This document shows positions 1 to 64,000 of a stretch of DNA of 64,000 nt, in pieces (position 1 is the first letter of the stretch; every line of letters starts with the position of its first letter). The stretch is taken from the NCBI GenBank assembly GCA_026398255.1, contig JAPLTG010000022.1, forward strand, positions 1 through 64,000. The letters run 5' to 3'. A model generated the notes under the pieces. That model did not search any database, was not told where the DNA came from, and was given only the letters and a program-made list of their open reading frames with translations. Made by a program: the position numbers and the translations under genes. This DNA comes from Verrucomicrobiota bacterium (GTDB lineage: Bacteria; Verrucomicrobiota; Verrucomicrobiia; Chthoniobacterales; Terrimicrobiaceae).

Positions 1-441
1 GTGCTCATGCTCTCGATGCATTCGGAATCTACCTACGCCCGCCGCGCCCTCGAGATCGGCGCCCGGGGCTACATCATGAAATCCGCGGATGGGGACGAAT
101 TGCTCCAAGCGATCCACACCGTCCTGAACGGGTCCATTTACCTCAGCCCGGCCGCTTCGGCCCAGATGTTGGAATACATGAACGGCCGGTCCCGCAAAAA
201 ATGCACCGGGGTCGAGGCTCTCACCCCGAGGGAATTCGAGATTTTCAGCCTCCTCGGAAAAGGATTCCCCTCGAGCCAAATCGCCAAGCAACTCAATCTC
301 AGCTCCAAGACCGTGGATACCCACCGCGAGCGGATCAAGATCAAGCTGGGTGTGGAAACCGCAAGCCAACTCATCAGCGTCGCCTCGAGCTGGATTGCAC
401 AACAATGCATGACACCGCTGATCGATGCGCCTACAACCTGA
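1..441 (+). CDS. NarL/FixJ-family response regulator, 5'-truncated
   Basis: This is the C-terminal part of a DNA-binding response regulator; the gene begins before the window. The visible 146 residues hold the end of a receiver domain, including the conserved lysine in YIMKSADG (about residue 27), and then a LuxR/GerE helix-turn-helix at about residues 73-135 (LTPREFEIFSLLGKG, SQIAKQLNLSSKTVDTH). The phosphoacceptor aspartate lies outside the window. Its stop codon is followed after 3 bases by the CheB-CheR fusion gene, so the two are probably co-transcribed. The family activates or represses promoters after phosphorylation by a sensor kinase; no kinase is visible here. The target genes cannot be inferred. 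Confidence 0.9.
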   Translation: MLMLSMHSESTYARRALEIGARGYIMKSADGDELLQAIHTVLNGSIYLSPAASAQMLEYMNGRSRKKCTGVEALTPREFEIFSLLGKGFPSSQIAKQLNLSSKTVDTHRERIKIKLGVETASQLISVASSWIAQQCMTPLIDAPTT

Positions 442-444
442 GGA

Positions 445-2955
445 ATGTTAATTCCTTGGGATCAGGTTAAACCAGATCGTTCCGCAGTGACGCCCCTCAT
501 CGCCATCGGCTGTTCCGCCGGAGGCCTCCCGCCTTTGCAGCAATTTCTGGAGTCGATCCCGAAGGGGCTTCATGCGGCATTCCTCGTCGTCCAACATTTT
601 CCTGCCGACGACAAAACCCACCTCCCCGAAATCCTCGCCCCGCATCTCGCGTTGCCCGTCCGCATGGCCAAGGAAGGTGACCGGCCGACCGCAGGCGAAA
701 TCCTCGTTCTTCCCAACGACCATTTGTTTGAAATCCAAAATGGCAAACTCGTTGCCAAAGCCGCCGATCCCGAAGCCGGACCGCAGTTGATTTTCGACAC
801 GCTCCTTCGATCGATGGCCCGGAATTACTCCGAGTATTCCATGGCCGTCATCCTCTCCGGTTCTGGAACCGATGGCGCGATCGGGGCCCGTGCCTTGAAC
901 GACGCCGGCGGCATGGTCCTCGCCCAAAGCCCGGAGACCGCCCAATTCCCCGGAATGCCGCAAAGTGTCATTCTCGCCAAGGCGGCCGACATGGTCGCCG
1001 ATCCCGATACGCTGGCCCGCGAAGTCGTGCGCCTCGCCCGGCGACCCGAGACCCAGACTCCCCCTCCCCTCGTCTCGCGAGATGAAAAAGCCCAGCTCCG
1101 CATGCGCACTCTGGAGAACCTCCTGAAGCGCCATGCCGGTTTCAATATCGCCGACTACAAGCAGGAGAGCGTGCACCGCCGCCTCGAGCGCCGGATGGGC
1201 CTCTGCCACCTCCCTGTTTTCGATGAGTATCTCGCCTATCTGCAAAACAACCCCGCCGAGTGCGAGAATCTCGCCAAAGACATGCTCATCAGCGTGACCT
1301 CGTTTTTCCGCGATCCAGAGGCTTTCGCTCGATTGCGCGAGACGATCCTGCCCGGCCTGGTGAAAGAATGCCACAGTCGGCAATTACGAGTTTGGGTGCC
1401 CGCCTGCGCCAGTGGCGAGGAGGCCTACACGATCGCCATTCTGATCGCCGAGGCGATCGCCGAGCATGGCGATGCCGGGATGACCTATAAAATCTTCGCC
1501 ACCGATCTGGACCGCGAAGCTCTCCAGATCGCCGGCCAGGGAGTCTATCCCTCCAGCGTCGCAGCGGACATCCCCCCGCACCTGCTCGACAAATATTTCA
1601 CCCTCGAGGGGGATACCTACCAAATCCGGCGCTCCATCCGCGAAAATATGATTTTCGCGAAACACAACATTCTCAAGGATCCACCCTTCAATCGGCTCGA
1701 TCTCGTCAGCTGCCGGAATCTCCTCATCTACCTCCAGCCCTTCAGCCAGCAGCGCGTCCTCTCGATCCTGAATTTCGCCCTCCGCATGGGCGGGGCGCTG
1801 ATGCTCGGCCTCAGCGAATCCGCCGGCGAAATCACCGAGAATTTCGGCCCGGTCGATCCCAAGAACCATATTTACTTTAAGAAAACCCCCGCCGCCTCGA
1901 TTCTTCCCGAGGCCCTCCCGCTCGCCGCCAGCGGCGGACTCTCCACGAACTACTTTATCCCCGTCCCCATCCCCTCGCTTATGGACGCCCACCCCACACG
2001 ACTCCTCGAAGCTTTTACCAACAAAATCCTCGGCCGGATGCACCAGACCTGCTTCGTGCTCAACAGCCGCTTGGAGATCCTCTACAGCTTCGGCCAAACC
2101 CGCCGCCATATTGGTTTCAAACAAGGCCGCGCCAGCATCAACCTCTCCGAGCTTTTGCCCAAAAGCGTCTCTGCCGCCCTCACCACCGTCGCCGCCAAAG
2201 TCCTCACCGAAGAAAAGCCCTGCCACTTCGGCCCGATTCACGAACACACCGAGCAAACCTCTTCCGTTTTCATGCTCTCCGTGGAGAGTTTCCGCCCCTC
2301 GCAGGATGACCGGGTTTACCTCCTCGTGTATCTGGAGGATACCGACAAAAAAAACAGCAACGAGGAGGACGAGGTCGGCCTCCGCGAGAGCATGCAACGC
2401 ATCAGCGTGCTGGAGGAGGAACTCCGCGACAGCCGCTCACGCCTCAAGGCCGCCGTCGAGGAATTGGAGGCTTCCAACGAGGAACTCCAGACATCGAACG
2501 AGGAATTGCACGCCTCCAACGAGGAACTCCAAAGCGCGAATGAAGAACTCGAGAGCGTCAACGAGGAACTCCAGACCCTCAACAACGAGCACCAGACGAA
2601 AATCCAGGAACTCAGCAAGGCGAACGAGGAATTGGATAATTTCATTTCGAGCGCCGACATCGCCAATATCTTTCTCGATTCCGATCTCCGCATCCAGCGC
2701 TTCACACCCTGTGCCGCCCGTCGCACCGGATTGCTCCTGCACGATCACGGCCGCGCCATCACCGAACTCTCCCACCCCCTCCTACTCAAAGCCACCGAGG
2801 CCGCGCGCGAAATCCTTCGAGGCAGCGATTTGGTCGAAACCAGATTCCCTTCGGAAGAGGGCGAAACCATGCACCTCCGCGCCAGACCCTACATTCGCAA
2901 GGACTCGGCCCGCGCCGGAGCCATCGTGACTTTTTTTTCCATCCGAAACGCCTGA
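445..2955 (+). CDS. CheB-CheR fusion protein with coiled coil and C-terminal PAS-like domain
   Basis: The 836-residue protein fuses a chemotaxis methylesterase to a methyltransferase. Residues 15-200 are CheB-like with the expected catalytic triad: S24 (GCSAGG), H51 (VVQHFP) and D143 (SGSGTDGAIG). Residues 215-480 are CheR-like, with SVTSFFRDPEAF, the SAM-binding ACASGEEAYT and the RNLLIY motif. A long coiled coil follows at about 655-732, built from repeated NEEL units, and then a PAS-like segment of about 100 residues. Many relatives continue into a histidine kinase; this one stops after the PAS segment. No chemoreceptor, CheA or CheW gene is nearby, so a role outside classical chemotaxis is likely. 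ATG 445 lies just downstream of a GAGG. Confidence 0.92.
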   Translation: MLIPWDQVKPDRSAVTPLIAIGCSAGGLPPLQQFLESIPKGLHAAFLVVQHFPADDKTHLPEILAPHLALPVRMAKEGDRPTAGEILVLPNDHLFEIQNGKLVAKAADPEAGPQLIFDTLLRSMARNYSEYSMAVILSGSGTDGAIGARALNDAGGMVLAQSPETAQFPGMPQSVILAKAADMVADPDTLAREVVRLARRPETQTPPPLVSRDEKAQLRMRTLENLLKRHAGFNIADYKQESVHRRLERRMGLCHLPVFDEYLAYLQNNPAECENLAKDMLISVTSFFRDPEAFARLRETILPGLVKECHSRQLRVWVPACASGEEAYTIAILIAEAIAEHGDAGMTYKIFATDLDREALQIAGQGVYPSSVAADIPPHLLDKYFTLEGDTYQIRRSIRENMIFAKHNILKDPPFNRLDLVSCRNLLIYLQPFSQQRVLSILNFALRMGGALMLGLSESAGEITENFGPVDPKNHIYFKKTPAASILPEALPLAASGGLSTNYFIPVPIPSLMDAHPTRLLEAFTNKILGRMHQTCFVLNSRLEILYSFGQTRRHIGFKQGRASINLSELLPKSVSAALTTVAAKVLTEEKPCHFGPIHEHTEQTSSVFMLSVESFRPSQDDRVYLLVYLEDTDKKNSNEEDEVGLRESMQRISVLEEELRDSRSRLKAAVEELEASNEELQTSNEELHASNEELQSANEELESVNEELQTLNNEHQTKIQELSKANEELDNFISSADIANIFLDSDLRIQRFTPCAARRTGLLLHDHGRAITELSHPLLLKATEAAREILRGSDLVETRFPSEEGETMHLRARPYIRKDSARAGAIVTFFSIRNA

Positions 2956-2972
2956 TCCCCGATCGGCGGACG

Positions 2973-3371
2973 CTATTTCGGCTGCTGGTGCCGCTGATGG
3001 AGACGGTGGAGAACTCGATGCACCACAGGCGTCGCGAGCAAACCCACCATCGCGACGACCACCAGAGTCGAAAAGAGCGCGTAGAGGCTGGAGAACATTT
3101 TCAGCGCGTCAGTGGAATTTCGCTCCGTGAAAAGCGGCCCCGCCCCGCTCAGCAGCATGCTGGATTCTAGAAAGGCATCCACGAAATCCAGACCCTCAAT
3201 CGTCATGTAACCATACACCCCGAGGCCGAGAGTGGTCAGGACCAACGCGAGGGTGAAGAGGATTTGCCGAGCCATCCGCCCAAGAAAAACCCGGTGAGAG
3301 GCGAGCGGCTCCGTGTGGTGCTCCCAAAGAATCACCCCCTCTTCATCGCAGGGTAGGGAATCACCCGGCAA
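2973..3371 (-). CDS. Small membrane protein resembling half a potassium channel
   Basis: A 132-residue protein with two predicted membrane spans, at about residues 36-56 and 92-112. Between them, the segment GYMTIEGLDFVDAF followed by SSMLLSGAGPL is laid out like the pore helix and filter of two-TM potassium channels. However, the TVGYG filter is replaced by LSGAGP, so ion selectivity cannot be assumed. The N-terminal part WEHHTEPLASHRVF looks conserved, and an in-frame GTG at 3335 with a purine-rich leader is a good alternative start. It is convergent with the CheB-CheR gene. I call it a channel-like membrane protein of unknown function. Confidence 0.6.
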   Translation of the reverse strand: MPGDSLPCDEEGVILWEHHTEPLASHRVFLGRMARQILFTLALVLTTLGLGVYGYMTIEGLDFVDAFLESSMLLSGAGPLFTERNSTDALKMFSSLYALFSTLVVVAMVGLLATPVVHRVLHRLHQRHQQPK

Positions 3372-3465
3372 ACGAAAAGTTGGCCTTTGTTGGGCACTGA
3401 CCTACGATCCGACATCATCGCATGGCGACTCATGACCCAACGCCCTCCGTTTTTGGTTTTTACCC

Positions 3466-4206
3466 ATGAAAAAACGCTCCCGAGTTAAACGCCTCGCGCG
3501 CTTTGTTCTTCGGGGTGGCCGCCGCCGCGTGGGAGCCGCCGGGCCATTGAAAAATTCCCCGCGCTATGTGCTGTTCGATTTCGACGGCACGCTCGGCGAC
3601 ACCTTCCTGCAGGGCTTCGAGATTTTAAACATCCTCGCCGGGGAATTCGGCTTCCGCCCGCTTCGACCCGAGGAATTGCAATACGCCCGCGACCTCTCGA
3701 CCTCCGGGCTCATGAAGCACCTGGGAATCTCGCGCATGAAACTCCACAAAATCTCGAAGCGCGGCACCGAGGAAATCGGTAAGCGGATCGATTCCGTGCA
3801 AAGCTTCGAGGGAGTGCCCGAAATGGTCCGCCAGCTCCACGCCGCCGGATTCCGCCTCGGCGTCCTCACCTCCAACTCCGAGGAAAATGTCCGCGCCTTC
3901 CTGAAAAAACATCAGCTCGAGTTATTCGATTTCATCGAGAGTTCCTCCAAGCTCCTCGGCAAAGGCTCGGTGTTGCGAAAGCTGATGAAAAAACGCCAGC
4001 TCCAGCCCCGCGAGATTTTGATGGTCGGTGATGAGATCCGCGACATCGAAGCGGCGCAGGAGACGGGGGTCCACATCGCGGCGGTGACTTGGGGCTACAA
4101 CAGCCGCTCCGCCCTCGAGGAGGCTGCGCCGGATTATCTTTTCGAATCTCCAGCCCAAGTCCTGGACTTCCTCGCCGCCTGGCCGCCGGAAAAATCTGCG
4201 GAATGA
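3466..4206 (+). CDS. HAD-superfamily hydrolase (phosphoglycolate phosphatase-like)
   Basis: A 246-residue HAD hydrolase. Motif I is FDFDGTLGDT, with the nucleophile D38 and the acid/base D40. A helical cap follows, then LTSN (motif II), a conserved lysine near GKGS (motif III), and MVGDEIRDIEAA (motif IV). The layout is that of the phosphoglycolate phosphatase/PpaX subgroup, which cleaves small phosphate esters in the cytoplasm. The first 30 residues are strongly basic and precede the domain. The stop codon overlaps the start of the next gene (ATGA at 4203), so the two are translationally coupled. The substrate is not predictable from sequence. Confidence 0.85.
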   Translation: MKKRSRVKRLARFVLRGGRRRVGAAGPLKNSPRYVLFDFDGTLGDTFLQGFEILNILAGEFGFRPLRPEELQYARDLSTSGLMKHLGISRMKLHKISKRGTEEIGKRIDSVQSFEGVPEMVRQLHAAGFRLGVLTSNSEENVRAFLKKHQLELFDFIESSSKLLGKGSVLRKLMKKRQLQPREILMVGDEIRDIEAAQETGVHIAAVTWGYNSRSALEEAAPDYLFESPAQVLDFLAAWPPEKSAE

Positions 4207-4631
4207 ACCCCCTCGCGATCGGCACCGTTCTGGGCTTCGGATTCTTTTACCTCGTCGGGGCAGTCCCCGCCGGGATGGCCGCCGGATTATCCGCCTCGAC
4301 CTCGGCATTCATCGCCTGGTGCGGCTACTCCGCCGGCGCGTGGGTCATGATTTTTGCCGGGGAACCGCTTCGCAATTGGGTGGCTCGGAAACTCAAAATC
4401 CCCCTCGAGCGCAATCCCGACCTCTTCATCTGGAAAGTTTGGTCGCGCTTCGGCCTGCCCGGCCTCGGATTGCTGGCTCCGGTGACGATCGGTCCGCAGG
4501 CCGGATGTGTGCTGGCTATCGCGCTCGGCGAGAAATCCTGGAAAGCGGCTCTGACCCTCTCGCTCGGAGCCATTCCGTGGTGCGTGGGGTTCGCCTACGC
4601 CGGCGCTCAAGTAGCGAAGGGTCTGGGCTAA
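4203..4631 (+). CDS. Small multidrug export-like membrane protein
   Basis: A 142-residue, very hydrophobic protein with about four membrane spans. It resembles the small multi-drug export family (Sm_multidrug_ex type), with the conserved-looking stretch FGLPGLGLLAPVTIGPQ. The start ATG overlaps the TGA of the HAD gene by 4 bases. A longer in-frame reading from 4089 is an overlap artefact. Family members are poorly characterised, so the transport role is a family-level guess. Confidence 0.65.
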   Translation: MNPLAIGTVLGFGFFYLVGAVPAGMAAGLSASTSAFIAWCGYSAGAWVMIFAGEPLRNWVARKLKIPLERNPDLFIWKVWSRFGLPGLGLLAPVTIGPQAGCVLAIALGEKSWKAALTLSLGAIPWCVGFAYAGAQVAKGLG

Positions 4632-4637
4632 AGCCCG

Positions 4638-5915
4638 CTACTTGTTCCCGAGGTTTTCGATCGGCTTTTCGTGCAGGCGGCGCGTTTGCAGGATGGTGAA
4701 AAAATTCAGGGCGAAAAGCACCGCGAAGTAGATGCTGTGCCGCTTCCAGTGGAAGTCGCCGGTGATCACCTCGAAGGTTCCGATCATATCGAGCGAGATC
4801 CCCCACGCGACCGGCGCCGCGCCCAGCCCCAAGCTGGTGATGACCGAAAAGAGAGCGAAGAAATGATTGCGCCCCATCACGGGCATCGTCGCCATGGCGA
4901 GCCGGCCATTCGCGACATTGAAGGCGGCCCCAGCCATGCCGGAGGCGAAATTCAGCCCGCCGATCAGCCGATTCGAGCAAGGCAACACCCCGGCCGCCAC
5001 GAGAAACCAACCTGCAATGACTAGACTGATCACGCACAGCGAGAGGCCCAGCACCGGCTTCGCTCCATGGCGATCCACGAGATAACTCACAAAACTCAGA
5101 GCCGTCAGCGAACCGATAAAAGAAATCCCCGTGAGCGTCAGGACCTGTGAGACATCAAAGTCGGGAAATTCATGAAGGTATTCGACCGTGAAAACCCCAA
5201 GACTTCCGACCACCAGAACGAACAGGAGATTGAAAACCATCAACGAAAAAAATGGCGGATAGAAAAAAATCTCGCGCCACGGCACCGCGTGCGAGGTCAT
5301 GGCCAAATCCTCCCCCGCGGACACCTCCGGGATTTTTTTGATGAAAACCAAAGAGCCGAGGCCCGCCAGCGCACTCACGAAAAAAACCAACGAATACTCC
5401 CCGGGAGACACCTCGCCGCTGAGCAGGAGCGAGGAGAGAAAAAGCGAAATCAGAGAGCCGACAAACATCGCGACTTGATCCCGCGAGAGAAACGCCGCGC
5501 GGGCCTCGTCAGGAATCAGCCCCGTAATCCACGGCATCCACGCCGCCGAAGCGATCCCGCGAAGGGTATTGAAAACAAAGAGCGAGAGGACCAGCAGCAC
5601 GAGCTTGCTCGCGGAGTCGAGGAACCCCAACAAAGGCACCAACGACACGACAAACACAAAGACCAAGCGCAGGCTCCAACCGGTGAGGACGAATCTTTTG
5701 TAGCCGTAAACATGGAGGTATTTCGCCGCAGGCCATTGGAGCATCGTCATGATCGGCGTGAACGCGGCAAGGACTCCGATGATGGTGGAACTCGCCCCGA
5801 TGCTTTTCGCGTAAAGAATCAGCGGCGCTCCCAGGATGATCTGGAACGACACGGCGTTCATCAGATTGAACCAATGGATATTGAACGATCCCGCTGGACA
5901 GGTTTTCAAACTCAC
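4638..5915 (-). CDS. MFS transporter
   Basis: A 425-residue membrane protein with about twelve spans and the overall pattern of the major facilitator superfamily. A loop typical of the N-terminal half follows the second span (AKYLHVYGYKRFVLTGW), and there is an equivalent loop in the C-terminal half (SYLVDRHGAKPVLG). It ends 6 bases from the convergent export-like gene. The substrate is unknown. Verrucomicrobial relatives of this type are often annotated only as MFS. Confidence 0.85.
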   Translation of the reverse strand: MSLKTCPAGSFNIHWFNLMNAVSFQIILGAPLILYAKSIGASSTIIGVLAAFTPIMTMLQWPAAKYLHVYGYKRFVLTGWSLRLVFVFVVSLVPLLGFLDSASKLVLLVLSLFVFNTLRGIASAAWMPWITGLIPDEARAAFLSRDQVAMFVGSLISLFLSSLLLSGEVSPGEYSLVFFVSALAGLGSLVFIKKIPEVSAGEDLAMTSHAVPWREIFFYPPFFSLMVFNLLFVLVVGSLGVFTVEYLHEFPDFDVSQVLTLTGISFIGSLTALSFVSYLVDRHGAKPVLGLSLCVISLVIAGWFLVAAGVLPCSNRLIGGLNFASGMAGAAFNVANGRLAMATMPVMGRNHFFALFSVITSLGLGAAPVAWGISLDMIGTFEVITGDFHWKRHSIYFAVLFALNFFTILQTRRLHEKPIENLGNK

Positions 5916-5966
5916 GGATTTTTCGTTTTCCTGCCGGATGGCGTCATCCCAGCCGGAGAAAAAACA

Positions 5967-6416
5967 CTAGGGCGCCGTGGCAGACTCGTCAGGGGCAGGC
6001 TCGGATGCGGTTTCTGCCGCTGGCTCTTCCACGGCCATTGGCTCCTCGGAAGGCGCCACCTCTTCAATCGGAGCGGATTCTATGACGGGGATCGAAGGCT
6101 CCACGACCGGCACGGGAGTTTCCTCGGCGGCGTTGGCCTGCGAGGCCAGCGGATAGGGTTTGTCCGGATGATAGATCGGAGCATCCGTCTTGGGAGGCTG
6201 GATCAGACTGCGCTCGATCAAGACCGGATCGGGCGGCGCGATGAGGCTGTAGCTCCCCTTGCCATCGGGCAACATCGGCGTGCCCCACATGTTGCGCGCC
6301 ACGACTTCCTTGGCCTTCACTTTCACACCAAGGAGCGTGTAGTTGGTTAAATCAACTGGCTCCGGAGCGACGAGAGTGGTGAGAACGGATCCACCAGCGA
6401 TCAAAAAGGGAATCAT
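5967..6416 (-). CDS. Hypothetical Pro/Glu/Ala-rich protein
   Basis: A 149-residue protein with a short hydrophobic N-terminus (MIPFLIAGGSVLTTL). A compact segment follows at about residues 20-85 and then a low-complexity tail of Pro, Glu, Ala and Ser (EEVAPSEEPMAVEEP). It may be exported or membrane-anchored. It lies just upstream of the MFS gene on the same strand, about 50 bases away, and may be co-transcribed with it. I do not recognise a family. Confidence 0.55.
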   Translation of the reverse strand: MIPFLIAGGSVLTTLVAPEPVDLTNYTLLGVKVKAKEVVARNMWGTPMLPDGKGSYSLIAPPDPVLIERSLIQPPKTDAPIYHPDKPYPLASQANAAEETPVPVVEPSIPVIESAPIEEVAPSEEPMAVEEPAAETASEPAPDESATAP

Positions 6417-6524
6417 GTAGGCAAAAATGAGACCGTCCCCTCAAGCCGACAAGCCGATTTTTTGAAACATGCAGGCATCGAGGATGTGTTTTTTCATTGA
6501 GGCCACGCGCCCGACCGCCGATAA

Positions 6525-7061
6525 ATGCGCGCCATGACCGAATCCTTGACGCGCCAGGCGGACTCTCTCACACCCGAGTTCATTGCCGAGGCCGATGAAC
6601 TGGTTTCCCACTATCCCGTTTCCAAACGCAGTGCGTCCCTGCCGCTCCTCCATTTGTGGCAAAACCACTTTGGATTCATTGACGACTCCGCCATGGAGTG
6701 GATCGCCGCCCGGCTCGACCTCACGCCGGTGAATATCATCGAGCTCGTCACATTTTACCCTTGGTTCCGCCGCGAGCAGGCAGGAAAAACCATCATCCGC
6801 GTCTGCCGCACCCTCGCCTGCGCCCTTGCCGGGAGCTACGAGGTGAAGGATAAATTCTGCCAAGCCGTCGGCCTCAACCCCGACTGCGAACACCACGGAT
6901 TCGGCCACGCGCCACCGACCACCGCCGACGGCAAGTTCAGCGTGGAATTCGTGGAATGCCTCGCCAGCTGCGGCTCCGCTCCCGTCGCGCTCATCAACGA
7001 CGACCTCGTGGAAAACATCAAAACCTCCGAGATCCCCTCCCTCGTGGAATCCTACAAATAA
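6525..7061 (+). CDS. nuoE: NADH-quinone oxidoreductase subunit E (NuoE)
   Basis: The 24-kDa-type subunit of respiratory complex I, carrying the N1a [2Fe-2S] cluster. The four ligands are visible as C94 and C99 (VCRTLACA) and C145 and C149 (VECLASCGSAP). The N-terminal helical bundle (PLLHLWQNHFGFIDDSAMEW) is typical. ATG 6525 gives MRAMTES; a second ATG at 6534 is an equally good start. nuoF follows after one base. The protein acts in the NADH-dehydrogenase module at the inner membrane. Confidence 0.95.
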   Translation: MRAMTESLTRQADSLTPEFIAEADELVSHYPVSKRSASLPLLHLWQNHFGFIDDSAMEWIAARLDLTPVNIIELVTFYPWFRREQAGKTIIRVCRTLACALAGSYEVKDKFCQAVGLNPDCEHHGFGHAPPTTADGKFSVEFVECLASCGSAPVALINDDLVENIKTSEIPSLVESYK

Positions 7062-7062
7062 T

Positions 7063-8403
7063 ATGGTCTCGCTCCTGCCCACTCCTCACCCGAAGGAACG
7101 CCGCATCATCTTCGGCAACATTTCCAAGCCCGGCTACTCGCCCGACATTGAGACCTACCTCGCCCACGGCGGCTACGAGTCCCTGAAAAAGGCACTCGGC
7201 ATGAAGCCGAACGAGATCATCGACATGGTCAAAGCCGCCAACCTCCGCGGCCGTGGTGGCGCGGGATTCCCCGCCGGGGCCAAGTGGAGCTTCATCAAAT
7301 ACGATGACGGCAAACCCCACTACATCGTCGTCAACGCCGACGAATCCGAGCCCGGCACTTTCAAGGACCGCTACATCCTGCACCAGGATCCACACCAGTT
7401 GATCGAAGGCCTCGCCATCGCCGCCTTCGCCACGAATGTCCACCTCTCCTATATCTACATCCGCTGCGAATTTCCCAAGGCCGCGAAGATCGTGTGGGAA
7501 GCCATCAAGGAGGCAAAAGCCAAGGGCTTCCTTGGAAAAAACATCCTCGGCACCGGCTTCGACCTCGACATCTATGTCCACCAAGGGGCGGGCGCCTACA
7601 TTTGCGGCGAGGAGACCAGCCTCCTCGAATCCCTCGAGGGCAAACGCCCCTACCCACGCATTAAGCCACCGTATTTCCCAGCCGTCCTCGGCCTCTACAT
7701 GAAGCCCACGATCGTCAACAATGTGGAGACGATCTGCCATGTGAAGCACATCCTCGCGATGGGCCCCGAGGAATACGCCAAAATGGGAACACCAGGCGAC
7801 GGCGGCACCCGCACCATGTGCGTGAGCGGCGATGTCCAGCGCCCGGGTTTTTACGAAATCCCCTGCGGCGGCGTCACCCTCGGCGAACTCATCAACGATG
7901 TCTGCGGCGGTCTCAAACCCGGACGCACCCTCAAAGCCGTCATTCCCGGCGGCAGTTCGGCAAAGGTCCTCCGCGCCGGCGAAACCTTCAAAATGAAGGT
8001 CAAAGGCCCCGACGGCCAGATGGTCGAAAAAGAAGTCCCGCTTCTGGATTTGGTGATGGACGCCTCCACACTCCAAGCCGCTGGCACAATGGTCGGCAGC
8101 GGCGGCGTGATGATCATGGACGACACCCGCGACATGGTTTGGGCGCTCAACAACCTCAACCAATTCTACGCCCACGAGAGCTGCGGCCAATGCACCCCCT
8201 GCCGCGAAGGCAGCTTGTGGATGTCCAAGGTCACCACTCGCATCATCGACGAGGGAGCTCGCCCCGACGACGCGAAGAACCTGAAAAACATCGCCGACAA
8301 CATCGCCGGCCGCACCGTCTGCGCCTTCGGCGAAGCCTGCTCCTGGCCCACCCAAAGCTTCCTCGCCAAATTCCCCGACGAATTCGAAAAGCGGGTTAAG
8401 TAA
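7063..8403 (+). CDS. nuoF: NADH-quinone oxidoreductase subunit F (NuoF)
   Basis: The 51-kDa subunit that binds FMN and NADH and carries the N3 [4Fe-4S] cluster. The glycine-rich nucleotide region GRGGAGFPAGAKW, the GAGAYICGEETSLL motif and the cluster ligands C374, C377, C380 (SCGQCTPCREG) and C420 (TVCAFGEA) are all present. At 446 residues it is normal length. It directly follows nuoE. nuoG does not follow: the next gene is unrelated and on the other strand, so this may be one part of a split complex I locus, or the diaphorase pair of another NAD-linked enzyme. Confidence 0.95.
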   Translation: MVSLLPTPHPKERRIIFGNISKPGYSPDIETYLAHGGYESLKKALGMKPNEIIDMVKAANLRGRGGAGFPAGAKWSFIKYDDGKPHYIVVNADESEPGTFKDRYILHQDPHQLIEGLAIAAFATNVHLSYIYIRCEFPKAAKIVWEAIKEAKAKGFLGKNILGTGFDLDIYVHQGAGAYICGEETSLLESLEGKRPYPRIKPPYFPAVLGLYMKPTIVNNVETICHVKHILAMGPEEYAKMGTPGDGGTRTMCVSGDVQRPGFYEIPCGGVTLGELINDVCGGLKPGRTLKAVIPGGSSAKVLRAGETFKMKVKGPDGQMVEKEVPLLDLVMDASTLQAAGTMVGSGGVMIMDDTRDMVWALNNLNQFYAHESCGQCTPCREGSLWMSKVTTRIIDEGARPDDAKNLKNIADNIAGRTVCAFGEACSWPTQSFLAKFPDEFEKRVK

Positions 8404-8413
8404 CCCTTAGGAG

Positions 8414-8432
8414 GGACCTGCTTGTCAGGTCC
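8414..8432. terminator. Hairpin just after nuoF
   Basis: A perfect 7-bp stem (GGACCTG at 8414-8420, CAGGTCC at 8426-8432) with a 5-base loop begins 11 bases after the nuoF stop. There is no T-run, so it could act as an mRNA-stabilising hairpin or a weak terminator. It carries the same GGAGGGAC flank as a hairpin at 28332-28355, which suggests a dispersed element. Confidence 0.45.
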
Positions 8433-8566
8433 GGATTCGTCATTTCAAAACCACCCGAATACGGATTTTTAAACTGAAGGACAGGATGAAAAAAAATCAG
8501 AGGAGTTGGTTCTGAAAGCAATGGATCGAACAAAACGATCCTAGCCGATTCGGGGTAATTCATTCC

Positions 8567-8600
8567 CCCTCGGTGCTCTCTGTGTCCTCAGTGGTTAATT
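8567..8600 (-). repeat. Dispersed AACCAC..GAGGACACAGAG repeat, copy 1
   Basis: Read on the minus strand this begins AATTAACCACTGAGGACACA and continues GAGAGCAC. The first 27-28 positions match the segment at 37667-37699 with one mismatch, in the opposite orientation. It lies in the 264-base gap between nuoF and the next gene. I see no gene in that gap: it contains the hairpin at 8414-8432, this repeat, and otherwise unremarkable sequence. Confidence 0.6.
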
Positions 8601-8667
8601 CTGCTGGATTCGGGTTTAATGCCAAAACAGCTTCGCCGCGAGTGTCGGACGGCTCGGCGAGCCTCCC

Positions 8668-9366
8668 TTACCCTCCCCAGCGGCTGCCTTGGGAGAGGCC
8701 GGGGACCCAGTTGCGGAGGTGTCCATAGGCATAATCCGTCTTGCCGATCGCTCCGATCATCTTCTTGCCGGTGGCGCGGCGCCATTTCTTGGTCATGCTC
8801 TCGCCCGAGTGGCAGCCCCAGCTTTTGATGAAGGCGTCGCGGGTGAAAATCCCGCGCTGGATGCGGCTCAGTTCGCTCTCGTGGAGCCAGCTTTTGGACC
8901 CGCTATCGATCTCATTGCTGTAGTCGAACATGAAACAAGCACGGTTCGAGTGGCCGTAGAATTCGAAATTGGCGATTTTCACACGGTCGCGGGGTTTTCC
9001 CTGGTTGAGGTAGTCGATGACCTCTTGACCTTGATCGAACCAGATTAAATCAACCCCGTATTTATCGCGCACCGAGACGATGTTTCCAATGATGTCGCTC
9101 TTGTCCTGGCGCACGGCCCGGCGCTGGTAGCTGGGGCGGTGGACGAGCCAGGTGATCTTGGCGCCGGGGGTTTTCTTTTGGATTTCCTGAATGCGCACGC
9201 GGGCCGACCGGATGAAATTCCCCCACCAGCGATCGTGCGGCTCGGCTTTGTATTTCTCCCACTCCTCAAGCGACGGCCCGCCGCTGAGCAAAATGTATTC
9301 CCGCTCGACCTCTGCCCGAACGACTGAAAACCCCAAGAGAAAAACCGCGACCAGCCAAAATTTCAT
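8668..9366 (-). CDS. Secreted protein with caspase-like His/Cys motifs
   Basis: The likely start is ATG 9366, which gives 232 residues beginning with a signal peptide (MKFWLVAVFLLGFSVVRA). A longer reading from 9462 adds a basic stretch without features. The mature part has a hydrophobic strand ending in FEFYGHSNRACF, and later FIKSWGCHSGESM. A histidine after a beta strand (GHS) and a cysteine after a second strand (GCHSG) are arranged as in caspase/CHAT-fold cysteine proteases. I infer this only from motif order; no named family was recognised. The gene is divergent from yajC. It could alternatively be a non-enzymatic envelope protein. Confidence 0.55.
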   Translation of the reverse strand: MKFWLVAVFLLGFSVVRAEVEREYILLSGGPSLEEWEKYKAEPHDRWWGNFIRSARVRIQEIQKKTPGAKITWLVHRPSYQRRAVRQDKSDIIGNIVSVRDKYGVDLIWFDQGQEVIDYLNQGKPRDRVKIANFEFYGHSNRACFMFDYSNEIDSGSKSWLHESELSRIQRGIFTRDAFIKSWGCHSGESMTKKWRRATGKKMIGAIGKTDYAYGHLRNWVPGLSQGSRWGG

Positions 9367-9464
9367 GCCGCCATCAATCGACACGATGGGCCGAAGGGCA
9401 AGCCGAAAGCGCGGCGATCGGTCTTGCCAAGAGGTTCCGCGCCGATAGTCTCCACGGCTCATTT

Positions 9465-9806
9465 ATGAACACAGCCAATCTCCTTCTTTTAGCCCAAGCC
9501 GCCGCTCCCGCAGGTGCTCCACAGCAACCGAACATCTTCATGTCGATGATGCCGTTGATTTTCATCTTCATCATCTTCTACTTCCTCCTCATACGTCCTC
9601 AACAGAGGAAAGCCAAGGACCACGCGAAGCTCGTCTCGGCGCTGAAAACCGGCGACTCTGTAGTGACCAATGCCGGCATCCATGGCGTGATTTCGAATGT
9701 GAAGGACAAGACCGTCATCGTGAAAATCGCCGACAATGTGAAGGTCGAGTTCGACCGTGCGGCCATCGTCACGATCGAGGCATCCTCCAGCGAAAACGCT
9801 GCCTGA
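9465..9806 (+). CDS. yajC: Preprotein translocase subunit YajC
   Basis: A 113-residue protein with one membrane span (IFIFIIFYFLLIRPQQ) followed by the family hallmark RPQQRKAKDH and a small cytoplasmic domain (GDSVVTNAGIHGVI, VEFDRAAIV). YajC associates with SecDF at the Sec translocon. It precedes secDF by 40 bases, the classic yajC-secD-secF order. The first 26 residues are Ala/Pro-rich. Confidence 0.95.
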   Translation: MNTANLLLLAQAAAPAGAPQQPNIFMSMMPLIFIFIIFYFLLIRPQQRKAKDHAKLVSALKTGDSVVTNAGIHGVISNVKDKTVIVKIADNVKVEFDRAAIVTIEASSSENAA

Positions 9807-9846
9807 TTTCAGGCCCGGCATTTTTTAAGATCAACCCAATCCCACC

Positions 9847-11838
9847 ATGTCACCCGCGCTGACTTTTGCTTTCGGCCTGCTTTTGCTCGTCCTTTTCGGC
9901 TGGTATTTTGCCAGCGACCTCCCGGCGAGGAAACGCTGGCTCGGCCTGGTGCTCACGGTTTTGCTCGCAGCATTTTGCATCGAGCAGATCGTTCCTCCAG
10001 ACAAAAAAATCCGCCTGGGATTGGATTTGCAGGGCGGCACTTCGTTCCTGATCCGATTGGTGCCTCCGACAGAAAATGGCATCACCCCAGACCTGCTGGA
10101 GCAGGCCGTGGAAGTCATCCGCAAGCGCGTGGATCAATACGGAGTCAGCGAGCCGGTCATCACCCCGCAAGGGCGTGATCGGATTTTGGTGCAGATCGCC
10201 GGCCTCGACACGAAGCAGACCGAGGACGCCAAGAGCCAGCTCCAACGCGTGGCAAAACTCGAGTTTTCGATCGTAGATGATGGAGGCTCCGCCCGCCTCG
10301 ACCGCATCAAAAATGGCGAGGAAATCATGGATCCCTCGCTGGTCATCATGCCGATGACGGCCGGAGAAAATAAAACCGAGACCGTGGACATTCTCGTGAA
10401 GCGCCGCCCAGCCCTCACCGGTGAGTCGGTGACACGCGCCTTCGCTTATTTCGACCAACAGGGCTATGGAGTCTCTCTCGAACTCGATGCCGAGGGCGCT
10501 ACGATTTTCGACGAGGTGGCCCGCCAAAACAAAGGCCGCCAGATGGCCATCATTCTCGACGGGGAGGTCATCTCGGCACCCGTGCTCCAAAGCGACTACT
10601 ACGGCGGCCGCGCACAAATCACAGGGAATTTCGATGACAAGGAGGCCCGCGATCTCTCAAGCGCCCTCGAAAATCCGCTCCGTGTGCCAGTTCAAATCGA
10701 AGAAACCCGCAGCGTTTCGCCCACACTCGGAGCCGACTCGATCAAGAGCGGCGTGCTGGCCGGCATCTCCGGTCTCGTGCTGGTGATGATCTTCACCATG
10801 CTTTACTACCGCTTCGTCGGCCTTGTGGCCGTAGTCGGGCTTTTGCTGAACATGGTTTTGCTCTTCGGAGCGATGGCGATGTTCAACTTCACGCTGACCC
10901 TCCCCGGTATCGCCGGCATCATTCTGACGATTGGCATGGCGGTGGACGCGAATGTGCTCATCTACGAACGCCTCCGTGAGGAACTCCAAGCCGGAAAATC
11001 CCTCACCGCGGCCCTCACGGGAGCCTACGACAAGGCCTTCAGCGCCATTTTTGATGCGAATATCACCACGCTCATCACGGCGCTCATTCTCTTCTGGCAG
11101 GCTACCGGATCCGTGAAGGGTTTCGCCGTCACGCTGATTGTCGGCATCATTGCGTCGATGTTCTCGGCGCTGCTTTTCACCCGCACCGCCTTCCGCTGGC
11201 TTGTCGATAAATTCAGCCTCACCAAGGTCACCATGCTGAACCTCGTTCCTTCGAAAAAATTCGACTTCCTCGGCAAGCGCCACCTCGCCGCCGGCCTCTC
11301 GATTCTTTTGATTGTCGGGTCCGTGGCGGTTTTCGCCATTCGTGGAGAGAAAAACCTCGGCATCGACTTTCGCGGCGGCGATCTCGTGATCCTCGACTCC
11401 GCTCAACCACTCACGATCGCCGAAGCCCGAAGCGCGATCAAAGACCCCGGAGTGGTCATTCAATACGAGCGCGAGGGAACCCGCGAACTCCTCACCCTGC
11501 GTGGCCCGCAAGGCTCCTCGCCCGCTCTCGTGCAGGAACTCCAAGCCGCCTATCCCGACAAGGGAATCTCGGTCATTGGCCAAGACACGGTCGGCCCACA
11601 AATCGGAAAGGAATTCGCCAAAAGCGCGATGCTGGCCCTCGGCCTCGGCATGCTCGGTATTCTTTTCTATGTCACACTTCGCTTCGAATTTTCCTTCGCC
11701 ATCGGCGCGGTTGTGGCACGATGTCCTTATCACGCTGGGCATTTTCTCCCTGATCGGTGGCGAACTTTCCCTCGTCATGGTCGGTGCAATTCTCACGATT
11801 GCCGGATATTCCATCAACGACACGATTGTGGTCTTTGA
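9847..11838 (+). CDS. secDF: SecDF protein-export fusion; frame intact to about 11710
   Basis: A fused SecD-SecF, the proton-driven factor that helps complete protein export across the inner membrane. The SecD half has LDLQGGTSFLIRL, the P1 head (MAIILDGEVISAP) and the membrane block (LLLNMVLLFGAMAMFN, GMAVDANVLIYERLREE). The SecF half starts near residue 475 with NLGIDFRGGDLVI and continues to LRFEFSFAIGAVVA. After that the frame turns into an unrelated tail that ends at 11838. The real continuation (LWHDVLITLGIFSL) is in the +1 frame from 11711. An 8-base deletion between two TGTGG copies would explain the shift. The gene is either broken or carries a sequence error. Confidence 0.9.
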   Translation: MSPALTFAFGLLLLVLFGWYFASDLPARKRWLGLVLTVLLAAFCIEQIVPPDKKIRLGLDLQGGTSFLIRLVPPTENGITPDLLEQAVEVIRKRVDQYGVSEPVITPQGRDRILVQIAGLDTKQTEDAKSQLQRVAKLEFSIVDDGGSARLDRIKNGEEIMDPSLVIMPMTAGENKTETVDILVKRRPALTGESVTRAFAYFDQQGYGVSLELDAEGATIFDEVARQNKGRQMAIILDGEVISAPVLQSDYYGGRAQITGNFDDKEARDLSSALENPLRVPVQIEETRSVSPTLGADSIKSGVLAGISGLVLVMIFTMLYYRFVGLVAVVGLLLNMVLLFGAMAMFNFTLTLPGIAGIILTIGMAVDANVLIYERLREELQAGKSLTAALTGAYDKAFSAIFDANITTLITALILFWQATGSVKGFAVTLIVGIIASMFSALLFTRTAFRWLVDKFSLTKVTMLNLVPSKKFDFLGKRHLAAGLSILLIVGSVAVFAIRGEKNLGIDFRGGDLVILDSAQPLTIAEARSAIKDPGVVIQYEREGTRELLTLRGPQGSSPALVQELQAAYPDKGISVIGQDTVGPQIGKEFAKSAMLALGLGMLGILFYVTLRFEFSFAIGAVVARCPYHAGHFLPDRWRTFPRHGRCNSHDCRIFHQRHDCGL

Positions 11839-12145
11839 CCGCATCCGCGAAGGCCTCAAGCACGGCGAGCGGGGAAGCATTCAGTCACTCATGAACACGA
11901 GCATCAATGAAACGCTGAGCCGCACGATCCTCACTGGAGGAACCACGCTTCTCTCCGTGGGGGCGCTGTATTTCTTCGGGGGCGCGGTTCTGCGCGACTT
12001 CTCTTTTGCGATTCTCATGGGCATCGCGATCGGCACCTACTCCTCGATCTTCGTCGCCGCCCCGGTGGTTCTCTGGGCCTCGCGGATTCGTGGAAAGAGC
12101 GTCCGCCGCGAAGTGCTCGAAACCGAGGCTCTCAAGAAAGCCTGA
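11711..12145 (+). pseudogene. secDF: C-terminal SecF portion in a shifted frame
   Basis: These 144 codons are the missing end of the SecDF protein. They contain the last membrane spans of SecF, with LWHDVLITLG, SINDTIVVFDRIREGL and TLSRTILTGGTTLL. They have no start of their own that would make a sensible protein. Codon use and conservation look normal, so loss of function is recent or only apparent. The stop lies 11 bases from the convergent PP2C gene. Confidence 0.85.
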
Positions 12146-12156
12146 TCTACCCCACC

Positions 12157-12993
12157 CTATTTGGCTGACGGATCGAGGACATCGATCACCATCGCCGTGG
12201 CGTTGTCCCGTCCCGAAGCCTCTATCGCGAGGCGAACGATGTTTTTACCAGGGTCGTCCTGCGACGCACGGAGAAACTCCTCGAGCCGCTCATCGTAAAG
12301 CCCGTCAGTGACGCCATCGGTGCAAAGCAGAAACCGGTCGCCCGGCTGCAAGGCCACAGCCCCGACCTGAGGTTCGGCAAATTGGTGCCCTCCCCCCAGC
12401 GATTTCTGCAGCACATTGCGACGCGGGTGGGTTTTCGCCTCCCGCTCGTTGATTTTCCCGCTTCGTTGAAGCCAGGCGACATAGGTGTCATCCTCCGTGA
12501 TCTGCGTCATCGGCCCATTTTTCGGAAGCCTGTAAAGCCGGCTGTCCCCAACATGGGCGAAATACATCCAGTGCGGCGTGAACCAACACAGGCTGAGCGT
12601 GGCGCCCATGTCGCGGCACTCCTCGTAGCTCGATCCCAAATACTCGAGAGCCCGGTGGATCTCGGCAAAGATGTCGCGCAAGACGGCCTCGAAAGTGGAC
12701 GAGCACTCATCGGATGTGCGTTCAAAAAAAGGCGGCAGGAATTTGGTGATTTTTTCCACCGCGATCTTGCTCGCGAACTCCCCCGCCATCGCGCCGCCCA
12801 TCCCGTCACTGACAGCAAAAACGAAATCCGCCCCGGCCGAATCCGACTCCCCGATTTTCCCGAGGTATCGTGCCCCGCTGGCGTCGATTAAGAGCCCAAG
12901 AAAGGAATCCTCGTTGTTTTTTCGAACCTTCCCGCAATCCGTGTGTCCGCTCCAAGACAGGGCGGAGGCGAGTGGCATTTTCTGTTTTTTCAT
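12157..12993 (-). CDS. PP2C-family serine/threonine protein phosphatase
   Basis: A 278-residue PPM/PP2C phosphatase, predicted to be cytoplasmic. The metal-binding motifs are in order: SGHTDCGKVRKNNEDSF near the N-terminus, VSDGMGGAMAGEFAS, LCTDGVTDGL and GRDNATAMVIDV near the C-terminus. These enzymes remove phosphate from Ser/Thr in a Mn/Mg-dependent reaction. Its ATG overlaps the TGA of the upstream kinase-like gene by 4 bases, so the two are translationally coupled. That makes the kinase-like protein or its targets plausible substrates. Confidence 0.92.
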   Translation of the reverse strand: MKKQKMPLASALSWSGHTDCGKVRKNNEDSFLGLLIDASGARYLGKIGESDSAGADFVFAVSDGMGGAMAGEFASKIAVEKITKFLPPFFERTSDECSSTFEAVLRDIFAEIHRALEYLGSSYEECRDMGATLSLCWFTPHWMYFAHVGDSRLYRLPKNGPMTQITEDDTYVAWLQRSGKINEREAKTHPRRNVLQKSLGGGHQFAEPQVGAVALQPGDRFLLCTDGVTDGLYDERLEEFLRASQDDPGKNIVRLAIEASGRDNATAMVIDVLDPSAK

Positions 12994-13379
12994 CAGGCGA
13001 CTTTGGGATCCAGGATCGTGGCGAATTCAAAATCAATGAGGCAAAACCGACCATCGGCTCGCCGATAAGTCACGTTCCGCATCTCCGCATCGTCATGCCG
13101 CACTCCGAATTTTTCCAACTCGGCGAACAACTCCTTCAGGCGCTCTTCGTCGAGGTGATCCACCCGCATCCCGCAATTGGATGTCACCATCTGCAAAGTT
13201 TGCGGGTCGTGCTCAAGCAACCGGGGAACAAACGGGCACTTCCGTCGTTCGAGATATTGCAGGACTCTCACCTCGTTCGCAAACCGCTCGTCGGCTTTCG
13301 GGCCACGGAACTGTTTATGCACTCGCCCGTCATAGCCGATCCTCACCGTGGCGCGTAGGGTATCCTTGACCTGATTCAT
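12993..13379 (-). CDS. Minimal protein-kinase-like protein
   Basis: Only 128 residues, yet it shows a compressed kinase fold. A lysine sits in a VHKQF strand (K22), with E36 in a helix. The catalytic-loop-like HDDAEMRN (H95, D97, N102) has the HxDxxxxN spacing of HRDLKPEN, and LIDFEFA has D116 in the DFG position. This resembles the small RIO/Kdo-kinase-like group rather than full Hanks kinases, and most of the C-lobe is missing. It is directly coupled to the PP2C gene downstream. Whether it is active is unknown; a kinase-like binding protein is possible. Confidence 0.6.
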   Translation of the reverse strand: MNQVKDTLRATVRIGYDGRVHKQFRGPKADERFANEVRVLQYLERRKCPFVPRLLEHDPQTLQMVTSNCGMRVDHLDEERLKELFAELEKFGVRHDDAEMRNVTYRRADGRFCLIDFEFATILDPKVA

Positions 13380-13495
13380 GGATGGATCGTTCAGCGAATG
13401 CCCCCGTCTGGCAAGCGGTATGACCCCTTGGAAAATATTTCATGCGCTCGCTTCGAAACCATTGCCCGTCCTCGGGAAAGGTGCTAAGCGATTCG

Positions 13496-13783
13496 ATGAT
13501 GAAGCCCCCCGAGCCTAACAAGGACGCTTTTCCTCGTTCTAATACCTTGGAAAGCTTGAGCGAACTGTTCCCGCTCAAGCCGGTGCTCATGCTCATCGGA
13601 ACCGTCGTATTGCTTACTGGCGGCTACTATTTTTCCCTGTTTGCGGTTCACGGCTTCGATCCAGACTTTCTACAAATCAACAAATGCGTGGAGTCCGGCG
13701 GTCGGTGGAACTCGAAATTGCGGATTTGCGAACAGCTTCCCGGCACCTACATTCCGCCGGAACCCGTTTCGCTCGATTACTAA
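13496..13783 (+). CDS. Hypothetical small membrane protein
   Basis: A small protein of 95 residues from ATG 13496 (or one fewer from ATG 13499); a longer frame from 13442 is possible. It has one strong membrane span (PVLMLIGTVVLLTGGYYFSLF) preceded by a charged stretch, then a short outer domain with two cysteines (NKCVESGGRWNSKLRICEQ) that could form a disulfide. It precedes the NtrC-type regulator by 46 bases. The family is not recognised. Confidence 0.5.
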   Translation: MMKPPEPNKDAFPRSNTLESLSELFPLKPVLMLIGTVVLLTGGYYFSLFAVHGFDPDFLQINKCVESGGRWNSKLRICEQLPGTYIPPEPVSLDY

Positions 13784-13829
13784 CCGCTTTTCCATTTCCC
13801 GGCCCTCGTGTGCCGGATGAAGAGACAAA

Positions 13830-15197
<1,368 letters not shown>

Positions 15198-15202
15198 ATC
15201 GA

Positions 15203-17212
15203 ATGTCGGAATCTCCAAACACCGAGGAAATCGCCGAAACTCCGGCCCCGCCCAAAAAAAGAGGTCGCCCCCCCAAGGCCAAGCCACCCGCCGAGAATAC
15301 CAAGAAACCTCGCACCAAAAAAACAGCCAAACCAGCCCCCCCCCTCCCGGCGCCGACAGTCAAAAAACGAGGACGAAAGCCCGCTGCCGCGCCGATCGAG
15401 ACTCCACCGGAGCCAATTCCTGAAAACGCTCCCGAGCCAATTCTCGAAACCGCTCCCAACCCGCCGCCAAATCCCGAGCCCGAGCCAGAAAAACCAAAAC
15501 GATCCGAACGGCTGCGTGACTTCGCGGCGAATCTCTCGAAAATTACCTCCCTACCGGCGGTCCGCTGGATCGCTGTCGTCGCCTTGGTAGCGACCTTGGC
15601 TTGCCTCTATCTCTTCGTCCAATTTCGCGGCCTCTCCTCTCCGACCGCCATGGATCAAGCCCAAATCGCCCGCGCCCTCGCCGCCGGCCAAGGGTTTTCC
15701 ACCAATTACCTCCGCCCATTCGCCATCCGCCAGCTCGAGCAAGCCGGCAAGCCAGTTCCAACCCACAAATTCCCGGATTTCTTCCAGTCCCCCCTCAATC
15801 CCCTGGCCAACGCCCTGCCTCTGAAAATCGTCCAATCCCAGTGGAAACTCGGCCCGCTCGATGTCGTTTACATCGCCGACCGGATGATCGCCGGCACCGC
15901 GATCCTCTCCTTTCTGATTTCCGTGGGAGTCTGGTTCCTCATCGCGCGGCGGCTTTTCGACCCCAAACTCGCCGCGCTCGGCTGCACGATGATTCTGCTC
16001 ACCGATCTCTTCTGGGAGTTTTCTCTCTCGGGCCTGCCGCAGATGTTGATGTTGCTGATTTTTTCCGGCGTGTGCTGGACGACCCTCCGGGCTTTGGAAA
16101 AACATTCTGATCGCCGAGTCGGTGCGATGTGGGCTTTGACGACGGGAATCCTCTTCGGCCTCCTGATTCTTGCCCACGGCGCGGCGACTTGGATTTTTCT
16201 GAGCTGGCTGGTTTTCGCCGGCATGGTTTTTCGGCCACGCGGGATCGCCGTCCTCGCCGCATTGGCCGGCGCTCTGATCGTCGTCGCCCCTTGGCTGTGG
16301 CGAAATCACGAGGTCTGCGGCAATCCCCTCGGCATCGCCGGCTACGAATTGCTGGCACCTGCCCTGGAATCCGAATCCGGCTATCTTCGCTCGCTGACGG
16401 ATACGCCGACTTTCGACGCCACGCGCACCCTCAACCGCCTCACCACCGCCCTAGGAATCCATACCGGCCAAATCCTCTCCTTTCTCGGGATGAATCTGCT
16501 GGCGCTCATGTTTTTTGCATCCCTCCTTCACAAATTCCAACCCCCATCCACCGAGCTTTTCCGCCGCGCCGTTCTGCTCATGTGGTTTGGCGCGTGGCTC
16601 GGCATGGCTCTCTGCGGAGTCGATGGCCCGATCCACTCGAACCAACTCCATGTTCTCTTCCTGCCCGTTTTTATTTTCTTCGGACTCGCATTCGTCCTCG
16701 AACTTTGGAGCCGTCTTGGAATTTCCACCCCATCCCTTCGCACCGCATTCCTGATTTTTTTGATTCTGATCTCGGCGCTCCCGCTCCTCTCCCGCCTGGT
16801 TTCCAAGCCCGTAGCCGCAATCCAGTGGCCACCGTATGTGCCTCCATTCATCGCGATCTTGGGAGAGTGGTTTGAAAAAAACGAAATCATCGCCTCGGAC
16901 ATGCCTTGGGCTGTGGCTTGGTATGCGGACCGCCACTCGATCCTGCTTCCAAAGACGATGAAGGATTTCACCCGCATCAGTGACTTTCGGCTCCTCGGGG
17001 AATCCATTTCCGGCATTTACCTCACCCCGGTCACCGGCAATCGCCGACTCTTCTCCGAGATCTACAAAGGCCCCTACGATGATTGGGTGCTGCTCATCGA
17101 GCGTCCGCCGCCAGATCCTCTCCAATTCGCCCTTCCCTTTTTCACCCCGCTGCCGATCGATGGCGAATGCATCCTTTATGCCGATCGCGACCGCTGGTCC
17201 CGCCGGGAGTAG
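15203..17212 (+). CDS. Membrane glycosyltransferase-like protein with AT-hook-like N-terminus
   Basis: From ATG 15203 the protein has 669 residues; the longer frame from 15041 overlaps the regulator. The first 110 residues are Pro/Lys-rich with two AT-hook-like motifs (KKRGRPPK, VKKRGRKPA) and a run of Pro-Glu repeats. About ten membrane spans follow, with the charged first loop seen in GT-C/PMT-type enzymes (AMDQAQIARALAAGQGFSTN). Such enzymes move sugars from lipid carriers at the membrane. The last 130 residues form a soluble C-terminal domain. The substrate is unknown. rlmN follows after 5 bases. Confidence 0.7.
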   Translation: MSESPNTEEIAETPAPPKKRGRPPKAKPPAENTKKPRTKKTAKPAPPLPAPTVKKRGRKPAAAPIETPPEPIPENAPEPILETAPNPPPNPEPEPEKPKRSERLRDFAANLSKITSLPAVRWIAVVALVATLACLYLFVQFRGLSSPTAMDQAQIARALAAGQGFSTNYLRPFAIRQLEQAGKPVPTHKFPDFFQSPLNPLANALPLKIVQSQWKLGPLDVVYIADRMIAGTAILSFLISVGVWFLIARRLFDPKLAALGCTMILLTDLFWEFSLSGLPQMLMLLIFSGVCWTTLRALEKHSDRRVGAMWALTTGILFGLLILAHGAATWIFLSWLVFAGMVFRPRGIAVLAALAGALIVVAPWLWRNHEVCGNPLGIAGYELLAPALESESGYLRSLTDTPTFDATRTLNRLTTALGIHTGQILSFLGMNLLALMFFASLLHKFQPPSTELFRRAVLLMWFGAWLGMALCGVDGPIHSNQLHVLFLPVFIFFGLAFVLELWSRLGISTPSLRTAFLIFLILISALPLLSRLVSKPVAAIQWPPYVPPFIAILGEWFEKNEIIASDMPWAVAWYADRHSILLPKTMKDFTRISDFRLLGESISGIYLTPVTGNRRLFSEIYKGPYDDWVLLIERPPPDPLQFALPFFTPLPIDGECILYADRDRWSRRE

Positions 17213-17217
17213 TTTTT

Positions 17218-18288
17218 ATGGACGCCCTATCACTCACCAAAACCGAATGGGAGGCCCGCATGCAGGAATTGGGCCAACCCACCTACCGCGCCGGCCAAGT
17301 GCTCGACTGGCTTTTTCGCCGCCGCGTGCGGGATTGGACTGACATGTCGAACCTTCCAGCCAGCATTCGCCAAAACCTCGCCGACAATTTCCCAACCCGG
17401 CGCCTCGAAAAAGTCCGCGAAACCGGATCCAAAGACACCACGCGCAAATTCCTCTTTCGACTCGCCGACGGCCAACTCATCGAAAGCGTCCTGATCCCCG
17501 CCTCCCCGGCTCTTTACGGCGAAGCCTCGGACCGCCGCACGATTTGCATCTCCAGCCAGGTTGGTTGCGCCTACGGATGCAAATTTTGCGCCAGCGGGCT
17601 CGATGGTTGGAAACGAAACCTCACCGCCGCCGAGATTGTGGACCAGTTCCTGCAAGTCGAGGCCGAGAGCGGCGAGAAGATCAACAACATCGTCTTCATG
17701 GGCATGGGAGAGCCGATGGCGAACTACGACAATCTCCTTCGTGCAATCTCCATCCTCAACGCCCCGTGGGGAGTCGGCATCGGAGCGCGGCACATGACGG
17801 TTTCGACCTCCGGCCTCGCCCCGCGCATCCGCGACCTCGCCGCCCAACCCCTGCAAGTGCGTCTCGCGATTTCCTTTCACGGCGCCACCGATGAGGTCCG
17901 CGGCCGCATCATGCCGGTGAATAAAAAATACCCGATCGAGGAACTCCTCTCCGCCTGCGAGGAATATGTCGGCATCAAAAAACAGCGGCTCACTTTTGAA
18001 TACATTCTGATCCGCGACATCAACGACTCGCCCGAGCAGGCTCGTCTTCTTGCGCAACAGGCGCGGCGTGTGAATGCCAAGGTGAACCTCATTCCCTACA
18101 ACACCGTGGAGGGACTTGAATGGGATCGACCCGACGAACCGCGCCAAGAGGAGTTTCTCGGCATCCTCCGAAACGCCGGCGCCGAGGCCACCCTCCGCCG
18201 GGAGAAGGGTCACGACATCGCTGCCGCTTGCGGACAACTCCGCCTCCAAGTGGAAAAATCCTTTGCGCCGGGATCGGTCTTGAATTAG
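17218..18288 (+). CDS. rlmN: 23S rRNA (adenine2503-C2)-methyltransferase RlmN
   Basis: A 356-residue radical-SAM enzyme that methylates A2503 of 23S rRNA and A37 of some tRNAs. The cluster motif CAYGCKFC gives C117, C121 and C124 in the CxxxCxxC spacing. The C-terminal catalytic cysteine is C338 (AAACGQLR). ATG 17218 was chosen because the family starts with a short helical domain (TYRAGQVLDWLF); the longer upstream frame overlaps the glycosyltransferase gene. Confidence 0.96.
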   Translation: MDALSLTKTEWEARMQELGQPTYRAGQVLDWLFRRRVRDWTDMSNLPASIRQNLADNFPTRRLEKVRETGSKDTTRKFLFRLADGQLIESVLIPASPALYGEASDRRTICISSQVGCAYGCKFCASGLDGWKRNLTAAEIVDQFLQVEAESGEKINNIVFMGMGEPMANYDNLLRAISILNAPWGVGIGARHMTVSTSGLAPRIRDLAAQPLQVRLAISFHGATDEVRGRIMPVNKKYPIEELLSACEEYVGIKKQRLTFEYILIRDINDSPEQARLLAQQARRVNAKVNLIPYNTVEGLEWDRPDEPRQEEFLGILRNAGAEATLRREKGHDIAAACGQLRLQVEKSFAPGSVLN

Positions 18289-18298
18289 CGGTTCTCCC

Positions 18299-18952
18299 AT
18301 GTCGGACAAAAACGACGATTTTCAGCCCGAGGAAGTTTGGGACGAGTATGTGTGGGAGCGCTTCCTTCAGGAACAGGACCGAAACACCGAAAAATACTTC
18401 CGTCTCCTCGAGACCTACATGGACCACCCGAACCGCGACGAGATCATCGCCGAGGAAATGGGGTGGAGCATTTACGAGGCCTCGGTTGACGACGAGGAAG
18501 AGGACGAAGAACAGGAAACACCCGAATTTATTCTCGATGGCGAGGAGGAGGAAGGCGACGACGAGTTCGAGGAATTCACCCAATCTCCGGTCTACGCCGA
18601 CACGCTTCGCCTGCACAAATGGATCAATCGACTCTTCGATACCCGTGAGGACTTAAGGGAGCACCCGGAAGCCGTCCGCTTTGCCACCCGATCCGCGATC
18701 TGCGGAGCCAAGCTCGCCGCCGCTCTGTGTGGACAAGACCAGACAGAAATCGGAATGACCATCGCCTACCTCAAGCGGGCTTTGAAGGCAGCGAATGACG
18801 CCCTTGAAGCCGCCCAAAACCTCGCCGACTCCGGAACGCTCGACCGCCGACGCGCCAACCATGCGCGGCGTTTGGTTTTTTCGATCCGCAATCGCGTGGT
18901 GGACCACATGCGCGAATTCCGCCGCCTTTGGTCCGAACGCTACGGCAGCTGA
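18299..18952 (+). CDS. Hypothetical acidic protein
   Basis: A 217-residue soluble protein, 10 bases after rlmN. The N-terminal half is strongly acidic (DDEEEDEEQE, GEEEEGDDEFEEF) and tryptophan-containing. The C-terminal half is helical, basic and regular (AIAYLKRALKAANDAL-like helices ending in RRLWSERYGS). I do not recognise the family. Position and spacing suggest co-transcription with rlmN. Confidence 0.6.
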   Translation: MSDKNDDFQPEEVWDEYVWERFLQEQDRNTEKYFRLLETYMDHPNRDEIIAEEMGWSIYEASVDDEEEDEEQETPEFILDGEEEEGDDEFEEFTQSPVYADTLRLHKWINRLFDTREDLREHPEAVRFATRSAICGAKLAAALCGQDQTEIGMTIAYLKRALKAANDALEAAQNLADSGTLDRRRANHARRLVFSIRNRVVDHMREFRRLWSERYGS

Positions 18953-18971
18953 ACGGCCTCAGGTTTTCCGC

Positions 18972-20207
18972 TCACTCCTTGGCATTCTCCGCAGCGGCAG
19001 ACGCCATCATCTCCCTCTCCAGCGAACCCTCGCGGCGCGTGGGATTGTAGCGCCAATCCCTCCACAATTGCACCGCGCGGATGAGATACTTCCAGAGGCG
19101 GCCTCGTAAGGAATTCGGGAGAATGATCCAGTCCCAGAGGCGCGATTCACTGGTGGACATCTGGCGTTTGAATTCGGCGTCGTTTTGTAGGAAGTCGTAA
19201 ATCCGCCGCTTCTCTTCGATGCATTTCTGGATCGAGAAAAGCATGAGCAACCGCCCGGGGCTGTTCGCCGCAAACTCGGGGTCGAAAACCGTGCTGTGCA
19301 TGCAATACGAATCCATTCCCAGAAACCCGATCTCGTGAGCCACCAATCGGCCATCCACCGTAAGGATGCAAACCCGCACCCGGCGGCTTTTGGCGAGGTT
19401 TTCGAGGAGGATTTGATAGAAGCCCCGCATCTCCGCGAGTTGAAAAATCCCGGCGCGCTCCTGCCATTTCCAACTCCCCTTCTCCAGCTCAACCATCTTG
19501 GGAATCCAAGGCTCGATCTCTTGAGCTGTGTCGAGGGTTCGCATTTCCACTTCGCCGATCTCGGAAAGTTTACGAGCTTTGCGCCGCAGGTTTTGGCGCG
19601 TCTTGGGGCCGAAAACCGTGGCCGTGTAGGAAGTGAAATCCGTGAATCGATCCAAATCGACCAGAAACCTCGGCGTGCGCTGCCGCAGGAGATGCGGGTG
19701 GCGCTGCACCTTCATGAGAGGCTCCAGGACTTCCTCGGCAAAATTCCGTGTGAGCAATGGCAGCCAAGCAAAATTGAACTCCCCCAGCGCCTCCATCAGC
19801 GCGCGCACCAAGGGTTCCCGAGCCTCAGGGGTCCCCACAGGATCGAAAAGATCGGCCGCCTGCGAAGCCGCCGGCAGCAAGGCCTTGCCAAACGCAGGGA
19901 GCGGGTATTCAAAAAACGGCCACACTCCCGCAAGATGACCGTCCGCTATCGCGATCACAAAAAACACCTCGTGCCTCCGGCCCAGTGTCGAAAGCCATGT
20001 GTAAACCCACTCGGGGGAAAAATAGACATTCGGAGACGGCAAGGCCGCGTAGAGCTCGGAGAATTCCTCCTCCAAATCGAAAGCCTCTTTCCGGGAGCGG
20101 ATGATTTTTGTGGTAATTTCGCGGAACATCCTTTTTCGCAGGGTGCTATTTTGCAGAAGCTTTCCAAGGAGATTTTCATGAATTTTTTCCCGCCCCTCCC
20201 CACGCAA
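18972..20207 (-). CDS. GNAT-fold acyltransferase-like protein (FemAB/CelD type)
   Basis: A 411-residue protein with the architecture of the CelD/BcsL-type double acetyltransferase group. An N-terminal domain recognises a ligand (FFVIAIADGHLAGVWPFF). A C-terminal GNAT-like domain has RRVRVCILTVDGRLVAHEIGF followed by SPGRLLMLFSIQKCIEE. Related proteins act in cell-envelope polysaccharide modification. The gene starts at the same position as gluQRS on the other strand, so the two share a divergent, overlapping start region. The acceptor is unknown. Confidence 0.65.
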   Translation of the reverse strand: MRGEGREKIHENLLGKLLQNSTLRKRMFREITTKIIRSRKEAFDLEEEFSELYAALPSPNVYFSPEWVYTWLSTLGRRHEVFFVIAIADGHLAGVWPFFEYPLPAFGKALLPAASQAADLFDPVGTPEAREPLVRALMEALGEFNFAWLPLLTRNFAEEVLEPLMKVQRHPHLLRQRTPRFLVDLDRFTDFTSYTATVFGPKTRQNLRRKARKLSEIGEVEMRTLDTAQEIEPWIPKMVELEKGSWKWQERAGIFQLAEMRGFYQILLENLAKSRRVRVCILTVDGRLVAHEIGFLGMDSYCMHSTVFDPEFAANSPGRLLMLFSIQKCIEEKRRIYDFLQNDAEFKRQMSTSESRLWDWIILPNSLRGRLWKYLIRAVQLWRDWRYNPTRREGSLEREMMASAAAENAKE

Positions 20208-21010
20208 TGAGCTACCGAGGCCGAATCGCTCCCACGCCGACCGGACTTCTCCACATCGGCCATGCCGCCACCTTCTCGACCGCTCACCGCCGCGCTCGCG
20301 ACGCCGGTGGCGAAATCCTCCTCCGAATCGAGGACCTCGACCCCCACCGGTGCCAACCCGAGTTCGCCACCACCGCCATGGAGGACTTGAAATGGCTGGG
20401 CCTCGATTGGGACGGGGAACCGGTTTTTCAAAGTCAACGCCGCGCCCATTATCTCAAAGCCTGGGAGTGCCTCCGCGATGCCGGCTTTCTTTACCCCTGC
20501 CACCGTTCGCGAAAGGAAATCTCGAGCCTCGCACCTCATTGCGAGGAACCGATTTTCCCGAGCCATTGGCGACGCGATCCGGAGGAAGCAAAATCCTTCG
20601 CCTCCCCGGCCGGCTTGAATTGGCGGTTTCGCGTGCCGGACGGGGAGACGATTTCCTTTCGGGATGGAAATTTCGGCGCTGTCGAAAAACTCACCGGCAG
20701 AGACTTTGGCGATTTTCTGATTTGGAACCGCGACGACATCCCGGCCTACGAACTCGCGGTTGTGGTGGACGACATCCTCACCGGAATCACGGAGGTCGTC
20801 CGGGGCGCCGATCTCCTCACCTCCACCGCCCGCCAAATCCTCCTTCATCAAGCCCTCGGCGCGAAGCCGCCCGAGTGGTTCCACTGCCCGCTTGTATGCG
20901 ATGCCCAAGGAAACCGCCTGGCCAAACGCACGGGCGGACTCGAAATCCAAACCCTCCGCAACCAAGGCCAAACCCCGGCCCAAGTCCTCTCAGGCGAGGC
21001 GCGACTTTAA
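20207..21010 (+). CDS. gluQ: Glutamyl-Q tRNA(Asp) synthetase
   Basis: A 267-residue protein equivalent to the catalytic core of glutamyl-tRNA synthetase without the anticodon-binding domain, which is the mark of GluQ-RS. It has the HIGH signature (residues 16-19, GLLHIGHA), RIEDLDPHRC and the KMSKS-equivalent NRLAKRTGG. The enzyme attaches glutamate to queuosine at the wobble base of tRNA(Asp). It converges with aroK, with a 4-base gap. Confidence 0.9.
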   Translation: MSYRGRIAPTPTGLLHIGHAATFSTAHRRARDAGGEILLRIEDLDPHRCQPEFATTAMEDLKWLGLDWDGEPVFQSQRRAHYLKAWECLRDAGFLYPCHRSRKEISSLAPHCEEPIFPSHWRRDPEEAKSFASPAGLNWRFRVPDGETISFRDGNFGAVEKLTGRDFGDFLIWNRDDIPAYELAVVVDDILTGITEVVRGADLLTSTARQILLHQALGAKPPEWFHCPLVCDAQGNRLAKRTGGLEIQTLRNQGQTPAQVLSGEARL

Positions 21011-21014
21011 AAAA

Positions 21015-21539
21015 TCAGGGTTCCCGGGATTGGCGCATGGCCAGATCGAGAACCTTGCGGGAGACCTCGTCGTGATCGATGCCGGTGGAGTCGAAGCGAA
21101 AGTCCGCCGTGGATTCATAGATGGGGCGGCGGGACTCCAGGAGCGAGTCGAAGACTTGGCGCGGGTTTTCATTTTGTAGCAAAGGGCGGCGTCCGCTGCG
21201 AATGGCCCGTTCGAAAAGGACCTCGGGCTGGGCATCGAGCCAGATGATGATGCCGATTTTTTTGAGCGAAATGCGATTGGCCTCCCGAAGAATGGCGCCG
21301 CCCCCAGTGGAGAGAATGATGCCGGCGACGCCCACCAGATCGGCAATGACACGCTCTTCGATCTCACGAAACCCCTCCTCGCCCTTTTCCGAAAAAATGG
21401 CGGAAATGCTTTTCTTCTGATCTTTCACGATCAACTCGTCGGCATCGACGAATCGATGACCGGTGATAGACGCGAGGCGGCGTCCCACCGTGGTCTTGCC
21501 GCAGCCCATGAAGCCGACGAGCACAAAATTCGGTAACAT
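21015..21539 (-). CDS. aroK: Shikimate kinase
   Basis: A 174-residue P-loop kinase of the chorismate pathway. Walker A is GFMGCGKT (residues 9-16), the shikimate-binding DADE follows at about 34, and STGGGAILR matches the conserved GGG loop. It converts shikimate to shikimate 3-phosphate. No other aro genes are adjacent. The 176 bases upstream, towards dnaB, hold no recognisable gene or RNA. Confidence 0.93.
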   Translation of the reverse strand: MLPNFVLVGFMGCGKTTVGRRLASITGHRFVDADELIVKDQKKSISAIFSEKGEEGFREIEERVIADLVGVAGIILSTGGGAILREANRISLKKIGIIIWLDAQPEVLFERAIRSGRRPLLQNENPRQVFDSLLESRRPIYESTADFRFDSTGIDHDEVSRKVLDLAMRQSREP

Positions 21540-21715
21540 GATTCAATCCTTCCACAGTGTTCAGGCTGCGGAAAACATTTTGAAGATCACCGCAAGGAAA
21601 TCAGTTTGCAGAAAGGGATCAAACCCTCGAGCCGTCGCACTATTGGGTGATTCCGCGAGCAGTTGTTCATGTAAATCGAGTCCAACGACTCGGAACCCAG
21701 CCCCAAGCGGCTGGA

Positions 21716-23191
21716 TTACTGCTCGCGCTTCTCGTCGGCGCGATCTTCGAAGCGGGTGAATTCCTCGAGGAATGTCAGCGAAACATCGCCGGTCGGGCCG
21801 TTACGCTGCTTCGCGATGATGAGGGTCGCCTTGCCGGCGGCTTCCTTTTTCGCCTCTTCATCTTCGGCATAATATTTTTCACGAACGAGCAACCCGACGA
21901 CATCGGCATCTTGCTCGATGGTTCCCGATTCGCGGAGGTCGCTCAAGCGGGGCCGACCGGCGCTGGAGCCCGTGCGCTGCTCGGGATTTCGGTTCAACTG
22001 GGCGAGGACGATCACAGGAATTTTGAGTTCCTTGGCGAGTGCCTTGATGCCGTAGGAAATTTCCTGAATTTCGATCTGGCGATTGTCTTGGGCACGGCGG
22101 GAATTGGATCGCAGGAGCTGGAGGTAATCGATGACGACGAGTTGGATTTTCTCGCGGTTGTGAAGGCGGCGGGCCTTGGCGCGAAGTTCCAGAATGCTGA
22201 GCCCGGGCGTGTCATCGACGAAGATTTTCGCCTTGGCGAGAATGGCGGCGTTCGAACTGATGCTGTTGAGGTCGTTTTTTCCGATGAAGCCGTCTCGGAG
22301 ATTCTTGGAGTTCACTCTGGCCCGCGAGCAGAGGAGACGCTGCACGAGTTGCTGCGCGCTCATTTCCAAGCTGAACACGGCAACGGGCTTGTCGCCATCG
22401 AGCGCGACATGCTCGGCGATGTTCATCGCAAGGGCGGTTTTTCCCATCGAGGGACGGGCGGCGATGACAAACATTTCGCCTTCGTGCAGGCCGTTTGTCA
22501 TTCGATCGAGTTCGTGGAATCCGGTGGAAAGCCCCGTGATGCTGCCTCGGGAAGTAACGAGCTTTTCGATCCCCACGATCGCTTCGTTCACCATTTCCTT
22601 CATCGTCGGAAGGCTTGATTTCTGGCGTTCCTCCCCGATGGCGAGCACGCGGGCCTCGACCTCATCGAGCAGGATTTTGATGTCGCCCTGCTCCTCGTGG
22701 GCGCGGGCGACATACTCCGTGCAGGTGCCGATGATTTGGCGAAGCAGGAATTTTTCGTGAATGATTTCGCGGTAGTAATCCGCATTCACCGCCGTGGGGA
22801 CGAATGTGAAAAGATCGGTGACGGCACCGGTGCCACCGACTTCGTCGAGCATCCGCCGATCTTCGAGGATTTGGGTGAGCGAGATGAGATCGATCGGCCG
22901 CCCGGCGTTGCGCATTTCTACGAGGATTTCGAAAATCTTCTGGTGCGCGGGCAGGTGGAAATGGCGGGGTTCCATTTGCGCGATGCAATCATCGAGCACG
23001 CCGGCGGAATGCAGGATCGAGCCGAGGAGTCCCTTCTCGGCATCGAGGCTTTGCGGCAAGGGACGGTGGGCGTCCGGCAAATAGGCAGCACCCCGCTGTT
23101 GGTAGTCCGGTTTTTTCTTTCGGCCCTTGGCGTCGTGGCCGCCATTGTTGGAAGTCGTCACGGAGCCTGAGGATTCATTGGCGTTGGACAT
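21716..23191 (-). CDS. dnaB: Replicative DNA helicase DnaB
   Basis: A 491-residue hexameric helicase that unwinds DNA ahead of the replication fork. It has a charged N-terminal extension, the DnaB N-domain (PQSLDAEKGLLGSILHS) and the RecA-like motor, with Walker A ARPSMGKTALAMN, VIDYLQLL (Walker B) and the motif LSDLRESGTIEQDADVVG. It lies downstream of rplI, the common rplI-dnaB order, but a hairpin separates them. Confidence 0.96.
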   Translation of the reverse strand: MSNANESSGSVTTSNNGGHDAKGRKKKPDYQQRGAAYLPDAHRPLPQSLDAEKGLLGSILHSAGVLDDCIAQMEPRHFHLPAHQKIFEILVEMRNAGRPIDLISLTQILEDRRMLDEVGGTGAVTDLFTFVPTAVNADYYREIIHEKFLLRQIIGTCTEYVARAHEEQGDIKILLDEVEARVLAIGEERQKSSLPTMKEMVNEAIVGIEKLVTSRGSITGLSTGFHELDRMTNGLHEGEMFVIAARPSMGKTALAMNIAEHVALDGDKPVAVFSLEMSAQQLVQRLLCSRARVNSKNLRDGFIGKNDLNSISSNAAILAKAKIFVDDTPGLSILELRAKARRLHNREKIQLVVIDYLQLLRSNSRRAQDNRQIEIQEISYGIKALAKELKIPVIVLAQLNRNPEQRTGSSAGRPRLSDLRESGTIEQDADVVGLLVREKYYAEDEEAKKEAAGKATLIIAKQRNGPTGDVSLTFLEEFTRFEDRADEKREQ

Positions 23192-23239
23192 ATCTGGCGC
23201 GTGGGTTTCCGAGGAAAAATGAAGGGGGCTTGGGGAGTT

Positions 23240-23280
23240 AAAACAAGAAAACCACCGGTCCGCTCAAGGCGAACCGGTGG
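23240..23280 (-). terminator. Rho-independent terminator downstream of rplI
   Basis: A perfect 8-bp stem (CCACCGGT at 23252-23259 and ACCGGTGG at 23273-23280, plus-strand coordinates) is followed on the minus strand by a T-rich run at 23240-23251. It lies 16 bases after the rplI stop and before dnaB, so it should end or attenuate transcription coming from rplI. Confidence 0.75.
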
Positions 23281-23295
23281 CTTGAAAAACAGCAG

Positions 23296-23835
23296 TTATT
23301 CTGCGGTGGAAGTCCTGCGGCGAGGCTTGCGGACGTCGTCTCCATCGGAGTCGGCGTCACGGGCGGAAGGCGCCGGGGCGTTGATTTTGACGGTGAGTTT
23401 GAGCTTGGCGCTCACATCCGCGTGGAGTTTCACGGCCACGGTGTGCTCTCCGCTTTCCTTGATGGCTTTTTCAAGAACCACCGCATGCTTCGGAAGGTCC
23501 TCGAGTTTGAGGTCGGCCACGATGCGATCGTGAATGTCCTTCGCCGTGACGGAGCCAAAGGCCTTGCCGGTTTCGCCGGCGTCGAGCGTGAAAACTGGTG
23601 AGAGCTTATTGATCTTCGAAGCGAGTTCGTCGGCGGCAGTCACTTCGCGGGCTTCGCGCTCGGCGCGCTTGGCTTTGAGGTGATTGATTTGACGCAACGA
23701 GCCGGAGTTGATTTCGAGAGCCTTGCCGTTAGGAAGGAGGAAGTTGCGAGCGTATCCGCGACGCACTTTCACGATATCGGCTTCGGCGCCGAGGGAAGAA
23801 ATGTTCGCGGTGAGAATAACTTCAGTAAATGCCAT
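23296..23835 (-). CDS. rplI: 50S ribosomal protein L9
   Basis: A 179-residue L9, slightly longer than the usual 148-150 because of a charged C-terminal tail. The N-terminal domain (VILTANISSLGAEADIVKV, RGYARNFLLPNGKAL) matches the family signature. The long connecting helix and the C-terminal domain (GKAFGSVTAKDIHDRI) follow. It is the first gene before dnaB on this strand. rpsF and rpsR, its usual partners, are not adjacent. Confidence 0.95.
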   Translation of the reverse strand: MAFTEVILTANISSLGAEADIVKVRRGYARNFLLPNGKALEINSGSLRQINHLKAKRAEREAREVTAADELASKINKLSPVFTLDAGETGKAFGSVTAKDIHDRIVADLKLEDLPKHAVVLEKAIKESGEHTVAVKLHADVSAKLKLTVKINAPAPSARDADSDGDDVRKPRRRTSTAE

Positions 23836-23868
23836 AGAATTTGTGTGCCGTTGTCAGGCGGGGTGCGG

Positions 23869-23896
23869 AGATTAAAGTTCGACGCCTCGATGTCAA
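23869..23896 (-). promoter_or_regulatory. Candidate sigma-70 promoter for rplI
   Basis: On the minus strand a perfect TTGACA (-35, plus coordinates 23891-23896) is followed after 16 bases by TAATCT (23869-23874), a partial -10 match. Transcription would start about 27 bases before the rplI ATG. The -10 element matches consensus in only three of six positions. Confidence 0.4.
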
Positions 23897-23924
23897 GATT
23901 GGCGACGGGATTTTTTTAAGACGA

Positions 23925-24623
23925 TCAAGAAAGCAAGGAGGCCCATCTCCGGAAAACCTCACGAGCTGGCGCCTCCACCTTCGGCAAAACCTCGCAGGCT
24001 TCTTGAATCAAGGCTTCGGGGGAAAGCCCGGCAGCGCGGAAAAATTCCTCCGAGTCCCAAACCAATTCCTCGAAAAGCGCGGGTGTCATTTCGAGATGGA
24101 ATTGAAACCCGATGCATCGCGGGCCGCATCGTAGAATTTGGTGCGGAGTCATTGCGGAGGAGCCCAGGCACTCGCCGCTCTGTGGAATTTCAAAAACATC
24201 GCCGTGCCAATGCGTCGCTGGGAAAACACTCGGCAGCGCGTTGACCAATGGGTCCGAGCAGCCCGTGGCGTTCAGTGACACGGGAAAAAAACCGATTTCT
24301 TTCGACTCGGCTCGGCGGACTTCAGCACCCAGCGCCCGAGCGATCAATTGCGCTCCGAGGCACAGCCCGAGCAGCGGAATGCCTCGCTCCATGGCGTCAC
24401 GCACCAAGCCGCATTCCGTTTCCAAATACGGGAAAGCCTCAACTTCCCACGCACTCTGCCCACCCCCACCGAGAGCCAATCCCCCGTAGTCGTCCAATCT
24501 TGGAAATCCCCCACCCTGCCAAGCGTGAAAAACCTCACACTCGATTCCACATTCCTCGAGCACCTCGGCGAGAAGGCCGGGCTTGTCCACATCCCCATGC
24601 TGCACGAAAAGCACCCTTTTCAT
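23925..24623 (-). CDS. Class I glutamine amidotransferase-like protein
   Basis: From ATG 24623 the protein has 232 residues; an upstream frame to 24647 adds eight. The catalytic triad of class I amidotransferases is present: C88 (LLGLCLGAQ), H176 and E178 (FQFHLEM). It resembles the stand-alone GMP-synthase-like amidotransferase group, which releases ammonia from glutamine or hydrolyses gamma-glutamyl compounds. It is divergent from the pyruvate dehydrogenase operon. The substrate is unknown. Confidence 0.85.
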   Translation of the reverse strand: MKRVLFVQHGDVDKPGLLAEVLEECGIECEVFHAWQGGGFPRLDDYGGLALGGGGQSAWEVEAFPYLETECGLVRDAMERGIPLLGLCLGAQLIARALGAEVRRAESKEIGFFPVSLNATGCSDPLVNALPSVFPATHWHGDVFEIPQSGECLGSSAMTPHQILRCGPRCIGFQFHLEMTPALFEELVWDSEEFFRAAGLSPEALIQEACEVLPKVEAPAREVFRRWASLLS

Positions 24624-24807
24624 GGCACGATCTTGGGGCAAACCCATCCATCACCCAATCGAAAAAATCCTCGAGTGACGCCCGATTTTCTTACCCGGTG
24701 ACGACTATTTTTCGCTCGTTGTGATTTGGGAATTGCCAAAGCCGCGGCAACTGAAAGAAATTGCCCGCGTTTTTCAACAGGTCAGCCCGATAGAAATTCT
24801 CAAAACG

Positions 24808-25920
24808 ATGCCCAATACTTCACGAACCATGCCCAGCCCTACCGAAGACGAAGTTGCCGTGGATCCGGTGGATTTCTCCAAAGCCGAAGTCAATGCCAAC
24901 CTCACCCCGGATGAAAAAATGGGGATTCTCCGGCAAATGCTTCGTATCCGGCGCTTCGAGCAGGTTTCGTTGAAATACTACAACCAAGGAGCCATGGGCG
25001 GCTTCCTGCACCTCTACATCGGCCAGGAGGCGGTGGCGGTAGGCACCGTTTCCCTTCTTGGCAAAAACGACCATGTCATCACCGCCTACCGCGACCACGG
25101 GCACGCCCTCTCTGTCGGCATGTCGATGAATGAATGCATGGCTGAACTCCTCGGAAAAGCCACCGGTTGCTCACGCGGCAAGGGCGGCTCGATGCACTTT
25201 TTTGCGCCGGATAAAAATTACTGGGGCGGCCACGGCATTGTCGGCGGCCAGACCCCGCTCGGTCTCGGACTCGCCTACGGCCTCAAATACCATGGCCTCA
25301 AAGGCTGCGCGCTCTGCTTCATGGGCGACGGCGCCGTGAACCAAGGCGCTTACCACGAATCGCTGAACCTCGCCGCCCTTTGGAAGCTCCCCGTCGTTTA
25401 CATTATTGAGAATAATAAATACTCGATGGGCACCACCCTCGATCGCTCCTCGGCGATGAGAAATTGCCTCGCCGAGCGTGCTGATGGTTACGGCATCGTG
25501 TGGGATATCGCCAATGGCGAGGATCTCTACGAAGTCCGCGCCAAGACCGCAAACGCCATGCGCCGCGCCCACGAGCAATCGCTCCCGACCGTTCTCGAGA
25601 TTGATACCTACCGCTACTATGGCCACTCGGTTGCCGACGCGAATGCAAAAAAATACCGCGCCGCCGACGAGATCGAGCGCTACAAGACCCACCACGACCC
25701 GATCCGACTTTGGAAAAAACGCCTCCTCGAGGAAGGCGTGACCACCGACGCCGCGATGGATGCGATGGATAACGAGATCAAGCTCGAGGCCAATGCCTCC
25801 GCCGAGTTTGCCCTCGCCAGCGAAAATCCTTCACCCGAATCGATTTTCGAGGATGTCTACTGGGAAGTGGACAACAACACCGAAGCCGGAAACACCGGTC
25901 GCCACTTCTTCGGCGACTAG
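24808..25920 (+). CDS. pdhA: Pyruvate dehydrogenase E1 component, alpha subunit
   Basis: A 370-residue thiamine-diphosphate enzyme from ATG 24808. A GTG at 24721 would add 29 residues, and neither start has a clear Shine-Dalgarno. The ThDP motif GDGAVNQGAYHESLN, the phosphate-contact RDHGHALS and the conserved YRYYGHSVAD are visible. With the beta subunit it decarboxylates pyruvate and transfers the acetyl group to lipoyl-E2. It is the first gene of an E1alpha-E1beta-E2 operon. Confidence 0.93.
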   Translation: MPNTSRTMPSPTEDEVAVDPVDFSKAEVNANLTPDEKMGILRQMLRIRRFEQVSLKYYNQGAMGGFLHLYIGQEAVAVGTVSLLGKNDHVITAYRDHGHALSVGMSMNECMAELLGKATGCSRGKGGSMHFFAPDKNYWGGHGIVGGQTPLGLGLAYGLKYHGLKGCALCFMGDGAVNQGAYHESLNLAALWKLPVVYIIENNKYSMGTTLDRSSAMRNCLAERADGYGIVWDIANGEDLYEVRAKTANAMRRAHEQSLPTVLEIDTYRYYGHSVADANAKKYRAADEIERYKTHHDPIRLWKKRLLEEGVTTDAAMDAMDNEIKLEANASAEFALASENPSPESIFEDVYWEVDNNTEAGNTGRHFFGD

Positions 25921-25989
25921 ATTCCAAAAAGGCGCCCGTCGGATTCCACCACGGCGCCAATACATTTTTTCAATCCAAAGAGCACACCC

Positions 25990-26964
25990 ATGCCACTCAT
26001 CACCTACCGCAAAGCCCTGAATGACGCCCTCGCCGAGGAAATCATGCGCGACGAAAATGTCGTCCTCATGGGCGAGGAAGTCGCCCGCTACAATGGAGCC
26101 TACAAAGTCACCGAAGGCCTCTGGGAGCGCTTTGGCGACAAACGTGTCGTGGACACCCCGATCAGCGAGGCCGGCTTCATCGGCATGGGCATCGGCGCCT
26201 CGATGCTCGGCATCCGCCCCGTCATGGAACTCATGTTCTGGAGCTTCGCCTATGTCGCCTGGGACCAGATCATCAACAACGCCGGTCAGGTCCGCTACAT
26301 GAGCGGCGGTCTCATCAACTGCCCGATCGTTATCCGCGGCCCAGCCAATGGCGGCACGAATGTCGGTGCCACCCACTCGCACACACCCGAGAATTTCATC
26401 GCGAACACGCCCGGCCTCAAGGTCGTCTGCCCAGCTACCGCCTACGATGCCAAGGGGCTCATGAAAACCGCCATCCGTGACAACGACCCCGTCTGCGTCA
26501 TGGAAAACACCCTGCTCTACGGCGAAAGTTGGGAGGTTCCCGAGGAGGAATACACGATCCCGCTCGGTGTCGCCGACATCAAGCGCGAGGGCACCGATGT
26601 TTCCCTCATCGCCCACGGTCGCGCTGTCATCACGGCGCTGAAGGCCGCCGAAATCCTCGCCGCCGAGCACGGCATCCACGCCGAGGTCCTAGATCTCCGT
26701 TCGATCCGTCCGCTCGACGAGGAGGCAATCATGAAGACCGTTTGCAAAACCCACCGCGCCGTGCTGGTGGACGAGAACAAGCCTTTCTGCGGCGTCTCCG
26801 CGCAGATTTCCTCCATGATCATGGAGCAATGCTTCGATGAACTCGACGCCCCCGTCCAGCGCGTCTGCGCCCTCGACGCCCCGGCCATTTACTCCCCCGC
26901 GCTCGAGCCGATCCAACTTCCCACGGTCCAACGCATCATTAGCAAGACCCTGCAAATCCTCTGA
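25990..26964 (+). CDS. pdhB: Pyruvate dehydrogenase E1 component, beta subunit
   Basis: A 324-residue transketolase-like protein with the ThDP-binding glutamate region (MGEEVARYNGAYKVT), the PISEAGFIGMGIGASM helix and the C-terminal domain (LRSIRPLDEEAIMKTV). It forms the E1 heterotetramer with the product of the preceding gene, 69 bases upstream. The E2 gene follows after 28 bases. Confidence 0.95.
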   Translation: MPLITYRKALNDALAEEIMRDENVVLMGEEVARYNGAYKVTEGLWERFGDKRVVDTPISEAGFIGMGIGASMLGIRPVMELMFWSFAYVAWDQIINNAGQVRYMSGGLINCPIVIRGPANGGTNVGATHSHTPENFIANTPGLKVVCPATAYDAKGLMKTAIRDNDPVCVMENTLLYGESWEVPEEEYTIPLGVADIKREGTDVSLIAHGRAVITALKAAEILAAEHGIHAEVLDLRSIRPLDEEAIMKTVCKTHRAVLVDENKPFCGVSAQISSMIMEQCFDELDAPVQRVCALDAPAIYSPALEPIQLPTVQRIISKTLQIL

Positions 26965-26992
26965 CCCGACACCCCGCTACACCCGATTTCTT

Positions 26993-28246
26993 ATGATTCA
27001 GATTACCATGCCCAAATTGAGCGACACGATGCTCGAGGGCACACTCGTCAAATGGCACAAAAAAACCGGCGATAAAATCTCCATCGGAGATGTGATCGCC
27101 GATGTCGAAACCGACAAAGCCACCATGGAAATGGAAGCTTTTGATGACGGCGTGCTCACCGACATCCTCATTCCCGAGGGCGGCGTGGTGAAGGTCGGCG
27201 ACCCGATCGCCACTCTCGACGGAGGATCCACCGAGTCCCAAAAGCTCCCCGTAACCGCCAAGGCTCCGAGCGCCCCTGCGGCTCCAGCCCCTGCGCCCGC
27301 CACAACCGCCATTTCCTCTGGCGCTCCGGCCACTCCCCGCCCGAAGTCCCGCCCGTCTTCTGACGGCGCTCGCGTCAAAGCCTCCCCTCTCGCCAAAAAA
27401 ATCGCCCAAGAGCGAGGCATTGATCTTTCCCGTCTCCAAGGCTCTGGCCCTGGCGGACGAATCGTCGTTGCGGATCTCGACTCAGCCCCCGCCGCCCCGC
27501 GTGGCGCTCAGGCTGCGGCTCCCGCGGCGAAGATTGATGTCCCCTGCTCCGATGCTGACAAAAAAATACCGCTCACTGGCATGCGCCGCACGATCGCCGA
27601 GCGTCTCCTGATCAGCAAAACCCAGATTCCGCATTTCTATCTCACGATGGAGGTGGACGCCGCGCCGCTCTCGAAGCTCCGCAAGGAAATCAACGCCGCC
27701 GCCGAGGCCACCGGATCGCCCAAGATCACGGTGAATGACTTTGTGCTTCTCGCCACCGCACGCGCCGCCGCGCTACATCCGAAAGTCAATGCCGCCTTCG
27801 CGGGTGACTCCGTGGTGGAATACGCCGATGTGAATCTCTCGGTCGCCATTGCAGTCGAGGACGGCCTCATCACTCCCGTCGTTCGCAAGGCCGACAAACT
27901 CTCGCTCCGCGAAATCAGCGCGGCTGTCAAAGACCTCGCCGTCCGCGCTCGAAACAAGAAAATCAAGCCCGAGGAATACGCCGGAGGAACCGTCACCGTC
28001 TCGAACCTCGGCGCCTACGGAGTCGATAGCTTCTACGCCATCGTCAACCCACCGCAGGCCGCAATTCTTGCCGTGGGAGCGATCGTGAATAAGCCCGTCG
28101 TCGGCCCGAATGACCAAATCATCGCCGGCCAGCGGATGTCCATCGCCCTCAGCGGCGACCACCGCGTCGTGGATGGCGCGCTCGGCGCCCAATTCCTCGC
28201 GGAAATCCGCAAGAGCCTCGAATCTCCTGCCACACTGCTGTTCTAA
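26993..28246 (+). CDS. pdhC: Pyruvate dehydrogenase E2, dihydrolipoamide acetyltransferase
   Basis: From ATG 26993 the protein has 417 residues. It carries one N-terminal lipoyl domain with the lipoylated K42 (VETDKATMEME), an Ala/Pro linker, a peripheral-subunit-binding domain (ASPLAKKIAQERGIDLSRLQ) and the catalytic domain ending in SGDHRVVDGALGAQF (H390, D394). It transfers acetyl groups to CoA. The E3 gene (lpd) is not in the window. A longer upstream frame overlaps pdhB and is rejected. Confidence 0.95.
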   Translation: MIQITMPKLSDTMLEGTLVKWHKKTGDKISIGDVIADVETDKATMEMEAFDDGVLTDILIPEGGVVKVGDPIATLDGGSTESQKLPVTAKAPSAPAAPAPAPATTAISSGAPATPRPKSRPSSDGARVKASPLAKKIAQERGIDLSRLQGSGPGGRIVVADLDSAPAAPRGAQAAAPAAKIDVPCSDADKKIPLTGMRRTIAERLLISKTQIPHFYLTMEVDAAPLSKLRKEINAAAEATGSPKITVNDFVLLATARAAALHPKVNAAFAGDSVVEYADVNLSVAIAVEDGLITPVVRKADKLSLREISAAVKDLAVRARNKKIKPEEYAGGTVTVSNLGAYGVDSFYAIVNPPQAAILAVGAIVNKPVVGPNDQIIAGQRMSIALSGDHRVVDGALGAQFLAEIRKSLESPATLLF

Positions 28247-28278
28247 AACTTCGCAGCAGCGCCACTCGTAAGCCAACT

Positions 28279-28302
28279 GGAGGGCGATGCTCCGTCAGCG
28301 CC
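28279..28302. repeat. GGAGGGCG hairpin, imperfect
   Basis: GGAGGGCGATGCTCCGTCAG begins here and ends in CGCC. GGCG(A)TG pairs with CA(G)CGCC, leaving one mismatch and a CTCCGT loop. It shares the GGAGGG start with the hairpins at 8410-8432 and 28332-28355, so it may belong to the same dispersed family. It lies 32 bases after the E2 stop. Confidence 0.4.
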
Positions 28303-28331
28303 TATTCCTGCGTCCAGAATATTGAACTGGT

Positions 28332-28355
28332 GGACGACTCGGAGGTCGTCCCTCC
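28332..28355. repeat. GGAGGGAC hairpin between pdhC and prmC
   Basis: GGACGAC (28332-28338) pairs perfectly with GTCGTCC (28345-28351) around a 6-base loop, with CTCC following. On the minus strand it reads GGAGGGACGACCTCC and so on. The same GGAGGGAC flank is seen after nuoF. It sits between two convergent genes and could serve as a bidirectional terminator. Confidence 0.5.
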
Positions 28356-28377
28356 AAATCTGGTAGGGCGCCGAAGT

Positions 28378-29214
28378 TTATTTTCGGGCGGTGACGAAGC
28401 GATTGCGTTCCTGATGGTCAGAATGGGCCAGGACTTCTTGAAATCCCCGGTCATTCAGCATGGAGAGGACTTTTTCAGATTGGTCGTGGCCAATTTCGAG
28501 GGCCAGGAAGCCACCTGGGGAAAGATGCTTGGGAAGTTGGTCCGCCAAACGCTCGATCAGTCTCAGACCGTCATCCCCGCCATCCAACGCGGAGATGGGA
28601 TCCTGCAAAACCTCCCTGGAAAGTCCGGAGATTTCCGCCGTCGGGATGTAGGGGAGATTGGCGACCACCACATCAAACGAACCTTCCACCGACGCGAGCA
28701 AATCGGATTCGATCAACCCGACGCGCGCCTCGAGTCCATGCCGGGCGCGGTTTTCGGCGGCTAAGGCCAAGGCTTGGGGTAAAAAGTCACAGGCCGTGAC
28801 GCGGGCTTCGGGTTTTTCCAAAGCCAGAGAAAGTGCGATCACCCCGCTGCCGGTGCCGACATCGAGAAATGACAAACCGGAGGAAGCGGATTTCAAAACC
28901 AACTCGACCAATTCCTCGGTTTCGGGTCGGGGGATCAATCCGCGGGCGTCGCAAAGAAACTCGCGGCCGAGGAATTCCACCGTGCCGAGCAAGTGCTGAA
29001 GCGGCACGCCCTCCGAGCGGCGCTTTACGAGATCACGCAGCGGGGCACGGTCCTTTTCGCCAAGCGGACGGTCGAAGGCGAGGTAGAGATCCATTCTCCT
29101 CGGCATTCCGAGCGAATGCGCCAGCAAATGCTCGGCATGGAGCCTTGGGCTCTCGACGCCTTGCTTTTGGAGATAGGAGGTCGCGGCGTTCAAGACTTCG
29201 AGGACGGTCATCAT
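28378..29214 (-). CDS. prmC: Release factor glutamine methyltransferase PrmC
   Basis: From ATG 29214 the protein has 278 residues; the longer frame to 29445 runs into the divergent gene. It has the PrmC N-terminal helical domain (AEHLLAHSLGMPRRMDLYL), QHLLGTVEFLGREF, RPETEELVELVL and the SAM-binding FLDVGTGSGVIALSLA. It methylates the GGQ glutamine of release factors. The substrate-contact motif is NLPY instead of the usual NPPY, which is an oddity. Confidence 0.92.
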   Translation of the reverse strand: MMTVLEVLNAATSYLQKQGVESPRLHAEHLLAHSLGMPRRMDLYLAFDRPLGEKDRAPLRDLVKRRSEGVPLQHLLGTVEFLGREFLCDARGLIPRPETEELVELVLKSASSGLSFLDVGTGSGVIALSLALEKPEARVTACDFLPQALALAAENRARHGLEARVGLIESDLLASVEGSFDVVVANLPYIPTAEISGLSREVLQDPISALDGGDDGLRLIERLADQLPKHLSPGGFLALEIGHDQSEKVLSMLNDRGFQEVLAHSDHQERNRFVTARK

Positions 29215-29301
29215 GGAAAGCGAAGGTGATACGCCATCCAGGTCGCGTTGGAAAATTTTTCCGGCTGTGCGCGTCGAATCCGCGCGCATAATCTTTTTTC
29301 C

Positions 29302-30195
29302 ATGTCCTCGAAAAAAATCCTGATCCTCGGCGGCCGGGGCCGCCTGGCTGCGTCGCTCGCGGAATGCTGGTCGCGAAACCACGAAGTCGTTTCCTGGGGC
29401 CGTGCGGAGGCTAATGTCTCGAATCTCGAAAAACTCCGAACGCAACTCGCCGGAGTGGAGTTTGATGTTTTAGTGAATGGTTCTGGAGCGACGAATGTGG
29501 ATGGCTGCGAAAGCGCCCGGGAGGAAGCGCGGACGGTCAACGCCCTGGCCCCACTGGTCATGGCCGAATCCGCCTCCAAGCGCGGCGCACGGTTCATTCA
29601 CTTCAGCACAGACTATGTCTTCGACGGCAAAAAAGAGGCTCCCTACACGGAGCCCGATCCGGCGAATCCCGGCGGTTGGTATGGCCAAACCAAACTCGAC
29701 GGCGAAAACCTCGTTCTCGCCGATTCGCCAGCGCACCTCGTCGTGCGCGTGTCGTGGGTCTTCGGCCCGGCGAAGCCCTCGTTTGTGGATATGATCATTC
29801 AGCGCGCTCTCGAGAACGACCATGTGGAAGCGGTGGATGACAAATTTTCCGCTCCGACCTACGCGCCGGATGTTGCCGATTGGCTCGAGCCATTTCTTGC
29901 TCAGCCCCTGCCCGGCGGCCTCTACCACGCCTGCAACACAGGTTCCTGCTCGTGGCGGGAGTATGGCGAGAAGGCCCTCGAATTCGCCGCCGAGGCGGGT
30001 CTGGCCTTGAAGACCACGAAAGTCGGAGGCGTTCCCCTCTCGCAGATGAAACAATTCATTGCGCCGCGCCCTGTTTTTTCCATCCTTTCCACCTCCAAGC
30101 TCGCGGCTGCCACGGGAATCACCCCGCGTCACTGGCACGCCGCGCTCCGAGACTACATTTTCGAAAAATATGCATCGCTTCCATCTCGCTCCTGA
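29302..30195 (+). CDS. SDR-family sugar nucleotide reductase (RmlD-like)
   Basis: From ATG 29302 the protein has 297 residues. The Rossmann motif is ILGGRGRLAASLA, and the catalytic YGQTKLDGE (YxxxK) follows FSTDYVFDGK, as in dTDP-4-dehydrorhamnose reductases. These complete dTDP-rhamnose synthesis for envelope sugars. No rmlA, rmlB or rmlC gene is adjacent, so another sugar-nucleotide reductase role is possible. The end overlaps rsmE by 26 bases. Confidence 0.8.
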   Translation: MSSKKILILGGRGRLAASLAECWSRNHEVVSWGRAEANVSNLEKLRTQLAGVEFDVLVNGSGATNVDGCESAREEARTVNALAPLVMAESASKRGARFIHFSTDYVFDGKKEAPYTEPDPANPGGWYGQTKLDGENLVLADSPAHLVVRVSWVFGPAKPSFVDMIIQRALENDHVEAVDDKFSAPTYAPDVADWLEPFLAQPLPGGLYHACNTGSCSWREYGEKALEFAAEAGLALKTTKVGGVPLSQMKQFIAPRPVFSILSTSKLAAATGITPRHWHAALRDYIFEKYASLPSRS

Positions 30196-30922
30196 AAACT
30201 GGGAATCCGCCACGCTCGACGAATCGGAGTCCCACCACTGCCTGAATGTCCTGCGCCTCGAAATCGGCGACCGTGCGACTGTTTTTGATGGTCAAGGCCG
30301 TGAGGCTTCCGCGCTGATCGATTCCAAGAACGGCTCCCGCGTCGTCCTCAAAATCTCAGCTCCAGCCAAAACCCCTCCCCCACCCTGCGCGATCACGCTC
30401 GCTCAAGCCGTGCCCAAGGGAAAAAACATGGATCTCATCGTGCAGAAGGCCGTGGAACTTGGCGCCACACGCGTCGTGCCGCTCCTTTCCGACCGCACGA
30501 TTGTCCAACTCGAGGCGGATGAAATCGCAAAGAAGCGTGAGAAGTGGCAGGCCGTGGCTCTTGAGGCTTGCAAGCAGTGCGGGCAAAATCACCTTCCCGA
30601 AATTGCCGCACCGGTTCCTCCTAGGGAATTCCTCGAGCGCCTCGACAAAAAATCCCTACTCCTCATCGCATCCCTCCAACCCGATGCGCGCACGCTCAAG
30701 GAAGTCCTCGCCGACTATTCTTCGCAGCACGGCCACCTGCCCCGCGAAGTCACAGTATTTGTCGGCCCGGAGGGAGATTTTACTCCGGCGGAAATCGCCT
30801 TGGCCAAAAGCCACGGCTGCCAACCAATTTCTCTCGGCCCGATCATTCTCCGCACCGAGACGGCCGCGATCTACTGCCTGAGCGTGCTCGCGCACGAGCT
30901 GTTTACTCCCGTCAAAGCGTAG
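30170..30922 (+). CDS. rsmE: 16S rRNA (uracil1498-N3)-methyltransferase RsmE
   Basis: From ATG 30170 the protein has 250 residues. It has the PUA-like N-terminal domain (SHHCLNVLRLEIGD) and the SPOUT domain with LAQAVPKGKNMDLIVQKAVELG, FVGPEGDFTPAEI and LGPIILRTETAAIY, the deep-knot SAM site. It methylates U1498 in the 30S subunit. The start lies within the preceding reductase gene, and the end overlaps a convergent gene by 11 bases. Confidence 0.94.
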   Translation: MHRFHLAPENWESATLDESESHHCLNVLRLEIGDRATVFDGQGREASALIDSKNGSRVVLKISAPAKTPPPPCAITLAQAVPKGKNMDLIVQKAVELGATRVVPLLSDRTIVQLEADEIAKKREKWQAVALEACKQCGQNHLPEIAAPVPPREFLERLDKKSLLLIASLQPDARTLKEVLADYSSQHGHLPREVTVFVGPEGDFTPAEIALAKSHGCQPISLGPIILRTETAAIYCLSVLAHELFTPVKA

Positions 30923-31334
30923 GCCCTGGCAACTCACCCAGCGAGGAGGGAAGCGGCTCAGGGGTCTTCTCCGGTTCGGGTTCTGGCTCGGGAGTTGGCT
31001 CCGGGGTCGGAATGTTGCGCACGACGGAGCGCGGACGCTCATAGCGAGGTTCCTCGGCGGACTTTTGCTGGAACATCGTCCAGGCGACAAAAAGAACGAT
31101 CGGAACGACAAGGGCGACCACGGAGAGGAAAAGCGCCCACATCGAACGCCGCGCTGCGACTCTCACGACCGCTTGGGCCAAGGCCTGCTCCCGCTCGGCG
31201 ATCAGCTCGACACAAGCCAAACGCTCGCGGGAACGCTCTGAAAAAGTCGGCGCCAAGGCTTTCAACCGCGCGAGGGAATGCCTCGAGAGGTGCCGTTTTT
31301 CGTTATCCACCAATTCAAAATCGAAGTCGTCCAT
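30912..31334 (-). CDS. Hypothetical single-span membrane protein with Pro-Glu tail
   Basis: A 140-residue protein with a charged cytoplasmic-type N-terminal half (LARLKALAPTFSERSRERL), one membrane span (MWALFLSVVALVVPIVLFVAW) and a proline/glutamate repeat tail (TPEPTPEPEPEPEKTPEP). The tail probably extends into the periplasm. The family is not recognised. It overlaps the end of rsmE by 11 bases on the opposite strand. Confidence 0.55.
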   Translation of the reverse strand: MDDFDFELVDNEKRHLSRHSLARLKALAPTFSERSRERLACVELIAEREQALAQAVVRVAARRSMWALFLSVVALVVPIVLFVAWTMFQQKSAEEPRYERPRSVVRNIPTPEPTPEPEPEPEKTPEPLPSSLGELPGPTL

Positions 31335-31452
31335 GGCGCATTGAGGCTGCTCGTTTTCCTAGGCCCGCCGGCTTGAGGGAGCAAGCGCATTCCCCGTGAT
31401 CGAGGCATTAAGTATTTCCGGTGATGCCCAACGCGTGTAGAAAATCCCGGAA

Positions 31453-32739
31453 ATGCCGAAGAGTTTCAGCCTGTTTCTTGCCATGCGCTACCTTAAGCCT
31501 AAGCGCACCTTTCTTTCGATCATCACGCTGATTTCCATTCTCGGCGTGACTCTTGGGATCATGGTTTTGATTTTAGTGATTTCAGTGATGACGGGGTTCG
31601 AGCAGGAGTTGCGCCGGAAAGTCATCGGCTTCGATCCTCATGTGGTCGTGACCAGCGGCGGGGTTCTAGAAGATTGGGAAAACACTGCGGCCAGCGTGAA
31701 AAAGGACCCCGATGTCGTGGCCGTCGCGCCGTTCGTGCTGGGGCCGGTGATCGCCCAATATCAGAATCGACGACTGGCTCCCAAAATCCGGGGCGTCGAT
31801 CCCGAGCAGGAGCGCGGCGTTGTGGATATCACTCCCTTTATCATCGAGGGCGAATATGATCTTGAGGGGAGCAAAACAATCGTTGGTTCGGAGCTCGCCC
31901 GGGAGTTGGGCGTCACCGTGGGCGAAACACTCACGATTTTCTCGCCGGGAAATTTCCAAGAGATCCTGAGCGAAATCGATCGACTCGAAAAAACCGGTGG
32001 CAAGCCGGAGGACATCGCCTCGCTCAAGCAACTCATCCTGCCGACGGAGCTGGAGGTGACGGGGATTTTTGAGAGTGGACGCTACCTCTACGACAGCGAA
32101 TTTTTGATCGTGCCGCTTCATATCGGGCAGGAACTCTACAACCTCGGCCCGGCAGCCCACGGCCTGGCGGTGAAAACCAAGGATCCCTACCTCGCCGACA
32201 AGGTCCGCAACGACCTCAACTCCCGCCTCGATTCGCCCGCCTATTCGATGAGCTGGATGGATATGAATAAGCAAATTTTCGATGCCATCCGCATGGAGCG
32301 TCAGGTCATGTTTTTCATTCTCATGTTCATCATCCTGGTGGCGGCTTTTGGGATTATGAACACCCTCATCACCGTGACGGTGCAAAAGACCCGCGAGATC
32401 GGAGTGATGAAGGCCCTCGGGGCACGAACGAACCAGATCGTGGGGGTTTTTCTCGCCCAAGGAATGGTTGTCGGAGTTTTTGGCACACTCATCGGTCTCG
32501 GCCTCGGCATCTCGCTCACCCAATACCGAAACGAGGCGAATCATTTTCTTTCACGCGCCTTGGGGGTGGAGGTCTTTCCAGCCTCGGTCTATCAGTTCAG
32601 CGAAATCCCCGCCGAGATTGTCGCGTCGGATGTGGCGATCATTTGCTTGAGCGCGTTTGTGATTTGTTCCGTGGCGGCGCTGATCCCGGCTTGGTTCGCC
32701 GCCAAGCTCGACCCGGTGAAGGCACTTCGCCACGAGTGA
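31453..32739 (+). CDS. LolC/LolE-type lipoprotein-releasing ABC permease
   Basis: A 428-residue inner-membrane permease with the family layout. There is one span near the N-terminus (FLSIITLISILGVTLGIMVL), a large periplasmic domain to about residue 270, then three spans with the conserved KTREIGVMKALGARTNQI before the second. LolCDE extracts lipoproteins from the inner membrane for delivery to the outer membrane. No LolD ATPase gene is adjacent. Confidence 0.9.
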   Translation: MPKSFSLFLAMRYLKPKRTFLSIITLISILGVTLGIMVLILVISVMTGFEQELRRKVIGFDPHVVVTSGGVLEDWENTAASVKKDPDVVAVAPFVLGPVIAQYQNRRLAPKIRGVDPEQERGVVDITPFIIEGEYDLEGSKTIVGSELARELGVTVGETLTIFSPGNFQEILSEIDRLEKTGGKPEDIASLKQLILPTELEVTGIFESGRYLYDSEFLIVPLHIGQELYNLGPAAHGLAVKTKDPYLADKVRNDLNSRLDSPAYSMSWMDMNKQIFDAIRMERQVMFFILMFIILVAAFGIMNTLITVTVQKTREIGVMKALGARTNQIVGVFLAQGMVVGVFGTLIGLGLGISLTQYRNEANHFLSRALGVEVFPASVYQFSEIPAEIVASDVAIICLSAFVICSVAALIPAWFAAKLDPVKALRHE

Positions 32740-32775
32740 ATTGACAATCCCTGCCGCGTTCTTTTTTATCCCCTC

Positions 32776-32928
32776 ATGACCGAACCCGCCAACGACCCGC
32801 AAGATCCGCTCATTCGCATGATTCTGCTTTCTGCCGCTTTCTCCGCCTTCTTGGGCTTCATCGCCACCGTTCTCGTGGTGACGGCAATGATTTCCGCAAA
32901 CTGGAACTTCATGCAGTGGTTGGAGTAG
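32776..32928 (+). CDS. Small 50-residue membrane protein
   Basis: A short open frame of 50 codons, MTEPANDPQDPLIRM followed by one strong membrane span (FSAFLGFIATVLVVTAMIS) and ending NWNFMQWLE. It begins 36 bases after the Lol-type permease stop and overlaps the convergent yihY gene by 20 bases. The charged N-terminus, span and aromatic C-terminus look like a genuine small membrane protein. It has no recognised family, and comparative conservation is needed. Confidence 0.5.
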   Translation: MTEPANDPQDPLIRMILLSAAFSAFLGFIATVLVVTAMISANWNFMQWLE

Positions 32929-33802
32929 TCGCATCTCCCGGGCGAACACCTGCCCCAGCCGCACAGTAGCACCCCCCGAGCAGGATGATTACTCCTGCCA
33001 CATAGACCCACATGAGGGTCAGCATGATCGCCCCGACGGGGCCGTAGATGGCGTTGTAGTTCACGAATTTCGTGACATAGGAGCCAAAGAGAGTTTGCCC
33101 AAGTTGCAAAGCCAGCGCCACGGAGAGTGACGGCAACCAGACTTGGCGAAGATAAATCCGACTTCCCGGCGCCAGCATGTAGAGAGCCGAGAGGGCATAA
33201 ATCATCAAACCTCCCGCTAGAAGGAATCGGGCTCCCGAAAACACCAACGCCAGCACCTCGAAGTGAATGCCCGGCACGAGTTGTTCGAGAAACGAATCAA
33301 AGGATCGCACGGTCCGTTCGCCGGCTTGTAGCACCGCGGGAGCGAACAACCCAAATCCCAGCGCGCTCGCGATGACGAGCATCATGCCCAGATTTTTGAA
33401 CGGAAGTTTCCACCAAGGAAGAAGCACACGATGCCAAGCGCGGTTCACTCCTTGGACCAGCACTTCGAAAAACCGCATCGACCCCCACACGAAAACCAGC
33501 ATGGCAACGGTGCTGACGCCACCTCGAGTCGATTGCAAAGTCGCGGCCATTTTCCACACGAGTTCCTGCTGCGCGGCTTCCATGGGGAAGAATTTCTCCA
33601 CTGTGGAAATCACCTCGTCGGGCCGAACGAACACCGAACCGATCGTGAGCAGCAGCGCAAAAAGCGGCACGAGCGAAAACAAGGCGTAGTAAGCAAACGA
33701 CGCCGCGCGGTGCCCCCCTTCGATCTCGAAAAAAATCTCGAAAGCATTCCAGGTAACATCCCAGAAACGGCGTCCGGTTTTTTTGAGCCACTCGAGGATC
33801 AT
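32909..33802 (-). CDS. YihY/BrkB-family membrane protein
   Basis: A 297-residue protein with six membrane spans and the family features: HRAASFAYYALFSLVPLFAL near the N-terminus and AIYGPVGAIMLTLMWVYVAG near the C-terminus. The family was once called ribonuclease BN in error; its true function is uncertain and transport is suspected. Its ATG overlaps the stop of the upstream phosphatase gene (4 bases), so they form an operon. Confidence 0.88.
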   Translation of the reverse strand: MILEWLKKTGRRFWDVTWNAFEIFFEIEGGHRAASFAYYALFSLVPLFALLLTIGSVFVRPDEVISTVEKFFPMEAAQQELVWKMAATLQSTRGGVSTVAMLVFVWGSMRFFEVLVQGVNRAWHRVLLPWWKLPFKNLGMMLVIASALGFGLFAPAVLQAGERTVRSFDSFLEQLVPGIHFEVLALVFSGARFLLAGGLMIYALSALYMLAPGSRIYLRQVWLPSLSVALALQLGQTLFGSYVTKFVNYNAIYGPVGAIMLTLMWVYVAGVIILLGGCYCAAGAGVRPGDATTPTTA

Positions 33803-35070
33803 GGCTGGGGCTGGCCAGGAAAAAGCGTCTCCCGCATGAGTGAGTAAATTCGGGTGTTGTCGAAGGTCCCCCGGACTTTTTCGGAGTTCTTTCCTGCGGC
33901 ACGGACGAGAATCCCGCCCGAGGTGTCATGGACTGTTCCCCAGACGATGACAAAGGGATGCCGCTCTCCCGAACGATCGGGTTGCGAGAGGAATTGGGAA
34001 CCATCGGAAGCGAGGCTGTAGGGGGCACCATTGGAATCACGAGCATCCAGAGTCTGGTATTTGATCAAGGACGAGGCCGGATTCCCGAGCACATCCATGG
34101 CTCCAGCGGAACTGTCCGCAGCTGTGACGAGAAGCGTATCCTTGTTCCGATCGACATAATCGAGTGCCACACCGAAGGCGTCATCAGCCCGCTTAAGGGC
34201 ATCCAAAGCGCCTTGGGCGTTGTTGAAGTTTGAAAAGTTGTCGCAACCCTCCTCCTCCACCACGAGCAGAAAGGTCTCGTCCCCGAGAACCCGCAGGGCG
34301 ACTTGAGTCATCTCAGCGAGAGTCGGAGCCCCCTCCACATAAGTCGGGAGTTTTTCCGCCTTCATCTGGGCTTCCGAGACATCGTTGAAGGTATCCTGCG
34401 CGGCGAAAATCCCGAGAAGCTTCCGAGTTTTTTCAGGAGTCTCCAGGAGTTCCTTGCGGTCGAATACCACATGGTAGCCGAGCGAGCGGGCTTGTTCGAT
34501 CAGGTCCAACCCATCCTCGCGGAGGCCCTCTGGCGCGTGACGCCCTTTTTTACCCTTGGGTAGGAACCACTCCTCGCCGCCGCTGAGAATTACATCCACA
34601 CCCGATCCGACGAGTTGCTTCACGATCTCGGCGTAATCCTTACGATTCTCGACACTGGTCACGAAGCAAGCCGTGCCAGGCTCCACCCCGCTACCGGAAT
34701 TGACCAAACCCGTTCGAAGACCAGCCTCGATGGCCTCGTGCATGATACTGGCCCGCTGGCCCGAAGCCGCCACCGGACGCCCCTGATTTTTCCCATCCGT
34801 GCCGAAGGCATTGGAACACACTTTCACGCCATAAGCATGGGTGGTGGCGCCCCCATTGGAGGTCGCAGAGAGCGCGTCGGCCATGTGCCCACGATAAACG
34901 GCAATCGCCGGGATCCGGTCCCAGTTCAAATCCGCATCCGGCCCCGCCCAGAAAAATCGCGCCGCCTGCCAGTGCGAAATTCCCGCCCCATCGGGATGGA
35001 TAAAAATCACACTTCCCGCATGAAGATTTGTGAGGGCGAGCAAAACCGCGATGCCTAAGGTGCGAAACAT
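33799..35070 (-). CDS. Alkaline phosphatase family protein, exported
   Basis: From ATG 35070 the protein has 423 residues and a signal peptide (MFRTLGIAVLLALTNLHA). The metal-binding and nucleophile regions of alkaline phosphatases are recognisable: VIFIHPDGAGISHWQAAR, then SATSNGGATTHAYG around the nucleophile, and later TAADSSAGAMD. It should hydrolyse phosphate esters in the periplasm. Lengths and motifs differ from E. coli PhoA, so the exact specificity is open. It is coupled to yihY. Confidence 0.82.
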   Translation of the reverse strand: MFRTLGIAVLLALTNLHAGSVIFIHPDGAGISHWQAARFFWAGPDADLNWDRIPAIAVYRGHMADALSATSNGGATTHAYGVKVCSNAFGTDGKNQGRPVAASGQRASIMHEAIEAGLRTGLVNSGSGVEPGTACFVTSVENRKDYAEIVKQLVGSGVDVILSGGEEWFLPKGKKGRHAPEGLREDGLDLIEQARSLGYHVVFDRKELLETPEKTRKLLGIFAAQDTFNDVSEAQMKAEKLPTYVEGAPTLAEMTQVALRVLGDETFLLVVEEEGCDNFSNFNNAQGALDALKRADDAFGVALDYVDRNKDTLLVTAADSSAGAMDVLGNPASSLIKYQTLDARDSNGAPYSLASDGSQFLSQPDRSGERHPFVIVWGTVHDTSGGILVRAAGKNSEKVRGTFDNTRIYSLMRETLFPGQPQP

Positions 35071-35202
35071 CCGGCGACAATGAGCACCCCCATCCGAGCG
35101 CGCAATTCCGGATTTACGACAAAACCGAACAAACGAGTGATTTGCTTTGCGCCTTGACGCCATCTGATTAAAGGGCTTTTTATAAATCCTCACAAATCAC
35201 CC

Positions 35203-35541
35203 ATGCCATTCGCCCTCCTCTCCACCGCCTCCAGCGGACTCGCCTTACTACTCAGCCTCTGGTTCCTTGTCGGAACTTGGTCCAACCAAAGCTTCGAGAG
35301 CAAACTGCTCAAGCAGCAGGATGAAATCCAAGCCCACCAACTCGCGATCCAAGCCCAGCAGCAGCAACTCCAAGCTCAACAACAACAGATCGAAGGTGCC
35401 GCCCAACTTCAAAATCAAATCGGACCCGCGATGCTGCGAGACCTCGCACAACTTTCCGTCACCAACAAAAACAACAAGATCACCGAGCTTCTCAAAAAAT
35501 ACGGCTTGGAAGTGAACCAAACCCCAGCTCCTACCAACTGA
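35203..35541 (+). CDS. Hypothetical membrane-anchored coiled-coil protein A
   Basis: A 112-residue protein. An N-terminal membrane span or uncleaved signal (LLSTASSGLALLLSLWFLV) is followed by a glutamine-rich coiled coil (QAQQQQLQAQQQQIE) and a short helical C-terminus. It is followed after 4 bases by a gene of the same design, so the pair is probably an operon whose products interact. No family is recognised. Confidence 0.6.
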   Translation: MPFALLSTASSGLALLLSLWFLVGTWSNQSFESKLLKQQDEIQAHQLAIQAQQQQLQAQQQQIEGAAQLQNQIGPAMLRDLAQLSVTNKNNKITELLKKYGLEVNQTPAPTN

Positions 35542-35545
35542 TCCT

Positions 35546-35947
35546 ATGGAAGACTACAACGAACCCGCACCAGAAACCTCCCCTTCGCTGATTGGAAACA
35601 TCCATTTTCTGATCGCGATTTTGGCTCTCGCCTTTTCGGTTTTCCTCTTCGCTCAAATTAGCGCGAACGGACAAGCGTCCCGCTCGATGAAATGGCGCTA
35701 TGACACCATGGATCGCCAACTCACCTCAACCATCGAAGGCGAGAAGCGTTTTGCGGAACTCATCAAACAGCGCGAAGCGAGCGTCCAGCAGGCCCAGCAA
35801 GTCCAGACCCGCTACACCGAGATGCTCAATGATCTCCTCAAACTCGCGGATACCGACAACGACGCCAAGGCCGTGGTCGAAAAATATCGCATCCAGCGTC
35901 AGGACACCCCCCAACCCGCTGCTTCCCAAAAACCCGCCACCCCCTGA
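35546..35947 (+). CDS. Hypothetical membrane-anchored coiled-coil protein B
   Basis: A 133-residue protein with one membrane span (IHFLIAILALAFSVFLFAQI) and then a long helix (RQLTSTIEGEKRFAELIKQR, followed by REASVQQAQQVQ) predicted to form a coiled coil, and a short Pro/Ala tail. It has the same topology and length class as the preceding gene, 4 bases upstream. The function is unknown; a hetero-oligomeric scaffold is a reasonable guess. Confidence 0.6.
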   Translation: MEDYNEPAPETSPSLIGNIHFLIAILALAFSVFLFAQISANGQASRSMKWRYDTMDRQLTSTIEGEKRFAELIKQREASVQQAQQVQTRYTEMLNDLLKLADTDNDAKAVVEKYRIQRQDTPQPAASQKPATP

Positions 35948-35971
35948 TCCGACGGTAACGCCGGTCGCCGC

Positions 35972-36958
35972 GTGTTCATGAAAACCCTGCTCGTCACGGG
36001 CGCAACAGGGTTTGTTGGCAGGAATCTTCTTCTCCGCGAAATTTCGCAGGGAACCCAAATTCTCGCCCCGGTCCGTAACGCCAAAAAACTCCGAGCCCAA
36101 CTCGAGATCGAGGGTTTCGATTCCGCATCCGTTACGCCCCTCGACCCCGAGCCGGAAAACTGGCCCCCAGGCATCCACCCCACCCACGCCCTCCTTTCGG
36201 CCGGCGTTCTCTTCGCGCGGAACCGCGACGAGTATTTCGCCACCAATGTCGATTGGACCCTTCGTATCCTCGAAGCCCTCCCGGAATCGGCACGCGTGGT
36301 GGTTTTATCCTCTCAATCCGCAGGAGGCCCAACGCCCCATGGTCGCGCCGCCCGCACCGAGTCGGATGCCGACACGCCACTCACTTGGTATGGAAAATCC
36401 AAGCTCGCTTTGGAACGAGCCCTCCATGGCCAAAAAAACCGCCGCATTTGCATTCTCCGCCCCCCGATGATCCTCGGCGCGAGAGACACCGCCACCCTCC
36501 CTCTTTTTAAAATGGCGCTTGGCCTGATTCGCACCAAGCCGGGCCTGCGTCGAAAGGAATTCAGCTTCCTCTCCGTCGATGATGTCGTCGAAGCCGTCCA
36601 ATCGGCATGGAGCCTCGAGAGCCCCGGCCCACATTACATCTCAGCGCATCGCACGATCACCGACTGGGAGTTGATCGAAACGGCCGCGCGCGCCGCTGGC
36701 GGCAAAGGGGTGACCCTGCCAATCCCGATCGCCGTCGTAAAAGCCATGTCGCTACTCGTCGATTCCATTCCCTCCCTGCGCCGCTCCGCCCCAAGCCTCA
36801 CCCGCGACCGCGCGAAGGAAATCTGGGCGGACCGCTGGGTGGTGGACTCCACCGCATTCCGTCGAGCCACAGGTTGGCAGAGCCGCCAAGATCTCGCCGA
36901 GGCCCTGAATGGCGCTTTCCGCCACTATGTCCGCGAGGGTCATCTCCCCTCCCCCTAA
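35972..36958 (+). CDS. NAD-dependent epimerase/dehydratase family protein
   Basis: A 328-residue extended short-chain dehydrogenase. The Rossmann motif VTGATGFVGRNLL is at the N-terminus, the active site WYGKSKLALE (YxxxK) lies at about residue 137, and VVLSSQSAGG supplies the serine. The C-terminal part (ATGWQSRQDLAEALNG) is typical of the fold. The likely start is ATG 35972, or 35978 two codons later. The substrate (sugar nucleotide or other) is unknown. Confidence 0.82.
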   Translation: MFMKTLLVTGATGFVGRNLLLREISQGTQILAPVRNAKKLRAQLEIEGFDSASVTPLDPEPENWPPGIHPTHALLSAGVLFARNRDEYFATNVDWTLRILEALPESARVVVLSSQSAGGPTPHGRAARTESDADTPLTWYGKSKLALERALHGQKNRRICILRPPMILGARDTATLPLFKMALGLIRTKPGLRRKEFSFLSVDDVVEAVQSAWSLESPGPHYISAHRTITDWELIETAARAAGGKGVTLPIPIAVVKAMSLLVDSIPSLRRSAPSLTRDRAKEIWADRWVVDSTAFRRATGWQSRQDLAEALNGAFRHYVREGHLPSP

Positions 36959-37002
36959 AATGTCTTGATGCCTCCCCCGCTCGGTTGTCCCATCGGCCGC
37001 TC

Positions 37003-37653
37003 ATGAATCCGATCTCCACCGACCAACTCCTCGCCGCGCAAAACTGGCGCTACGCCACCAAGCAATTCGACGCTTCGAAAAAAATCCCAGCTCCCGACTG
37101 GTCTGCTCTCGAGGACTCCCTGATTCTCTCGCCCTCCTCCTACGGCCTCCAGCCCTGGCAATTTTTCGTCGTCGAAAATCCCGACCTTCGTGCCAAACTC
37201 CGCCCGCATTCCTGGAACCAATCGCAAGTCACCGATGCGTCGCACCTCGTCGTCTTCGCGATTCCCGAGACAGTCGATGTTCCCTACATGGAAAAATACC
37301 TCGCTCGCATCGCGGAAGTCCGTGGAGTGACACTCGAGTCGCTGGGTTTCTACCGCGACATGATGATGGCTGATGTCATCGCCGGTCCCCGCGCCGCTTG
37401 GGTCCGCGAGTGGGCCGCCCGCCAAGTCTACATCGCCCTTGGAAATTTCATGACCTCCGCCGCGCTCGTCGGAATCGACACCTGCCCGCTCGAAGGCATT
37501 GATCCCCGCGAATACGACGCGATCCTCGACCTCCCTACAAAGGGCTACAACACCGTCGTCGCCTGCGCCGCCGGATACCGCTCCACCGAGGACAAATACG
37601 CCACCCTTCCTAAAGTCCGCTTCGAAAAATCCGACCTCGTCCGGCACTTGTAA
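37003..37653 (+). CDS. Nitroreductase-family NAD(P)H-dependent oxidoreductase
   Basis: From ATG 37003 the protein has 216 residues; a longer frame overlaps the epimerase gene. The FMN-binding nitroreductase pattern is clear: RYATKQFDASKKI, ILSPSSYGLQPWQFFVV, ARQVYIALGNFMTSAALVG and DTCPLEGID. Such flavoenzymes reduce quinones or nitro compounds with two electrons. The physiological substrate is unknown. Confidence 0.88.
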   Translation: MNPISTDQLLAAQNWRYATKQFDASKKIPAPDWSALEDSLILSPSSYGLQPWQFFVVENPDLRAKLRPHSWNQSQVTDASHLVVFAIPETVDVPYMEKYLARIAEVRGVTLESLGFYRDMMMADVIAGPRAAWVREWAARQVYIALGNFMTSAALVGIDTCPLEGIDPREYDAILDLPTKGYNTVVACAAGYRSTEDKYATLPKVRFEKSDLVRHL

Positions 37654-37666
37654 ACCGAGCCCAGAA

Positions 37667-37699
37667 AATTAACCACAGAGGACACAGAGAGCACGGAGG
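37667..37699 (+). repeat. Dispersed AACCAC..GAGGACACAGAG repeat, copy 2
   Basis: AATTAACCACAGAGGACACA continues into GAGAGCAC and matches the inverted segment at 8567-8600, with one mismatch in the first 27 bases. It lies in the gap between the nitroreductase gene and fumC. The rest of that gap contains a short A/T-rich tract with repeated TAAAACTTA words. Confidence 0.6.
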
Positions 37700-37795
37700 A
37701 GGGGAAAAAAGTTCGCTTGTCACCCACAACCTCACCGACTCCCGCGCCACCCGCCGCCACTTAAAACTTAATTCCTAAAACTTAAAACTTTTCCC

Positions 37796-39208
37796 ATGAC
37801 CACCACCGCACCTCACAACCCCGCCACCCACCGCCTCGAGTCCGACTCGATGGGGCAAATTTCCGTTCCTCACAATGTCTATTGGGGAGCCCAGACTGCC
37901 CGCTCGCTCATCCATTTCGACATCGGCGAGGACATCCTCCCGCCCGAAATGGTGAAAGCTCTCGGCACCCTTAAAAAAGCCTGCGCCCTCGCCAACGCCG
38001 ACCTCGGCAAACTCCCTGCCGACAAGCGCGACCTCATCGTCCGTGCCGCCGATGAGGTCATCGCCGGAAAACTCGACGCCCACTTTCCCCTCCGCATCTG
38101 GCAGACCGGCTCCGGCACCCAGAGCAACATGAACGCCAACGAGGTCATCTCGAACCGCGCCATCGAACTCGCCGGCGGCGAGATGGGATCCAAAGCACCG
38201 GTGCACCCCAATGACCATGTGAACATGTCGCAGTCGTCGAACGACACCTTCCCGACCGCGATGTCCATCGCCTCCGCCACGGTCGTGCTGGAATGCCTCA
38301 TCCCTGCCGTCAAAACCCTCCGCGACACGCTCGATGCCAAAGCCAAGGCCTTCGCCGACATCGTCAAAATCGGTCGCACCCATTTGCAGGACGCCACACC
38401 GCTCACACTCGGACAGGAATTTTCCGGCTATGTCACGCTCCTCGACCAAGGACTCCGCGATGTCGAATATTCCCTAAGCGGACTCTACCAACTCGCCATC
38501 GGCGGCACCGCCGTCGGCACCGGCCTCAATGCGCACCCCGAGTTCGGCGACCGCGCCGCTGCTCACATCGCCAAGCTCACCAGCCTCCCATTCCAATCCG
38601 CACCGAACAAATTCGCCGCCCTCTCCGGCCACAACGAATTCGTCATCGCCAGCGGCGCGGTGAAATCCCTCGCCTGCGCGCTGATGAAAATCGCCAACGA
38701 CATTCGATGGCTCGCGAGCGGGCCCCGTTGTGGTCTGGGTGAACTCATCATTCCCGAGAACGAGCCTGGCTCCTCGATCATGCCCGGCAAGGTGAACCCC
38801 ACCCAATCCGAAGCCCTCACCATGATCGCCATCCAAGTCATGGGCAACGACACCGCCATCGGCATCGCCGCCTCCCAGGGCAACTTCGAACTGAATGTCT
38901 TCAAGCCCGTCATCGTTCACAATTTCCTGCACTCCGTCCGCCTCATCGCCGAGGGCTGCCATTCCTTCAACGATCACTGCGCCATCGGCATCGAGCCGAA
39001 CCTCCCCGTCATCGAGAGCTATGTGAAAAACTCCCTCATGCTTGTCACCGCGCTGAACCCACACATCGGCTACGACAAAGCCGCCCAGATCGCCAAAAAA
39101 GCCCACAAAGACGCCTCCAGCCTCAAAGAAGCCGCCCTCGCCCTCGGATACCTCACCGCCGAGCAATTCGACCAGTGGGTCGTGGCCAAAAACATGACGC
39201 ATCCATGA
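37796..39208 (+). CDS. fumC: Fumarate hydratase class II
   Basis: A 470-residue member of the aspartase/fumarase superfamily that interconverts fumarate and malate in the TCA cycle. It has [12 protein letters not shown], the active-site [18 protein letters not shown], and the superfamily signature [13 protein letters not shown]. The length is normal for FumC. The gene stands alone. Confidence 0.95.
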
Positions 39209-39247
39209 GGTGTAGCGCTCCCCGCGCGTGCTAGGCCTTGCTCTTAT

Positions 39248-39320
39248 CATGTAAAGAAAAATCACTTTTCTTTACATGAAATAGGCCATGCGATAAGGAA
39301 GTGCCACTTTTCTTTATATG
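39248..39320 (+). promoter_or_regulatory. Inverted-repeat operator upstream of the Fic gene
   Basis: CATGTAAAGAAAA (39248-39260) is the exact reverse complement of TTTTCTTTACATG (39266-39278) across a 5-base spacer. A third half-site, TTTTCTTTATATG at 39308-39320, repeats the second arm with one change exactly 42 bases further on and ends on the ATG of the Fic gene. The layout fits autoregulation by the winged-helix tail of the Fic protein. Confidence 0.7.
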
Positions 39321-40394
39321 AGCAAGCTCTCTCCACTTCCTTTGGCTGACATGAGTGCGTTGGACAGCCGCGAGATTTGGGCGTCATTGACGGAGGCGCA
39401 CCGGCATTTGGCTGAGCTGAAAGGGCTTTGCGAATCGCTTCCGAATCAGGGCATCCTGCTGGATACGCTGAGCATTCAAGAGGCGAAGGACAGTTCGGAG
39501 ATCGAAAACATTATCACCACGCATGACGAGCTATACGCCGTTCAAGGGGATTCGGCGAGTCCGGCGGCGAAAGAGGTGCGGCATTATGTCAGCGCTCTGC
39601 GGACTGGCTATGATGCGGTGCGAACTTCGGGCTTGATCCGGTTGGAAACAGTGTTGGCCGTGCAAGCGGAATTGGAGCAAAACCGCGCCGGACTGCGGAA
39701 GTTGCCGGGCACCGTTTTGAAAAATGAATCCTCCGGTGCCGTAATTTACGAGCCACCGCAGGACGCGGCGGAGGTTCAATCACTGATGGGGAACTTGATC
39801 GACTTCATACACGCTGAAGATGGCTTGGACCCCCTAATTCGCATGGCGATCACCCACCACCAGTTCGAAAGCATTCATCCGTTTTACGACGGAAACGGAA
39901 GGACAGGCCGCATCCTGAATCTGCTGATGTTGCAGCGCAATGGCCTACTGGATTTGCCCGTGCTTTACCTGAGTCGCTACATCACGACAACGAAGCGTGA
40001 CTACTACCGACTGCTGCAAACAGTGCGGGATGAAAGCCTCTGGGCGGACTGGTGCTTGTATCTCCTCCGTGGAGTGGCTGTGACATCGCGAAGCGCGATT
40101 GCGTTGGTGAAAGCTTTTCGCGATCTCATGCTCAAGACGAAGCACGACCTGCGCGAGCGAGTGCCCAAGCTCTACAGCCAGGATTTGCTGAACAATCTTT
40201 TCCGCTACCCCTACACAAAAATTGAGTTCATCGAAAACGAGCTTGGTGTATCCCGACCGACGGCTGGCAAATATCTGGAGCAACTCACAGCGGCGGGTCT
40301 GGTGCGCAAACAACGGATGGGCAAGACGAACTTCTACATCAATGACCCGCTGTTCGACCTGCTCAGCAATGTCACGCTGAATACAAACCAGTGA
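39318..40394 (+). CDS. Fic-domain protein with autoinhibitory motif and winged-helix tail
   Basis: A 358-residue Fic protein. The core motif HPFYDGNGRTGR (residues 187-198) has all catalytic positions of HxFx(D/E)GNGRxxR, so it should transfer AMP from ATP to target hydroxyl groups. The N-terminal helix carries SSEIEN (59-64), which fits the (S/T)xxxE(G/N) inhibitory motif of class II Fic proteins. The C-terminal 75 residues form a winged helix (FIENELGVSRPTAGKYLEQL) likely to bind DNA. The operator at 39248-39320 abuts its start. Base composition looks less G/C-rich than its neighbours, a hint of transfer. The target is unknown. Confidence 0.9.
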   Translation: MSKLSPLPLADMSALDSREIWASLTEAHRHLAELKGLCESLPNQGILLDTLSIQEAKDSSEIENIITTHDELYAVQGDSASPAAKEVRHYVSALRTGYDAVRTSGLIRLETVLAVQAELEQNRAGLRKLPGTVLKNESSGAVIYEPPQDAAEVQSLMGNLIDFIHAEDGLDPLIRMAITHHQFESIHPFYDGNGRTGRILNLLMLQRNGLLDLPVLYLSRYITTTKRDYYRLLQTVRDESLWADWCLYLLRGVAVTSRSAIALVKAFRDLMLKTKHDLRERVPKLYSQDLLNNLFRYPYTKIEFIENELGVSRPTAGKYLEQLTAAGLVRKQRMGKTNFYINDPLFDLLSNVTLNTNQ

Positions 40395-40461
40395 ATGAGC
40401 TGCAGGAAGTCATCCTGCAACTTGGTGATTACCTAAAGCTCAAGAGCTTTGATTTTTTGGA

Positions 40462-41028
40462 GTGCAGCGGCGAAGGTTGGCGTCCATTTTTGAGCCCGTG
40501 AAACTCCGCCTCATTCATCGTCGACTAGCTCCGTGGCTTTTCATCCTACTGGCCTTCTCTGCCATTACTGGCATCGCTTACCGCGTTGGGAAAAAATGGT
40601 TCGGCGTCGACAAAGAGGCCGGGAATTTCATCATGGGCCTGCACACCGGCGAGTGGGCGGGGTCGTTTTTTTCTACCCTCCAAATCCTCGCGGCCGGGCT
40701 GGGCCTTCTGTTCCTACTCGGCTCGGGGGCGGCGATGTTCGTGAAATCGAAATCCCGCCAGCCGATGCGGCTTTTTCATCGCCTGCTCGGAATCGCGCTG
40801 CTGCTGCCGCTGACTGCGACCGCGCTCACCGGCATGGCCTACAAGATTGGCGAGGAGTATTTTGGCATTTCCGAGGAAACTGCCGACCTGCTGATGGACA
40901 TCCACGAGGGCGGATGGCTCGGCAAGGAACTTAAAGTCTACTATGTGCTCGCAGTCGGACTCGGCCTACTCTGCGCTGGCCTACTCGGGCTCGGCATCCT
41001 GCTCCCAAAAAAACGCCGCGCCGCATGA
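40462..41028 (+). CDS. PepSY-type membrane protein
   Basis: A 188-residue protein with about four membrane spans (PWLFILLAFSAITGIAYRVG, AGLGLLFLLGSGAAMF, LLGIALLLPLTATALTGMAY, LAVGLGLLCAGLLGLGILL). The two ITGIAYRVGKKWFG/LTGMAYKIGEEYFG units are internal repeats, each followed by a His-Glu segment (LHTGEW, IHEGGW) like PepSY-associated membrane proteins. GTG 40462 and GTG 40498 are both possible starts. The overlap with the CDF gene suggests an operon linked to metal handling. Confidence 0.65.
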   Translation: MQRRRLASIFEPVKLRLIHRRLAPWLFILLAFSAITGIAYRVGKKWFGVDKEAGNFIMGLHTGEWAGSFFSTLQILAAGLGLLFLLGSGAAMFVKSKSRQPMRLFHRLLGIALLLPLTATALTGMAYKIGEEYFGISEETADLLMDIHEGGWLGKELKVYYVLAVGLGLLCAGLLGLGILLPKKRRAA

Positions 41029-41897
41029 TCGACACGGGAAAAACCGTGGCTCTCGGGTTGTTGACCGTATGCGTCAACCTCGTGCTCATGGCCGTGAAAA
41101 TCTCCGTCGGCCTCGTTGGAAATTCCTACGCGCTGGTGGCTGATGGCATCGAGTCGGCGGCCGATATTTTTACTTCGCTGATAACTTGGGTCGGCTTCCA
41201 ACTCTCGCTGCGTCCACCCGACGAAAACCACCCCTACGGCCACGGTCGCATCGAATCCCTCGCTGGACTCTTCGCCGGAGCTGCGTTGCTTGTTGCCGCT
41301 GGAATCATCGCCTGGCACTCGGTTCTGGAAATTCGAACCCCACATCACGCGCCCGAGTGGTTCACGCTTCCGGTTCTTTTGGTTGTGGTGGCAGTAAAAT
41401 GGATTCTTTCCCGAAAAATCGACGCCCTTGGCCGGGACATCGACAGCCGCGCGCTCGAAGGCGACGCCTGGCATCACCTCTCTGATGCCATCACCTCCGC
41501 CGCGGCAGGGATCGGCATCTCCATTGCGCTGATTGGCGGTCCGGGTTGGGAGGCGGCTGACGACTACGCCGCGCTGCTCGCCTGCACGATCATCGTCATC
41601 AATGGTTCCCTGATCGCGAAACGAGCCCTCCACGATATTTTGGACGGAAACCTCCCCGAAAATCTGATCGAGGAAATTCGCGCCATTGCCCGAGAAGTCC
41701 CAGGCGTCGTGGACATCGAAAAATGCCGCCCTCGCAAAAGCGGCGTGGGGCTATTTGTGGAACTTCATGTCCTCGTGCACGGCGAAACAACGGTGCGCGA
41801 AGGCCATGACATCGGGCATCAGGTGAAAGACCACCTATTGGCAAGAAAACCCCGCATCCTCGATGCCGTCATTCACCTCGAACCCTACGAGGGCTGA
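41025..41897 (+). CDS. Cation diffusion facilitator family transporter
   Basis: A 290-residue CDF exporter. It has six spans, a metal site region (ADGIESAADIFTSLITWVG, then a matching HHLSDAITS motif in the fifth span), the loop DENHPYGHGRIESLAGL, and a C-terminal cytoplasmic domain. It exports Zn(II), Fe(II), Co(II) or similar ions in exchange for protons. The ATG overlaps the previous stop by 4 bases, so translation is coupled. The specific metal is not predictable. Confidence 0.92.
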   Translation: MIDTGKTVALGLLTVCVNLVLMAVKISVGLVGNSYALVADGIESAADIFTSLITWVGFQLSLRPPDENHPYGHGRIESLAGLFAGAALLVAAGIIAWHSVLEIRTPHHAPEWFTLPVLLVVVAVKWILSRKIDALGRDIDSRALEGDAWHHLSDAITSAAAGIGISIALIGGPGWEAADDYAALLACTIIVINGSLIAKRALHDILDGNLPENLIEEIRAIAREVPGVVDIEKCRPRKSGVGLFVELHVLVHGETTVREGHDIGHQVKDHLLARKPRILDAVIHLEPYEG

Positions 41898-41907
41898 TCC
41901 AGCATTC

Positions 41908-42972
41908 TTATTTCAGACTTTCGGGAAGAAGGGCCTGGAGCTCCTTGACCTGCTGAACGCTGTCCCGATCGCAGACGAGAATCGCATCCGGTGTCTCAAC
42001 CACGACGAGATGATCCACTCCGCAAAGAGCGATGAGGCGGCCATTGGAAATTGCGATGTTGTCACGCGAGGAATGTTGAACGACCAGGCCGCGCTTCGAA
42101 TTGCCCTCGGCATCCGGCGGGATGTGAGCGGGGAGCGCCGTCCAGGCCCCGACATCATCCCAATCAAAATCCGCGATGACCGACGAAATCTGCCGGGCAT
42201 TTTCCATGATCGCGTAGTCGACCGAGATTTTCGGAAGCGAGGCAAAGCGGTCACTCAGAAGTTTTGGCAAATCCGAAATATCATTGAGGGCTTCGATGAA
42301 ATCGGCCAGCGCGGGGACTTGGCGGCGCGACTCGTCGAGAAAAGTTCCCGCCTGCCACACAAAGATTCCGGCATTCCAAAAAAAGTTTCCCTCGCTCACA
42401 TAGGAAGTGGCTTTCTCAAGATCGGGCTTTTCAACAAAACGCTTCAGAGCGTGAAGCCGACCCCCGCGCGAACTACCTGAAAGCGCCTCGGCGGTTTCCA
42501 AATATCCATAACCCGTGGCTGGAAATGCGGGAGGAATTCCAATCGTCACGATCGCGCCAGAAGCGGCAGCCTCCACAGCATCGGCAAGACGGTCTCGAAA
42601 TTTCGCGACATCGTGAATCATGGCGTCCGCCGGCAGGACGACACACACGGCCTCTGGGTGGAGTGATCGGGCGATAGCCGTCGCCAATGCACAAGCCGGG
42701 GCGGTGTCTCGCTTCGCAGGCTCGGCCACGATATTTTCCGGAGGAAGAAATGGGACGGCGGCACGAGTTGATTCCATCTGGGCTTCGTTAGTGAGGACGA
42801 AGGTGTTTTCCAACGGAACCACGCCATCCAAGCGGCGAACAGTGGTCTCGAGCAGAGTCTGGTCACCGAGCAATTTCAGGAGGTGTTTCGGAGTGCTACG
42901 CCGGCTCATTGGCCAGAAGCGCTCGCCGCTTCCACCTGCCATCACAAACGCGAAAACGGGATTTTTTTTCAT
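41908..42972 (-). CDS. manC: Mannose-1-phosphate guanylyltransferase
   Basis: From ATG 42972 the protein has 354 residues, the short form without the isomerase domain. The nucleotidyltransferase signature is FVMAGGSGERFWPMSR. The guanylyltransferase middle part includes FVEKPDLEKATSYVS and FFWNAGIFVW. It makes GDP-mannose from mannose 1-phosphate and GTP for cell-envelope polysaccharides. No other GDP-mannose genes are adjacent. Confidence 0.92.
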   Translation of the reverse strand: MKKNPVFAFVMAGGSGERFWPMSRRSTPKHLLKLLGDQTLLETTVRRLDGVVPLENTFVLTNEAQMESTRAAVPFLPPENIVAEPAKRDTAPACALATAIARSLHPEAVCVVLPADAMIHDVAKFRDRLADAVEAAASGAIVTIGIPPAFPATGYGYLETAEALSGSSRGGRLHALKRFVEKPDLEKATSYVSEGNFFWNAGIFVWQAGTFLDESRRQVPALADFIEALNDISDLPKLLSDRFASLPKISVDYAIMENARQISSVIADFDWDDVGAWTALPAHIPPDAEGNSKRGLVVQHSSRDNIAISNGRLIALCGVDHLVVVETPDAILVCDRDSVQQVKELQALLPESLK

Positions 42973-42994
42973 GGGTAAAACTTGGCGGGTTGCA

Positions 42995-44737
42995 TCAATG
43001 GAACATGGGACCCTTGGCGAGAACCTCGGCGAGGAAAGCATCCTCCTCGACAGTGAGTTTTTGGCGAGGAATGCGGTCAGCAATCGCGCGGGCCTCGGCT
43101 GGACGGTCGTTGGCAGCCAGAACCGCGGCCGCGGCAGCCTGGCGGGATGGCGTCATTTGAGAGACATCCACGGGCTTTTCGCGGCCCTCAAGAAGGTGAA
43201 TGGCTTTCGCCTTGCGGCTGTTTTTAAGATACCCGAGCGCCGCCGTGGCGAGATAGTTCGGGTTGCTTCCGGCCACAGCCAGGCGTGCCTCGACCTCCTC
43301 GACAGGAACCGGAATTCCGAGAATCAGCCGGCAAAATTCGTAGCGATCGAGAAGGTAGGAATCGGATTTCAGCACAGGGCTGGACAACGCCTTCTCGTAA
43401 AATCCTAGCAAGCGAGCGGAACTGCGTTGCTCTCGAGCCAGCGGCACCCAGGCTCGAATCGCTGAGGCCGCGATTTTCGGGTCATTAACCACCATTGCGA
43501 TATTGTTTTTAAAAAGGTCCCACTCCCCTGCGGCAAGAAGCCTTGCGAGAACCTCGGAGCGTTTTTCGGGATTGGATTCGGTGGCGCGCAAAGCCTCGGC
43601 GTAAACCGCGTCAGCCTCCGCCGTGCGGCCTTGTTGTTTGATGGCACGGGCAAGAAGTGGGAGGCGCGAGGGATCATCCAACGAAGCGGAGGGAGACTTT
43701 AGGGCTTTCTCAAGCGAGCTCCAATCCCCCAAAGCAATCGCGGCATCGATCCAAAGAAGAAAGGACTTCGGCCCACTGGCGGCTTGAGGCAAAGGAAGGA
43801 TTTCGATGACAGCTCGGGGCTCGCCGTTTTGAAGAAACCACTGCGCGGCTTGGACTCTCTCCGCCAGCGGAAGAGTTCGGAAAAGTTCTTGGGTTTTTCT
43901 AACAACGGAAGGGCGTGCTACAGGATCGAGCGTGATCTCAATTCCGGCTGCATCGAGTTGTGAGGCGGCATTTGCGGCGGGATGTGAGCGGTAGAGTTCC
44001 AGCCAGGTAGATCGCTGATCAGGGGTCATGATACCGAAAGCCAAAGCTTTTCGGAGCGCCATCAGGCCGTCAGGCCCATCGTCGATCTCCGCCGCCCGGC
44101 CAAGCAACTGCAAGGCCTCGGGAGCATTCAAATCGAACATCTCGCGATCGGACATAAGCAGATCCGCCAATGCGGTGAGGGTTTCGCTGGATTCCCTCGC
44201 TTGAACAGCAGATCGGAGGACTTTTTCCCTTCCGGAACCATCGCCTTTCAACGCGAGGATTTGGGCGTTGATGAGATCAGGAAAAGCCGGATCGCCTCCG
44301 AGTTCGCGATTTTTTTCCGCAGATTTCAAGGCCGCTTCCTCTTCTCCATGGCGCGCAGCAGAGAGTGCCATCAGGCGAAAATCCTCGAGTGTTGCATCGC
44401 TGGAATCGGTCACCAATCGGTGGTATTCCACAGCCACTGAGTTCCCTTCCGCGTCAAGCAGGCGAGCCATAACACGAGCCGCCCTCGGGTTCGACGCATC
44501 AAGCGTGAGAGCCTGTTTGAGCGTGTGAATCGCCTGTTCCTTATCTCCAGCGGCGACCTGCGCTTGAGCCTGGCCAGCGAGACTTGTCGCCTTCTGAGAA
44601 TCGAAAATCCCTTTTCCAAAAAGAAAGCCGCGATAGGCGATCAATCCCATGAGAAGCCAGAAAAGGGTCTTGTAAAAGGTATGGCGAGAAAGCCCCCAAT
44701 TCGGCTCCCACCGGCGCTGGAAAAATTCCGGACGCAT
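42995..44737 (-). CDS. TPR-repeat protein, membrane-anchored
   Basis: A 580-residue protein with an N-terminal membrane span (TFYKTLFWLLMGLIAYRGFLFG) and then repeated helical pairs of the TPR type (GDKEQAIHTLKQALTLDASN, and a later pair ending in QGRTAEADAVYAEAL). It lies between manC and tyrS on the same strand; tyrS is 7 bases upstream of it. The function is probably a protein-interaction scaffold in the periplasm; no specific family was recognised. Confidence 0.65.
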   Translation of the reverse strand: MRPEFFQRRWEPNWGLSRHTFYKTLFWLLMGLIAYRGFLFGKGIFDSQKATSLAGQAQAQVAAGDKEQAIHTLKQALTLDASNPRAARVMARLLDAEGNSVAVEYHRLVTDSSDATLEDFRLMALSAARHGEEEAALKSAEKNRELGGDPAFPDLINAQILALKGDGSGREKVLRSAVQARESSETLTALADLLMSDREMFDLNAPEALQLLGRAAEIDDGPDGLMALRKALAFGIMTPDQRSTWLELYRSHPAANAASQLDAAGIEITLDPVARPSVVRKTQELFRTLPLAERVQAAQWFLQNGEPRAVIEILPLPQAASGPKSFLLWIDAAIALGDWSSLEKALKSPSASLDDPSRLPLLARAIKQQGRTAEADAVYAEALRATESNPEKRSEVLARLLAAGEWDLFKNNIAMVVNDPKIAASAIRAWVPLAREQRSSARLLGFYEKALSSPVLKSDSYLLDRYEFCRLILGIPVPVEEVEARLAVAGSNPNYLATAALGYLKNSRKAKAIHLLEGREKPVDVSQMTPSRQAAAAAVLAANDRPAEARAIADRIPRQKLTVEEDAFLAEVLAKGPMFH

Positions 44738-44744
44738 CGATCGG

Positions 44745-45908
44745 TCAGGCGTTGATCCGAACCGCCCGCGTTTTGTCGAGCTTCAGCACGCCAGGCTCTG
44801 ACGGAAGCAGGGCCTTGGGATCCGAGAATTTGGTTCCGTTCCACTGAACACTTCCTCCCTCCACAAGCCGGCGGGCATCGGAGCGCGATCGGGTGGTTTG
44901 AAAGCATGCGGCAAAAGCCTCGACGACCACGCTGAGAATGTCCCGCGAGGCACCTGGCGTGAAAACCGGCAAGTCCGCCTGCGCCAGATCTCGGGCGCTG
45001 AAGCGGGTATTGAAATCCTCGAGTGCCTGACCGGCGAGTTCCTCGCTGTGGAATCGCGCCGTGATCCGGCGGGCGAGACTTTTTTTAGCCTCCATCGGAT
45101 GCCCAGCAGGCAGCGATTCGTGGAGCAAAATATCGTAGTAGCGGACCATCAACTCGTCGCTGATGCTCATGAGCTTTCCGAACATCGACGCAGGCGGATC
45201 GGTGAGCGCGACATAATTCCCAAGGCTCTTGCTCATTTTCTGGTGGCCATCGAGACCCTCGAGGATCGGCATGGTCATCGCAACCTGGCGCGCCATGCCC
45301 TCCTCGTGCTGAAGGTCGCGGCCGACCATGATGTTGAAAAGTTGGTCGGTGCCGCCAAGTTCCACATCGGCCTTGATCATTACGGAGTCCCATCCCTGCA
45401 TGATCGGGTATTGGATTTCGTGGGCGCGGATTGGCTGGCCCCGATCGAGCCGGTCACGGAAATCCTCCCGCACGAGCATCTGCTGGAGCGTCACGCGGCT
45501 ATTGAGTTTGATGACTTCCTGAAAGGTCATTCCCTTGAACCACTCGCCGTTGAAAACGATCGTCGCACGCTCGCGGTCGAGAATTTTGAAGGCCTGCTCT
45601 TGGAAGCTTTTGGCGTTCTCCAAAACCTCGTCGTGGGTGAGTTGCGGGCGAGTGACCGAACGACCCGTGGGATCGCCAATCATCGCGGTGAAGTCCCCAA
45701 TGATGAGGATGGCATCATGGCCTTGATCTTGAAAATCGCGGAGCTTCGAGAGCGCGATGCTGTGGCCGAGATGGATATCCGGAGCAGTCGGATCGACGCC
45801 GAGCTTCACACGGAGCGGGCGTCCGAGTTTGAGCTTCTCGGCGAGTTCCTGCTCGCTGATGACCTTGGCGCAGCCCCGTAAGAGAAATTGGATGTCAGAC
45901 ATGTTCAA
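44745..45908 (-). CDS. tyrS: Tyrosyl-tRNA synthetase
   Basis: A 387-residue class I synthetase. The HxGH motif is LGHSIALSKL, preceded by GVDPTAPDIH, the KMSKS motif is HQKMSKSLGN, and the C-terminal S4-like RNA-binding domain follows (FQTTRSRSDARRLVEGG). It charges tRNA(Tyr). It belongs to the TyrZ-like bacterial group by length and motifs. Five bases separate it from the next upstream gene. Confidence 0.95.
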   Translation of the reverse strand: MNMSDIQFLLRGCAKVISEQELAEKLKLGRPLRVKLGVDPTAPDIHLGHSIALSKLRDFQDQGHDAILIIGDFTAMIGDPTGRSVTRPQLTHDEVLENAKSFQEQAFKILDRERATIVFNGEWFKGMTFQEVIKLNSRVTLQQMLVREDFRDRLDRGQPIRAHEIQYPIMQGWDSVMIKADVELGGTDQLFNIMVGRDLQHEEGMARQVAMTMPILEGLDGHQKMSKSLGNYVALTDPPASMFGKLMSISDELMVRYYDILLHESLPAGHPMEAKKSLARRITARFHSEELAGQALEDFNTRFSARDLAQADLPVFTPGASRDILSVVVEAFAACFQTTRSRSDARRLVEGGSVQWNGTKFSDPKALLPSEPGVLKLDKTRAVRINA

Positions 45909-45913
45909 AAAAA

Positions 45914-46444
45914 TCAGCGCGGTTTGTTGAGGATCTCGCGAATGTCGTCAATGGTCATCTCTTTCGAAATTTTATCGGAGATTTGATCAAGCCCTTGCGC
46001 GGACTTACCGCTTATCAGGAATGGACGGAGATTCAGGTCGGAAGACGCCACTCGGGCTTTCTTGTCGGAAGCTGAAAATTCCCCCGATGCCGCGTCACGC
46101 ACCGGAAAGGAGGAATTGAGGTTGGCCGCGCCAGAGAGTGGGGCGGACTTGGTCTCGAACACGCGATTCCCAAACCAAGGATTCTTAATACCCAGAAACG
46201 AGCGGGCGCCGGAAAACTCCTTGAGATTCGCGGTTTTTCCCGCGTCGTAAGGGGTCTTTCCAATGCTGGCACTTTTCATCTCCATCCCGCCTCCACCTTC
46301 GAAGGATTTGGCCTGCATCGGATTTGTCAGTTCCATGTTGGGGCGCTGGATGCGATCGAGCAGTTTTCTTTCCTGCTGCTGGGCCCGGAGCGGAACCGGC
46401 AAGGCGAGGACGGCGATCAAAGCCGGCGCGAGGAGTAGCCGCAT
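45914..46444 (-). CDS. Hypothetical exported protein
   Basis: From ATG 46444 the protein has 176 residues; a longer frame to 46462 is possible. It starts with a signal peptide (MRLLLAPALIAVLALPVPLRA). The mature part is polar, glycine/serine-rich and low in cysteine, ending in MTIDDIREILNKPR. It lies just upstream of tyrS and downstream of another exported protein on the same strand, so all may be one operon. No family is recognised. Confidence 0.6.
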   Translation of the reverse strand: MRLLLAPALIAVLALPVPLRAQQQERKLLDRIQRPNMELTNPMQAKSFEGGGGMEMKSASIGKTPYDAGKTANLKEFSGARSFLGIKNPWFGNRVFETKSAPLSGAANLNSSFPVRDAASGEFSASDKKARVASSDLNLRPFLISGKSAQGLDQISDKISKEMTIDDIREILNKPR

Positions 46445-46465
46445 AAAACTTCCGGGATGCAAAAC

Positions 46466-47113
46466 TCAGCGCGGCGCGAGTGGTTTTTGGAGCCGGAAAT
46501 CGGGATCCGATTTGAGCATGGCCTCAACCTCATAGGTTTGGCCGGACTTCATATCGCGGGTGGAAATTTTTTCCCGGTATTCGATGCGCTCATCGGGATT
46601 GATAACCACAATTCCCTCTTGAGGCTGGAAGGAGCGGTCATCAGACCAACGATCAATCGTGCTGCCGGCAGAATTTTTGGTGAGGATTTCGATCCGTTGG
46701 CTGGTCGAAAAATCAAGCCGGGCCATGCGGTTCGAGTTGTTGCGGATCGAGTAGTTCACCCCGACTTCGCGCGTGTCGGCGAGGTTTGGGGCCTCGGGGT
46801 TCAAGGTTAGCTCGGCCTCCTCGCGAGTTGCCGCAACTCCACGAAAATTTACCGAGGCAAACATGTTGGTGAAAAAACTCTGCACCTGCCCGCTCACGGT
46901 TTGCGGTCCATCTTTTACCAACGGATACTGGCTTGCTGGCGAGGTGGCCCTGAGGATTTTTTGCTCTTTAGAATAGAATTCCGAGCCGCTCACGAAGAAC
47001 GGCGTGCTCTCGTCCGGCGGGGTCCATTCAAAAGGCGTCGAGGCATCTTGGGAATCCAAGGCAACGGCCACAGCCAGCGGCATGGCAAGAAGGACGGCGG
47101 CAAGGCGGTTCAT
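46466..47113 (-). CDS. Exported protein with BsuPI-like domain
   Basis: From ATG 47113 the protein has 215 residues and a signal peptide (MNRLAAVLLAMPLAVAVA). The C-terminal part (LDFSTSQRIEILTKNSAG, DRWSDDRSF, VINPDERIEYREKI) resembles the BsuPI intracellular-proteinase-inhibitor-like domain found in many exported bacterial proteins. The comparison is from memory of the fold pattern. It precedes the exported hypothetical at 45914-46444 on the same strand. Confidence 0.55.
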   Translation of the reverse strand: MNRLAAVLLAMPLAVAVALDSQDASTPFEWTPPDESTPFFVSGSEFYSKEQKILRATSPASQYPLVKDGPQTVSGQVQSFFTNMFASVNFRGVAATREEAELTLNPEAPNLADTREVGVNYSIRNNSNRMARLDFSTSQRIEILTKNSAGSTIDRWSDDRSFQPQEGIVVINPDERIEYREKISTRDMKSGQTYEVEAMLKSDPDFRLQKPLAPR

Positions 47114-47206
47114 GGGCGAAAGTGGTATCGGAGGCACCGAGCGGTTGCAATTCCCAAACACTCGCCTACGCTTCGGCTTCCTTAAACTTCGTCCACAGGC
47201 CCAGAC

Positions 47207-47731
47207 ATGCGCCGAAAGATCCCTTTTCTCGTCCTCGCCACAACCCTGTCACTTCTTGCCTCCGCGACTTTCGCCGGGACCAAGAAAACTCCGACCACCA
47301 CCGTCCGCCTCCATTGCGAGGGGGTGGCTTCCGATGGCTCCTCCTTCGTCACCGAACTCGAACTCACAGACGGCCGGAAAATCCAGATCCGGAAAGTTCC
47401 TGCGGTGAATGAGCGCGACTTCAAAGCCTTCTATCCCTTCCCAGGAAATGACGGCATGGCGGGCGCTTATTTTCGACTCGATGCCCACGGCGCGCACAAA
47501 CTCCATCAACTCACGCTCGAGGACAAAGGCCGAACCGCCGTGGTTTTGATCAACGGTCGCCCTGCTTCCATTATGAAAATCTCCGGCACGGTGGCTGATG
47601 GGATTTTGTATGTGCCCGGAGGATTTCTCCCTCAAGAAATCGCTGCGTTGCAGGCCAAATTTCCGATCATCGGACGCGAGTCGGAATTTGGAAAAATGAA
47701 AGCCGCGCCCAAGCCGGAGGCGGTTCCGTGA
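47207..47731 (+). CDS. Exported protein resembling the SecDF P1-head fold
   Basis: A 174-residue protein with a signal peptide (MRRKIPFLVLATTLSLLASATFA-like start). The central part (FRLDAHGAHKLHQLTLEDKG, RTAVVLINGRPASIMKISG, ADGILYVPGGF) has the same word order as the periplasmic P1-head of SecD, which reads like LTRENIGK-LAIVLDGEVISAP-GGFT. The similarity is from pattern recognition only. It overlaps the M23 peptidase gene by 4 bases. Confidence 0.5.
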   Translation: MRRKIPFLVLATTLSLLASATFAGTKKTPTTTVRLHCEGVASDGSSFVTELELTDGRKIQIRKVPAVNERDFKAFYPFPGNDGMAGAYFRLDAHGAHKLHQLTLEDKGRTAVVLINGRPASIMKISGTVADGILYVPGGFLPQEIAALQAKFPIIGRESEFGKMKAAPKPEAVP

Positions 47732-48744
47732 GATTGCGGTTTGCTCTTTTCGTCATCGCTCTTGCGACCCCGCTCCACGCCGCACTGTTCGATTGGCCCA
47801 CCGAAAACCGAGCACTCCTCGAGGGGCGCCCGCAGGATTTTTTCATGTATGTGAACCGCAATTTCGAGGGTGAGGAAACGAAGCCTTGGGAGGGCGGATC
47901 CTTTGGATTCGTGCGCGGGCCTCAGCGTCAAGACGGAGATGTCATTTACACCACGCTCCACGAAGGCATCGACATCGCCCCGGTGCGCCGGGATGCATCC
48001 GGCAATCCTCTCGATGAAATCCGCGCCTCGGCTGAAGGACTCGTCGTCCACACAAGCCGCGAAGCGGGAGCTTCCAATTACGGCCGTTATGTCGTGATCG
48101 AACACAAAATCGAAGGTTGCCGATTCTACACGCTCTACGCCCACCTCTCGGAAATCACCTGCCAACCCGGCCAGCGCGTCTCCCAAGGCGACAAGATTGG
48201 CCGCATGGGATTCAGTGGAGCCGGCATCAATCGCGAGCGAGCCCATTTGCATTTCGAGATCGCCGTCATGCTCAGCGAAAATTTCGAGACTTGGCATCGC
48301 CAACACTTCGCCGGCAGCCCGAACAAGCACGGCCTCTACAATGGTCTCAACCTTGTCGGCATCGACCCCACCCCGATCCTGCTTGAGTCCGCAAAAAATC
48401 CCGCCTCCCGGTTGGGTGACCATATCCGCAGCCGCGAGCCATTTTACAAAATCACAGTCCCGGACTCCGCCGCACTCTCGCTCGTTCGCCAACATCCCTG
48501 GCTGGTGCCCGACGGCGAGCCAGCGTCTCCGTCCGCATGGACGATTGCTTTCACGCAATATGGGTTTCCCGTTGAGGCCCGGGCCTCCATCGAATCCACC
48601 AAGGAGCCGAAAGTGACTTGGGTCGCAGACACTCATCAAGCCTACCCACACGCCACGCGCGGCATCTTGGCTGGTTCGCCCGGCGCAGCCCGCCTGAGCG
48701 ATTCCGGCAAAAGATTCATCCATCTCCTCTGCGGCGACCTTTGA
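47728..48744 (+). CDS. M23-family metallopeptidase (LytM domain), exported
   Basis: A 338-residue exported protein starting at GTG 47728, overlapping the previous stop (GTGA). After a signal peptide (FALFVIALATPLHA), the LytM zinc site is visible as HEGIDIAPVRR and AHLHFEIAVM. These peptidases cleave peptidoglycan cross-bridges. The other domains are a non-repetitive N-terminal part and a C-terminal part of about 120 residues. It may act in cell-wall remodelling. Confidence 0.9.
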   Translation: MRLRFALFVIALATPLHAALFDWPTENRALLEGRPQDFFMYVNRNFEGEETKPWEGGSFGFVRGPQRQDGDVIYTTLHEGIDIAPVRRDASGNPLDEIRASAEGLVVHTSREAGASNYGRYVVIEHKIEGCRFYTLYAHLSEITCQPGQRVSQGDKIGRMGFSGAGINRERAHLHFEIAVMLSENFETWHRQHFAGSPNKHGLYNGLNLVGIDPTPILLESAKNPASRLGDHIRSREPFYKITVPDSAALSLVRQHPWLVPDGEPASPSAWTIAFTQYGFPVEARASIESTKEPKVTWVADTHQAYPHATRGILAGSPGAARLSDSGKRFIHLLCGDL

Positions 48745-48813
48745 TTTTTTGATGAAAAAACCGCCAAAAAGCTTGCAACCCACCAGCCGCGAGGTAAGTT
48801 TCGCCCCCTAATT

Positions 48814-49083
48814 ATGGCAAAAACAGCATGGCTCGAGCGCAACAAGCGCAAACTGAAAACCGTAGAAAAATACGCTGCCCTTCGCGCAGAATTCAAAGCG
48901 AAGAAGGACTATGCGTCTCTCTCCCAACTTCCTCGCGATGCCAGCCCTACCCGGCTTGTGAATCGCTGCCGCGTTTCGGGCCGTCGTCGTGCGTTCCTTC
49001 GCCGCTTTCAGGTTTCGCGTATCACTTTCCGCGAACTTGCCACCTCGGGACTCATTCCCGGCGTTACCAAAGCCAGTTGGTAA
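48814..49083 (+). CDS. rpsN: 30S ribosomal protein S14
   Basis: An 89-residue S14 of the zinc-independent (C-) type, with only one cysteine. Family marks are TRLVNRCRVSGRRRAFLRRF and FRELATSGLIPGVTKASW. It sits alone, outside a ribosomal protein operon. It may be a paralogue used when zinc is scarce, or the only copy placed apart, as in some lineages. Confidence 0.95.
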   Translation: MAKTAWLERNKRKLKTVEKYAALRAEFKAKKDYASLSQLPRDASPTRLVNRCRVSGRRRAFLRRFQVSRITFRELATSGLIPGVTKASW

Positions 49084-49140
49084 TTCTCTCGCGGGCTTCC
49101 CGTTCCTTTCGACCGGCGAAGCCCGGCCACACCATCGGCC

Positions 49141-50136
49141 ATGTCTCCGATCTGGAAACGAAAACCGGTCGTCGGCGTGGGAATCGGTGTCGGTATTCTC
49201 GGGGCTTTCGCTTTGGCGTTGCGTCATCGCAGCCGTCACTCAGACCGCGGCAGGATCCCAGATGAGATTTCCCCCGCCATTTTCGCCACACGCGTAGCGA
49301 ATACCTCCCTCGGGGATTTTGTTTACCATGTCTGCGGTTCCGGCATGCCGTTGGTTTTTCTTCATGGGATGTTTCTCGGGGCTTCCTCCTACGAATGGTC
49401 GAAGGTTTACACCCGCTTCGCGATGGACCGCGAAGTCATCGCGCCGGATCTGATCGGTTACGGAGAATCCGAGCGACCATCCACCCCGCTCGATCCCGAT
49501 GAACATGTCCAATCCCTCGCGGAGTTTCTCCGCTCCGTCTGCCCCCACCGCCCTGCCATCCTGGTCGCCAGCGGTCTCACTTCCCAAGTCGCACTCCTGC
49601 TCGCCGCGAAACATCCAGAACTCATCGCCCGCCTCATTCTTTTCCTGCCGACACGCCTTCAAGACTCCAGCCAAGCCCAAACGATGGGTCTCGTCTCTGG
49701 CAGCATGATTCCCGGCGTGGGCCGATTCATCTACCACCGCCACACCTCCCGCCCTCCATTTATCCGCGCCTGGCTCTCACGCACCGGATACTCGAATCCT
49801 GAAAACCTCGCCCAGGAAACCGTCGAAGTCCTCGCCTCCTCCTCCCAGCAATATGGCGCCGAGCATGCGATTCTTGGACTTTTGAAAAACAGGAAAAAAT
49901 ACGCCGCCTCCCATCGCCTCTCCGACATCATGGCGCCTGCCCATATCCTCTGGCCGGCAAGAGCCCCGGCATTCCCGCTTTCGGAAGCCACCACGCTCGT
50001 CCGCCAGCTTCCTAAAACCAGCCTCGAAGTCCTGAACGACTGCTCGGCTTTTGCCCCGATGGAAACTCCCGGTATCCTCGTCCGGTCCCTCACGCACTGG
50101 CTGGATGGTGATCTCGCCGAAAACCTCCCCGCCTGA
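49141..50136 (+). CDS. Alpha/beta-hydrolase-fold protein, membrane-anchored, catalytic residues lost
   Basis: A 331-residue protein with an N-terminal anchor span (GVGIGVGILGAFALALRHRS) and an alpha/beta hydrolase core (GMPLVFLHGMFLGASSYEW, RPAILVASGLTSQVALLLA). The nucleophile elbow reads VASGLT rather than GxSxG, and the C-terminal histidine position reads CSAFAPMETPG where relatives have GHxP. The fold is likely but hydrolase activity doubtful. It is followed after 3 bases by a histidine phosphatase gene. Confidence 0.78.
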   Translation: MSPIWKRKPVVGVGIGVGILGAFALALRHRSRHSDRGRIPDEISPAIFATRVANTSLGDFVYHVCGSGMPLVFLHGMFLGASSYEWSKVYTRFAMDREVIAPDLIGYGESERPSTPLDPDEHVQSLAEFLRSVCPHRPAILVASGLTSQVALLLAAKHPELIARLILFLPTRLQDSSQAQTMGLVSGSMIPGVGRFIYHRHTSRPPFIRAWLSRTGYSNPENLAQETVEVLASSSQQYGAEHAILGLLKNRKKYAASHRLSDIMAPAHILWPARAPAFPLSEATTLVRQLPKTSLEVLNDCSAFAPMETPGILVRSLTHWLDGDLAENLPA

Positions 50137-50139
50137 TCC

Positions 50140-50724
50140 ATGACAACTCCGCCCACCCAGAAAGTCATCCTCGTCCGCCATGGCGAAACAGAATGGAGCC
50201 TCAATGGACGCCACACCTCCACCACGGACATTCCGCTGACTGCACTCGGGGAGCAACGCGCCGCCATGCTTCAGCCATTTCTTTCCAAATGGAATTTCGG
50301 TCTCGTGCTATGCAGCCCCCGGCTCCGCGCCCGCCGGACTTGCGAACTCGCCGGCTGGTCGAATTCAGCGGAGATCACTCCGGATCTCTCCGAGTGGAAT
50401 TACGGTGACTATGAAGGCCTCACGACCCCGGAAATTCGAAAATCAGTTCCCGATTGGACTGTTTTCACCCACCCTTGCCCGAATGGCGAATCCGCCTCCG
50501 ATGTGGGCGCTCGGGTCGATCGAGTCATTTCCAAAATCCGCGACGCAGGGTGCGAAACGCTCGTCGTTGGCCATGCCCACTGCCTCCGCGTGCTGACCGC
50601 TCGCTGGCTCGGGCTGGACGCCCTCGGGTCCCGCTTTTTCCAACTGGAAACCGGGACATGGAGCGAACTCGGCTACGAGCACGGAAATCCCGTCCTCAAA
50701 GCTTGGAGCGCCCCACCCGCTTGA
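50140..50724 (+). CDS. Histidine phosphatase family protein
   Basis: A 194-residue phosphoglycerate-mutase-type protein. The nucleophile motif is LVRHGETEWSLNGRHTS and the second catalytic histidine is in LVVGHAHCLRVLTARW. It should remove phosphate from small substrates in the cytoplasm. It starts 3 bases after the hydrolase-like gene. The substrate is not predictable. Confidence 0.9.
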   Translation: MTTPPTQKVILVRHGETEWSLNGRHTSTTDIPLTALGEQRAAMLQPFLSKWNFGLVLCSPRLRARRTCELAGWSNSAEITPDLSEWNYGDYEGLTTPEIRKSVPDWTVFTHPCPNGESASDVGARVDRVISKIRDAGCETLVVGHAHCLRVLTARWLGLDALGSRFFQLETGTWSELGYEHGNPVLKAWSAPPA

Positions 50725-50754
50725 AAGCTGTTCCGAGCTTGAGAAACGACGGCG

Positions 50755-53247
50755 TCAACCAGCGGCGGTTTCGCTTTCGGTTTGCTCTTTCGAGTGGACG
50801 ACCACGAAGCCGAGTTTGTCGCCGTCTTTTTGGACAGTGACGCTGTCGCCGGGCTTGATGTTTCCACGGAGCACTTCCTCGGCCATCGGATCCTCGATGT
50901 ATTTCTCCACGGCGCGGCGCATGGGGCGGGCGCCGTAGGTCGGGTCGTAGCCTTTGGTGATGAGGAAATCCTGTGCGGTGGCGTCGAGCGTGAGGTGGAT
51001 GTCCTTGGCCTTGACGCGTTCGACCACCTTCGAAATTTCGAGGTCCACGATTTTGACGAGGTCGGGTTTCTCGAGGGTGTGGAAAACAATGATGTCATCG
51101 AGGCGGTTGATGAACTCGGGTTTGAAGACACGCTTGGCCTCACCGAGGATTTTTTCCTTCATCACATCGTAGTTATCAGACCCGCCTGTTGGGGCTCCGA
51201 AGCCTAGAGTCGTTTGTTTTTTGATCAGCTCCGCCCCGACATTCGAGGTCATGATGATGATCGTATTGCGGAAATCGATTTTGCGACCGAGCGAGTCGGT
51301 GATTTTTCCCTCCTCGAGGATTTGCAGGAGGAGATGCATGACATCCGGGTGCGCTTTTTCAATCTCGTCGAAAAGCACGACGGCGTAAGGCTTGCGGCGC
51401 ACGGCCTCGCTGAGCTGGCCGCCCTCTTCATATCCAATGTAGCCGGGAGGCGAGCCGATGAGGCGGGACGCGCTGAATTTCTCCATGTATTCCGACATAT
51501 CGATCTGGATGAGCGAGTCGGAACTTCCAAACATGAACTCGGCGAGGGTGCGGGCGAGGAAGGTTTTTCCAACACCTGTGGGGCCAAGGAAAATGAACGA
51601 GCCGATCGGGCGCTTCGGGTCCTTGAGGTCAGCTCGGGAGCGGCGAAGAGCCTTGCTGATCGCAACAACGGCTTCGTTCTGACCAATGACCTTGTCCTCG
51701 AGTTCCTTCTCCATCGCGAGGAGCTTGGCGGTTTCCTGCTGCTCCATCCGGGAAAGAGGAACGCCGGTCCACTTGGAGAGGACATGCATGATCTCGTCGG
51801 CGGAAACAATGACTTCCTTTTCTTCCTTGTGGGTGCGCCACTCGGCGAGGATGGAGTCGAGTTTGTCCTTCGCCTGTTTCTCCGTGTCGCGGAGAGCGGC
51901 GGCTTTTTCAAAGTCCTGAGCCTTGATGGCCGCTTCTTTATCGAGCCGGATGGTTTCGATTTCCTTCTCGAGGTCCTTCACATTCGGAGGACGGGTCATC
52001 GCGGAGATACGGGCGCGAGATCCGGCTTCGTCCACGAGATCGATGGCCTTGTCGGGCAGGAAACGGCCTGTGATGTAGCGGTCCGAGAGTTTCGCGGCGG
52101 CTTCGAGGGCCTCATCGAGGAACTTCGCTTTGTGGTGGGCTTCGTATTTCGGACGGATGCCTTGGAGAATGAGAATCGTCTGATCGACGGTCGGAGCCTC
52201 GACTTTCACCTGCTGGAAGCGGCGCTCTAGAGCGGAGTCTTTTTCAATGTATTTCCGGTATTCATTCAGCGTGGTGGCGCCGACGCACTGAAGTTCTCCG
52301 CGGCTGAGGGCGGGCTTGATGATGTTCGATGCATCCATCGCGCCTTCCGCGGAACCCGCTCCGACGAGCGTGTGAAGCTCGTCGATGAAAAGAATGACAT
52401 TTTTGTTGCGACGGATTTCATCCATCACCGCCTTGATGCGCTCCTCAAACTGGCCGCGATATTTTGTGCCGGCGACCATGAGGGCCAAGTCGAGTGTGAT
52501 GACGCGTTTTTCGCGGAGGATTTCGGGAACATTGCCCGCGATGATTTCTTGGGCGAGGCCCTCGGCGATCGCGGTCTTGCCGACGCCGGCCTCGCCGATG
52601 AGGACGGGGTTGTTTTTGCTACGGCGGCAGAGGATTTGGATGATCCGCTCGATTTCGTCGGCACGGCCGATGACGGGGTCGAGTTCCCCTTTGCGCGCCT
52701 GCTCAGTGAGGTCGCGCCCGAAGGATTTGAGCGCGGGAGTTTTTGTGGAGGACTTCGATCCGCCGGAAGCTTCGGCAGGAACCGAGTCGTCGTCATCGGA
52801 GGGGGCGAAATTCGGATCGAGTTCCTTGAGGATTTCGTTGCGGGTGCGCTCGATGTCGATTTCGAGATTCTTAAGAACACGCGCGGCGACGCCTTCGCCT
52901 TCGCGGAGCAGACCGAGGAGCACGTGCTCGGTGCCGACATAAGAGTGTTGAAGGCTTTTCGCCTCCTTGCCAGCGAGGGCGAGAACCTTTTTCACGCGAG
53001 GCGTGTAGGGAATATTTCCGGCCATCTTGGTTTCGGGTCCGGAGCCGACTTGCTTCTCCACCTCCATGCGAACGGTCTCGAGGTCGAGGCCCATTTTTTG
53101 AAGGACATTCACGGCGACGCCCTGACCGAGTTTAATGAGGCCGAGGAGAAGGTGCTCGGTGCCGACATAGTTGTGATTAAACCGATCGGCCTCCTTACGG
53201 GCGAGGGCCAGGACCTGTTGAGCGCGGGGAGTGAAGTTGTTCATCAT
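50755..53247 (-). CDS. clpC: ATP-dependent Clp protease ATP-binding subunit ClpC
   Basis: From ATG 53247 the protein has 830 residues; ATG 53244 is an alternative, and a longer frame to 53532 is a shadow over mcsB. Two N-terminal repeats (TPRAQQVLALARKEADR and PRVKKVLALAGKEAKSLQ) bind partners. The AAA+ domains carry GEAGVGKTAI and GPTGVGKTFLA. A UVR-like coiled coil (EAAIKAQDFEKAAALRD) lies between them. ClpC unfolds proteins for ClpP. It ends the mcsA-mcsB-clpC operon. Confidence 0.96.
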   Translation of the reverse strand: MMNNFTPRAQQVLALARKEADRFNHNYVGTEHLLLGLIKLGQGVAVNVLQKMGLDLETVRMEVEKQVGSGPETKMAGNIPYTPRVKKVLALAGKEAKSLQHSYVGTEHVLLGLLREGEGVAARVLKNLEIDIERTRNEILKELDPNFAPSDDDDSVPAEASGGSKSSTKTPALKSFGRDLTEQARKGELDPVIGRADEIERIIQILCRRSKNNPVLIGEAGVGKTAIAEGLAQEIIAGNVPEILREKRVITLDLALMVAGTKYRGQFEERIKAVMDEIRRNKNVILFIDELHTLVGAGSAEGAMDASNIIKPALSRGELQCVGATTLNEYRKYIEKDSALERRFQQVKVEAPTVDQTILILQGIRPKYEAHHKAKFLDEALEAAAKLSDRYITGRFLPDKAIDLVDEAGSRARISAMTRPPNVKDLEKEIETIRLDKEAAIKAQDFEKAAALRDTEKQAKDKLDSILAEWRTHKEEKEVIVSADEIMHVLSKWTGVPLSRMEQQETAKLLAMEKELEDKVIGQNEAVVAISKALRRSRADLKDPKRPIGSFIFLGPTGVGKTFLARTLAEFMFGSSDSLIQIDMSEYMEKFSASRLIGSPPGYIGYEEGGQLSEAVRRKPYAVVLFDEIEKAHPDVMHLLLQILEEGKITDSLGRKIDFRNTIIIMTSNVGAELIKKQTTLGFGAPTGGSDNYDVMKEKILGEAKRVFKPEFINRLDDIIVFHTLEKPDLVKIVDLEISKVVERVKAKDIHLTLDATAQDFLITKGYDPTYGARPMRRAVEKYIEDPMAEEVLRGNIKPGDSVTVQKDGDKLGFVVVHSKEQTESETAAG

Positions 53248-54356
53248 TGTTTGGAAGTGGCAGTGGGAACGGAAATTTTCAATCGGGACATATCCGGCCC
53301 GGGCATCTGGTTCAATTTGGCCCGAATGATCGTGGCGCGCAAGGTGTCCCTTTCCTCCGAGGACATTTTCTGAACCTGGGCGCCTTTCTGCAAATGAGCG
53401 GGCTGGGTTTCGATAAAAAGCTCGTCGACGGGAAAGCGGTGGGCCTCCGGAAAAACATCCAGGTCGATGCCGAGTTTGATCACCGAAAGAAGGTTCAGGG
53501 CCTCCTTGGAACTCATCGAAAAGGCGTGGCAAAGGATGCCGTAGGCGCGGCCAATCTGGTCGTGAAGTGTGACCGGTTTGCGCTGGGAGAGAAGCGCCCG
53601 GGCGTTCTGCTCGTGCTCGATGATCTGCTCAATGACGCGGTTGAGTCGGCCGATGATTTCCTCCTCGGTCTCGCCGAGCGTGGTTTGGTTCGAGACTTGA
53701 AAAAGATTCCCCATCGCCTCGGTTCCCTCCCCGTGGAGTCCGCGAACGGCGAGTCCGATTTTGTTCACCGAGTTGATGATTTTATTGATCTGGTCACTCA
53801 TCACGAGCGCCGGAAGGTGCAACATGGCCGAGGCGCGCATGCCGGTGCCAACATTCGAGGGGCAGGCGGTGAGATAACCGAGGTGGGAATCAAAAGCGAA
53901 ATCCAGCGAGGACTCGAGCTCGCTATCCACGCGGTTGATCATGTCGAAGACATTGCCAAGCTGGAGCCCGCAGCAGATCGCCTGCATGCGGAGGTGGTCC
54001 TCCTCGTTGATCATGACGCTGAGGGACTGGCGGGCATTCGTCACCACCGCGCTGCCGACGGCTTTGGCAGCGTGCTCGCGGCTGATGAGGTGGCGCTCGA
54101 CGAGGACTTGTTTTTCCAGTGGCGAAAGGGATTCCAACGGCTCGGAATAGGACTCCTCCATCTCGGGCAGAGCTTCCACGGCGGTCTTCACAAGACCCAT
54201 CACCTCGAGTCGCTCGGCTTTTTTGGCCCAACCGGGGAAGGGTTTGTTGCGGATGTTGCGGGCGAGGCGGACGCGGCTGCTGACGACGATCTGTCGGTTT
54301 GGACCGTCGCCGGAAAGCCATTCGCCGGAATTCGCGATGATGCGTGAGAATTTCAT
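53244..54356 (-). CDS. mcsB: Protein arginine kinase McsB
   Basis: A 370-residue phosphagen-kinase-like enzyme that phosphorylates arginine residues, marking proteins for ClpCP. It has VVSSRVRLARNIRNKPFPGW, NEEDHLRMQAICCG and CPSNVGTGMRASAMLH, with the catalytic cysteine in the last motif. Its stop overlaps the clpC start by 4 bases and its start is next to the mcsA stop, so the three genes are tightly coupled. The partner CtsR repressor gene is absent. Confidence 0.95.
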   Translation of the reverse strand: MKFSRIIANSGEWLSGDGPNRQIVVSSRVRLARNIRNKPFPGWAKKAERLEVMGLVKTAVEALPEMEESYSEPLESLSPLEKQVLVERHLISREHAAKAVGSAVVTNARQSLSVMINEEDHLRMQAICCGLQLGNVFDMINRVDSELESSLDFAFDSHLGYLTACPSNVGTGMRASAMLHLPALVMSDQINKIINSVNKIGLAVRGLHGEGTEAMGNLFQVSNQTTLGETEEEIIGRLNRVIEQIIEHEQNARALLSQRKPVTLHDQIGRAYGILCHAFSMSSKEALNLLSVIKLGIDLDVFPEAHRFPVDELFIETQPAHLQKGAQVQKMSSEERDTLRATIIRAKLNQMPGPDMSRLKISVPTATSKQ

Positions 54357-54845
54357 TTAGACGGGTTCCGCCTCGAGCAGGCGGATTTGGTCGCGAAGTT
54401 CTGCGGCTTTCTCGAATTCCTCGGCTGCGACGGCCTTGGAGAGATTGTCTTGAAGAGATTTGAGTTTCTCGCCCCGCTGGCGGGTCATGTGGAATTTCGC
54501 CGGGGTTTTGCCTGTGTGGGCGGTGCCCTTGTGCATGTTTTTCAACATCGGGGCGATGCCATCGTCGAACACCGTGTAGCAATGACTGCAACCCAGTCGG
54601 CCGGTTTTTTTGAAATCTGCTTGGGTGAAACCACAGACAGGGCATTTCACACTCGCGGGATTTTTTTCAATTTGCTGGGAGTCGCCAATACCGAGAAGCA
54701 GATCCGCAAGGGCGAAACCAGTCGGGTCGTTGACGCCTTTCTCTTTGGAGCAGGATTCGCAGAGGTTCACTTTCTGCATCTTCCCGTCCACGATTTGGGT
54801 CAGAAAAACCGTCGCTTCCATGGCGTGGCAAACATCACATTGCAT
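54357..54845 (-). CDS. mcsA: McsA, zinc-finger activator of McsB
   Basis: A 162-residue protein with paired CxxC motifs (C3/C6, C29/C32, C68/C71, C86/C89) and a C-terminal UVR motif (AAEEFEKAAELRDQIRLLE). In Firmicutes McsA stimulates McsB kinase activity and links it to ClpC. It is the first gene of the operon, directly abutting mcsB. Confidence 0.93.
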   Translation of the reverse strand: MQCDVCHAMEATVFLTQIVDGKMQKVNLCESCSKEKGVNDPTGFALADLLLGIGDSQQIEKNPASVKCPVCGFTQADFKKTGRLGCSHCYTVFDDGIAPMLKNMHKGTAHTGKTPAKFHMTRQRGEKLKSLQDNLSKAVAAEEFEKAAELRDQIRLLEAEPV

Positions 54846-54853
54846 CGTTTTGG

Positions 54854-55726
54854 TCAGCTATAGATCGGTGTGCCGGTGGAGGCTGTCAACTCACGGAAAC
54901 GCGTGATGAGGCGGCGCGTAATCGGGCCGGGCTTGCCATCACCGATCAGGCGGGTGTCGAGCTTAACGGCCGGGATGATTTCAGCGGCTGTGCCGGTTAG
55001 GAAACACTCGTCAGCTGTGAAAATGTCATAGCGCGTCATCATCGGCTCGTGGATTGGAATGCCGAACTCCGACGCGAGATCAAAAACAACTGAACGGGTG
55101 ACACCCGCCAACGCGCCAGCGGAGATAGGCGGCGTCGTAATAACTCCATTTTTGATAATGAATATATTGTCACCTGTGCACTCGGAGACGAAGCCTTGCT
55201 CATTAAGCATGAGCCCCTCGCCTGCGCCGGCATTTTGGGCCTCGATCTTGGCCATGACATTGTTGAGGTAATTCAGCGACTTCACCATCGGGCTGAGCGC
55301 ACCGTGAGGAATTCGCCGGGTCGCACAGGTCACCACATCGAGTCCGTTTTCGTATTTATCGGCGGAGTAGAGCGTGATTTTCGAAGCGATGATGAAGAGC
55401 GAAGCCTTCGGACAAAGCATGGGATTCAGACCGAGATCCCCCACCCCGCGTGTGACGACAAGACGGATGTAGCCATCTTGGAGATTGTTTTGGCGGATCG
55501 TCTCGAGCGTCGCCTCGATAACGGCGGATTTACCCATGCCGATGTTGAGAGCGATCGCGCGGGCGGAATCGAACAGGCGATCGATGTGCTCTTCGAGACG
55601 GAAGACCCGTCCATTGTAAAAGCGGATCCCTTCAAAAACCCCGTCGCCGTAGAGCAAACCGTGATCGAACACGGAAATCTTCGCGTTCTCTTTGTCGTAA
55701 AATTCGCCGTCTATGTAGATTTTCAT
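54854..55726 (-). CDS. ilvE: Branched-chain amino acid aminotransferase-like class IV transaminase
   Basis: A 290-residue PLP enzyme of fold type IV. GDGVFEGIRFYNGRVFRLEEH at the N-terminus, the Schiff-base lysine in PMVKSLNYLNNVMAK and the phosphate-binding ECFLTGTAAEIIPAV are characteristic. It should transfer amino groups between branched-chain keto acids and glutamate. A D-amino acid aminotransferase role cannot be excluded. It is just upstream of the folC-accD region on the same strand. Confidence 0.85.
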   Translation of the reverse strand: MKIYIDGEFYDKENAKISVFDHGLLYGDGVFEGIRFYNGRVFRLEEHIDRLFDSARAIALNIGMGKSAVIEATLETIRQNNLQDGYIRLVVTRGVGDLGLNPMLCPKASLFIIASKITLYSADKYENGLDVVTCATRRIPHGALSPMVKSLNYLNNVMAKIEAQNAGAGEGLMLNEQGFVSECTGDNIFIIKNGVITTPPISAGALAGVTRSVVFDLASEFGIPIHEPMMTRYDIFTADECFLTGTAAEIIPAVKLDTRLIGDGKPGPITRRLITRFRELTASTGTPIYS

Positions 55727-55771
55727 GTGGAAAAATGGCTCGGCAATCCAGCGCCGAGAGGAACGAAAAGA

Positions 55772-55930
55772 CTAGCGGAGCGCGGAGGCATCACAAGCCC
55801 TCAGAGCAGGATTTCGATCGAAAATCCAGAGCGCCTCGCCGGCAAGAAAAAGCGATCCGGTGACGAGGACCGGTTCCGGAAAATCCAGAACGGCGCGAAG
55901 GGCAGGTTCGAGCGAGAGGTTCGGAGTAGT
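55772..55930 (-). pseudogene. folC: C-terminal FolC segment in a shifted frame
   Basis: The reading NLSLEPALRAVLDFPEP followed by VLVTGSLFLAGEALWIF is the conserved end of folylpolyglutamate synthase. It continues on the minus strand in the frame next to that of the main folC frame and ends at 55772. It shows that folC is interrupted rather than naturally short. Confidence 0.8.
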
Positions 55931-56867
55931 TTTTATCCGCGAGAGCACCGAAGACGATCGTAGCTTTTCGATCAGCGAAAACCTCTCGCCAGGTCTGGAC
56001 GAGAGCTTCAGCGGAATGGGCATTGTGCGCTCCATCCACAACGAATCGTGCGCCAACTCGCTGAAAACGGGCGGGCCATTCGGTGCGAAGGAGGCCTTCT
56101 CGAATGGTGGCATCAGAAATGCCGAGGCCGCTGGCGCGAAGGGTTTCCACCGCCAAGGCGGCATTCCACTTTTGATGAGCTCCTGCAAGAGCGAGCGGAT
56201 GCAGGCATGGCTCGGAAATAAATCGGATCTGAGATCCGCGCTCGGCGGCTGTTTTGCGCAAAACCTCGGCGGCGTCGGGTTGCTGCGGAGCGGAAACCAC
56301 GGGGATTCCGGTTTTGATGATGCCGGCTTTTTCGGCGGCGATTTTCGGGAGCGTGTCGCCGAGCCATTGCATGTGATCCATGTCGATCGGCGTGATCGTC
56401 GAGACCAAGGGAGTCACGGCGTTCGTCGAGTCGAGCCGCCCGCCCATGCCGGTTTCGAGAACAACCAGATCGCACCCTGAACGCGCAAAGTGATCGAGAG
56501 CTAGAACCGTGGAGATTTCAAAAAAAGTCGGATCGTGGTCCCAGTCGTGAACCGCATCCCGCAGCCGGGAAATTCCTGCGGCCAAATCCTCCCTCGAAAT
56601 CATTTCGCCATCGACACGAATGCGCTCGCGGAAGTTCACCAGGTGCGGCGAGGTGTAAAGTCCCGTGCGATAACCTGCCTGCCGCAAGATCGAGTCGAGC
56701 ATCGCGCAGGTGGAGCCTTTGCCATTGGTTCCCGCGACATGAAGGAAACGAGGTTTTTGCTCAGGATGACCACAAGCCGCGAGAAGGCGATTTGTGTTCT
56801 CGAGGCCGAGCTTGATGCCAATCGACTCCGAGGCGTAGAGCCAGTCGAGAGCCTCTTCGGGCGTCAC
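55791..56867 (-). CDS. folC: Folylpolyglutamate synthase, disrupted near the 3' end
   Basis: A Mur-ligase-family enzyme that adds glutamates to folate. HVAGTNGKGSTCAML (P-loop), YTSPHLVNFRERI, VLETGMGGRLDSTNAV and VVDGAHNAHSAEAL are all present in frame. After VFGALADKNYSEPLA (about residue 311-320) the frame ends in an unrelated tail. The true C-terminus, LRAVLDFPEPVLVTGSLFLA, is in another frame from 55930 to 55772. About 50 residues usual between these parts are missing, so an internal deletion that is not a multiple of three is likely. Confidence 0.88.
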   Translation of the reverse strand: MTPEEALDWLYASESIGIKLGLENTNRLLAACGHPEQKPRFLHVAGTNGKGSTCAMLDSILRQAGYRTGLYTSPHLVNFRERIRVDGEMISREDLAAGISRLRDAVHDWDHDPTFFEISTVLALDHFARSGCDLVVLETGMGGRLDSTNAVTPLVSTITPIDMDHMQWLGDTLPKIAAEKAGIIKTGIPVVSAPQQPDAAEVLRKTAAERGSQIRFISEPCLHPLALAGAHQKWNAALAVETLRASGLGISDATIREGLLRTEWPARFQRVGARFVVDGAHNAHSAEALVQTWREVFADRKATIVFGALADKNYSEPLARTCPSRRSGFSGTGPRHRIAFSCRRGALDFRSKSCSEGL

Positions 56868-57706
56868 TTCGAACCGAGGTAGCCGAGGATATCGCTCAGC
56901 GTGGACCGCATTTTGGCGCGCTCGACAATGAGGTCGACCAGACCGTGCTTTTCCAAGAACTCGGCGGTTTGAAAATCCGCAGGCAGCGTTTGATGCGTGG
57001 TCTCACGGATGACGCGAGGGCCGGCAAAGCCGATCATGGCTTTTGGCTCCGCGATAATAATGTCTCCGAGCGAGGCGTAGCTGGCCATAACACCCGCCGT
57101 GGTGGGGTTTGTAAGAATCGTGATGTAAGGCAGTCTGGCTTGGGCGTGGAGCGCCAGGGCACCACTGGTTTTTGCCATCTGCATGAGGCTCAACATGCCT
57201 TCATACATACGCGCGCCACCGGAGGCGCAGACGAGGATGACTGGCATTTTCTGCTTGGTGGAAAACTCAATGATGCGCGTGATTTTTTCGCCAACGACAG
57301 ACCCCATCGTTGCGGCGAGAAAGTTGAAATCCATGACGCCGAGACCTACGGAATGGCCGTTGATTTTTGCGCCGCCGGTTGTGACTGCGTCCACAAGGCC
57401 GGTTTTTTGTTTGTAGCTCCGGAGTCGGTCGGCGTAGGTCGTCACGCCCTTGAAACCAAGAGGATCAACCGAAGACATCGAGGCGTCGTGCTCCTCAAAC
57501 GAATCGGGATCAACAAGACTCGTAATGCGCTCGCGGGAGCCCAGGTTGAAGTGGTGGCCGCATTTCGGGCAGACCTGCAAATTTTCCTCGAGGGCGAAGT
57601 TGTGAATGACCTCGGAGCAAGATGGGCACTTGGTCCAGAGCCCGGTCGGCATTTCGCGGGTCTTGCTGGTGAGGGAGCGAAGGATGGGTTTTTTGAAGAT
57701 GGCCAT
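56864..57706 (-). CDS. accD: Acetyl-CoA carboxylase, carboxyltransferase beta subunit
   Basis: From ATG 57706 the protein has 280 residues; a longer frame to 57817 overlaps comF. The zinc ribbon (CPSCSEVIHNFALEENLQVCP, CGHHFN) and the carboxyltransferase domain (GFKGVTTYADRLRSY, VCASGGARMYEGMLSLMQM) are typical. With AccA it carboxylates acetyl-CoA at the first step of fatty acid synthesis. folC follows with a 4-base overlap, a common accD-folC order. Confidence 0.95.
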   Translation of the reverse strand: MAIFKKPILRSLTSKTREMPTGLWTKCPSCSEVIHNFALEENLQVCPKCGHHFNLGSRERITSLVDPDSFEEHDASMSSVDPLGFKGVTTYADRLRSYKQKTGLVDAVTTGGAKINGHSVGLGVMDFNFLAATMGSVVGEKITRIIEFSTKQKMPVILVCASGGARMYEGMLSLMQMAKTSGALALHAQARLPYITILTNPTTAGVMASYASLGDIIIAEPKAMIGFAGPRVIRETTHQTLPADFQTAEFLEKHGLVDLIVERAKMRSTLSDILGYLGSK

Positions 57707-57719
57707 GGGTTCGAAAAAG

Positions 57720-58442
57720 TTATCCGCGGGCGACCGTAAGAGCCCGGACGGAGCAGGCTCCGTTCTCGAGGAGGATGGCGGCGCAGGCATCGAGTGTCGA
57801 TCCCGTTGTGAGCACATCGTCCACGAGAAGCAGGTTCAAATCGGTCACATCGGCATCTTGGCGCAGTGAAAACGCGTCGCGCAAGTTTTGCCTTCGCCCC
57901 TTCCGGCCGAGGCGGGTCTGCGTGCCGGTGTAGCGGGTGCGGCGAAGAAATTCGCGAACCGGAATCTTGGTGGTGCGGGCGAGATGCTCGGCAAGAATCG
58001 TGGCTTGGTTGAATCCCCGCTCTCGCAGTCGGCGAGGGTGAAGTGGAACCGGAACCAAAGCATCGAACTCGATTCCCTCAAGGCGAGGATCGGCGAATCC
58101 TTCGCGCTGAATCTCCGCCAGCACGCGGGCGAGCCACATTTCGCGGTTGTATTTGAGGCGGTGGAGAACATCGCGCACCGTTCGGTGGCTCCGAGCGACC
58201 GTGACGGCGCAGAGAAACGAAAACCGGTCTCCGCGGCAGTTCGGGCAGAGGAAATCGGCGGTGACCCCGTCATAGGGCTGAGAGCAAGTTTCACAACGAG
58301 GAGGCTTCACCCGCTCAATTCCCGCCGCGCAATCTTCGCACCAGTCCCTCCCCTCCTCCACGCCTCGGGCGCAGTGGGCACAATGCGAGGGAAAAAACAG
58401 CGACCTCAGCGGCTCAAGGATTTTTTCGGTCACAACGGACAT
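57720..58442 (-). CDS. ComF-family phosphoribosyltransferase
   Basis: A 240-residue ComF-type protein with an N-terminal zinc finger (CAHCARGVEEGRDWCEDC and CETCSQ..CPNC) and the phosphoribosyltransferase motif LLVDDVLTTGSTLDAC. ComF proteins act in DNA uptake in competent bacteria, but many genomes carry them without known competence. It sits directly upstream of accD. Confidence 0.85.
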   Translation of the reverse strand: MSVVTEKILEPLRSLFFPSHCAHCARGVEEGRDWCEDCAAGIERVKPPRCETCSQPYDGVTADFLCPNCRGDRFSFLCAVTVARSHRTVRDVLHRLKYNREMWLARVLAEIQREGFADPRLEGIEFDALVPVPLHPRRLRERGFNQATILAEHLARTTKIPVREFLRRTRYTGTQTRLGRKGRRQNLRDAFSLRQDADVTDLNLLLVDDVLTTGSTLDACAAILLENGACSVRALTVARG

Positions 58443-59373
58443 AGCGCAGAAACCAAAAGATCAGGACACCCGTGATTCCCAAAACTACAAGGGGAACCAA
58501 GCCGGTCGGCACCGCGCCGCTCACCACATTTTCTCCGACCCATGGCAGAAGCTGGTCAGAGGGTTTGATGCCGAATTTTCCGAGAATCTGAATTCCCTGC
58601 TGGCCGAGAATCCATCCCGCATGAAGCCCGATCGCGAGGAACAGCGAGCGCGTGCGGATCGTTGCCACCGCGAGGAGAATCCCCGCCAGCACCAGCGAAA
58701 AAAAACCCCAGCCCAGCAACGGCCACGGCGGAGCGGAGGAAAACAACAACGGCAATTGCTCAAATCCACTCCACCAAGTTACTGGAGCGTCCAGCGGTTG
58801 TTTGGCGGTTTTCAAAAAGTGAACCACCGCGAAGAACGCGGCAGAAAATCCCACTGCGGCCACCCGCCCCATGGCCATCAGGCACAAACCGAGAAAGACA
58901 CAGCGGAAGAGAAACTCCTCGACCACCGACACAGCGCACGCCGTTCCCGCCACTCGCACGAATTTCGCACCCTCCCAATCCACTCGAAACTCATAAACTC
59001 CCGAGAAAAAATACCCCGCTCCCAACGCAAGCACCGGCAGAAACGCAATGACGAAGCCAATGGCCAGATCTCGTTTCCAGTGAGGATTTTTATCAATCCC
59101 CAACACCGAAAGGTTCCGGATTTCCACCCAACGAAACGCTGGCCACAGGAGCAGCAGCGCCGAGATTTGCACACTCCGACTGAAATATCGGTGAAAAGGA
59201 AATCCCTCGACGATGGGCAAGATTCCGGCTTCGGCGAGGAAGTTCCCCGCCCAATAAAGCGGAGGCGACATCAGGCACGCCAACAAGACCACCGCGAGTG
59301 GATACGCGAGCAAACGGAGAAGACTTTTCGGACTTGCGGGATTCGAATTCACGCGGCGCGTTTTATCAGCCAA
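58414..59373 (-). CDS. CPBP-family intramembrane metalloprotease
   Basis: A 319-residue membrane protein with about eight spans. The CPBP/Abi motifs are visible: VVEEFLFRCVFLGL (EExxxR), then FFAVVHFLK and GLHAGWILGQQG histidines. Homologues process prenylated or signal-peptide substrates in the membrane. Its end overlaps the start of comF by 29 bases. The substrate is unknown. Confidence 0.82.
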   Translation of the reverse strand: MADKTRRVNSNPASPKSLLRLLAYPLAVVLLACLMSPPLYWAGNFLAEAGILPIVEGFPFHRYFSRSVQISALLLLWPAFRWVEIRNLSVLGIDKNPHWKRDLAIGFVIAFLPVLALGAGYFFSGVYEFRVDWEGAKFVRVAGTACAVSVVEEFLFRCVFLGLCLMAMGRVAAVGFSAAFFAVVHFLKTAKQPLDAPVTWWSGFEQLPLLFSSAPPWPLLGWGFFSLVLAGILLAVATIRTRSLFLAIGLHAGWILGQQGIQILGKFGIKPSDQLLPWVGENVVSGAVPTGLVPLVVLGITGVLIFWFLRYVRCDRKNP

Positions 59374-59384
59374 AGTTCCCGGCG

Positions 59385-60695
59385 ATGCGAGATGTTTGGA
59401 ATACGGCGGAGCTAGAGGTGCTCGACAAGGCGCACCTCTGGCATCCCTTCACGCCGATGCGCGACTGGTGCGAACTGGACCACCACCCACTCGTTCTTGT
59501 TCGAGGCGAAGGAGCCATGCTGGAGGACAGTGAGGGGCGCCGCTACCTCGATGGCAATTCCTCGATCTGGACGAATATCCACGGCCATGCCCACCCGGCG
59601 ATCAATCAAGCCATCCGCGATCAACTTGACCGCGTCGCCCATGTTTCGTTTTTAGGAACCACGAACTCGCCCGCGATTCAGTTGGCAACCAAACTCACGG
59701 GATTTTTTTCAAAAAACTATCTGAGCCGGGTTTTCCTAAGCGACGACGGATCCACAGCCATCGAAGCCGCGATGAAAATGGCAGTGCAATTTTGGCAAAA
59801 CCAAGGTCACCCGAAGAAGTCGAGATTTGTCGCGTTTGATCGGGCTTATCATGGCGACACGCTCGGCGCAGCGAGCCTCGGCGGCATCGGAGCATTTCAC
59901 AAACGCGTCGCTGGCCATGAATTTCCCGTCACCCGGATTTCCGCCCCTGCCGAACTCGACTCTCTTCCCGGTTTTCACCACGGCGATGTAGCCGCGGTGG
60001 TCATCGAACCCCTACTCCAAGGTGCCGCCGGGATGCGGCTCTGGCCAACCGGAATGCTCCGCGAACTTCGCCAAAAATGCGACGCCGCCGGCGTGTTCCT
60101 GATTCTCGATGAAGTGATGACCGGATTTGGTCGCACCGGAAAAATGTTCGCTTGCCAACACGAAGAGGTCGTTCCCGATTTTCTCTGCCTGGCCAAGGGA
60201 CTCACCGGCGGCTACCTGCCGCTCGCCGCGACGCTCACGACGGAACGCGTCTTCTCCGCCTTCCTCGGGGATGTGGCCGAGGGAAAAACCTTCTACTACG
60301 GTCACAGCTATTCAGGAAATCCCCTCGGATGCGCCGCCGCGCTCGCAAACCTCGAAATCTTCGAACGCGAAGAAACCCTCCAAAATCTCGCGCCGAAAAT
60401 CCAAATCCTCGCGCACTTGCTGGATGGCCTGCGCGATATTCCATTCGTCCATGAAATCCGCCACCTCGGCTTCGTCGCCGGGATTGAGGTTCGCCGACCG
60501 GACGGAACCGAATTCCCGTGGGCCGATCGCATCGGCGCCAACATTTGTCTCGCCGCCCGCCGCCACGGCCTTCTGACGCGTCCGGTGCTCGATACGATCG
60601 TTTTCATGCCGCCGCTCTGCACAACCGCAGAACAATTGAAAACCGGCACCCACGCCATCCGCCAAGCCATCGGCGAGGTTTTGGGCAGCGCTTGA
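59385..60695 (+). CDS. bioA: Adenosylmethionine-8-amino-7-oxononanoate aminotransferase
   Basis: From ATG 59385 the protein has 436 residues. HLWHPFTPMRDW at the N-terminus is diagnostic of BioA, and the PLP lysine lies in CLAKGLTGGYLPLA. DGNSSIWTNIHGHAHP and the GHSYSGNPLGCAAAL segment fit. It makes 7,8-diaminopelargonate in biotin synthesis. The other bio genes are not in the window. Confidence 0.93.
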   Translation: MRDVWNTAELEVLDKAHLWHPFTPMRDWCELDHHPLVLVRGEGAMLEDSEGRRYLDGNSSIWTNIHGHAHPAINQAIRDQLDRVAHVSFLGTTNSPAIQLATKLTGFFSKNYLSRVFLSDDGSTAIEAAMKMAVQFWQNQGHPKKSRFVAFDRAYHGDTLGAASLGGIGAFHKRVAGHEFPVTRISAPAELDSLPGFHHGDVAAVVIEPLLQGAAGMRLWPTGMLRELRQKCDAAGVFLILDEVMTGFGRTGKMFACQHEEVVPDFLCLAKGLTGGYLPLAATLTTERVFSAFLGDVAEGKTFYYGHSYSGNPLGCAAALANLEIFEREETLQNLAPKIQILAHLLDGLRDIPFVHEIRHLGFVAGIEVRRPDGTEFPWADRIGANICLAARRHGLLTRPVLDTIVFMPPLCTTAEQLKTGTHAIRQAIGEVLGSA

Positions 60696-60705
60696 AAACT
60701 CCAAT

Positions 60706-61131
60706 TTAAGACGGCGAACCCATCACATTTACCGCAATGCGGCGGCGGTGAGCGGCCCGACGTTGCTCAAAGAGGAAAATTCCCTGCCAGGTTCCGAGAA
60801 CCATTTGGGAGTTGAAAATCGGAACCGATTCACTGGTTCGGGTGAGCGCCATGCGGATGTGGGAAGTCATGTCATCAGGCCCCTCCATCGTGTGTTCGTA
60901 GCCATGACCATTCTCGGGAACGAGTCGCTCGAAATATCGCTCCAAATCCCTTGCCGCCGTGGGGTCGGCATTTTCAAAAATCACAAGACTCGCACTCGTG
61001 TGGCAGACGAAAATGGTAACCAAACCCTCCCCGCAATCCGCCTCGGCGACGACCTTGGCGACTTGATCCGTGATCTCGTAAAGCCCCTTTCCGCGAGTCG
61101 AAACATCAAAAAATCTCGTCAGCGTTTTCAT
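60706..61131 (-). CDS. YjbQ/UPF0047-family protein
   Basis: A 141-residue protein with the family marks VTIFVCHTSASLVIFENAD, HTMEGPDDMTSHIRMALTR and LGTWQGIFLFEQR. A weak thiamine-phosphate-synthase activity is reported for some members, but the physiological role is unclear. Its start overlaps the end of the metS-like gene by 4 bases, so the pair may be translated together. Confidence 0.88.
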   Translation of the reverse strand: MKTLTRFFDVSTRGKGLYEITDQVAKVVAEADCGEGLVTIFVCHTSASLVIFENADPTAARDLERYFERLVPENGHGYEHTMEGPDDMTSHIRMALTRTSESVPIFNSQMVLGTWQGIFLFEQRRAAHRRRIAVNVMGSPS

Positions 61132-61298
61132 CCCTCAACCGCGCTACGAATTTGATTTTTCATCGGGTGTCTCAAAAGAAAATCCGTGGATTTTTCAGAC
61201 TCTTCCGGGGTTTTGAGAACCTTCCAAATGCACCAAAGAAAAACAGCCGTGACGCTACCCACCGAGAGAATCATCACGATCCAACCGCCAGGCGTCAT
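61128..61298 (-). CDS. MetS-like small subunit of an NSS transporter
   Basis: A 56-residue protein from ATG 61298: a membrane span (GGWIVMILSVGSVTAVFLWCIW) and a short charged tail. Its ATG overlaps the stop of the NSS transporter gene by 4 bases. In some bacteria a single-span protein of this size (MetS) is needed with an NSS transporter. The longer frame to 61400 is a shadow over the transporter. Confidence 0.7.
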   Translation of the reverse strand: MTPGGWIVMILSVGSVTAVFLWCIWKVLKTPEESEKSTDFLLRHPMKNQIRSAVEG

Positions 61299-63010
61299 GG
61301 TTCGACCTCCTTGGGGATTTCTTTGCGATAGGCGGGAGCACGGGCGACAAGGAGCGAAACGAATGCGGCAAAGCCGGCGACCAATCCCACCGCCAGCCAA
61401 GCGACGGGACTTGGCTCAATAAACAGGTCACGCACATAACCGCTGAACTCCGGTTCACCCCCACTGAAGGAAACACCAAAGACATTTACCAAAACCCAGA
61501 GCCCGAAGATCGTTATCAGAAACGCGGGACACAGGATTTTCATCACGGGGATAAAAATCCTGGGAATCGGAAATGCCGCACCGCGCGCCGCTTCCTGCAG
61601 GCCTTTTCGAACTCCGAATCCCCAGGAAAAAACGACGATTTGGATCGTCGACAAAATAAAAATCAAAAAAGTGCCGACCCAGAAATCGAGCGTGTCGAGC
61701 GCCTTCAAATCCTTGCTGAAATAAACCACAAAGACCGAGCCAATCCCGGTAATGAAGCCGAGGATGGCGACGGATTGTTTACGGCCAATGGCCAGAACCT
61801 CCTCGAGAAATGCGATGCCCGGCTGGAGCATCGAGAGTGAACTCGTGATGGCGGCGAGGAATAACAGAAAAAAGAAAGCAGCCCCAAAAACCGAGCCGAA
61901 CGGCATCTTGTCGAACACAAGCGGGAGGACATTGAAGCCCAGCGCAAAGGTTCCCATCCCCGCCACGCCGGCCACTCCAAGAAACGCGAAGGCCGCCGGT
62001 AGCGTGATCAACCCGCCGAGTCCGACTTCGAAAAACTCGTTCGCGCTTGTTGCGGAGAGCCCACTCAGGACGATGTCGTCTTTCCGTGATAGGTAGCTGG
62101 CGTAGGTAAGGATCACGCCGAAGCCCACACTCAGCGAAAAGAAAATCTGCCCGGCGGCGGCGAGCCAAAGCTGAGGCTTCGCCAATTGCTCCACCACGCC
62201 AATCGTTCGCACCCGCAGTGCGGATTCCCTGGCGACCTCACGGTCTGCGGCCTCGATCATCTCCCGACCGACGAGTTCACGCTCGAGGCTCCAACGGCCC
62301 TCCGTGTTTTTTTCCAAAACCACCTTCCCGGGATTCCACATAAAGCCCAAGCCATTGAGGACATTCTTTTCAGGCTGGGCGGCATCGGGTGCGCCCAGCG
62401 TGAGGACCCGAACGAGAATCACGAGAGCCAGCAACAACAACGCCGGCATGGCCCAGGTGCAAAACCACTCAATTCCCTTCGAAAGCCCGCGATAAATCAA
62501 AATGAAGTTCAGCACGAAGACCACGAGGAGATAGCTCCCCACCTGGGTAAATCCGAAGCCGATCGCCTGGCCATTTCCCTTTGCACCGATGAAGCGACTG
62601 AAGAAATTTCCCGACTCTTCGACCGATCCAAAGTGCACTCCTCCGGTGGCAAAGCTCACCGCATAACCAAGGCACCACGCTTCGATCACCACATAATACA
62701 TGTAGATCACCACAGGGATGACCACCCCGATGACCCCGAGGTATTTCCCCCAGCGGCGCCGGACGAAGAAATGAAAAACTCCCGGCGAGGCGTTGAATCC
62801 ATGCTGACCGGCCATTCGCCCCATCGTCCACTCCGCCCAACAAATCGGCAGACCAATCAGGAGCAGCGATAGGAAATACGCGATCATGAATGCGCCTCCG
62901 CCGTATTGCGCGGCTTGGCCGGGAAAACGCAGAAAATTGCCGAGGCCCACGGCGCTTCCTGCCACAGCCATAATCACTCCCACTCGAGAAGACCAACGGT
63001 CACCTGCCAT
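61295..63010 (-). CDS. Neurotransmitter:sodium symporter (NSS) family transporter
   Basis: From ATG 63010 the protein has 571 residues and about twelve membrane spans. The LeuT-type substrate and sodium site is clear at the start (AVAGSAVGLGNFLRFPGQAA). A large insert of about 70 residues lies between spans near the middle (NGLGFMWNPGKVVLEKNTEG to VVEQLAKPQLWLA). It imports amino acids or similar solutes with sodium. A MetS-like partner gene overlaps its stop. Confidence 0.92.
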   Translation of the reverse strand: MAGDRWSSRVGVIMAVAGSAVGLGNFLRFPGQAAQYGGGAFMIAYFLSLLLIGLPICWAEWTMGRMAGQHGFNASPGVFHFFVRRRWGKYLGVIGVVIPVVIYMYYVVIEAWCLGYAVSFATGGVHFGSVEESGNFFSRFIGAKGNGQAIGFGFTQVGSYLLVVFVLNFILIYRGLSKGIEWFCTWAMPALLLLALVILVRVLTLGAPDAAQPEKNVLNGLGFMWNPGKVVLEKNTEGRWSLERELVGREMIEAADREVARESALRVRTIGVVEQLAKPQLWLAAAGQIFFSLSVGFGVILTYASYLSRKDDIVLSGLSATSANEFFEVGLGGLITLPAAFAFLGVAGVAGMGTFALGFNVLPLVFDKMPFGSVFGAAFFFLLFLAAITSSLSMLQPGIAFLEEVLAIGRKQSVAILGFITGIGSVFVVYFSKDLKALDTLDFWVGTFLIFILSTIQIVVFSWGFGVRKGLQEAARGAAFPIPRIFIPVMKILCPAFLITIFGLWVLVNVFGVSFSGGEPEFSGYVRDLFIEPSPVAWLAVGLVAGFAAFVSLLVARAPAYRKEIPKEVEP

Positions 63011-63076
63011 GCCGCGAGAAACTAGTGACCTCCCCTCACCCCATGCAAGCCCGCCGCTTGCCAGCGCCCCGCAGGC

Positions 63077-63961
63077 ATGGTTTTTAAAAAGCCTGTGGAA
63101 ATTTTGGAGCAGGAAGATTGGGAGAAACGCCGCGAGCGCCACGAGGCTCGGGTCGAACCATGGGTGCAACCGCGACTCGAGAGAATGTCGCTACACCTGC
63201 GACATCCTGTGGAGGATTTCCTGTTCGAGTATTACCCCCACCGCCCCGCGCAACTCCGGCGCTGGCATCCTGGCGTCGGGATCACTTTGGCGGGGCCAGC
63301 CGCTCGAGAGTATTTGGCGATTCCCGGCTATATCGAAAATCCGAACGGCGTCACGGCGGGTCCTCTTCCAGAAAAACGCCGAGCCTTTGTCGAGTGGCTG
63401 GGCCGTTTTTTGCAAGGCATCGACCTCCGCGCTCCCTTCTTCGGATGCCATGGATTGCACGAGTGGGCGATGGTTTACCGCACCACAGAAATTCGTTACG
63501 AAAACCTCCCTCTCCGCCTGTCACCCGAGGAAACCGCTGCCGTCGTCGAGAGTCTCCCCGTGCGTTGCTCACACTACGACGCGTTCCGTTTTTTTACCGA
63601 AGAAGCCCGACCGCTCAACCGCCTCCAGCCGACGCGCGAGGAATCCGCCCACCTCGAGCAACCCGCCTGTCTGCACGCGAATATGGATCTCTACAAGTGG
63701 TGCTTCAAACTCTCGCCTTGGACTCCATCCGAACTCCTTGCCGACGCCTTTGAGTTGGCGCGAGAGATCCGCGAACTCGACATGCGCGCGAGCCCCTACG
63801 ACCTCTCGGCTCTCGGCTATCCAGCCGTTCCCATCGAGACCCCCGAGGGCCGCTCCACCTATGAAAAGGCCCAACGCCATTTTGCCGAACGCGCCCGTCC
63901 GATCCGTCGAAGATTGATTGCGCTTTGCAAGAAATTGCAGGCTGAGGTTCAACACGCCTGA
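63077..63961 (+). CDS. Conserved protein often labelled 3-methyladenine DNA glycosylase-like
   Basis: A 294-residue soluble protein. It opens with EDWEKRRERHEARVEPWV and has HPVEDFLFEYYPHRPAQLRR, then GLHEWAMVYR and a helical C-terminus. From memory, many bacterial relatives are labelled 3-methyladenine DNA glycosylase, but that label is not backed by any motif I can see here, so it should be treated as uncertain. It is divergent from the NSS gene, 66 bases away. Confidence 0.6.
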   Translation: MVFKKPVEILEQEDWEKRRERHEARVEPWVQPRLERMSLHLRHPVEDFLFEYYPHRPAQLRRWHPGVGITLAGPAAREYLAIPGYIENPNGVTAGPLPEKRRAFVEWLGRFLQGIDLRAPFFGCHGLHEWAMVYRTTEIRYENLPLRLSPEETAAVVESLPVRCSHYDAFRFFTEEARPLNRLQPTREESAHLEQPACLHANMDLYKWCFKLSPWTPSELLADAFELAREIRELDMRASPYDLSALGYPAVPIETPEGRSTYEKAQRHFAERARPIRRRLIALCKKLQAEVQHA

Positions 63962-64000
63962 TGGCCGACTGGTGCAAAAGTGGAGTTTTTTCTCGCCCCC

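Follow-up and report, generated by a model that had tools for sequence, protein, structure and literature searches.

A phased array of inverted repeats before a SoFic-type fic gene as a probable autoregulatory operator

The intergenic stretch preceding the fic gene in the window (i.e., the whole 64,000-nucleotide stretch of DNA that was analysed) is probably an autoregulatory operator array, through which a SoFic-type Fic protein would repress its own promoter. The sites that form this array are unique in the genome, recur in phase before related genes and are inherited together with fic. From this arrangement we infer the binder (the Fic protein itself), the effect of binding (repression) and the identity of the trigger that would lift it.

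As judged from its sequence, the fic product is a SoFic-type class II Fic adenylyltransferase. Its Pfam domains (Fic_N, 1.8e-24; Fic, 6.9e-17; SoFic-like_C, 2.5e-21) span the whole 358-aa protein, the PADLOC SoFic model matches it at 369 bits, and it can be aligned end to end with the SoFic of Shewanella (3EQX; 4e-81) and the Sofic of E. coli (9VJC; 7e-77). Its score against the NCBIfam SoFic equivalog, NF046030, is 353.5 bits, below the cut-off of 550, and the protein is assigned to the broader SoFic family, outside that narrow equivalog. The translation contains both the catalytic pattern HPFx[D/E]GN[G/K]RxxR and, towards the N-terminus, the inhibitory pattern [S/T]xxxE[G/N]. A sequence-only reading of this DNA had attributed to the protein a C-terminal winged helix and an SSEIEN inhibitory motif in the same chain, and both are present, the former as the SoFic-like_C domain and the latter at residues S59-N64 (Table 1).

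Table 1. Features of the fic locus and positions of related elements
Feature	Position	Strand	Basis
fic gene, SoFic subfamily, 358 aa	39318-40394	+	Pfam Fic_N, Fic, SoFic-like_C; PADLOC; NCBIfam
Operator 1, perfect inverted repeat TCATGTAAAGAAAA-ATCAC-TTTTCTTTACATGA (L1 39247-39260, R1 39266-39279)	39247-39279	n/a	
Operator 2, degenerate: L2 GCGATAAGGAAG (39290-39301), R2 TTTTCTTTATATGA (39308-39321)	39290-39321	n/a	
Candidate promoter inside R1/L2: TTTACA (39271-39276), N15, GATAAG (39292-39297)	39271-39297	+	inference only
Class II inhibitory motif S59-SEI-E63-N64 ([S/T]xxxE[G/N]), SSEIEN	39492-39509	+	translation; conserved in relatives
Catalytic Fic motif HPFYDGNGRTGR (H187-R198)	39876-39911	+	translation; Pfam Fic 6.9e-17
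C-terminal winged-helix domain, SoFic-like_C, residues 270-344	40125-40349	+	Pfam 2.5e-21
Putative recognition helix VSRPTAGKYLEQLT	around residues 311-324 of the Fic protein		alignment with relatives
36-aa ORF in the window, GTG start overlapping the fic stop (GTGA)	40391-40501		
Loci of relatives with hsd genes	L005, L037, L038, L041, L055 (downstream of fic); L062, L064, L066, L073, L096, L106, L109		

Upstream of this gene lies operator 1, an inverted repeat whose right end is separated from the ATG at 39318 by 38 nt. It had been described as a perfect 13-bp repeat with a 5-base spacer; the perfection and the spacer of 5 nt are borne out, but the arms are 14 bp long, not 13. Among perfect inverted repeats with arms of at least 11 bp (spacer of up to 12), it is the sole example in the 64-kb window, and 100 dinucleotide shuffles of the window produced no match to the full operator pattern. 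When the 2.6-Mb genome was searched for the half-site with at most one mismatch, only L1, R1 and R2 were recovered. R2, which matches the half-site at 13 of 14 positions, is offset from R1 by exactly 42 bp and contains the start codon, as anticipated in the earlier proposal of a third half-site 42 bases from its partner and reaching the start codon. However, the idea of an operator made of three half-sites had to be abandoned, as a fourth, degenerate half-site (L2) is present and the locus carries two phased operators. Because the position of L2 is occupied by a GTGATAAGAAAA-like sequence in most close relatives, we describe the array as two operators with four half-sites. A candidate promoter may be placed inside R1 and L2, and a scan for the sigma-70 consensus returned no match.

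In the mechanism proposed here, Fic dimers would bind the inverted half-sites RTGWWWAGAAAA through their C-terminal winged helix. The unit of the array recurs every 41-42 bp, about four helical turns, and neighbouring dimers would consequently lie along one side of the helix. Once bound, the dimers would occlude both the promoter and the region of the start codon and so repress fic. Until infection or stress relieved the repression, the cell would thus hold few copies of an AMPylating enzyme that is self-inhibited and potentially toxic. As expected for an autorepressor of the CccR type, the promoter region of fic contains inverted repeats.

Autorepression by a Fic protein with a wHTH is known once, in CccR of Yersinia pseudotuberculosis, a protein with a Fic domain and a C-terminal HTH that was experimentally shown to repress its own gene (PMC9755527). 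CccR and the Fic protein of the window are both class II enzymes, with an N-terminal inhibitory helix and a C-terminal DNA-binding domain. By contrast, they differ in their half-site and in their Fic subfamily (the N-terminus of CccR is DUF4172; PMC10628234), and CccR is secreted by the T6SS. The CccR operator consists of one pair of 10-bp sites, AGATAATCAT-N26-ATGATAATCT, an arrangement not found upstream of fic in the window, where 14-bp arms flank a 5-nt spacer and are repeated after 42 bp. As the CccR operator is a single pair of sites 26 bp apart, the array must be considered a different design. CbFic2 of Coxiella burnetii is also a class II Fic protein with a wHTH; it binds DNA, and its activity depends on the dimer, although its binding was assayed with random DNA, showed no clear sequence specificity, and no specific operator is known for it (PMC10628234).

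The closest characterised proteins are anti-phage defence proteins, namely Shewanella SoFic (SO_4266; 3EQX/3ZCN) and E. coli Sofic (EcSofic; 9VJC) (PMC12249575, PMC3667792). They share their domain order and whole-length homology with the Fic protein of the window, and a phased array likewise precedes the E. coli gene, but they are about 40% identical to it and their recognition helix and half-site differ. DNA binding by SoFic has been stated as not demonstrated (PMC10628234), and no report of it for the Shewanella or E. coli protein appears in those parts of the literature that were searched. Similarly, phased operator arrays upstream of SoFic genes are nowhere described in the open-access literature that was searched.

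Conservation of the array was examined in 103 loci, window included, which were gathered by protein similarity alone. Half-sites were counted in the 200 bp preceding each fic, with stretches of gene bodies as controls, and at least two in-phase pairs of half-sites were considered an array. At least one half-site was observed in 79% of the loci (28% of the controls) and at least three in 62% (2% of the controls). The sequence-only reading had staked its proposal on conservation of the repeat upstream of related genes; the repeat is indeed widely conserved, with tight spacing, and phased arrays with a 41-42-bp period precede fic in 63 of the 103 loci and none of 105 gene-body controls. Across the 103 loci, the distances between half-sites on the same strand peak at 41-42 and again at 82-84, those of inverted pairs at 17-18 and those of everted pairs at 22-24. 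A motif-free scan found a direct repeat that outscored all 15 shuffles in 49 of the 103 loci, with a period of 41 or 42 in 42 of them. The array recurs before related fic genes in several bacterial phyla, and the number of its units varies between loci, from the two operators of the window to four or more elsewhere; for instance, Histophilus somni carries 42-bp units in an almost perfect tandem array. As the neighbours of fic in the window (fumC and a PepSY-like gene) were found near none of the fetched relatives, we conclude that the array is inherited with fic and not with its genomic place.

It could be argued that such repeats reflect a nucleic-acid structure, such as an mRNA hairpin or a remnant of recombination or transposition, instead of protein-binding sites, given that the palindrome is perfect and that fic is mobile between genomes. 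This seems highly improbable. Multiple units are repeated at a fixed period of 41-42 bp, many of their arms are imperfect, and they reach well upstream of any likely transcript; neither mobile-element ends nor duplications were seen at the site. Moreover, it is the half-sites that are conserved and not the spacers: among the window and its seven close Verrucomicrobial relatives, pairwise identity is 0.72 for L1, 0.87 for R1, 0.71 for L2 and 0.77 for R2, while in the same eight sequences it is 0.28 both for the operator-1 spacer and for the gap between operators, and 0.27-0.34 over all spacers, the gap and the upstream flank.

There are relatives without the array, mostly in one clade (20 rows, SH-aLRT 99). 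In this clade, fic often overlaps or closely trails the preceding gene and, therefore, there is no space for a promoter. In the whole set, the array is rarer where fic overlaps the upstream ORF or starts at most 45 nt from it (4 of 19 loci) than elsewhere (59 of 84). A phage-borne origin was also considered and rejected; one unannotated phage contig holds a relative, which has no visible array.

The number of sites suggests a second alternative. At least five sites are present in 38 of the 82 loci with in-phase sites, often beyond the needs of simple repression, and the Fic-bound array might thus serve mainly as a docking or allosteric platform where dimers gather and the ratio of AMPylation to deAMPylation is set, or where the enzyme is kept in store until phages infect the cell. 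We consider this unlikely, as the array occupies the promoter and overlaps the start codon, the regulatory and toxic activities of CccR were reported to be independent (PMC9755527), and autorepression is the simpler reading. Arrays of at least five sites could provide sharper repression or, alternatively, a platform that additionally controls enzyme activity (compare CbFic2; PMC10628234).

Operators of this kind were also searched for in 288 genomes of the phylum. Twelve of them matched, compared to one for a backward control pattern, and in seven of the twelve the site is immediately upstream of a SoFic gene. When the genomes of six relatives were tested separately, four had a single pattern match, directly before fic, and two had none. 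The other five matched genomes of the phylum are G198, G023, G192, G199 and G181. In G198 (L119:230-390, 414-593), a four-unit array with a 42-bp period adjoins a 90-aa ORF that corresponds to a stand-alone SoFic-like winged helix (about 50% identical) without a Fic domain, and in G023 the match adjoins the 3′ end of a different kind of Fic gene. G181, of an Akkermansia-like genus, has an array of two to three 42-bp units (L125:1500-1600) and only distant Fic matches, with no SoFic gene; its array is possibly a relic or a site regulated in trans.

The array of G181, in a genome without a SoFic gene, would also be compatible with a model in which another regulator (a host factor or the repressor of a defence island) targets the repeats, and the wHTH of Fic binds elsewhere or binds nothing. 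A precedent exists in RptR, a separate autorepressor that binds repeats before type I RM islands. Like the proposed Fic, RptR represses its own phage-defence promoter (in type I RM or DarTG islands) through several repeated palindromes; unlike it, RptR is a small, unrelated protein without a Fic domain, and its palindromes (TAGCTA) lie in 9-bp direct repeats (PMC12255303). Nevertheless, regulation by such a factor is very unlikely here. In the fetched flanks of the relatives, fic has no further regulator gene as a conserved neighbour, and the half-site differs between Fic subfamilies with different recognition helices. Additionally, the array accompanies fic across phyla and among differing neighbours, so that a foreign regulator would need to be ubiquitous.

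Phased arrays also precede more distant Sofic genes (on plasmids and in E. coli), with a different half-site, ATGTCGATAA. Their spacing is near 40 in rhizobial Sofic genes, while those of E. coli, Cedecea and Pantoea show spacings of 40 plus 30, that is, 70-bp units, in which ATGTCGATAA alternates with ATGTTTA. In several of these distant genes, the final half-site abuts the ATG. In E. coli DA33133 (L153:460-700), for instance, units with the form ATGTCGATAAAA-N5-TTTTTTAAACAT are located upstream of fic about 70 bp apart, the final one abutting the ATG. The E. coli Sofic gene was found in 278 of 5426 E. coli genomes. Sofic matches on plasmids of Roseibium, Sinorhizobium and R. etli (L133, L141, L142) are unannotated and apparently interrupted; in that of Roseibium, the frame stops after 40 aa, yet palindromic sites of the ATGTCGATAAA type remain upstream.

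The recognition helix reads AKRQ[AT]A in the distant Sofic proteins and VSR[PIL]TA in those of the window type. In raw counts, at least two window-type sites precede the genes of 66 of 74 proteins with [ST]R[PILVM]T, compared to 2 of 11 with HRNT, and the association between helix and array, also raw, comprises 60 cases with both, 35 with neither and 13 and 10 mixed. When the wHTH was left out of tree building, the eight supported independent contrasts gave no signal and the link was not significant. Given this lack of signal in phylogenetically independent pairs, the covariation is not counted as proof, and the raw counts are no more than suggestive of half-site and recognition helix varying together.

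Regarding genomic context, fic genes of the SoFic type frequently sit inside type I restriction-modification operons: genes for type I restriction (hsd) were found in the fetched flanks of about 30 of 105 relatives (Table 1), and representative neighbours were confirmed as REase_I, MTase_I and Specificity_I, also by Pfam. In the clade of the window, the fic stop of several relatives overlaps, at an ATGA, the start of an HsdR-like gene and, thus, the array would control both genes. No hsd gene adjoins the fic copy of the window. EcSofic has been reported with a 47-aa antitoxin, AS1, encoded downstream, whereas the window has only an unconserved 36-aa ORF overlapping the fic stop. This ORF was rejected as an AS1-like antitoxin, as it has no Pfam match and no visible counterpart in the relatives; the ORF that overlaps fic there is mostly HsdR-like. 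Just past fic, at 40435-40456, the sequence AAAGCTC-AA-GAGCTTT followed by GATTTTTT forms a weak hairpin with a T-run that is possibly a terminator; a scan for consensus terminators found nothing, this hairpin included.

According to the authors of the work on CccR, almost nothing is known about the modulation of class II Fic toxins (PMC9755527). EcSofic is reported to be toxic unless it is tightly repressed. For the control of these toxins, Sofic phage-defence proteins included, the array is a concrete candidate element. A bolder proposal, which we put forward as a doubtful but conceivable one, is that SoFic defence toxins assemble on an ancestral, phased array of multiple dimers that keeps both the gene silent and the enzyme inactive, that phage-triggered disassembly would switch off both effects and that, where fic and hsdR are co-transcribed, the array would act as a control switch for type I restriction. 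Beyond this, the array gives a predicted half-site for each SoFic subfamily, its 41-42-bp repeat sets a geometric constraint on the packing of dimers along DNA, and a connection of Fic proteins with type I restriction operons is also suggested.
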